IMG/VR virus record: IMGVR_UViG_3300036985_003484
Coordinates: 1-26,715 of that record
Reading direction: 5' to 3' (one strand)
DNA length: 26,715 nucleotides
Origin: a virus
Position 1 is the stretch's first letter; every line of letters starts with the position of its first letter. The position numbers and the translations under genes are program-made. Below the pieces are notes generated by a model, which saw nothing but the letters and a program-made list of their open reading frames with translations, was not told the DNA's origin and did not search any database. Positions 1 through 26,715 of the stretch are shown in pieces.

Positions 1-2864
1 GTCTTAGCAGAACAAAGATTTGCTAAGTAAACATTGGGCTTACCTCTATTAATATCTCCTTTTAATAAATAGTCTTTACCTGTATTTGCAAAAGACTCTG
101 TATATGGGTTCCAAGTGTTAAAAAAATATCCAGTAAGTGCTGGTAACCCAGAACTTAATCCAATAGCAATACTACTTTCTCCACTATTATTTACAAGATA
201 ACTAGCACCTTTAAATGCTGTGGCTGATATGTTTTTAAGGAATGTTAGTCCTGCTACATAAGTAGCACTTTCTGGAGCAATTGTAAAAATTGATTGAAAT
301 GGGGATAACAATTGATCTTGTCTAATTGCTCCTGAATCTATGCCATTATCTCCAAATGAATACACAGCTCCTACATCTGTATTAGAATTTCCAGGTGCCC
401 AATATTTAGCTCCAATTAATACAGAACCGTACATATTATTAGGCCCCCAAATATCATAATCACCAGCACTAGGATCTCCTTGTTCAAAATTAATTGTATT
501 CCCTAAATCTGGATGTACCCATGCATGCTCATCATCTCCGTGACCTGCTCTGAAGGTAGGAAATACATATTGCCCATTAACATCTTGTATCTGAGCCCCT
601 TTGTATTTTCCTACCCAGTTCTGCATAGTAACAATGTATTGCACATCAATGTGAGTGGCAGTTGCTAATGTATGCTTTTTACGAAGAAGATTAAAGTCGT
701 GAAACTTAAGTACACTTTGTGACATGTATACTTTACTAGTCCAATCTGCTTCTTTTTGGAGAAGTCCTGTTTGCATAGGAACTCCCATTAAATACCACAG
801 ATTATAAAATGGACCACTTCTAGCATCTTCTCTAGTTAAAGAAAGGTTTCCTGCTAGTAAAGGACTTGCAGCATGCAAACCACTTTGCCCTATGATAGTT
901 TTATTGCCTTGGGTCCTTTTTGCATAGTACACTTTATAACCTTGTACCTGTTCTAATATAAATCTAGGGATAGTGATATCTTCTAATTGTATTCCAAGAA
1001 TTCTAACTTCTTCTTCAAATTTAACTCCCCCAGATGGGTCTGTGTCTGTATCAATATTTGGACTAGAAAAATCTGTGTCTTGTTTAAGGTATGAAAAAGT
1101 AGCATTATGATTAGATGGCATTTTATGATGTCTAACATTTAATCCTCTTAATGATCCTGTTTGAATTGGGATACCATTATTGTCTGTAGCCCATACATCA
1201 AAGTCATCTGTATTTGGATAGTATTCGTTTTCATTCTGCCAATATCCAGTAGTGTTTGTAGTTGTCCCAATATAACTTGTATCTAAGTACTGATACACTT
1301 TAGAAGTCGGATTGCTGCTAGCAATTTCCCCAGTATTCATTGGAATAGTTCCTACTGAACCTAAACCAACTTCACTTATCAAACTAGTTTCAGTAATGGT
1401 TCCTCCAATAGCTTTAAAGTTACGTCCAGGGATATGATAAGCAAATGTCTCACCACCGTCTTTTAGAATGAATGATATGTAAAAAGAATATACTTCTCCT
1501 CTACGGTAAGTTTTCTTTTTAAATAATAGGTTTTCTACATCTCTGTAACCTTTACTTGTGTTCTCCTGTACAGGTTTAATTGAAAGATTAATGTAAGGAA
1601 AAATAGAACCTGTGTCCTGATTATCTGGATTAAACATTTTTGTATATCCATCATTTAAGTTGAATATATCATAGTATCTAGGATCAAATTTGCTGATAGT
1701 TTCTACAACAGCTTTTAGTTTAATTCCATTAGCAAATCTTTGAAACCCTAAATCTTTACGTGCAGTTAAGTTTGCAGCATAAAGTTTGTTATCTAGTTGA
1801 GTAATAGCTTTAGCAGTTAAGAATTTTACCTTATCAATTATTACTTTATCTACAGTAGATGGAATAGTACTTTCTAATCCACTATACACAATCTCCACCT
1901 CATTTGGGATAAGGTTATTAACTGCAACTGTATTGATTTCTACTGGTTCTAGTTTAAATGCAAATTCTACATTTCCTATTCTTTGGAGAATATATGGAAC
2001 TACGTATTTATAATCAGTGTTTACACGATTAATTGTCCACTTAACAGATTTATTAGTTTGAAACTCGTTAGGAGATCCACTGATGATTTCTCTGGGGATT
2101 GTATCCTCAGGGGAAGGGACAATGTAAACAGGGTTTGATAAAGTGAGAACGTTAGTCTCTGTAAAGTCTTTGTCTGCATATGCTATTCCTAAATAATAAG
2201 TTCCACTTTCTACTCCCCCACCTTGAAGGATTTCTACTGATTTAAATTCAGGGATTCTTCCAGAGTCCATGAATAAGTTAAGAATAGCTACGTTTGCCGA
2301 TGTAGCTGAATAAAGATTTGTTTCAATACCTCCGTTATCTAAATACTCAATTTGACGAGTTACGTTAAATACTCGTGGAGGATTGTATTGACTGATATAT
2401 TTAATACCAGTGTTTGGCTCAGTACTTTCAGTAAACTTGTTATCAGTAAAGTAAGTTATAAATTCTCCTGTTGGAGATACTCTGAATTCACCAGTAATTG
2501 GGTGCTCTACATCAAATGCTAAGTCTCCATCAATACTGTTTTGATTTGTGCTATAAAGCATACGGCTTGTTTGAGCCGATACATCGATGTAGAAGATTCC
2601 TGAATAATTTATACCGGATTGAGTAACAGCCCCAAATATTAAGAAGTCATCATTAGGAAGAGCTATTTGTCCAACAACATTAAAAAATCTAGAGATGTTT
2701 GGGTCTTTTAAACGAGCAACAAGAGAGTTACCTTGCTCACTAGTAATTGCCCCTTTATCAGAGTCAATTACTGCATTCAAAGCATCTCTAAAGGTACCGT
2801 CAATCTGATCGATTCTAGCGGTATCTTTATTCATTCCTTTAATAAACTTCTCTACTCCAGCCAT
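1..2864 (-). CDS. Very large crAss-like tail protein (muzzle/stabilization type), 3' end outside window
   Basis: An open frame starts with ATG at 2864-2862 and stays open to the left edge, giving at least 954 codons. It starts 10 nt after the stop of the upstream tail gene. The N-terminus reads MAGVEKFIKGMNKD, followed by a DGTFRDALNAV stretch. As I recall, this 'GMNKD...DG.Y.DA.N' opening marks the large tail proteins annotated as stabilization or muzzle protein in crAss-like and other Bacteroidota phages. I checked the frame by translating several separate stretches: the start, around 2.4 kb and 1.4 kb, and the last ten codons. The rest looks beta-rich, with many Asn, Thr, Gly and Tyr and no membrane segment. 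A part near 700-1150 carries aromatic and His-rich stretches. It probably forms the distal tail nozzle. The family assignment is from memory of the N-terminus and gene order; the C-terminal part cannot be seen. Confidence 0.75.
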   Translation of the reverse strand, partial: MAGVEKFIKGMNKDTARIDQIDGTFRDALNAVIDSDKGAITSEQGNSLVARLKDPNISRFFNVVGQIALPNDDFLIFGAVTQSGINYSGIFYIDVSAQTSRMLYSTNQNSIDGDLAFDVEHPITGEFRVSPTGEFITYFTDNKFTESTEPNTGIKYISQYNPPRVFNVTRQIEYLDNGGIETNLYSATSANVAILNLFMDSGRIPEFKSVEILQGGGVESGTYYLGIAYADKDFTETNVLTLSNPVYIVPSPEDTIPREIISGSPNEFQTNKSVKWTINRVNTDYKYVVPYILQRIGNVEFAFKLEPVEINTVAVNNLIPNEVEIVYSGLESTIPSTVDKVIIDKVKFLTAKAITQLDNKLYAANLTARKDLGFQRFANGIKLKAVVETISKFDPRYYDIFNLNDGYTKMFNPDNQDTGSIFPYINLSIKPVQENTSKGYRDVENLLFKKKTYRRGEVYSFYISFILKDGGETFAYHIPGRNFKAIGGTITETSLISEVGLGSVGTIPMNTGEIASSNPTSKVYQYLDTSYIGTTTNTTGYWQNENEYYPNTDDFDVWATDNNGIPIQTGSLRGLNVRHHKMPSNHNATFSYLKQDTDFSSPNIDTDTDPSGGVKFEEEVRILGIQLEDITIPRFILEQVQGYKVYYAKRTQGNKTIIGQSGLHAASPLLAGNLSLTREDARSGPFYNLWYLMGVPMQTGLLQKEADWTSKVYMSQSVLKFHDFNLLRKKHTLATATHIDVQYIVTMQNWVGKYKGAQIQDVNGQYVFPTFRAGHGDDEHAWVHPDLGNTINFEQGDPSAGDYDIWGPNNMYGSVLIGAKYWAPGNSNTDVGAVYSFGDNGIDSGAIRQDQLLSPFQSIFTIAPESATYVAGLTFLKNISATAFKGASYLVNNSGESSIAIGLSSGLPALTGYFFNTWNPYTESFANTGKDYLLKGDINRGKPNVYLANLCSAK

Positions 2865-2874
2865 TTGTTAAGTA

Positions 2875-3768
2875 TTAATAGTATCCTCTTCCGTATGATC
2901 CACGGTTCAACTCTTCTCTTGTTCCTAAGTTCTCAAAGAAGTTAGCATGTCTGTTTAAGTTAGGTATAAGTCTAACCCACTGGTTCATGAACGACTCGTA
3001 CTTATCGATGCTTGGGTAGTTAGCAGCATTTCTTGCTTGTGTGCAGTAGTACTTCCACTTGTTATCAGCAAAGTCATAGCCAATACCATTCATAGAAGGA
3101 ATGTATCCCCCTAACAACATTTGCTTATAGATGTACCAGAACATAGCTTCTTTGTAGCTAATGTTGTCTGGAACCATTGGATAGCAATCTGCATCTGTTG
3201 GAAAAGCTGTGTAACTTAAGCAAATGAATCCATCTTGAAATGATGTCTTAATATAATCTCCATCTACAACGTAAGTCTCTTTTGATTTAGCAAATTGATT
3301 TGAACATTTATCACAGTGGATGTGTCCAGGGAATGTGCCTGTACCGTATTGTAATGGGGTTAGTGGTTGAGAAGCATTCATGTAGATGTTTTCTACAACT
3401 GAAAGTCTTGCATTGATTTCACGAAGCTGATAGTTGTACCCAATCTTGTCGTTAGGGTTAGCTTCGATAAACTCGTTTAGAGTTTTAACTTCAGCCAATA
3501 GCTCAGTAAGTTCAGTAGAAACTGATGGATTAGCTGCATTATTTACAGCGACTTGATTAATAAAGTAAAGATCGTTAGGCATTATTGCCTTCCAATCTTT
3601 TATTTGAAGAACACACCCTTTTGTACTAAGTTGAGGAGTAGCCCCAATATGTTCAAGAGCTTCCCCAGTCCATTCAATAGCATCATCAATCCAGTTATCT
3701 CCAGGAGGTTTTAAGTCCCTCATAACCTTACGGATTATTGCTTTACTAGATACAAGTTTGTAGATCAT
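2875..3768 (-). CDS. crAss-like conserved tail/ring protein, 297 aa
   Basis: The 297-aa product begins MIYKLVSSKAIIRKVMRDL and continues with a WIDDAIEWTGEALEHIG segment. I associate this opening with a conserved structural protein encoded just before the large muzzle/stabilization gene in crAss-like phages, one of the tail ring or adaptor proteins. A CDKC pair at about residues 152-155 sits in a HIHCDKCSNQF stretch. The middle of the protein is probably a beta domain, and the C-terminal third is helical and aromatic-rich (YIYKQMLLGGYIPSMNG). The ATG at 3768 overlaps the upstream stop as ATGA, which implies translational coupling. The N-terminal region up to about residue 60 and the neighbours support a connector role. 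The exact ring number is not resolvable from sequence alone. Confidence 0.7.
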   Translation of the reverse strand: MIYKLVSSKAIIRKVMRDLKPPGDNWIDDAIEWTGEALEHIGATPQLSTKGCVLQIKDWKAIMPNDLYFINQVAVNNAANPSVSTELTELLAEVKTLNEFIEANPNDKIGYNYQLREINARLSVVENIYMNASQPLTPLQYGTGTFPGHIHCDKCSNQFAKSKETYVVDGDYIKTSFQDGFICLSYTAFPTDADCYPMVPDNISYKEAMFWYIYKQMLLGGYIPSMNGIGYDFADNKWKYYCTQARNAANYPSIDKYESFMNQWVRLIPNLNRHANFFENLGTREELNRGSYGRGYY

Positions 3769-4250
3769 CGTTTCTTAAATTTCAAATATGCTATATCGTT
3801 TGTTTTTAATAATGCTATCAGTTTTTCTTTGTTGCCTTTCTTACCTCTAGTGGCGTCAAACCTGTATGCAGATTTGTTCTTTATTTTAGCTTTGTATTTA
3901 CTCCAATGATATTTACAGTAGTATTTATCAGTGTAGTAAACCTGCCACTTCTCTCCTTCTCCAGTAGCACTATCGTACAACTTTACTCCCTTTTCAAGAA
4001 GCTCTTTTTTGTACTTGTTCGTCTCAAACCAATCAACCGTTAGGTTTCTAGGATCTCTTTCTACTTTTCTAATCGATAATGTTCCGAGGTTACTTTGCAT
4101 GTTAAACTCGTACCCGTCAAGGAGAGCTTCAACTATTGCTAGGTTAAACTCGGAACATATATCAGAAAACATTTTGAAACTTATTTCGTCTTGAGTTTCA
4201 GTAGTAAAGTCTTTATGTATGGTCTTTAAAGTGTGTGATTTGGTTTGCAT
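3765..4250 (-). CDS. Conserved crAss-like late protein of unknown function, 161 aa
   Basis: A basic 161-aa protein that begins MQTKSHTLKTIHKDF. Its visible blocks are a DWFETNKYKKELL segment, YYTDKYYCKYHW near the middle, and a RFDATRGKKGNKEKL segment before a basic C-terminus ending in KFKKR. I recall similar proteins (Y.D..YC.Y.W followed by ..TRG..GNK.KL) encoded between ring-protein genes in crAss-like phages, always without an assigned function. There is no signal peptide or membrane segment. The stop overlaps the start of the next tail gene as ATGA. It may be a tail assembly factor or a minor virion component. The call rests on context and family resemblance, not on a catalytic motif. 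Confidence 0.6.
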   Translation of the reverse strand: MQTKSHTLKTIHKDFTTETQDEISFKMFSDICSEFNLAIVEALLDGYEFNMQSNLGTLSIRKVERDPRNLTVDWFETNKYKKELLEKGVKLYDSATGEGEKWQVYYTDKYYCKYHWSKYKAKIKNKSAYRFDATRGKKGNKEKLIALLKTNDIAYLKFKKR

Positions 4251-4254
4251 TCAA

Positions 4255-4857
4255 TCAACACTTCTTACCACCCATCATTTTTTTCTTACCTGCTGCGGCC
4301 ATAGTTTTAAACTTAGACATGGCTCCACCTTTCTTTGCCATAAATTTATCTTGGCTCATAGGGTCATTTGTACCATTTTCAGAAACTGGTCTAAGTTTTG
4401 ATTTTTTTTGATTAGGCTCAGAGCTAGGTTTTGAAGCTGGTGTAGAGAGTTTAGGACCACCATTCTCATATTTAACACCCCCGGTTTTGTACTTCATCTT
4501 TTTACCAGCCATAGTAGCTTCACCCATAGCCCGGTTCATACGGCCGTTTACTTGCATACCTGTTTCAGTACCACCACCCATCATCATTTTTTTCATAGGA
4601 GGTTTAACACCAGGTGCCCCAAATTCCATCTCTTTAGATTCCTCCATAAATGATGGCATAGGTTTTTTCATTTTTGGCTTAGAGGTCTTGCCCCCTTTTT
4701 TATACATTGAGTTCATGTTTTCTTCTTTTTTAATTTTAGATTCTTGCTTAAGCATTTCTTTAGTAGGCTCTTTGCCAGAACCTTTGTTAGCTCTTATATT
4801 GTCCCAAAGTCCTCTTTTAGAGTATGACCCGTCTTTTCTTTTAATCAGCTTGCTCAT
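4255..4857 (-). CDS. Very basic Lys/Met/Gly-rich small virion-type protein, 200 aa
   Basis: This low-complexity protein is dominated by Lys, Met and Gly. It starts MSKLIKRKDGSYSKRGLWDN, followed by an IRANKGSGKEPTKEML segment. I know this 'KDGSYS.RGLWDNIR..KGSGK.PTK.ML' block as a recurrent N-terminus in phages of Bacteroidota. The remainder has methionine-lysine clusters (PPMKKMMMGGG), several short K-x-GG elements (YKKGGK, YKTGGVKYENGG, AKKGGA) and a C-terminal GGKKC. It is predicted to be largely disordered and strongly positive, which suits a DNA- or RNA-contacting or internal head protein, but that is inference. It overlaps the end of the upstream membrane-protein gene by 17 nt and uses ATG at 4857. 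The long open frame on the opposite strand (4487-4873) is a composition artefact of this gene. Confidence 0.65.
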   Translation of the reverse strand: MSKLIKRKDGSYSKRGLWDNIRANKGSGKEPTKEMLKQESKIKKEENMNSMYKKGGKTSKPKMKKPMPSFMEESKEMEFGAPGVKPPMKKMMMGGGTETGMQVNGRMNRAMGEATMAGKKMKYKTGGVKYENGGPKLSTPASKPSSEPNQKKSKLRPVSENGTNDPMSQDKFMAKKGGAMSKFKTMAAAGKKKMMGGKKC

Positions 4858-5065
4858 CCTCTGGTTTATTTAGCATCTGTCTTTCCTGTCGTGCTTTTAG
4901 TGCTCTTTCAACGTTGAACCAAATAAGGGTTATACCCCCTACTATTCCTATGGTCCAAGTTATACTGTTTGTGAACATTGCATATGATATTGTAGCCCAT
5001 GCTACATTTAATCCTGCCCATTCTCCGTATTCGGTTATCTTTTGTGTGTCAATGTTAAAAGCCAT
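4841..5065 (-). CDS. Small two-segment membrane protein, holin-like candidate, 74 aa
   Basis: A 74-aa protein with an amphipathic N-terminus and two hydrophobic stretches, at about residues 18-32 (LNVAWATISYAMFTN) and 36-50 (WTIGIVGGITLIWFN). A charged tail follows (ERALKARQERQ) and the end is acidic. Small size, two closely spaced membrane segments and a charged C-terminus fit a class II holin. Its position inside the tail block, far from the other lysis-like genes at the right edge, leaves other roles open, such as a membrane-interacting ejection component. It starts at ATG 5065, 11 nt after the preceding gene, and its 3' end overlaps the next gene by 17 nt. No family was recognised. Confidence 0.6.
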   Translation of the reverse strand: MAFNIDTQKITEYGEWAGLNVAWATISYAMFTNSITWTIGIVGGITLIWFNVERALKARQERQMLNKPEDEQAD

Positions 5066-5076
5066 TTTATTAATTG

Positions 5077-5337
5077 TTACCAGTTACTGCAACTTCCACA
5101 GTTCCAGATCCTAAGTGATTTGTTAATTCTTGATTGAGGGTCGTTAGCTGTTTTAGAGCTTGTAAGTTTGGCTTTCATTCCACACATTCTAGAGCAAAAT
5201 GAGTTTTTCCTTTTACCACCTTTAGGCTGAGGAGCTTTTAAGTTTGAGCCAGGGTTAGCTTTCTCGTAAGACTTTCTGCCTTTTTCGTTTAAGCCTCCTT
5301 TTGAGTTCTTACCTTCTTTATTTTGCCAAGCTGCCAT
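5077..5337 (-). CDS. DUF6321-like small basic Cys protein, 86 aa
   Basis: I place the start at ATG 5337 (MAAWQNKEGKNSKGGLNEKG) rather than the GTG two codons upstream, because the family normally opens with MAAWQ. The sequence follows the pattern I remember for DUF6321, which is widespread in phages: 'K.GGLN.KGR.SY....G.NLK.P', then '.K.SFC.RM.GMK' and a C-terminal '.SL..WNC'. Here these appear as KSYEKANPGSNLKAP, KNSFCSRMCGMKAKL and RIWNCGSCSNW. Five cysteines in the last 40 residues could bind metal. The protein is small, basic and probably a minor virion component. Function is unknown. It lies between a ring protein and a membrane protein in the tail block. Confidence 0.75.
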   Translation of the reverse strand: MAAWQNKEGKNSKGGLNEKGRKSYEKANPGSNLKAPQPKGGKRKNSFCSRMCGMKAKLTSSKTANDPQSRINKSLRIWNCGSCSNW

Positions 5338-5361
5338 AGTCACAAAGTTAGTTAAAAATTG

Positions 5362-6060
5362 TTATTCTTTGGAAGATTGTTGTGGGGATCCTGGAGATAA
5401 ATCTTGGTTACGATCTAAGACAGTATCTGTGAATGTTCCAGCTAATAATCGTAATTCTCCTTGCATCATTCCTTGAGTAATACCTTGGACCATATCCATA
5501 GGCATTGGGAAGATATCAGAACCTGAATAGCAAGGCTGTCCTGCACAGTCGATAAATTCAGAAACTTCTTCTGGATCTTCGAATATTCCACGTACGTTAA
5601 CGTAATCTGCTCCTTTTGGGTTGAGGACATATAAGTAGTCTTCAATCATAAAGGCCTTAGTATTGTTCTTGGTAAACTTTTCAGCTGAGATGTAATTAGC
5701 TTCAAATGCTTTGATCATTTGAATCCTTCCTAATCCTGTTATATCTCCCACATAAGTAATAGCTTCTTCAAAGTTAAATCTGACTGTTCTTGGGATTTTC
5801 TTTACACTTTTGTAAGCAGGGCAATTAAGACTAATATTACAGCATTTAGAAAGATCTACTTTTTCTAGTTGAACACACTTTAAGTCTTGTTCTAAGTGAC
5901 GAGTTACTAAACCATTTCTTGCATAGTCTCTACGTATGAATACAGCACGATAGTGCTTAATATTAAATTTGATTTGGCTCAAGGATATTACCTCATCCTG
6001 TGAGCTACGTCCACCTCTAAATAGATTTAAAAGGTTAAATGAAATTTCATCTAAAGTCAT
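5362..6060 (-). CDS. crAss-like ring/connector protein, 232 aa
   Basis: The 232-aa protein opens with MTLDEISFNLLNLFRGGRSS, followed by a short helical segment. A VDLSKCCNISLNC cysteine block lies near residues 78-91, then KIPRTVRFN, and a late GIFEDPEEVSEF stretch with an AGQPCYSGSDIFPMP segment. I recall this succession (helix, 'D.S.CC.I...C', 'KIP.T', 'R.GIFEDP.EV..F..C....C'), ending in a helix that returns to the connector, from structural ring proteins that stack below the portal in crAss-like phages. This is among the clearest crAss-like hallmarks in the window. The gene starts at ATG 6060, 11 nt after the phosphoesterase gene. The C-terminal 30 residues are polar and probably flexible. 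Assignment to a specific ring (R2, R3 or other) is not possible here. Confidence 0.75.
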   Translation of the reverse strand: MTLDEISFNLLNLFRGGRSSQDEVISLSQIKFNIKHYRAVFIRRDYARNGLVTRHLEQDLKCVQLEKVDLSKCCNISLNCPAYKSVKKIPRTVRFNFEEAITYVGDITGLGRIQMIKAFEANYISAEKFTKNNTKAFMIEDYLYVLNPKGADYVNVRGIFEDPEEVSEFIDCAGQPCYSGSDIFPMPMDMVQGITQGMMQGELRLLAGTFTDTVLDRNQDLSPGSPQQSSKE

Positions 6061-6071
6061 CTTTCTGTATT

Positions 6072-7232
6072 TTATCTAACATTGCTTTGTAAATATCCTT
6101 CAAGTCCTTCGTCGTGATTCCAAATGAATGCCTGAGCTGCTCTTAATGCTTGATATCCCATCTTCTTATGCCACTCATCTAGAGCACATATTGAAGGAAG
6201 GAATCTAACCTTAACACCTCGGTATTCGTTTACCTGTTCTTTATGGTAATGTCCACAATGAGCTTCTCTAAACTCAGTTGCTGCAAACATTTCCGGTTGT
6301 TCAGTAGCCATTATTAGTGGCATATCTGAAGGTTTTTCGTTATCTCCGTGGGTAAACATTATCATGTTTTTCCCGTACTTGTAATATTTTCTTGGCATTG
6401 TAGAGTTATCTACAGTAACACTTGGGTCATTTCGGTACCAACCGGCCAGGACATCCCCAGCATAAAACATTCTCTCGTAGTCATGGTTCCCCGATACAAC
6501 AATAATATCAACTGGAGCTATGTCTTTCAAGAAATCTACTGCTCTAACTATAAGAGTCCAGTATCCTTTAAATGATTCTTTCCATCCGATTACATCATGC
6601 TGAGGGGTACCTTTTGTTGTAGCCATTCTCATTCCGTCTGTGTTCATTCCATCGTTTCCGATTGGGAGAAGAATCTTTTCGATATTTATCCCTCGACCTT
6701 TGTTAACCAAATCCTCAATTGTATCAAGGAATTGTCTCTCCATTTCTTCTAGGGTAATATCTGTTAACTTTCCATAGTGAATGTCAGGAAGAGAGATTTC
6801 TAAAGTTGACTTCACTTTGTAGTCAACTCCTCTGCCTTTAGTTATAACTCTAGCTTTAGGGCTATAACTGGCTGCAAATTCTTCAATGTCTTTTTGAATC
6901 TCTTCTGACGTTCTATCATTTTTGGTAACTACAGAGAACCGTTGTTCTCCTTTCATATTCTGCCAGTATTTAACGGAATTGACCATTGAGTGATCAATCC
7001 CGTTTTTATCTAAATACTGTTCAAACTCTGTTATAACATTGTCAGAGTCGTTGGTTAAGGTTTCAACTTTTACTACTTTTCTATTAACTTCTCTACTTTT
7101 TGCCCTTGCAATCTTTAATGCTGCAGTGGCATCTTGCAAACTAACTTTAAACTTTCTAGCTACTAATGCAGGTCCTTTCTTTAAGAACCATGGCCTAGCC
7201 GTTAATGTTTGAGTTAGTTCGATTAGTGTCAT
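6072..7232 (-). CDS. Calcineurin-like metallophosphoesterase with HTH-like N-terminus, 386 aa
   Basis: All metal-ligand motifs of the calcineurin-like superfamily are visible: D150-x-H152 (PDIHYGK), GND at 192-194, GNHD at 248-251, H295 in FTHGDNE and GHYH at 327-330. It should bind two metal ions and hydrolyse a phosphomonoester or phosphodiester, possibly in nucleic acid or nucleotides; the substrate is unknown. Residues 12-48 (ARPWFLKKG.., VARKFKVSLQDATAALKIA) look like a small helix-turn-helix module, an opening I remember in Bacteroidota phage proteins. I chose ATG 7232, which overlaps the previous stop as TGATG, over a TTG nine codons upstream. The gene sits between appendage genes and ring genes and is presumably co-transcribed with them, so a role in the virion or in late infection is possible. 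Confidence 0.88.
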   Translation of the reverse strand: MTLIELTQTLTARPWFLKKGPALVARKFKVSLQDATAALKIARAKSREVNRKVVKVETLTNDSDNVITEFEQYLDKNGIDHSMVNSVKYWQNMKGEQRFSVVTKNDRTSEEIQKDIEEFAASYSPKARVITKGRGVDYKVKSTLEISLPDIHYGKLTDITLEEMERQFLDTIEDLVNKGRGINIEKILLPIGNDGMNTDGMRMATTKGTPQHDVIGWKESFKGYWTLIVRAVDFLKDIAPVDIIVVSGNHDYERMFYAGDVLAGWYRNDPSVTVDNSTMPRKYYKYGKNMIMFTHGDNEKPSDMPLIMATEQPEMFAATEFREAHCGHYHKEQVNEYRGVKVRFLPSICALDEWHKKMGYQALRAAQAFIWNHDEGLEGYLQSNVR

Positions 7233-7750
7233 CAATACCCATGTGTTTTTGTATACCAAAGTGTTGGATCGGTAGCATCGGCTGCACTTCCATTTTGAAT
7301 TGCTAGAACTAAATATAAATTAGCTGTATAGTCAATATTTCCTGCATTAACAATTACAGTTCTACCTGATGCACTTTCAGTGTCATCTGTATTTGCATTT
7401 TGAGTTGCATTAAGAACTATTGTATAAGTTTTATCAATATACACTTGTCTAACAAATTGAGCATGTGTATTAGCAGCAGAAGATGTATGAGTTGCTAGTA
7501 ATACAGGAGTTCCTGTTAAATTTGGAATTGAATTAAAATACATCCTCATAGTGCAGTTTCCTGCAACACCAGTTTTAAACATTCTACCTCTAATTTCTAA
7601 ACTTGTTTGTTTAGTATTTGGAGTTAGAGTGTTACCTGGAATTACTAAATTTGCACCAACGTTATTTTCTGTATTACCTGTTATTACTTCTCCTCCAGTA
7701 ACTGCTCCTACATTTCCACCAGGGCTTATTACACTTATTACTGTTCCCAT
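7232..7750 (-). CDS. Beta-rich virion/appendage protein, 172 aa
   Basis: The start is placed at ATG 7750 (MGTVISVISPGGNVG), two nt after the preceding stop. The longer frame would need a TTG inside the upstream gene. The protein is rich in Thr, Asn, Val and Gly, lacks charge clusters and looks like a beta-sandwich: an N-terminal Gly/Asn segment, then IRGRMFKTGVAGNCTMRMYF, a middle SAANTHAQFVRQVYIDKT segment and a final NLYLVLAIQNGS strand. This general pattern occurs in phage fibre-tip, decoration and lectin-like domains. The neighbours (a 96-aa protein of similar composition and the fibre gene) support an appendage role. No specific family was recognised. Its stop TGA overlaps the start of the phosphoesterase gene. 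Confidence 0.7.
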   Translation of the reverse strand: MGTVISVISPGGNVGAVTGGEVITGNTENNVGANLVIPGNTLTPNTKQTSLEIRGRMFKTGVAGNCTMRMYFNSIPNLTGTPVLLATHTSSAANTHAQFVRQVYIDKTYTIVLNATQNANTDDTESASGRTVIVNAGNIDYTANLYLVLAIQNGSAADATDPTLWYTKTHGY

Positions 7751-7751
7751 A

Positions 7752-8042
7752 TTAGTAGGTATAAGCAATTAATAATGTTCCACCAGTGCTGTCATAGTTA
7801 AATGTGTTCGATGGGAAACGGTTATCTCCACCTCCTGCATCAAAACTTATGGTTGCTCCAACTGGAAGTTCAGACTCTAATACAATAACAGCAGTAGTTC
7901 CAACATTAGAAAATGAAATACTGTTTACTGCAACATCTAATCTTTCTTCACCATTATCATTACGATTAAGGTATCCTGCTTTTTTAAGTTGATTGTTTAA
8001 ACCATCGTTTAGCAATACTTCTACACCACTATTATAGCTCAT
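7752..8042 (-). CDS. Small appendage-type protein, 96 aa
   Basis: The 96-aa protein begins MSYNSGVEVLLNDGLNNQLK with a probable helix (LNNQLKKAGYLNRN). It continues with beta-type sequence, VNSISFSNVGTTAVIVL and ATISFDAGGGDNRFPSNTF, ending in LLIAYTY. The spacing to its neighbours (1 nt upstream, 1 nt downstream) shows it is part of the same translational block. The Gly/Asn/Ser-rich beta composition matches the 172-aa protein that follows, so the two may form one appendage or a head-decoration pair. I do not recognise a family and assign no function. Confidence 0.65.
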   Translation of the reverse strand: MSYNSGVEVLLNDGLNNQLKKAGYLNRNDNGEERLDVAVNSISFSNVGTTAVIVLESELPVGATISFDAGGGDNRFPSNTFNYDSTGGTLLIAYTY

Positions 8043-8043
8043 G

Positions 8044-8478
8044 TTAGTTAATTATTTTAATTAAAGTTTCTATCTGCTCTGCTGATAGGCTTTCAGGGAG
8101 AAGTTTTTCATTAATCATCTTGAGTTCTAGAGTTACCTCTTTGTCAAGCTCAATGTTTACATCTGCAATCTGTTGCTTACGAGCATTAATTTCATCCATG
8201 TGTTCTGCCTCCATTGCTTTCAATCCCTCTTCGTTTTCAGCCTGCATAAACTCCTGTGCTTTTCTAGAGAGTTCAATAAATTCTTCAGATGGAGCAGCCA
8301 TAACTTCTAAAAAGTCAAGTTCTTTCTTGATTACGTCACAATCTTTTAGGACAATCATTGCATACTTAACTCCTTTTTCTCCACGAGTTTCATGTAATAC
8401 TTTGTACATTTCTAAAAACTCTCTACGAGTAGCGGTGATGTTCACACCGTATCTCTTTTCTTGTTCAACTACGTTCAT
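8044..8478 (-). CDS. Helical charged protein, possible assembly chaperone (DUF1617-like pattern), 144 aa
   Basis: A 144-aa, almost entirely helical protein rich in Glu, Lys and Leu. It starts MNVVEQEKRYGVNITATRRE, has a central EEFIELSRKAQEFMQAENEE segment and ends with PESLSAEQIETLIKIIN. The layout is an N-terminal beta/helix element, two long amphipathic helices and a closing 'I..LLP.SLS..QI..L' element. It resembles small phage proteins such as the DUF1617 family, several of which are encoded beside tail genes and have been suggested to act in tail assembly. The resemblance is one of pattern only. The gene follows the fibre gene after 26 nt of A-rich leader and precedes two beta-rich appendage genes. 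Confidence 0.6.
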   Translation of the reverse strand: MNVVEQEKRYGVNITATRREFLEMYKVLHETRGEKGVKYAMIVLKDCDVIKKELDFLEVMAAPSEEFIELSRKAQEFMQAENEEGLKAMEAEHMDEINARKQQIADVNIELDKEVTLELKMINEKLLPESLSAEQIETLIKIIN

Positions 8479-8504
8479 AACTATTTGTTTTTGGTTTTTA
8501 CTTA

Positions 8505-9779
8505 TTATTCAGCAGTATCATATACTCTGATCCACTTGTCTACTCCGTTAATTTGAATTCTTATTGCTCCAAATTTAGCAGATGCAGAAGCTGTAGAACT
8601 AGAGATTGAGTTAGCTGATGCTGCTCCTGAAGTTCCTGTAAAGTTAGTAAATGGAAGTGTACTTCCTCCTGCAGATTGAATTACTTTCCCCCCTGTCCCT
8701 GTAGTGGTAGTTCCTGGAGCAATTACAACATTACCAGCAACTCCTGAACTAGAACTACCTGCTGTTAAGTAAGCACTTCCTCCAGTTCCACTGGCCGCTC
8801 CACCTGCTTCAAATGTAGCAGAACCACCATTACCAGAACCTACTCCAGGACTTCCAGCTCTTACAAGTATTGCTCCTGCATTACCTGTTCCAGAAGCATT
8901 TCCTCCAAATATTGAAAGAGACCCAGCTGCTACGTTAGCAACTGATGCACTTGCTCCTTGAATTGTAAAGTTACCAGGAGTAGCTGTAGCAAGCATTTCT
9001 AGACTTTGTGTAATTGCACCATTTAAAGCAATACCACTATTTACGTTTAAGTCATAAGTGTAGAAAGCAGTAGGAGTAGAGCCACCTACAAATACTTTAC
9101 CTGTACTATTAACTGCTACACCTTCATTTTGACCATCACCACTTAACCATCCTAAACCGTAAATATTATATCCAGCTCCGTTTAAGTTAGCAGTTAATGT
9201 AGTTAAACTTGCTGCAATTGTAATAGCTCCTGAAGCATTAGTTACAGTTACGTTAGTTCCTGCAGTTAATGTTGCAAGAACTGGAGATAAACCCGTACGT
9301 CCGATTGGAATTTGACCGTTAGTTGCAACTCCTAATGCTGTTAAAGCTGAAGTTCCATTCCCTACAAACAAACTATTGCTTGTTAAAGTAGCTAGGCCTG
9401 TACCACCGTTAGCAACAGGTAATGTTCCTGATATCCCACTAGTTAAACTTACAGGACCAGTTACAAATAAAGATGTAGCATTGTTACAAAGAGATAAGTC
9501 AATATTAGCAGGATTTACTTGTAAAACAATATTGTTACTTACAGTACTAACTGTTAGTAAACTATCAAAAGACTTAATCCCTTTAAAATTTAAAGTATTC
9601 TTATTTGTTATATTTACATATAACAGCTCACTACTTGTTCCTATTGTATTAAAATTTGGAAACAAATCTTGAATCAACAACTTATAGTTAGCTGCAGTTC
9701 CGTCTGCTAAAGGAAGATAGTGAGTAGCTCCTATGCTTGTTTTAGCAATTAGTGTAAGTGAACTTATAGGTAATGACAT
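8505..9779 (-). CDS. Fibre protein with ANGGTG element (tail or head fibre), 424 aa
   Basis: The N-terminal 120 residues begin MSLPISSLTLIAKTSIGATH and contain YLPLADGTAANYKL, a module I recall at the base of phage fibres of Bacteroidota. Residues 119-133 read TLPVANGGTGLATLT, the classic fibre-stalk element, followed by Gly/Ala/Ser/Thr-rich repeats that fit a trimeric beta stalk. The C-terminus has GAIRIQINGVDKWIRVYDTAE-like sequence, probably a small beta tip or trimerization element. There is no endosialidase or lyase motif. It should form a receptor-facing or decorating fibre on tail or head. ATG 9779 lies 1 nt after the preceding stop. The stalk codons are biased to GCA, GGA and ACT, as expected in a low-GC genome. 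Confidence 0.85.
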   Translation of the reverse strand: MSLPISSLTLIAKTSIGATHYLPLADGTAANYKLLIQDLFPNFNTIGTSSELLYVNITNKNTLNFKGIKSFDSLLTVSTVSNNIVLQVNPANIDLSLCNNATSLFVTGPVSLTSGISGTLPVANGGTGLATLTSNSLFVGNGTSALTALGVATNGQIPIGRTGLSPVLATLTAGTNVTVTNASGAITIAASLTTLTANLNGAGYNIYGLGWLSGDGQNEGVAVNSTGKVFVGGSTPTAFYTYDLNVNSGIALNGAITQSLEMLATATPGNFTIQGASASVANVAAGSLSIFGGNASGTGNAGAILVRAGSPGVGSGNGGSATFEAGGAASGTGGSAYLTAGSSSSGVAGNVVIAPGTTTTGTGGKVIQSAGGSTLPFTNFTGTSGAASANSISSSTASASAKFGAIRIQINGVDKWIRVYDTAE

Positions 9780-9780
9780 G

Positions 9781-10215
9781 TTATTCTAATTTTATTTTGG
9801 ATGAGTCTTCTAAGTAAATAAACGACAGATCTTCTAAGAAAAGGTAAGGAGTGGTATCCACTATAACTACCCCAGCTGTAGAATCTGATATAATACAGTC
9901 TTTACAATATGATAGAGTAAAGTAATTTACAAATGTTTGAATGTATGGAACATTGCTTGATGGAAGAACGGCTCCTGAGTAAGATACTCCTGGCATATCA
10001 GCCCCATTAAATATACAGTCTAAAGACGATGTTTTATCTTTTCTATTTAGAAGATAAAGAACTAGTTCTAGTTTTTTAAGTTCTAAAGTTGAGCATTTTA
10101 CTCCCCCTACAACTTTGTTGTAAAAGCCAGTACCTTTAGTGGCAAGACATAGCCCTAAAGTGCTCAACATTTGGTCGAACGTTACATTATTTATTCTATC
10201 TGGAACGTACCCCAT
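9781..10215 (-). CDS. Unknown late protein, Cys-containing, 144 aa
   Basis: The 144-aa protein begins MGYVPDRINNVTFDQMLSTL and has a helical N-terminal half (a LELKKLELVLYLLNRKDKTS segment) and a beta-rich C-terminal half ending TPYLFLEDLSFIYLEDSSK. Six cysteines (including LGLCLA, GVKCST, LDCIF, YCKDC) are spread through it. It sits directly between a Cys-rich protein and the fibre gene, 9 nt from the former and 1 nt from the latter, so it probably belongs to the same appendage or connector. I do not recognise a family. There is no signal peptide or membrane segment. Confidence 0.65.
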   Translation of the reverse strand: MGYVPDRINNVTFDQMLSTLGLCLATKGTGFYNKVVGGVKCSTLELKKLELVLYLLNRKDKTSSLDCIFNGADMPGVSYSGAVLPSSNVPYIQTFVNYFTLSYCKDCIISDSTAGVVIVDTTPYLFLEDLSFIYLEDSSKIKLE

Positions 10216-10224
10216 ATTTCCTGT

Positions 10225-10719
10225 TTAACATCCACAAGCACAAACTTCCGTACAGAATTCTTTGGCTTTGGTGTATTTATTAATTGCGTCAGTTACATTG
10301 TTGTTAATTGCACTGTACTTAGCAGATTCTGCTAGCAAGTGAACTTTTTCTGCTCTATGCAGATCCTCATCACAACGATCACAATCACATGTGCAATTAA
10401 TTGCATCATTTACTAGAGTGGCTATACAGCAATCTAGTTCACAGGTTCCTACTGCATATTTTTCAAGGCTTACAGGTGCAGAAGTTAAGGAATCAATTGT
10501 TATTACCCCATTAAAAACTTCATTGGCTTGTATAGATGTAATCTCCCATTGCCAAACTGAACCACCTGTATTAGTCACCGTACCTATAGTAGCTGAAGTA
10601 AAAGTAGTAGTGGTAATCTCGTTAGTAAAATTTGCTGGGGTTGGTTGCCCTAGAAACAAAGCAGTTAATGTTTTGCAGTCAGCAGAGATTGTAACACTGG
10701 TAATTGAGGTAATTGCCAT
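10225..10719 (-). CDS. Two-domain protein: beta-sandwich plus Cys-rich helical tail, 164 aa
   Basis: Residues 1-85 (MAITSITSVTISADCKTLTA and onward) look like an Ig-like or fibronectin-like beta domain rich in Thr. Residues about 93-122 contain a dense cysteine block (CELDCCIATL, NCTCDCDRCDEDL). The remainder is helical (HLLAESAKYSAINNNVTDAI) and ends with CTEVCACGC. Thirteen cysteines in 164 residues suggest metal binding, or disulphide cross-links in the mature virion. I recall comparable 'CDC..CD.....AEK.HL......YSA' proteins next to fibre genes in phages of Bacteroidota, with no assigned function. The gene starts the transcription unit after the terminator at 10749-10779. A CTTTA-type box lies 19 nt upstream of the ATG. 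Confidence 0.7.
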   Translation of the reverse strand: MAITSITSVTISADCKTLTALFLGQPTPANFTNEITTTTFTSATIGTVTNTGGSVWQWEITSIQANEVFNGVITIDSLTSAPVSLEKYAVGTCELDCCIATLVNDAINCTCDCDRCDEDLHRAEKVHLLAESAKYSAINNNVTDAINKYTKAKEFCTEVCACGC

Positions 10720-10738
10720 TAGAACTTAAATTATATGG

Positions 10739-10746
10739 TAAAGATA
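10739..10746 (-). promoter_or_regulatory. TATCTTTA box before the Cys-rich 164-aa gene
   Basis: Minus strand TATCTTTA directly follows the terminator T-run, in the same arrangement as after the MCP terminator, and 19 nt upstream of the ATG. It is a candidate promoter that restarts transcription of the appendage genes. Confidence 0.4.
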
Positions 10747-10748
10747 AT

Positions 10749-10779
10749 AAAAAGTAGGGGATTTGACTCCCCTACTTTT
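10749..10779 (-). terminator. Strong intrinsic terminator after the 339-aa gene
   Basis: Minus strand AAAAGTAGGGG, an 8-nt loop and CCCCTACTTTT form a perfect 11-bp stem whose 3' arm ends in a run of five T. It lies 16 nt after the stop of the 339-aa gene. Confidence 0.88.
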
Positions 10780-10795
10780 AAAAATAAATTTCAGA

Positions 10796-11815
10796 TTAAG
10801 AGAACAATTGCTCAGAATCAGTACCACCAGTGTACCCGAATACTGTAGCAAAATCAGAACCTGTAGCTTCTGCAGCATAAGATAAAGCAGTAGAGCTAGC
10901 ACCCACATAGATACGAATAGTGTTCAATTCACCTGCACGAGCAATACCAGTACTTGAAGGCCAAGCATGTGCATATTGAATTTCAATTACATCGTATTTG
11001 AATGTAGGTTGAGCAAACTCAGGGAATGCAAATGGGAAATACATACGGTTGAAGTTACCATAACGAGCACGTTGCTTTTTCTCATCACCTAAAGCTATAA
11101 GGTAGTTAGAAGCAGCAGTAGGAGTAGCCATAGTAGCAGCGACACTAGTAACAAAGTTGTTAGTAGATCCGTCAGAATACTGAGCAATCAAATCAAATTC
11201 TACACCAAAGTGACGAGCAGTAAGTACCAAAGTACTAGTACCACTTGTAGCAAAGATTGCATTCAAAGTTGGGTTAGCAGCAATTGCAGTTCTAACATAA
11301 TCACCAAGAGTGGTAGTAGTGTAAGTTCCAGCAGGTACTTCAATGTTGAAGATCATACGACCAGCAGCAAAGTTACCAATCAATGGGAAAGTGTAACCAG
11401 CACCAGAAAGGTCATTTGCACTAGAAGAAGGAGCAGCAAAACTGTTATAATCAACAGGTGCAGTACGAAGTGCAATACGGATCATTACAGCTTTAGAAGC
11501 AGTCGGAGCTGCTGACCAAGTAACTGTTTGAACTTGTACTTGAGGAATTACAGAAGTCCACTCACGGTAGTTGATACGTTTGATATCCTTTACATCGATG
11601 ATAGGAGAAGCAATTGGATTACCAGAAGGCATTGTTTGCACAATTTGGATGCGTTTCTTTGTAGTCAAAGCTGCATCATCATCATAAGTAGAGTTATCCA
11701 CATCCCACACACCTAATTTAGAAGCTGTAACAGCTGCAGTATTAGCAAATGTAGTAGTGTCATACATAGCAGGATCGTTAATTACGAATACCTGATTTAG
11801 ATTTTGAGGTGCCAT
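10796..11815 (-). CDS. Probable abundant virion protein (auxiliary capsid or tail protein), 339 aa
   Basis: The product starts MAPQNLNQVFVINDPAMYDT and is rich in Ala, Thr, Phe and beta-type segments, with few charged residues. That is the composition of an abundant self-assembling structural protein. Visible stretches include KRINYREWTSVIPQVQVQTV, PAGTYTTTTLGDYVRTAI and ARYGNFNRMYFPFAFPEFAQ. There is no catalytic motif, signal peptide or coil. The gene is isolated by regulatory signals: a 37-nt leader with a CTTTA-type box before it and an 11-bp stem terminator after it. The only other gene here with its own terminator is the MCP. I infer a high-copy component such as an auxiliary capsid, tube or main connector protein; family unknown. 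Confidence 0.75.
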   Translation of the reverse strand: MAPQNLNQVFVINDPAMYDTTTFANTAAVTASKLGVWDVDNSTYDDDAALTTKKRIQIVQTMPSGNPIASPIIDVKDIKRINYREWTSVIPQVQVQTVTWSAAPTASKAVMIRIALRTAPVDYNSFAAPSSSANDLSGAGYTFPLIGNFAAGRMIFNIEVPAGTYTTTTLGDYVRTAIAANPTLNAIFATSGTSTLVLTARHFGVEFDLIAQYSDGSTNNFVTSVAATMATPTAASNYLIALGDEKKQRARYGNFNRMYFPFAFPEFAQPTFKYDVIEIQYAHAWPSSTGIARAGELNTIRIYVGASSTALSYAAEATGSDFATVFGYTGGTDSEQLFS

Positions 11816-11821
11816 TTTGTT

Positions 11822-11829
11822 TAAAGTTT
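11822..11829 (-). promoter_or_regulatory. AAACTTTA box before the 339-aa gene
   Basis: Minus strand AAACTTTA inside AACGCCTAAACTTTAAA (11836-11820), 6 nt before the ATG. It is nearly the same as the MCP leader (AACGCAAATTAACTTTAAA) and lies in a 37-nt gap. Confidence 0.35.
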
Positions 11830-11852
11830 AGGCGTTTAACACATTATATTAA

Positions 11853-12989
11853 TTATTCACTCTCGAATGTTTCCATCGTTTGAGTTTGATACCTTGGGTC
11901 TTGAATACCTTCCAGTATACTTTTTACAGTCATCTCAACAATTTCATGGTGAGTGTGAACGGCTAATTCACATCCTACTCCATTAGTATATGAGATTTCT
12001 ACAGGTTTCCGAATGTATTTTATTTTAACATTCGGTACTACAAATTGATTATCGGTGTAAACATCGATGTAATTTTCTTCGATTGTATATATTGGTTCAT
12101 GGTACCAACTCATATTGAATGGGTCATCCATCATATACAGTATATCATCATGCTGTCCAAATGAAGCTAAGCTTATTCTATAGCTTCCTGTTGGATAGGT
12201 TCTAGTCGTTTTAGTAGTTGTTTCAGTTACAGAGTGTTGTACATAAATTGCACTTGCCATATTACCGTTTAATATCCAAGTTGACTGTACTGAAACAGGG
12301 TTTCCTCCCCCCCAAATTGTGCCGTCCCAAGAAGTATTGATTAAATAAACTTGGTTGCTATCTAAATATGGGTTCTGTTGAGAAGTAGCTCCAGCTGTTC
12401 CTTCTGGAAAAGACATTGCTGGTCTTATACCAAAGTTATAGTTGTTGCTATCATACAGTTGGTCTGTTGTAATTGTTTCTCCAACAGGAAGATTCATTAT
12501 TCCTTCCCAATTTCCCACTGCAGTACTCCATCTAGCAAAGGTAGTTAATACATATCCAGGTGCAGGAGGAGTTAAATCTACTCTAACACCACTTGAAACT
12601 TTTGACACTGGGGTTATTAAACTTTGTATATCTACATTACAAGTAAAGTAAACATTAGCTCTTACTGATATTAAGAACAAATAGTCTAGTGGAAAGGTAT
12701 ACCGATCCACATAGACATTTGAATAATTTGAAGTATAGACAAGTCCTTCAGCAGTAGTATCACCTGAGTTTTCTACCAATAAGTTACGAAGGTCGTCTAT
12801 TCTTTTCTGTGACTGCTCGAAACCTTTCCCCAAACGATTAGACGTGTAGTTAAATCTTTGCTTGATGAATCTCATCATAGCAAGGTTCAACTCATGGTCG
12901 ATCTCCTGAGGTAATAAGTTGTCAACCTGGAAGGAGGCAATTTTTTGCACTCCTTGGTTGACAGCTATATGCATTTCGTTAACAGTCAT
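11853..12989 (-). CDS. Head-tail connector (ring/adaptor) candidate, 378 aa
   Basis: The N-terminal third is helical (MTVNEMHIAVNQGVQKIASF, EIDHELNLAMMRFIKQRF, EQSQKRIDDLRNLLVEN), and a PLDYLFLISVRANVYF strand pattern follows. A large inserted region with Trp, Tyr and Asn (residues about 140-260) precedes a DDILYMMDDPFNMSWYHEPI segment and a C-terminal element (ELAVHTHHEIVEMTVKSILE). Helical 'N.....E.D..LN.A...F.KQR' openings and an 'ELP...H.EIV......L.' ending are shared with connector or adaptor proteins of many podoviruses and Bacteroidota phages that bind below the portal. Position, two genes after the MCP, supports this. The inserted domain may be surface exposed. Confidence 0.65.
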   Translation of the reverse strand: MTVNEMHIAVNQGVQKIASFQVDNLLPQEIDHELNLAMMRFIKQRFNYTSNRLGKGFEQSQKRIDDLRNLLVENSGDTTAEGLVYTSNYSNVYVDRYTFPLDYLFLISVRANVYFTCNVDIQSLITPVSKVSSGVRVDLTPPAPGYVLTTFARWSTAVGNWEGIMNLPVGETITTDQLYDSNNYNFGIRPAMSFPEGTAGATSQQNPYLDSNQVYLINTSWDGTIWGGGNPVSVQSTWILNGNMASAIYVQHSVTETTTKTTRTYPTGSYRISLASFGQHDDILYMMDDPFNMSWYHEPIYTIEENYIDVYTDNQFVVPNVKIKYIRKPVEISYTNGVGCELAVHTHHEIVEMTVKSILEGIQDPRYQTQTMETFESE

Positions 12990-13002
12990 TGACTAGTTAG
13001 TT

Positions 13003-13809
13003 TTAGTGTTTCACTTCTTTTAAACGAGCTCTCATAGTGTTTAATGCTCCAGAGTTCTTCTTGTTTTTGAAGTAGATGATTGTGTCTTTAATGTCTTCCC
13101 CTAAAGTCTCGTCTTCAAATATTACTTGATTTCCAATTCTTCTAAGTACTGACTGCTCAACCATTTCTTCAATTTCTGCACGTAGTTCTAGATCTGCATC
13201 TAAAGCATATCGTAAGAATTTGTCTGGACCAGCTTCTTTAAGCTCGTACAAATTGTTTTCAAGTTCAATTTCAGATAATCTTGAAGGATCTCCTGAAGTT
13301 AATACTCTTGTAATTGCTCTCATCTTGTCGAAGTTTCCAGTAAGCTTGATAAATTCCTTATCAGCATCCTTTTTAACTTGAACTTTAGCATGTTTCTTCA
13401 ACAAGTCTTTAGCTGGATCGTAGATGTAGAATCTCTTTTCAGAGTTGCCTCTCATCTCTTCCTCGTTTGCTGCAACTTGTCTGTGCTTTTTACACCATTG
13501 ATAATAGACAAAGTCCATTATATTTTCAGGCATACCAGTTTCATCTGTGTCAATGTTTAACTCAACTCCCTCGAAAGGAACTTTTAATGATAAACTTGCC
13601 CAGAAGTCTTTGGTCTTGTCTGGCCATTTCTCATGACCAGGTGGTACATCAATTACTTTTGAGAGAATTTTGTTTTCTTCTTCTCCATCCAATCCTTTGA
13701 GTGGCTGACGATTCACATAAATTGAACCGATTTTGATCTTTGCTCCTGCTCGGATCTCTTTTGGTAAGTGGTTTAAAACCTCTAACCTTCTGATAATAAC
13801 TGTCTTCAT
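13003..13809 (-). CDS. Conserved unknown late protein after MCP, 268 aa
   Basis: The 268-aa protein begins MKTVIIRRLEVLNHLPKEIR and has an early beta domain (a KIKIGSIYVNRQPLKGLDGE segment). A WPDKTKDFWASLSLKVPFEG element, a KRFYIYDPAKDLLKKHAKVQ segment and a long helical C-terminal half follow (ELRAEIEEMVEQSVLRRIGN, ending with IIYFKNKKNSGALNTMRARL). I remember highly similar proteins in phages of Bacteroidota directly downstream of the MCP, without a known function. The high charge, lack of membrane segments and place in the operon suggest a head completion or assembly factor. The gene begins a new unit: a terminator, then a CTTTA-type box and a 60-nt A-rich leader with a small hairpin. Confidence 0.7.
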   Translation of the reverse strand: MKTVIIRRLEVLNHLPKEIRAGAKIKIGSIYVNRQPLKGLDGEEENKILSKVIDVPPGHEKWPDKTKDFWASLSLKVPFEGVELNIDTDETGMPENIMDFVYYQWCKKHRQVAANEEEMRGNSEKRFYIYDPAKDLLKKHAKVQVKKDADKEFIKLTGNFDKMRAITRVLTSGDPSRLSEIELENNLYELKEAGPDKFLRYALDADLELRAEIEEMVEQSVLRRIGNQVIFEDETLGEDIKDTIIYFKNKKNSGALNTMRARLKEVKH

Positions 13810-13838
13810 CTTGTTTTTGTTCTTTTTGTTTTAGTAAG

Positions 13839-13863
13839 TATTAGGGGAAAGAATAACCTAATA
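13839..13863 (-). other. Leader hairpin before the 268-aa gene
   Basis: Minus strand TATTAGG, an 11-nt loop and CCTAATA form a 7-bp stem in the 5' leader, 30 nt before the ATG. It is followed by an A-rich stretch (AAAACAAAAAGAACAAAAAC). It may stabilise the mRNA or expose the start site. There is no T-run, so it is not a terminator. Confidence 0.35.
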
Positions 13864-13866
13864 TTT

Positions 13867-13882
13867 TAAAGCTATAAAGATA
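13867..13882 (-). promoter_or_regulatory. Tandem TATCTTTA-TAGCTTTA boxes before the 268-aa gene
   Basis: Minus strand TATCTTTA (13882-13875) and TAGCTTTA (13874-13867) stand head to tail immediately after the MCP terminator stem. The first is part of the 13-mer TTATCTTTATAGC also found before the portal gene. It would restart transcription for the connector block. Confidence 0.45.
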
Positions 13883-13913
13883 AAAAGGAGCAGGCAGAAC
13901 CTGCCCCTTTTTT
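13882..13913 (-). terminator. Strong intrinsic terminator after the MCP gene
   Basis: Minus strand: an A-run, GGGGCAGG, a 5-nt loop and CCTGCTCC (8-bp GC-rich stem with one G-T pair), then TTTTT. It begins 20 nt after the MCP stop and should end most MCP transcripts. Confidence 0.85.
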
Positions 13914-13932
13914 AGTGCAAACCAAACACAAA

Positions 13933-15354
13933 TTACGATGCAATACACTTAAGATCCAAGCTTGTATCGAAACGACGAAGTAAGATACCAGCAGTCTTAA
14001 GCATATGAACAGATGCACCGTCTATATCACTAGCACGGCTATCGTTGGAAGTAAATCCTTTAGGAACTACTGAACCAGCAACACACCAACGAAGTAACTC
14101 ACGACCTTTTTTATTGATCATTTGTAAGTTGTTTTCTCCGTCATAAGTTGACTGGTCAACGAATACCATACGGTAAGATTCAAGTGGAAGACCTGATACT
14201 GGGTGCTTCTGAGAAGCTTGAGCAACAGGACCATGATCAAACAAGTGAGACTTAACTACATTCACTGAATAACCATCAACGTGTTGGTAGCTAGTGAAGT
14301 AACCGGTGATTCCCAAGTTACGACCAGATCCAGTGATGAAGGTTGGTTGAGTTGTTTGTAAGAAAGAGTTAGCACCATAGTAAGACTTAAGAGCTTTGTC
14401 AAACTCACGAGCTCCACCAATACCAGTGTAAAGGGTAACTTGCTTGTCTGTAGCATCAGTCATACCATAGAACAAATCTCCAATTGTTTCTTCAAGTTTA
14501 GTTTGAGTCAACGTAGAGTAAGTGTCTTTGTTGATGATTTGCTCAAGAAGACCAGGACCTGAAATTACTGGTTGTCCGTTCTCATCCAACATGGTAGAAA
14601 TACCAGATGCATCGTGAGTTTTTTGACCGTACCAGTAGTACATTTCACACTCTTCTTTGAACTTCAACATGTGACGGTACTCTTCGTAATCCATCCACAA
14701 TTTAGTCTTGCTACCTTCTTTCAAAGGAAGTTCGAATTGTGCAACGTAATCTTTAGCATTTCCAGAGAAGTGGTAAGATTTACGGATAGTTCCAATTTTA
14801 GAACGAACTAAACCTGGAGCAGTCCAGTTAGAAGCATTTCCACGAGAGAAATCCACTCCAACGTTAGCATACAATTGACCCCAAAGAGCACCAGCAACTA
14901 CATCGTTAGCAGGAACGTTAGCAGTGTCAGGAGATACAATTTTCAAAGTATACTTCCAACCGTTTCCGTCTGCAATCGGCTCAGCCATGATACGTGCCAA
15001 TACACCTGATTGAGAAACAAGAGTGTAAGGGAATACAAACCATTTGTCTGGGAAAGTTAAGTAGAAAGGAGCTCCACCTGCACCAGCTGCTGCGGCCAAT
15101 CCAGTAACTACCGGACGAACATTAATTTCGTGTGTTTTAACACGGTACTCATACTCGAAACGATCGATAGATTTAGTGTTTCCAACACCTTCTGTTAAGA
15201 AAGATAATGGGAACTTTTTCTCTTCACGACCGGCTAGGTGAGTGATGATAGGAGATAACTCCTCTGGACGTTCCATAAGTGCATTAACCAACGAGTTAGT
15301 GTCGGTCATCTGACTATCGTTATAGTACGTCTTTAAAACTTGCATTACTGACAT
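13933..15354 (-). CDS. Major capsid protein (crAss-like, HK97 fold expected), 473 aa
   Basis: The length (473 aa), position (immediately after an acidic scaffold candidate and before a strong terminator) and sequence pattern identify this as the MCP. Visible stretches are an N-terminal helical region (TNSLVNALMERPEEL), RFEYEYRVKTHEINVRPVV, the central KTKLWMDYEEYRHMLKFKEE helix with a YYWYGQKTHDASG stretch, TLYTGIGGAREFDKALKSYY, and an ELLRWCVAGSVVPKGF segment near the C-terminus. In crAss-like MCPs I recall the same 'GP.LLEQI', 'TG.GG..EFD.A', 'F......G.' arrangement. The protein should form the icosahedral shell. There is no obvious prohead protease target or delta-domain; scaffolding is by the separate upstream gene. 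The leader carries a TAACTTTA box 13 nt before the ATG. Confidence 0.88.
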   Translation of the reverse strand: MSVMQVLKTYYNDSQMTDTNSLVNALMERPEELSPIITHLAGREEKKFPLSFLTEGVGNTKSIDRFEYEYRVKTHEINVRPVVTGLAAAAGAGGAPFYLTFPDKWFVFPYTLVSQSGVLARIMAEPIADGNGWKYTLKIVSPDTANVPANDVVAGALWGQLYANVGVDFSRGNASNWTAPGLVRSKIGTIRKSYHFSGNAKDYVAQFELPLKEGSKTKLWMDYEEYRHMLKFKEECEMYYWYGQKTHDASGISTMLDENGQPVISGPGLLEQIINKDTYSTLTQTKLEETIGDLFYGMTDATDKQVTLYTGIGGAREFDKALKSYYGANSFLQTTQPTFITGSGRNLGITGYFTSYQHVDGYSVNVVKSHLFDHGPVAQASQKHPVSGLPLESYRMVFVDQSTYDGENNLQMINKKGRELLRWCVAGSVVPKGFTSNDSRASDIDGASVHMLKTAGILLRRFDTSLDLKCIAS

Positions 15355-15367
15355 GATTCTTAGTTTT

Positions 15368-15375
15368 TAAAGTTA
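15368..15375 (-). promoter_or_regulatory. TAACTTTA box before the MCP gene
   Basis: Minus strand TAACTTTA lies within AACGCAAATTAACTTTAAA (15384-15366), 13 nt upstream of the MCP ATG. A very similar AACGCCTAAACTTTAAA stands before the 339-aa gene. It is a candidate promoter core or leader element for high expression. Confidence 0.35.
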
Positions 15376-15382
15376 ATTTGCG

Positions 15383-16510
15383 TTATTTTTCAAACAGCCT
15401 CTTTACATCCAGTTGGTCTGGATCAAATGTTTTTATTTTACCTTTCTCAACCTTTCCAAAGTTTTTAACTCTTTCTTGGTTGCTTTGTATTTTTTGTCTT
15501 AAGTTTTGAGCACTTGCTGATTTAACTTTTGTTGAGATAATATCACTCAACTCAAGCTTCTTATACATCAAGTAGTCTAATGCTAATTTTGCATCCATTT
15601 CTGCAGAAGCATAGTCAACGTCTCTTTTAGTACGTCCTTGCTTATCTACAGGCTTAGAGATGTAGTCAAAGAACTTTGCCTTTTCACGGTCTGGAATTTT
15701 AATCCCAGCAAATTCTTTTCCTTGCTCAATTGTAGTTGCAACACTCTCCCAAAACTCTTCAGTTTGTTGTTGTTGTTGCTTTTGAGTTTCTCTTTGACGA
15801 ACTACAATCTGTTCTTTCTCTCTAGCTTGTCCAGCAGCAAGATGTTTTTGGGCATTTAAAGCTCTGTCATATAATTTGCCAGAGTCTTCATAATCCTCAA
15901 TCATATCTTTGATGAAATCATCATCGTGCCCCTTCTCTCTTAAGTACTCAGTTAAGAATCCTTTTTGAGTTCTAGAGTCGTCTCTGTCAATTTCAATCTG
16001 ACCGTAATCCAATGAAGGATTGTAAGTCTGGAAGAATTTGTCAGGGTCTCCACCAGCTAGTACAAAGTCAAGGTGCTTTTGTACTGTAGGGAACTGCTCA
16101 AACAATGCCTGCAATTGATCTTCTGCAATCTCTTTAGCTACATCTTTAGTAAACTCTGCTAATCCTTCTTCAGTATCAGCATAATCTTTTTCTAATTCGT
16201 ACCCTAAAGCTTTTGCAATTGAATCTGTGATTGATTCTTCACCATTGTCCTCAACGTCATCTTCTTCATCATCAGAGTCATCAAAGACTCCTTTTTTAGA
16301 AGAACGTCTGGGAGCTGGTTCGTTACCATCATCGTCATCAGCATCATCTTCGTTAGTATCATCGATGTCGTCATCTTGATCTTCAAGATCGTCATCATTA
16401 TCAATGTTTTCAGCTTTATCCTCTTTTGGAGTAGCTGTCTCAAGTCCATCACCTATAAAGTCGTCGAAAGTGATGTCTGAGAAATCTAATTTGTCGTTTG
16501 GTTTACTCAT
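15383..16510 (-). CDS. Scaffold protein candidate, strongly acidic N-terminus, 375 aa
   Basis: The first 100 residues are dominated by Asp and Glu (stretches such as DDDLEDQDDDIDD and DDSDDEEDDVED). The middle and C-terminus are helical, with a Gln-rich run (KQQQQQTEEF, around residue 250) and a basic end (KGKIKTFDPDQLDVKRLFEK). An acidic disordered arm plus helical coils, encoded immediately before the MCP, is the typical layout of phage scaffolding proteins. No catalytic motif is seen. It starts at ATG 16510, 69 nt after the preceding gene, with a TACCTTTG box only 5 nt upstream of the ATG. The 82-aa open frame at 16204-16452 on the same strand is a shifted shadow of the acidic repeats. Confidence 0.7.
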   Translation of the reverse strand: MSKPNDKLDFSDITFDDFIGDGLETATPKEDKAENIDNDDDLEDQDDDIDDTNEDDADDDDGNEPAPRRSSKKGVFDDSDDEEDDVEDNGEESITDSIAKALGYELEKDYADTEEGLAEFTKDVAKEIAEDQLQALFEQFPTVQKHLDFVLAGGDPDKFFQTYNPSLDYGQIEIDRDDSRTQKGFLTEYLREKGHDDDFIKDMIEDYEDSGKLYDRALNAQKHLAAGQAREKEQIVVRQRETQKQQQQQTEEFWESVATTIEQGKEFAGIKIPDREKAKFFDYISKPVDKQGRTKRDVDYASAEMDAKLALDYLMYKKLELSDIISTKVKSASAQNLRQKIQSNQERVKNFGKVEKGKIKTFDPDQLDVKRLFEK

Positions 16511-16515
16511 ATATA

Positions 16516-16523
16516 CAAAGGTA
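16516..16523 (-). promoter_or_regulatory. TACCTTTG box before the scaffold gene
   Basis: Minus strand TACCTTTG fits the Bacteroidota -7 element TAnnTTTG exactly. A TTTG lies upstream but with only 15 nt spacing, shorter than the usual 17-23. It ends 5 nt before the ATG, so a transcript starting downstream of it would be nearly leaderless. Confidence 0.4.
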
Positions 16524-16543
16524 TTACTAGTTTTTAATCAAAA

Positions 16544-16566
16544 AGCATAAATTTTATTTTTATACT
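16544..16566 (-). terminator. Weak AT-rich hairpin after the 837-aa gene
   Basis: On the minus strand AGTATAAA, a 7-nt loop and TTTATGCT form an 8-bp stem (one G-T pair), followed by TTTT. Such a stem is AT-rich and weak; it may be a leaky terminator or a leader structure of the scaffold mRNA. Confidence 0.3.
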
Positions 16567-16570
16567 TTGC

Positions 16571-16587
16571 TTTATTATATCACACTC
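16571..16587 (-). promoter_or_regulatory. TATAAT-containing 17-nt element before the scaffold gene
   Basis: On the minus strand GAGTGTGATATAATAAA spans the TGA stop of the 837-aa gene. It differs in one base from the element before the portal gene. Its partial overlap with coding sequence argues that the similarity could be constrained by a promoter or processing signal rather than by the protein. Confidence 0.4.
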
Positions 16588-19093
16588 GTCGTTTTCTGCC
16601 TACACAAGTGTAGCACACTGGGCCCCCTAATTTTTTAGAAGTAGTGATAGGTTTTTTAAGATTAATTGAATTAGTTACTGTTTTAAATCCTGTAGCATTT
16701 GGGTCTACATCATCAGCAAGTTGTAATATTTCAGGAGCTTGCATATCAGCTCCTTTAAATTGTGGAAATATTTCAAATGGTCTTACATCATGTGTAACAA
16801 ATGGTTTACCAGCTTTTTCCATTAATTTTGCTTGCTGATATATTTTATATTGATTTAAATTTTGAGTTTGTGCTAATTTTCCTGTAGGATTTCCTACAAG
16901 TGTCCATTTTTTAGCATACTCTTCTGGAGTAAATTTCCATATGTCTTGAATATGAGATGAAAATTTATTCGTAGCTGGATCATGAGTTAGAAACATAGTA
17001 TGTCCTGCAATATCTGTATTAGTGTAATGAGCACTTTTCATAGATATTGGAAGAGTTCCTTTTTCTTTTACTATTTTTTCAAAAGCTTGTTTAAGTTCCA
17101 TAGAACCTGCAGGTAATGCATCTAAATGAGATAGTGATGGATTTAAATGTGCCCATTTATCTACTGGTCGGTCAGGAGCAATGTCAAAAAAGTTCATATT
17201 TTCACTATCTTTTTTACTCATTTTTAATTTAAAATTATCTAATGGGCCATATTTTTCTGTATACTTTGTAAGACCTCTTTGAGGCACATTGGATACTTCA
17301 AAGTTTGCAGCATCTCCATAAATATATTGACGTAATGCATTTTGACCATCTTGACCATGCCCTCCTCCAGAGTAATTGCCCTGCACTCCTTTACCAGAAA
17401 TTGCTTGTTTAACTTGACTTAAAGATCTAGATTGTTGGCCTCCTTGTTTACCAACAGCATAAGCAGCATTTTTATAAGCTTTATTAATACCAGGTAATTT
17501 ATATAAAGGAATTCCAAGAGGACTAGTTACACTATTTGCAACTTTTGAAGCTAAAGCTTCTGCATAAACAGGTCCAAATAATGCTTTATTAGAAGCTACA
17601 TCATGAAGACCATTTACTAAAGGATGTGATGCAAATGATCTAACTGCTGGAGCCATTGCACCTGCTAAAGGTTTTATAACTGGGGCTGCTTCTAAAGCAT
17701 CCAGACCCATATTAATTAAACCTTCTTTAGTAGTCCATGAGTCAGCTCGTCCAACGTCTTGGGAAAGTCTATAAGCAGCATTTGCATAAAAAAAAGGATT
17801 AGCATATTGAGTTACATCTGAAAAGGCATCCCCGTCTTGTCTAATCCCATAATTACCTACGTTACCTTGAGGAACATAACCATACTTCATAGCATGTCCC
17901 GCAGCCTCTACTGGATTACTTAAAGCATAGTAAGCTTGATTAACTATTTTTTGAGCAGGGCTAGTATTGTTAGCGGATACTGTATCTCTACGTTTCATTG
18001 CTTCAGGTAAAGCATCATAAGCTGCTTGTGCATCTTTTTCTGCTTTTAACTCTTTCGTATTTGCAGGTATTTTTTGTGTAACATTTCTGTTAGTAGATTC
18101 TGCTACTGCTGTAGGTCTTGCAACTTTCCTTACATCTCCAACAAGATTTTGTGGAGTAGGAGTTGTTGCATTTTTATAATTAAGAATTGTTCTCCAATCT
18201 GGAGGATCTTGTTCTGTAAATCCACCAGTTGCAAAATAATCACCACTAGGTCCGTATAGTTCTTTATTTAATTTATCTATTGCAGCATCACCTGTAGATT
18301 TTATAACAGGATGTTTTCTAGTAGGTAACTGTACAGGTACATTTTTTAATTGAGGTTTTAAGTCTACCTGCTGCATTGGTAACGGTTTAATATCTATTGC
18401 TTCAGGATTACTTTCTTTTTCCAGTATAACCGGACTTGGTTGTCTAAATGCAAAACCTCTATTATTAGGCTGACCTAGATGTGAATACTCAAGTCCTATA
18501 CTTGGATCAAATTTAGTATTATATGCTTTAGCATTGTTGTAGGCCTGCTCGACAAGTTCATCATAGGTTTGATAAGCTGCTCTTTCTCCACTATCCTGGT
18601 ATATATCTTTTTGTTTATTATAATACTCTAGGTCTCTTAAATACTTTTTATAAGTAGGGTCATCTTTAGAGTATACATAGATAGGTTCAGTAGGAGGATT
18701 TTTTTCTTTAAACCCACCTTCTTTAAATATAGCCCTCCCCTGATTAGGCCCTGATTGATTTGATACGATTCCCATTGGAGCATCCTGTGATTGAATTCCA
18801 ATTGGTTGTGGGGGTTGTGGGGGTGTAAAGTTAGGGCTAGGAGTTGGGGAACTAGGAATAGCAGGCATTGCAACAGGTTGTGGTTGCATGTCCATTTGTG
18901 GCTGTTGTCCTCCTTGCTGTAATCCAGATTGCTGTGAAGCCATCTGTGACATTTGTTGATGTCTTTGCTGATCTTGAAACTCAGCAATTATATCTTTGCC
19001 TTGATCGTAGTTTGCATAGACATCTAAGATGCTGCCAGGATACCCAGCAGCTCTTGCTCTGTAAAGTAGCTCCTTCCTAGTAGCGTTATCCAT
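16580..19093 (-). CDS. Large internal virion/cargo protein candidate, 837 aa
   Basis: Layout: a helical start (MDNATRKELLYRARAAGYPG), a Gln/Pro/Met-rich disordered linker (residues about 40-110), a GGFKEKNPP element at 126-134 followed by IYVYSKDDPTYKKYLRDLEY, a second GGFTEQDPP element at 290-298, a region of Ala/Asn/Pro-rich helices (380-500), and a C-terminal domain of unknown fold (about 620-790, including KSAHYTNTDIAGHTMFLTHD). The end is GGPVCYTCVGRKRRV with a CxxC. I recall 'GG....NP....V.....D.....Y..SL..Y' elements from internal proteins of Bacteroidota phages. Position between portal and scaffold suits a protein packed into or around the head. No enzymatic motif is certain. It starts at ATG 19093, 5 nt after the previous stop. 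Confidence 0.7.
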   Translation of the reverse strand: MDNATRKELLYRARAAGYPGSILDVYANYDQGKDIIAEFQDQQRHQQMSQMASQQSGLQQGGQQPQMDMQPQPVAMPAIPSSPTPSPNFTPPQPPQPIGIQSQDAPMGIVSNQSGPNQGRAIFKEGGFKEKNPPTEPIYVYSKDDPTYKKYLRDLEYYNKQKDIYQDSGERAAYQTYDELVEQAYNNAKAYNTKFDPSIGLEYSHLGQPNNRGFAFRQPSPVILEKESNPEAIDIKPLPMQQVDLKPQLKNVPVQLPTRKHPVIKSTGDAAIDKLNKELYGPSGDYFATGGFTEQDPPDWRTILNYKNATTPTPQNLVGDVRKVARPTAVAESTNRNVTQKIPANTKELKAEKDAQAAYDALPEAMKRRDTVSANNTSPAQKIVNQAYYALSNPVEAAGHAMKYGYVPQGNVGNYGIRQDGDAFSDVTQYANPFFYANAAYRLSQDVGRADSWTTKEGLINMGLDALEAAPVIKPLAGAMAPAVRSFASHPLVNGLHDVASNKALFGPVYAEALASKVANSVTSPLGIPLYKLPGINKAYKNAAYAVGKQGGQQSRSLSQVKQAISGKGVQGNYSGGGHGQDGQNALRQYIYGDAANFEVSNVPQRGLTKYTEKYGPLDNFKLKMSKKDSENMNFFDIAPDRPVDKWAHLNPSLSHLDALPAGSMELKQAFEKIVKEKGTLPISMKSAHYTNTDIAGHTMFLTHDPATNKFSSHIQDIWKFTPEEYAKKWTLVGNPTGKLAQTQNLNQYKIYQQAKLMEKAGKPFVTHDVRPFEIFPQFKGADMQAPEILQLADDVDPNATGFKTVTNSINLKKPITTSKKLGGPVCYTCVGRKRRV

Positions 19094-19098
19094 AAGAT

Positions 19099-19524
19099 TT
19101 ATGACAAGAATTTAAGCTTATACTTAGCTGAGTTTAAAGTAGACTTGATAGTGTCTAAGTCGTTTATAATTTCTGAGTAAGTTATAGTGTCTTGTAACTT
19201 ACAAATTTTAGAATAAAGTTCTTCAATGTAACTAATTGCCTCTTTAACAGTAGTCATTTCAGGGGCACATACGTACGAGGGCATATCTGCAGGATAGCTT
19301 GGGATCTCTCCAGTAGCACCTTGATAACCTTCTGCAATGTCATCTGCATGTCCTGGTAGTGCATCGTACAAATCACCAAGGGCTTTGTGAGCTGCATAAG
19401 ATCCAGATCCTGTAATTGTTAAGTGTAGGATGTGAAACTTAGTTGCTGCATCCATTAATTCTACCACTAGTCCAGGTACGGTAACTTTACCTTTAGCTGA
19501 AACTACTTTGTCCATGTACTTCAT
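19099..19524 (-). CDS. DUF5856-like helical (ferritin-like) phage protein, 141 aa
   Basis: The protein opens MKYMDKVVSAKGKVTVPGLV and carries FHILHLTITGSGSYAAHKA followed by LGDLYDALPGHADDIAEGYQ. The pattern 'hHl.t.SyA.HKAlg.lYD.l....D.iaE.y.G' matches the DUF5856 family I know from phages, a four-helix ferritin/Dps-like fold. His residues near 31, 34 and 45 and acidic residues in the second helix could be metal ligands, as in Dps. The C-terminal third is coiled (VKEAISYIEELYSKICKLQD). Its ATG overlaps the portal stop as TAATG. It lies between the portal and a large internal virion candidate, so it may be a virion-associated or assembly protein. The biochemical role is undescribed as far as I know. 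Confidence 0.75.
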   Translation of the reverse strand: MKYMDKVVSAKGKVTVPGLVVELMDAATKFHILHLTITGSGSYAAHKALGDLYDALPGHADDIAEGYQGATGEIPSYPADMPSYVCAPEMTTVKEAISYIEELYSKICKLQDTITYSEIINDLDTIKSTLNSAKYKLKFLS

Positions 19525-21734
19525 TATTCTTTAATTTGTGAATTAGCTTTGATATCTAAATCTCTTTCTTTCAAAGCTATTTCTTGTTGTTTAATTTGAA
19601 AATCTTGCATCATCTTTTCAAGATTAGCCTGAGAGTTTTTATCAGTTGCTTCTGCTCCAATCAATGCTACCTCAATTTCAAGTTGACGATCTTTTTCTTT
19701 ATCAAGAGAAGCTTGTTGAATAGCTTGTTGTTGCACTTGAAGTTTAGCTTGCTCTTGTTGTTGTATAGCTTGATCTTGTGCCTGCTTAAGTTGCTCTTGA
19801 GCTTTTTCAGCTTGAATAATTTTATCTTTAATTTGACTTAGGCTATCTGACTCGTAGATTGCAATTGCTGCAGAAAGTGGAAGACCGTTCTGAACTGCTG
19901 CTTGAGCAAGTCCTTCAATCTTTTGTTTTTTATCTACATCTTTACCTGCATCAGATACAAATATTCCATACTCACTTTCCATATGAGTCATTGAATCTAT
20001 ATCTAATTCATCTACACTGCCATCAGGCATTACAAACGTCCCTTTTTTACCGTTAAGCCAAGCTTCTTTCGAATAGTCAAGTAGACCCTGTAATTCTCTC
20101 TGCTCAAAGTTAGAAAACTTACGGAAGATGTCTTCAGTAATGTGAGAAGATTGAACAATGGATTGCTGTGATGTGGCTTTTCCCTCATATGTTCCCATTT
20201 GCCCTTGTCTCTGTCTAGTTACCCCGGAAAGTTTTTCCCATTCGAGCATGATAGATTCAAGGAGAGTTAAGTATTGTGATATTGTCTTAATAGACATGTC
20301 TAACACTGACTGATGCTGAGGAGATAACTGAATTCCTTCTTTGTTATAGTCTACCCAAGCAATACCTGTACCTTCTACATAGTACATAAACTTATCCATG
20401 TCCCAGTTTTTAGGGATCATGTTAATATCAAATTGAGCTACGATATCTTTGCTTCGTGCAATTGCTAACTCAAGACGGTACTTGTAAATATTGTAGTTAA
20501 GTTGGTATGGGATACCAAGACTAATTAACGACACGTTCTGTGAGTTAATGTCTGAGTATTTTCTTCCATTAATTGGAAGTTTACAAATTGATGGATTATC
20601 TAAACTGTTTCTTTGGTTTTGATAAGGTCTCATCTTGATGTAATAAAGACCATCAATACGTGTACCCTCCCAAACTTCATTAACCCATTCCCACTCCATT
20701 TTAGCTCCAATTTCTTTTAACTCTTTTGGAAGTTTGTAAGTTTCTTCTACTTCAAATGTTTCTTCAGTTCCTGTATTTGGATCTACGTATGTAACAAATC
20801 CAATTCTTTTTCTTGATTTCCAATATACTGTTACAACTTCTACAAGACGATTACGATAAATGTTATCATCGGCTCCAGCTGCTTCTGCACGGTAAAGCAA
20901 GTAAGCTTGTGCTGCTGTATGTGTAGGAGTTTCTAACTGTAAGATTTGATCATCACTTAAATAGTCTCCAAGGTTGTCAATGATTGTTGAAGCATGTGCA
21001 TATTTTCTAAGTATAGCCCAGTCAGCATCTTCTACAAAGTCAATGTCTGGATCTTTATCAAAGTCAATGTCCAATGGATTGATTACTTCATAAAAAGGTT
21101 CGTTACGTCTTACTCCTTTGTGAGAGTAACATTCCCCAGTTACTAAGAAGTGGAAGAATTGCTTTTGAAGTTTATCATAAAACTCTGTGAAGTACATTAT
21201 GTAATTAAGAGCTGCTTGTCCTTTGATTGCTCTACTATCTGTGTAACTTCTATTGAACTCTTCTTGAATTTGTTTTGGGAGTGGCGGCTCTTCAGCTTCC
21301 ATCCCTTGTGGTAATTGCCCTTGTTTAGCTAACTCACTTAAGAATTTTGATTTAACATTTGTAAGTAAAAGATTTTTAAGTTTTTCTTCTTTAATGCTAA
21401 TCGAATCAGAGTTTTGTACTGTAACAGTAAACTCTAATGGACGTTTAGATTTTTCTCCCAAAAGAAGGTCAATAACTGGCTTAATGATAGGATAGTTCCT
21501 CATCTTAGATGGAAAGTTCTTTCTAGTCTTTCCATAAGGCTTAAGAACATAGTTGTAATCTTCTTCATCGATTACACCATTGTAATAATCGTAAAGAGAT
21601 TTAAGATATGTACGACGTTCACTAATACCAAACTTAGAAAGATTGATAAATGCATCTACACAATTCTTTTGCCATTGCTCATTCTTTTGAGATAATGGAA
21701 CACGTTGTTTTGGGATATGGGCTTGTCCGTACAT
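19524..21734 (-). CDS. Portal protein (crAss-like), 736 aa
   Basis: The portal forms the dodecameric DNA entry ring at the capsid vertex. It follows terL directly and has the expected features: an N-terminal region with LKSLYDYYNGVIDEEDYNYV, a RNYPIIKPVIDLLLGEKSKR segment, which is typical of crAss-like portals ('R.Y.I..P..D.L.GE...RP'), a central beta region, a long helical region (ISQYLTLLESIMLEWEKLSG, followed by VTRQRQGQMGTYEGKATSQQ), and an extended Gln-rich coiled-coil C-terminus (from about residue 650, with QLKQAQDQAIQQQEQAKLQV). The 736-aa length fits this family. ATG 21734 was used; the 90-nt leader contains a TATCTTTA box and a TATAAT element. Confidence 0.92.
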   Translation of the reverse strand: MYGQAHIPKQRVPLSQKNEQWQKNCVDAFINLSKFGISERRTYLKSLYDYYNGVIDEEDYNYVLKPYGKTRKNFPSKMRNYPIIKPVIDLLLGEKSKRPLEFTVTVQNSDSISIKEEKLKNLLLTNVKSKFLSELAKQGQLPQGMEAEEPPLPKQIQEEFNRSYTDSRAIKGQAALNYIMYFTEFYDKLQKQFFHFLVTGECYSHKGVRRNEPFYEVINPLDIDFDKDPDIDFVEDADWAILRKYAHASTIIDNLGDYLSDDQILQLETPTHTAAQAYLLYRAEAAGADDNIYRNRLVEVVTVYWKSRKRIGFVTYVDPNTGTEETFEVEETYKLPKELKEIGAKMEWEWVNEVWEGTRIDGLYYIKMRPYQNQRNSLDNPSICKLPINGRKYSDINSQNVSLISLGIPYQLNYNIYKYRLELAIARSKDIVAQFDINMIPKNWDMDKFMYYVEGTGIAWVDYNKEGIQLSPQHQSVLDMSIKTISQYLTLLESIMLEWEKLSGVTRQRQGQMGTYEGKATSQQSIVQSSHITEDIFRKFSNFEQRELQGLLDYSKEAWLNGKKGTFVMPDGSVDELDIDSMTHMESEYGIFVSDAGKDVDKKQKIEGLAQAAVQNGLPLSAAIAIYESDSLSQIKDKIIQAEKAQEQLKQAQDQAIQQQEQAKLQVQQQAIQQASLDKEKDRQLEIEVALIGAEATDKNSQANLEKMMQDFQIKQQEIALKERDLDIKANSQIKE

Positions 21735-21768
21735 TAATACAAAATTAGTGTCGTTTTACTTACGGCTA

Positions 21769-21776
21769 TAAAGATA
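21769..21776 (-). promoter_or_regulatory. TATCTTTA box before the portal gene (putative late promoter)
   Basis: Minus strand TATCTTTA within a TTATCTTTATAGC 13-mer (21777-21765) that recurs exactly at 13883-13871. The box resembles the Bacteroidota -7 element TAnnTTTG with A as last base. No TTTG is found at the -33 distance. It lies 34 nt upstream of the portal ATG. Confidence 0.45.
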
Positions 21777-21794
21777 ATGATTTTTCATGGATTA

Positions 21795-21811
21795 TTTATT
21801 ATATCTCACTC
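21795..21811 (-). promoter_or_regulatory. TATAAT-containing 17-nt element before the portal gene
   Basis: On the minus strand GAGTGAGATATAATAAA lies in the terL-portal gap. Apart from one base it is identical to the element at 16571-16587. It contains a perfect TATAAT and could be a promoter -10, but I see no clear -35. The element begins 14 nt after the terL stop. Confidence 0.4.
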
Positions 21812-21824
21812 AGTATTAGCAGTC

Positions 21825-23798
21825 TTAATTGTAATTTTTCTCAAACCAATCATTCTTGGAGTTATCGTGGTCATCAAACTTAAGTTCCTTATTGTATAAC
21901 TCTCGTGTGTGATACATCCCAATCATGAATGCCATAGCTCGGTCAAAGTTACCATTTCTGTTAAACTTAATAAGTTCTAGTAAGAGAGCTGGGTCATAAA
22001 TCTTGTGCATATTGAGAGTTATGTCACCATCCTCGTTGGCCCCTCTACCACTAACTAACCAGTCTCTGATATACAATTCCCCTTGAGCTTTTCTCTGCTC
22101 GGTCATGTGCATGCCGTACTGTCGTTTTACTGTTTTGCTTCTAAGATCTCTTTTATCCAGCATTTCGAACTCCTCTTGAAGGATATGCATTTTTCTAAAA
22201 CGTTTGGCATAGGCAATAACCTCACCTCGGTCATTCTCAAACCCGATTTTTGCATTGTAGTATTCAGCCAACATAAATAGATTTCTATTGTAGTCATCTT
22301 GGGTCTGAGGTCTTCCGACATACGAAGCCACAATAATATCATCAGGTTTAGAAATGTTGTTCGGAACTTTGATAACATAAGCAGCACCAAGAGATGTAGC
22401 TGATGCAGATTTTCCTTGGGCATACGGGTCATGACATACTATGTATAAATTTTTTGGGATGATATCTTCAATCTCTGTTTTATATGGAGGCTCAAAGATT
22501 ACTATGGCTCCATGTAAGTTATCGTCCTTTCTATGTGGGAACTTAACAATAGGTTTAAGGTTGAAGTCAGGTCTGAAACTAATTTTACCTTTACTATCGT
22601 AGTACATTTCTCCGGCTACTCCTATCTTTTGCAGATCGTTAGCAATTACTCTGTTGTACTGCTCTTTTAAAGATGATACGTCAAAAGTATTTGCTGTAAC
22701 TTGAAGTGTTGCCTCCTGTGGGGTAAATGGCATCTCTGCTATGTACTGGTCAAAAGCTTTTGGGTCGTTACCTTTCTTTTTCTTTTCTCTTTGACTTTCT
22801 TCGTACTCAACTGCTTCATCGATTAAACTGTTTCCGTCCTTGTCAATGAAACCATCTAAGTTTTTGTAGATAGGGACAAAATAACCACAATGTGTCCCCA
22901 TGGCCCCAGCATCCCAATCGTTCTCAAACTGTAAACAGTCATAAGCTTCAGGGTGATAGAACAATTCTTCCATACCTTCAAAGCCTGGCCCCTCTTCTCC
23001 ACCTGTTCCAAAGGCAACCATTGTTCCGAGTGTCTTAGAACCTTGTCTCATCGTAGGCATTGCTACCTCCCAAGCTTTTAGTAGGCCTGCAAAAGATCCT
23101 GCTTCTTCAAAAAAGATTAATTCACCTGCTTTACCACGGATTTTATCTGGGTCATCTTTTAAGGATACTCCGATTATTTGTGATTTAAAGCCTAAGGTAA
23201 CGTCGGCCCCATTTACATTCTTTTTATACCCAGATTGCTTGTGCATTTCTCGGTCAATTAAACGTGGTTGAGTCCAAGCTGTGTTATCATCTACAAATGA
23301 TACAATGTCCCAAGCTTTTGAGAGCATTCCATCCCCAATTAAGTATTGCTTGTCAGAAGCAAATACAAAATTCTTAGAATTCCTAATATGGAAGTAGTTA
23401 CGACAAAGCATAGCTGCAGCCTTGTAGGAGAATCCCTTTCTACGAGCCTTGAGTACAACAAGATGTTTGTTTTCTTTACGAGCTTTGTCAATTGAGTTGA
23501 AGTATTCAAAGTCACCATCGTAAAATGCTGGAAAGCTTCGGTCACGTCGTGACATAATTTCACCATCAGGTTGTTCTTCATCTATAATTCTATCTATTGG
23601 ACAATAATTTAAGTAAAAGTAATGAAACCCAGAAATCTTTACCTTGTTAATTTCAAGACCTTGCATGCATCTATGTTGCTCAGTATCCCAATACTCGTAG
23701 TATTGTTTTGTACCAGGAAGTGCAGCAGTGTAGTAGCCATACTCAATATAATGAGTTGCAGCTGCAGCAAATAAATGTGTGTCTTTAAGTTTACTCAC
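21825..23798 (-). CDS. terL: Terminase large subunit (DNA packaging motor), 657 aa
   Basis: The ATPase-nuclease motor that pumps DNA through the portal. The Walker A variant lies at residues 117-126 (KARRKGFSYK), Walker B with catalytic Glu at 227-232 (LIFFEE) and a motif III-like FGTGG at 263-267. The C-terminal RNase H-like nuclease has candidate ligands D457 (CHDPYA), E521/D523 (GFENDRG) and D619 (FDRAMA). The 657-aa length is normal for crAss-like TerL. The start is GTG at 23798 (MSKLKDTHLF when initiated): it overlaps the upstream stop as GTGAGTAA, and the next ATG lies 45 codons in, so translational coupling explains the weak start codon. It is followed by a 90-nt gap and the portal gene. 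The product acts at the prohead vertex. Confidence 0.95.
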   Translation of the reverse strand: MSKLKDTHLFAAAATHYIEYGYYTAALPGTKQYYEYWDTEQHRCMQGLEINKVKISGFHYFYLNYCPIDRIIDEEQPDGEIMSRRDRSFPAFYDGDFEYFNSIDKARKENKHLVVLKARRKGFSYKAAAMLCRNYFHIRNSKNFVFASDKQYLIGDGMLSKAWDIVSFVDDNTAWTQPRLIDREMHKQSGYKKNVNGADVTLGFKSQIIGVSLKDDPDKIRGKAGELIFFEEAGSFAGLLKAWEVAMPTMRQGSKTLGTMVAFGTGGEEGPGFEGMEELFYHPEAYDCLQFENDWDAGAMGTHCGYFVPIYKNLDGFIDKDGNSLIDEAVEYEESQREKKKKGNDPKAFDQYIAEMPFTPQEATLQVTANTFDVSSLKEQYNRVIANDLQKIGVAGEMYYDSKGKISFRPDFNLKPIVKFPHRKDDNLHGAIVIFEPPYKTEIEDIIPKNLYIVCHDPYAQGKSASATSLGAAYVIKVPNNISKPDDIIVASYVGRPQTQDDYNRNLFMLAEYYNAKIGFENDRGEVIAYAKRFRKMHILQEEFEMLDKRDLRSKTVKRQYGMHMTEQRKAQGELYIRDWLVSGRGANEDGDITLNMHKIYDPALLLELIKFNRNGNFDRAMAFMIGMYHTRELYNKELKFDDHDNSKNDWFEKNYN

Positions 23799-24288
23799 TG
23801 TATTTGTTTGTTTTTACACCTGCTCTGTTTGGATTATCTTTAGCCTGTTGCTTTTGAACTAGTTCTTCTAGCCTGTCTAGCCCTTCGATTACTTCCCCAA
23901 TCTTAGATAGATTTGATAGTAAGTCTTTTGCTTGATAGAGCAACTTGCCATTGTCATCCATAGCTGTTAAGTCTATGTCTTTAAAGTATTTCTCAAGCTT
24001 GTTTACTGAAGACCTGCCTGCTCTTAATAATTTTATTCCATGAGTTTCTGATAACTCTTGGTATTTCTTTACGGCCCCTGCCAACTTTGGATTGACTTTT
24101 ACTTTTAAGTCATCCTCTAATTTTATCTGACGTTCTTCATCATCATATGCAGCATAACTAGATCTATGATCAGCATAAAAGAAGACAAAGCTTAGTTCTT
24201 TGATTGTAAGTTTTTCAAACTCTGGTATTGTCATAGCATACACTGATGGTATGACTACGTTGTTATTTACCGTTAGCAAGTCTTTCAT
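23791..24288 (-). CDS. Conserved gene preceding terL, possible small terminase or packaging factor, 165 aa
   Basis: The N-terminal half has IPEFEKLTIKELSFVFFYAD followed by HRSSYAAYDDEERQIKLEDD. The C-terminal half is helical with AGRSSVNKLEKYFKDIDLTA and LEKYF..IDL.. to KDLLSNL..IGEVIEGLDRL. I remember this family ('KEL.FI.F..D.RS.Y..Y..EER...I..D' plus a helical end with 'L..LEELV.KEQ') as a frequent immediate neighbour of terL in phages of Bacteroidota, with no proven function. A small terminase role is possible from position but no HTH is obvious. The start at ATG 24288 overlaps the upstream gene by 26 nt; ATG 24234 (MTIPEFEKL) would avoid the overlap and is an alternative. Confidence 0.7.
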   Translation of the reverse strand: MKDLLTVNNNVVIPSVYAMTIPEFEKLTIKELSFVFFYADHRSSYAAYDDEERQIKLEDDLKVKVNPKLAGAVKKYQELSETHGIKLLRAGRSSVNKLEKYFKDIDLTAMDDNGKLLYQAKDLLSNLSKIGEVIEGLDRLEELVQKQQAKDNPNRAGVKTNKYSE

Positions 24289-24496
24289 TCTTCCTTCTTT
24301 TTAGTTCGTTTATGTGAGCAATTCTAGACTTCTTTGCATGAAATTTTCCAAAATACGGCAACCTAATTGTTTCAAAATCACCAAGTTTCATAATCTTAGC
24401 TGCATACTTGAATTGGTGGTAAACCATATCTTCTACTTTTGTAAGAGGAAGATTGTACTTAGTTGCCAGCTTCTGGATTATCGTCTTTTCTTTCAT
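24263..24496 (-). CDS. Small basic DNA-binding-like protein (HU/IHF-like position), 77 aa
   Basis: A 77-aa protein beginning MKEKTIIQKLATKYNLPLTK, with helix-helix pattern VEDMVYHQFKYAAKIMK and then RLPYFGKFHAKKSR ending in a basic run (ELKRRKNERLANGK). In crAss-like phages a small protein here is often annotated as an IHF/HU-type subunit. The IRLPYFGKFH segment could correspond to the 'GFGTF' turn of that family, and the first helix pair resembles its dimerization region. The protein is shorter than HU (about 90 aa) and lacks the canonical arm, so I treat the link as tentative. It overlaps the upstream Cys-rich gene by 38 nt and its stop lies inside the start of the next gene. Confidence 0.6.
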   Translation of the reverse strand: MKEKTIIQKLATKYNLPLTKVEDMVYHQFKYAAKIMKLGDFETIRLPYFGKFHAKKSRIAHINELKRRKNERLANGK

Positions 24497-24788
24497 TCTT
24501 TAATTTTAAAGGTTTTCCACTTTCCCCAACTTTAATTCTTGGCCATCTTGATGGTTTGTCTGGGCAATTTTGAGATTCCCATGAACCTTTAGATTCTACC
24601 CAGCATCCACAGAGTTTACATCTTCCGTCACCTTTATCATCTATTACTAAGTTTGGGCATGTGTTGCATGCATCCATTCTTTCTAAAAATTGTGCTTCAG
24701 TTACTGGTTTTAATCCTGAAGCTGCATGCTTGATTACTGCTAGTGTAAAGTTTCCAAGCATTTTAAGTCTTGATGGTAATTTACTCAT
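24459..24788 (-). CDS. Zinc-ribbon-like Cys-rich phage protein, 109 aa
   Basis: Residues about 30-75 contain six cysteines in ACNTCPNLVIDDKGDGRCKL followed by CGCWVESKGSWESQNCP. The C-x2-C, C-x2-C-x-C spacing and the 'C..CP......G.C..CGC....K......C....W' pattern are known to me from small phage and bacterial proteins of unknown function that probably bind zinc. The N-terminus (SKLPSRLKMLGNFTLAVIKHA) is a possible amphipathic helix, and the C-terminus is polar (KNERKDDNPEAGN). The ATG at 24788 overlaps the stop of a 41-aa micro-gene, and the 3' end overlaps the next gene by 38 nt. Function unassigned. Confidence 0.7.
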   Translation of the reverse strand: MSKLPSRLKMLGNFTLAVIKHAASGLKPVTEAQFLERMDACNTCPNLVIDDKGDGRCKLCGCWVESKGSWESQNCPDKPSRWPRIKVGESGKPLKLKNERKDDNPEAGN

Positions 24789-24906
24789 TTGGTACTTCTG
24801 TTAATTGCAATAATAATACGTTTCCTACTCCATCCTGTACAACTGATAAACACATCTCTTCCATATAAAAGTATGTGATTACTTTATCTGCTTGGAATAT
24901 TGTCAT
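24781..24906 (-). CDS. 41-aa micro-gene fitted between two neighbours
   Basis: A short open frame (MTIFQADKVITYFYMEEMCL, then a beta-type VVQDGVGNVLLLQLTEVP) that would otherwise leave a 114-nt hole in a gapless operon. The ATG overlaps the upstream stop as ATGA, and its own stop TAA lies inside the first codons of the Cys-rich gene (AATGAGTAA). Both overlaps are what a translated, coupled micro-gene shows in this phage. The product is predicted to be a small beta/alpha domain with a mix of hydrophobic and acidic residues. No family was recognised. Confidence 0.55.
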   Translation of the reverse strand: MTIFQADKVITYFYMEEMCLSVVQDGVGNVLLLQLTEVPNE

Positions 24907-25214
24907 TGTGGGGTAATGTTGATTTGTACTTGCTCTTTCTTAAGCAGTGGAGCCAAGGCATAGCCATTAGCTGTTTGTACAATAGCTTTTTTATCCTTCA
25001 ATCTTTTAACATAATTGTTTAAAGTATTGTGGTCCTTGATCTCCATAATCTCTGCCACTTTTCTTTTGTTAGCAGGAGAGCATAGGTTTACAGTCTCACT
25101 CAAGTCAATTAAGTTAGCCAGGACTCTGAGCTCTGTGTCAGTTAGTTCTAGGATACCGTTAAACACCTGGAGGAATTTAAGAGTAGTGTTTGTTTTAATA
25201 TTAATCTTCCTCAT
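24903..25214 (-). CDS. Winged-helix-like DNA-binding protein, 103 aa
   Basis: A 103-aa protein with an N-terminal basic strand (MRKINIKTNTTLKFL), a helix LTDTELRVLANLIDL, a helix-turn-helix (KRKVAEIMEIKDHNTLNNYV, with NTLNNYVKRLKDKKAIVQ as probable recognition helix and wing) and a short hydrophobic end (NGYALAPLL). The order of helices followed by 'L...L..KKAI....NGY.L.P' is typical for winged-helix regulators and for small phage DNA-binding proteins. It could regulate late transcription, but the target is unknown. It overlaps the preceding gene by 14 nt, and its stop overlaps the micro-gene start. Confidence 0.65.
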   Translation of the reverse strand: MRKINIKTNTTLKFLQVFNGILELTDTELRVLANLIDLSETVNLCSPANKRKVAEIMEIKDHNTLNNYVKRLKDKKAIVQTANGYALAPLLKKEQVQINITPQ

Positions 25215-25467
25215 CTTCGATAGGTTTATCGTTATTTAAAAGTTCTATTCTAGCTCGACCATCAATGATTCGAACTTTGCAAGATGTAGAGTATGAGTTA
25301 AATTCTTCTAAATGCTCGTCAATGTTTTCTCTTGTGATTAAGAAAGTCAAGAATACTTCAAGCTCTTTTGCAGCTTTTAGTATTCCTGTTCTTTCTATTT
25401 TTCCTGACGTTGCACTTAGTTTCAATAACTCATAGTCATCTATGGTCATTGTAACTGTTCCTGTCAT
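25201..25467 (-). CDS. Unknown small acidic protein, 88 aa
   Basis: The 88-aa product begins MTGTVTMTIDDYELLKLSAT and contains a helix (GILKAAKELEVFLTFLITRE) followed by a beta hairpin-type segment (SCKVRIIDGRARIELLN), then a very acidic tail (DKPIEDEED). The ATG at 25467 overlaps the GroES-like stop as ATGA; a second ATG at 25449 (MTIDDYELL) is an alternative. Translational coupling to both neighbours suggests a real gene. I recognise no family. Confidence 0.6.
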   Translation of the reverse strand: MTGTVTMTIDDYELLKLSATSGKIERTGILKAAKELEVFLTFLITRENIDEHLEEFNSYSTSCKVRIIDGRARIELLNNDKPIEDEED

Positions 25468-25739
25468 TTTACTATTCCAAGAATTGCCATTGATTCATTG
25501 ATCATAACGTATTCAGTATCGTTAAGTTCAACAATAACTCCATCACTTGATGGGTGGATGTAAACAACATCCCCAGTTTTGCATTTGCAATCTGGACCAG
25601 CTGCTAGTACGGGAAGTACGTTAGAACGAAGTGCTGATGCTGATCGATCTGATAAGATGATACCTGCATCTGTTACTTTTTTGTCCGGTTTTGGGACTAC
25701 CAACCAATCTCTTGTTGGTTCAAAATTTAAATTTTCCAT
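25464..25739 (-). CDS. GroES-like co-chaperonin, 91 aa
   Basis: The length and pattern match the Cpn10/GroES family: an N-terminal FEPTRDWLVVPKPDK strand, the mobile-loop region DAGIILSDRSASA at residues 24-36 with the GroEL-binding tripeptide as IIL (27-29), a VLAAGPDCKCKTGDVVYI turn where GroES has its hinge, and the C-terminal strand YVMINESMAILGIVK, equivalent to the GroES 'LIMSESDILAIVE' end. The roof-loop region is shorter than in E. coli. It should cap the host GroEL ring, as T4 gp31 does, to fold phage proteins such as the MCP. It is the first gene after a Bacteroidota-type promoter (25762-25792). Confidence 0.85.
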   Translation of the reverse strand: MENLNFEPTRDWLVVPKPDKKVTDAGIILSDRSASALRSNVLPVLAAGPDCKCKTGDVVYIHPSSDGVIVELNDTEYVMINESMAILGIVK

Positions 25740-25750
25740 TTGTTATTTAG

Positions 25751-25792
25751 TTTGCTTAATGCAAATATAACAAGGAATCTTATATAAGCAAA
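25751..25792 (-). repeat. Inverted repeats around the GroES-like promoter (possible operator)
   Basis: On the minus strand TTTGCTTA (25792-25785) is mirrored by TAAGCAAA (25758-25751), 26 nt apart, bracketing the -7 box. A shorter TTTGC-5nt-GCAAA palindrome (25765-25751) overlaps the end of the -7 box, and CTTATATAAG (25788-25779) is a perfect palindrome in the spacer. They could bind a repressor or activator or be coincidence in AT-rich DNA. No terminator T-run follows, so a terminator is less likely. Confidence 0.4.
25762..25792 (-). promoter_or_regulatory. Bacteroidota-type promoter before the GroES-like gene
   Basis: On the minus strand the sequence contains TTTG (25792-25789), a 19-nt spacer and TATATTTG (25769-25762). 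This matches the Bacteroidota primary-sigma consensus (TTTG, 17-23 nt, TAnnTTTG) at every defined base. The box ends 22 nt before the ATG at 25739, leaving a short leader. It lies in a 57-nt gap, one of few in the window. It is probably used by the host RNA polymerase. Confidence 0.7.
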
Positions 25793-25796
25793 TCTT

Positions 25797-26243
25797 TTAT
25801 TTTAGAATTGCAATTACAGTGGTAGCAAGAAAAACAGTAGTTGTAAGTACAAATACTCCTGTTGAGATTTTGTATTTAGTCAAATTATCCAAAGTAGTAG
25901 TGAGTTCAAAGTTTAAGTTGTCTACATCTACCTGTAAGGTCCCAATCTTTTCAAGATTTGTTTTATTGGAATCTACCGATTTAACATATGCATTATTTAA
26001 CGTCTTGATAGCCAAGTCTTTATCAGCTAATCTTATTTCATAAGAATTAACATTCTGATTTAACAGGAATTCACTTTTCTTACAAGCATCAAACTCTACT
26101 AATGTCTTTAGTAGAGTCTCTTCTTGAGCAGTTGTAAAGAATACCCCGGCCTGGCCGTTGTAATTAATCCTTTGGGGAGTAAGTTGCCCATAGCTGATCA
26201 CGTTCATCGTTATCAGCACTAGAAATACGACCAATGACTTCAT
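25797..26243 (-). CDS. Exported coiled-coil protein with C-terminal membrane segment, spanin-like candidate, 148 aa
   Basis: The N-terminus MKSLVVFLVLITMNVISYGQ is a Sec signal peptide with probable cleavage after SYG. A mature region with a predicted coiled coil follows (about residues 60-120, KTNLEKIGTLQVDVDNLNFE), then a C-terminal hydrophobic segment (ISTGVFVLTTTVFLATTVIA). The topology is therefore periplasmic with a C-terminal inner-membrane anchor. No lipobox cysteine follows the signal, unlike o-spanins and u-spanins. The gene starts at ATG 26243 inside the 3' end of the N-anchored coiled-coil gene (80-nt overlap in a different frame), which echoes the Rz/Rz1 arrangement. A spanin or lysis role is an inference from topology, overlap and neighbours. 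Confidence 0.6.
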   Translation of the reverse strand: MKSLVVFLVLITMNVISYGQLTPQRINYNGQAGVFFTTAQEETLLKTLVEFDACKKSEFLLNQNVNSYEIRLADKDLAIKTLNNAYVKSVDSNKTNLEKIGTLQVDVDNLNFELTTTLDNLTKYKISTGVFVLTTTVFLATTVIAILK

Positions 26244-26529
26244 CTCTGTCTTTTTTTATGTTAATGATTAAATTTGCATTTGCAAGTATCTTGTATTTGT
26301 TGATACTATCATGGAAATCTAGACTGTCTACGGTGTGCATTGTTTGTATTGAGTCAATCTTGAGCTCATACAAATCTGCAATTACCTTTACTCTAGCATC
26401 TGCTTTAGCTTTTTCCTCTTTACTAGCTTGTAATTGGGAAACTAGCCCAAGTACAATGACTGTTAGCACGGCACAGGCCATAAATACGACCCCTTGCCAT
26501 GTAACAATTTTAGATTTGCTCTGACTCAT
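26164..26529 (-). CDS. N-anchored coiled-coil protein, i-spanin-like (Rz-type) candidate, 121 aa
   Basis: I use ATG 26529 (MSQSKSKIVTWQG) rather than the TTG 26 codons upstream, because it is an ATG and overlaps the preceding stop by 20 nt in the usual style here. Residues about 12-31 form one membrane segment (GVVFMACAVLTVIVLGLVS). After it comes a charged helical region (ASKEEKAKADARVKVIADLY, SLDFHDSINKYKILANANLI) and an acidic end (SADNDERDQLWATYSPKD). A single N-terminal anchor plus a periplasmic coil is the layout of an i-spanin. It lies between a holin-like gene and an exported coiled-coil gene. No sequence family is certain. Confidence 0.6.
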   Translation of the reverse strand: MSQSKSKIVTWQGVVFMACAVLTVIVLGLVSQLQASKEEKAKADARVKVIADLYELKIDSIQTMHTVDSLDFHDSINKYKILANANLIINIKKDRDEVIGRISSADNDERDQLWATYSPKD

Positions 26530-26715
26530 CTGTAATTTCAGGTTGTGGCTCAGGAGCCGGTTGGACTGGAGTTTGAATTTCTTTCTTTTTATCAAAGATC
26601 TTCTCAATAACCGTTAAGCCTAGTCCTCCACCTGCTATTAGGCATAGTGCATCAAACATAAACTCTGGGGTGATGTGATCATCATTACGAAAAGTAGCAA
26701 CGTATGCTAATAAGA
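26510..26715 (-). CDS. Partial holin-like membrane protein (5' end outside window)
   Basis: An open frame enters from the right edge and ends at TAA 26512-26510, giving the last 67 residues. They include LLAYVATFRNDDHITPEFMF, a hydrophobic segment DALCLIAGGGLGLTVIEKIF, a basic turn (DKKKEI) and a proline-rich tail (TPVQPAPEPQPEITDES). A membrane helix followed by charged and Pro-rich cytoplasmic residues, next to coiled-coil envelope proteins, suggests a holin or related lysis protein. The start is not in the window, so length and number of membrane segments are unknown. It overlaps the next gene's ATG by 20 nt. Confidence 0.6.
   Translation of the reverse strand, partial: LLAYVATFRNDDHITPEFMFDALCLIAGGGLGLTVIEKIFDKKKEIQTPVQPAPEPQPEITDESEQI

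Follow-up and report, generated by a model that had tools for sequence, protein, structure and literature searches.

The window analysed here, the whole stretch of 26,715 nucleotides that constitutes a viral record (IMG/VR IMGVR_UViG_3300036985_003484), is by its marker genes part of a crAss-like phage (Crassvirales). Its proteins include, by family match, the capsid marker of Crassvirales and ring protein 1 (PF24228, E 3.2e-58), together with a P22-like portal (Table 1). On the minus strand the gene order is TerL (assigned from position and sequence), portal, a DUF5856 ferritin-like protein, an 837-residue protein designated P0001, an acidic 375-residue protein and the capsid protein, with ring and muzzle proteins further on; because the end of the window cuts the muzzle gene, the usual cargo genes that follow it are out of view. 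Two further features of the neighbourhood are recorded in their own right: the DUF5856 gene between the portal gene and P0001 has a similar ORF at the same place in a related contig, L003, and a phage-encoded GroES-like (Cpn10) protein lies at 25464-25739.

Table 1. Coordinates of P0001, its parts and the genes around it
Feature	Position	Strand	Basis
P0001, 837-aa mosaic protein, probable virion cargo/ejection protein	16580..19093	-	ORF; relatives L003 and L008 in same gene order
N-terminal segment, residues 1-39; possible head-packing part	18977..19093	-	Conserved in three close relatives
Gln/Pro-rich linker, residues 40-122, probably disordered	18728..18976	-	Composition
GG element 1, GGFKEKNPP, residues 126-134	18692..18718	-	Homology to L003/L008 stops at GGFK
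Residues 135-188 (PIYVYSKDDPTYKKYLRDLEYYNK), adjoining element 1 on its C-terminal side; resemblance to DPRLxAYxDSLxLY module, suggestive only	18530..18691	-	Profile, E 0.006
GG element 2, GGFTEQDPP, residues 290-298; missing from L003/L008	18200..18226	-	Sequence and relatives
Middle domain, predicted helical, residues 356-488; shared with 1418-aa protein of G001	17630..18028	-	Profile; helices from low-confidence model
C-terminal domain, residues 507-781, with conserved motifs DxAGH and QDIWKFxPxxY; shared with G002 1597-aa and MT835470 981-aa proteins	16751..17575	-	Sequence comparison
KKLGG element, CYTC and basic tail GRKRRV	16583..16633	-	Kept in L003 and L008
DUF5856, ferritin/Dps-like, 141 aa, neighbour of P0001	19099..19524	-	Family match
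Portal protein, neighbour	19524..21734	-	Matches crAss001 gp20, E 2.6e-81
Acidic 375-aa protein, possibly scaffold-like	15383..16510	-	Place and composition
Crassvirus major capsid protein, neighbour	13933..15354	-	Pfam PF23898, E 5.7e-83
Basic 200-aa protein: KRKDGSxSxRGLWDN module and several GG elements, including doubled form KYKTGGVKYENGGP	4255..4857	-	Sequence and module match

A first-pass annotation, made from the letters alone, had proposed an internal virion protein at this locus, carrying a duplicated glycine-glycine (GG) element and a C-terminal domain of no recognised fold that ends in CxxC and a basic tail. Translation of the ORF agrees with that description, both in the extent and minus-strand orientation of the gene and in the CYTC motif followed by GRKRRV at the end of the protein. 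Searches of P0001 against Pfam, PHROG, NCBIfam and PDB sequences gave no match (against the last, chance-level matches only, best E 0.55), and no hydrolase domain is recognisable in it with Pfam or NCBIfam, so that it lacks the feature expected of a virion peptidoglycan hydrolase. Structure predictions for residues 350-837 and 555-781 gave mean pLDDT values of 36 and 50, respectively, and fold searches with both models returned no match at E 0.001 or below; in view of these low-confidence models and empty searches we claim no fold for the C-terminal domain. The crAss_CARG1 domain (PF25725) of crassvirus cargo protein 1 (C1) has no match anywhere in the window at E up to 1, and on this ground P0001 is not the known C1. 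Its place beside the portal gene led us to consider it as a prohead protease, a candidate that was rejected: it matched none of the protease families, and other phages have the C-terminal domain at a different place.

The two copies of the GG element lie where the annotation had placed them, and a scan of the 26.7-kb record with a degenerate DNA version of the element hits these two sites and no others (reversed control, no matches). As a pair they form the top-scoring self-match in P0001; the score of the 9-mers was reached by 0.5% of 200 composition shuffles, and that of the 12-mers (FKEGGFKEKNPP/FATGGFTEQDPP) by none of 200. The motifs KTGGV and KKGGA also occur, as had been noted, in the basic 200-residue protein. 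Conservation of the full form GGFxExxPP, set beforehand as a test, gave the opposite outcome: L003 and L008 read FKTGGFKYEEGGP at the first site and lack the second entirely, the NPP/DPP half is kept in neither, and by this comparison the PP half is particular to the window phage. Moreover, GG as a dipeptide is not over-represented in the window overall, and a genome-wide GG signal was accordingly rejected. These two results, and the existence of only one pair, are what could be said for a chance resemblance between the copies; we regard that explanation as highly improbable, given the rank of the self-match, its shuffle frequency of at most 0.5%, and the fact that homology to relatives breaks exactly at the first copy. 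The repeat is therefore taken as real.

The nature of that break emerges from the proteins encoded by L003 and L008 (655 and 660 residues). Shared by all three proteins are residues 1-39, the linker as far as NQGRAIFK[T/E]GGFK, the middle domain, the C-terminal domain and the tail KKLGG-CYTCVGRKRRV, and a profile of residues 1-39 matches only these three. Immediately at NQGRAIFK[T/E]GGFK the homology ends and different modules follow. In L003 and L008 the interval between element 1 and the middle domain is occupied by a module beginning SVAENxELN..., which is present twice in a 1418-residue protein of the phage G001. In P0001 the corresponding residues 135-188 resemble a module with the pattern DPRLxAYxDSLxLY; since one of 300 shuffles scored about as high, this homology is left as suggestive.

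The middle and C-terminal domains also recur separately in other phages, in each case inside GG-punctuated proteins: the former in the 1418-residue protein of G001, the latter in proteins of 1597 residues (G002) and 981 residues (MT835470). A search of 84,980 genomes of bacteria and archaea gave no counterpart of the C-terminal domain. These comparisons show P0001 to be, at the level of sequence, a mosaic of separately inherited modules, with the first GG element exactly at one module boundary. The three proteins resemble P0001 in having GG elements between modules, and the genes for the first two each immediately follow a muzzle-like gene, a position that in crAss001 belongs to cargo proteins. 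The MT835470 protein carries a Glucosaminidase domain (PF01832), and the gene following that of the 1597-residue protein has an L-Ala-D-Glu-peptidase-like match. They differ from P0001 in that none of the three genes lies between portal and capsid genes, and the G002 and MT835470 proteins carry extra modules (DUF5872 or glucosaminidase) missing from P0001. Separately, we observed in L006 (5377-12272) that DUF5872 is split across two adjacent genes, its second part ending the 1597-residue protein and its first part beginning one of 696 residues; in marine phages, relatives of the second part stand alone.

To view the GG element as a class, 15 viral contigs were gathered by the module pattern DPRLxAYxDSLxLY, which itself contains no GG. 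In their ORFs the context of GG is biased toward Tyr at -3 (31 vs 10), Ala at -2 (42 vs 11) and Ile, Leu or Met at +3, single proteins contain up to 20 GGs, and a GG falls within 25 residues upstream of the module in 7 of 14 cases (2.5 expected, p 0.004). The GG-rich proteins of two contigs, L034 and L033, match PF25725, the portal-bound domain of C1, and the L034 protein was independently matched to gp45 of crAss001. Among nine annotated crass-like phages, the patterns [FYWM]-A-x-G-G or A-[FYW]-G-G occur 30 times in C1 proteins, compared with 1.7 after shuffling, counts that are not independent events because C1 proteins are related; the patterns are absent from C2 (the next gene) and from muzzle proteins. 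When 76 mosaic proteins were examined for dipeptides within about 5 residues of module edges, GG ranked first of 295 dipeptides (68 edges vs 27.3 expected, z 8.6; the runner-up, EM, z 4.0), an enrichment that speaks to junction position and not to function, since linkers of any kind also end BLAST alignments. Synonymous codons vary at GG elements much as elsewhere; the element is therefore kept as protein and not as a DNA site, which points to selection at the protein level, and a DNA-level recombination site was rejected. Together these sequence comparisons show GG elements to be markers of module edges in the mosaic proteins of crassviruses, the C1 cargo relatives of crAss001 gp45 among them. 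We found no description of the element in the literature searched, a search whose coverage left out most subscription journals.

Several arrangements seen in individual C1 genes may be listed here. In C1 of DAC15 (L051, 2957-5455) a GG-bracketed module (EGGGIHI...YCGGxVT...WNxAEGG), as read from GG contexts, apparently occurs twice in tandem. In NC_021806 (phi14:2) crAss_CARG1 appears to be split over the neighbouring genes g069 and g070 (60171-60323 and 61731-61919), the first part ending near a GG. In cr112_1 (L046, 3275-6324) an annotated endonuclease gene interrupts the C1 gene, whose second part starts near WNHAFGGWLNT.

P0001 itself shares with this class the position of a GG at the edge of a swapped module. 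Its local contexts, F-A-T-G-G at element 2 and F-K-E-G-G at element 1, fit the C1 context weakly: on a profile of cargo GG contexts, 15% and 28% of background GGs score as high as they do, and because of this weak fit the assignment of P0001 to the GG-punctuated class is made on module-edge position and not on motif. A broader proposal is that Phi-A-x-G-G-x-[ILV] could constitute a general crassvirus cargo code, read by a partner (a protease, or a site on portal or capsid) and determining where along an injected polyprotein cutting or gripping takes place as it is packaged and ejected, with P0001 as a variant bearing a new delivered domain. We hold this to be rather unlikely.

What GG elements might do can be approached through crAss001 gp45, which P0001 resembles as a crassvirus-encoded mosaic of small modules punctuated by GG, and from which it departs in the missing CARG1 domain, the absence of a strongly hydrophobic membrane-like segment and a different gene place; an internal virion role is shown for gp45, while P0001 is known here from its sequence. 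In the crAss001 virion, gp45 is stretched through the portal, with residues 425-552 resolved as one domain and about 420 Å between its tail and capsid parts bridged by 179 residues (PMC10172136). We located GGs at positions 427, 434 and 447 in the resolved domain, and at 263, 332, 373 and 391 in the connecting chain. By analogy, the simplest account would be that GG elements provide the hinges where a chain of small modules must be drawn out through portal and tail, and P0001 may be another such chain.

The first-pass annotation had instead suggested maturation cleavage sites or head-packing tags. Were the elements cleavage sites, a host or phage protease would cut the packaged precursor into modules, as in P22 gp7 or in the GG-X polyproteins of eukaryotic viruses. 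The location of GG elements at module edges agrees with this, as does the P22 ejection protein gp7, which is cut by host OpdA near its N-terminus to leave a mature end KGGKG (PMC8402733). The K-G-G element of gp7 is thus a processed site in an internal podovirus protein; the elements of P0001, unlike it, are internal and at most candidate sites. Several cargo-region ORFs in the structural region of the related MT835470 (L005) also share an N-terminal tag, K-[FYL]-Q-x-G-[GN] (MATKFQQGG, MSQAIRKYQTGG, INKIQKLQGGG, MKVIPKLQQGN), possibly a leader for packaging or for processing. Against cleavage stand the three GGs held within the resolved domain of gp45 in virions, the presence of up to 20 GGs in one protein, and the failure to find a Peptidase_S78 or ClpP family protein in 12 related records, some of which are fragments and which do not include the full genome of the window phage; a search for a C48 protease was uninformative because its control gave no match. 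Cleavage at GG elements is thus disfavoured, and we consider it unlikely.

Alternatively, the elements could be short tags with which the cargo docks on the portal or the inner face of the capsid and is thereby loaded, comparable to the targeting peptides of encapsulins. A short motif that is repeated, biased in its context and specific to cargo proteins would suit such a task, and GG recurs in the basic 200-residue protein and at the C-terminus of P0001 (KKLGG). Placement follows module edges, however, no binding partner for the putative tags was identified, and the conserved 39 N-terminal residues of P0001 are an equally good candidate for packaging; we judge docking quite unlikely.

We lean, with modest assurance, toward P0001 being a modular virion cargo (ejection) protein of a crAss-like phage, in which GG elements serve as hinges between modules. 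P0001 is placed among virion cargo proteins on indirect grounds, because the proteins that share its domains adjoin a muzzle gene or carry or adjoin wall-hydrolase modules. Counting against this reading are the missing C1 domain, the weak fit of its GG elements to cargo contexts, the borderline likeness to the DPRL module and the location of P0001 between portal and capsid genes rather than after the muzzle gene. Many phages keep assembly genes between their portal and capsid genes. P0001 might on that account be an assembly factor or effector that is never packaged, its GG elements being ordinary linkers, and the weak motif fit of these elements is compatible with such a role. Since its two main domains are shared with the wall-hydrolase-associated proteins, two of them muzzle-adjacent, a role outside the virion also appears quite unlikely. 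Thus the cargo or ejection part of the initial proposal is supported, indirectly, by the shared domains, the associated hydrolase modules and the reality of the GG feature in C1; its cleavage part is not supported.

As a cargo protein, P0001 would be packed in the capsid by way of its conserved N-terminal part and, at infection, threaded out through portal and tail. Its GG elements would act as flexible hinges between small folds, allowing the chain to be drawn out and modules to be exchanged with their neighbours undisturbed. The middle and C-terminal domains, because they are kept when the rest is swapped, would represent the delivered working part.

Crassviruses exceed all other viruses of the human gut in abundance, and the features described here would bear on the open question of how several megadaltons of their protein pass through a narrow tail. 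If swappable modules are marked by a junction element, delivered proteins that otherwise lack annotation could be parsed in a simple way, and two ideas become directly testable: threading aided by hinges, and cleavage during maturation.
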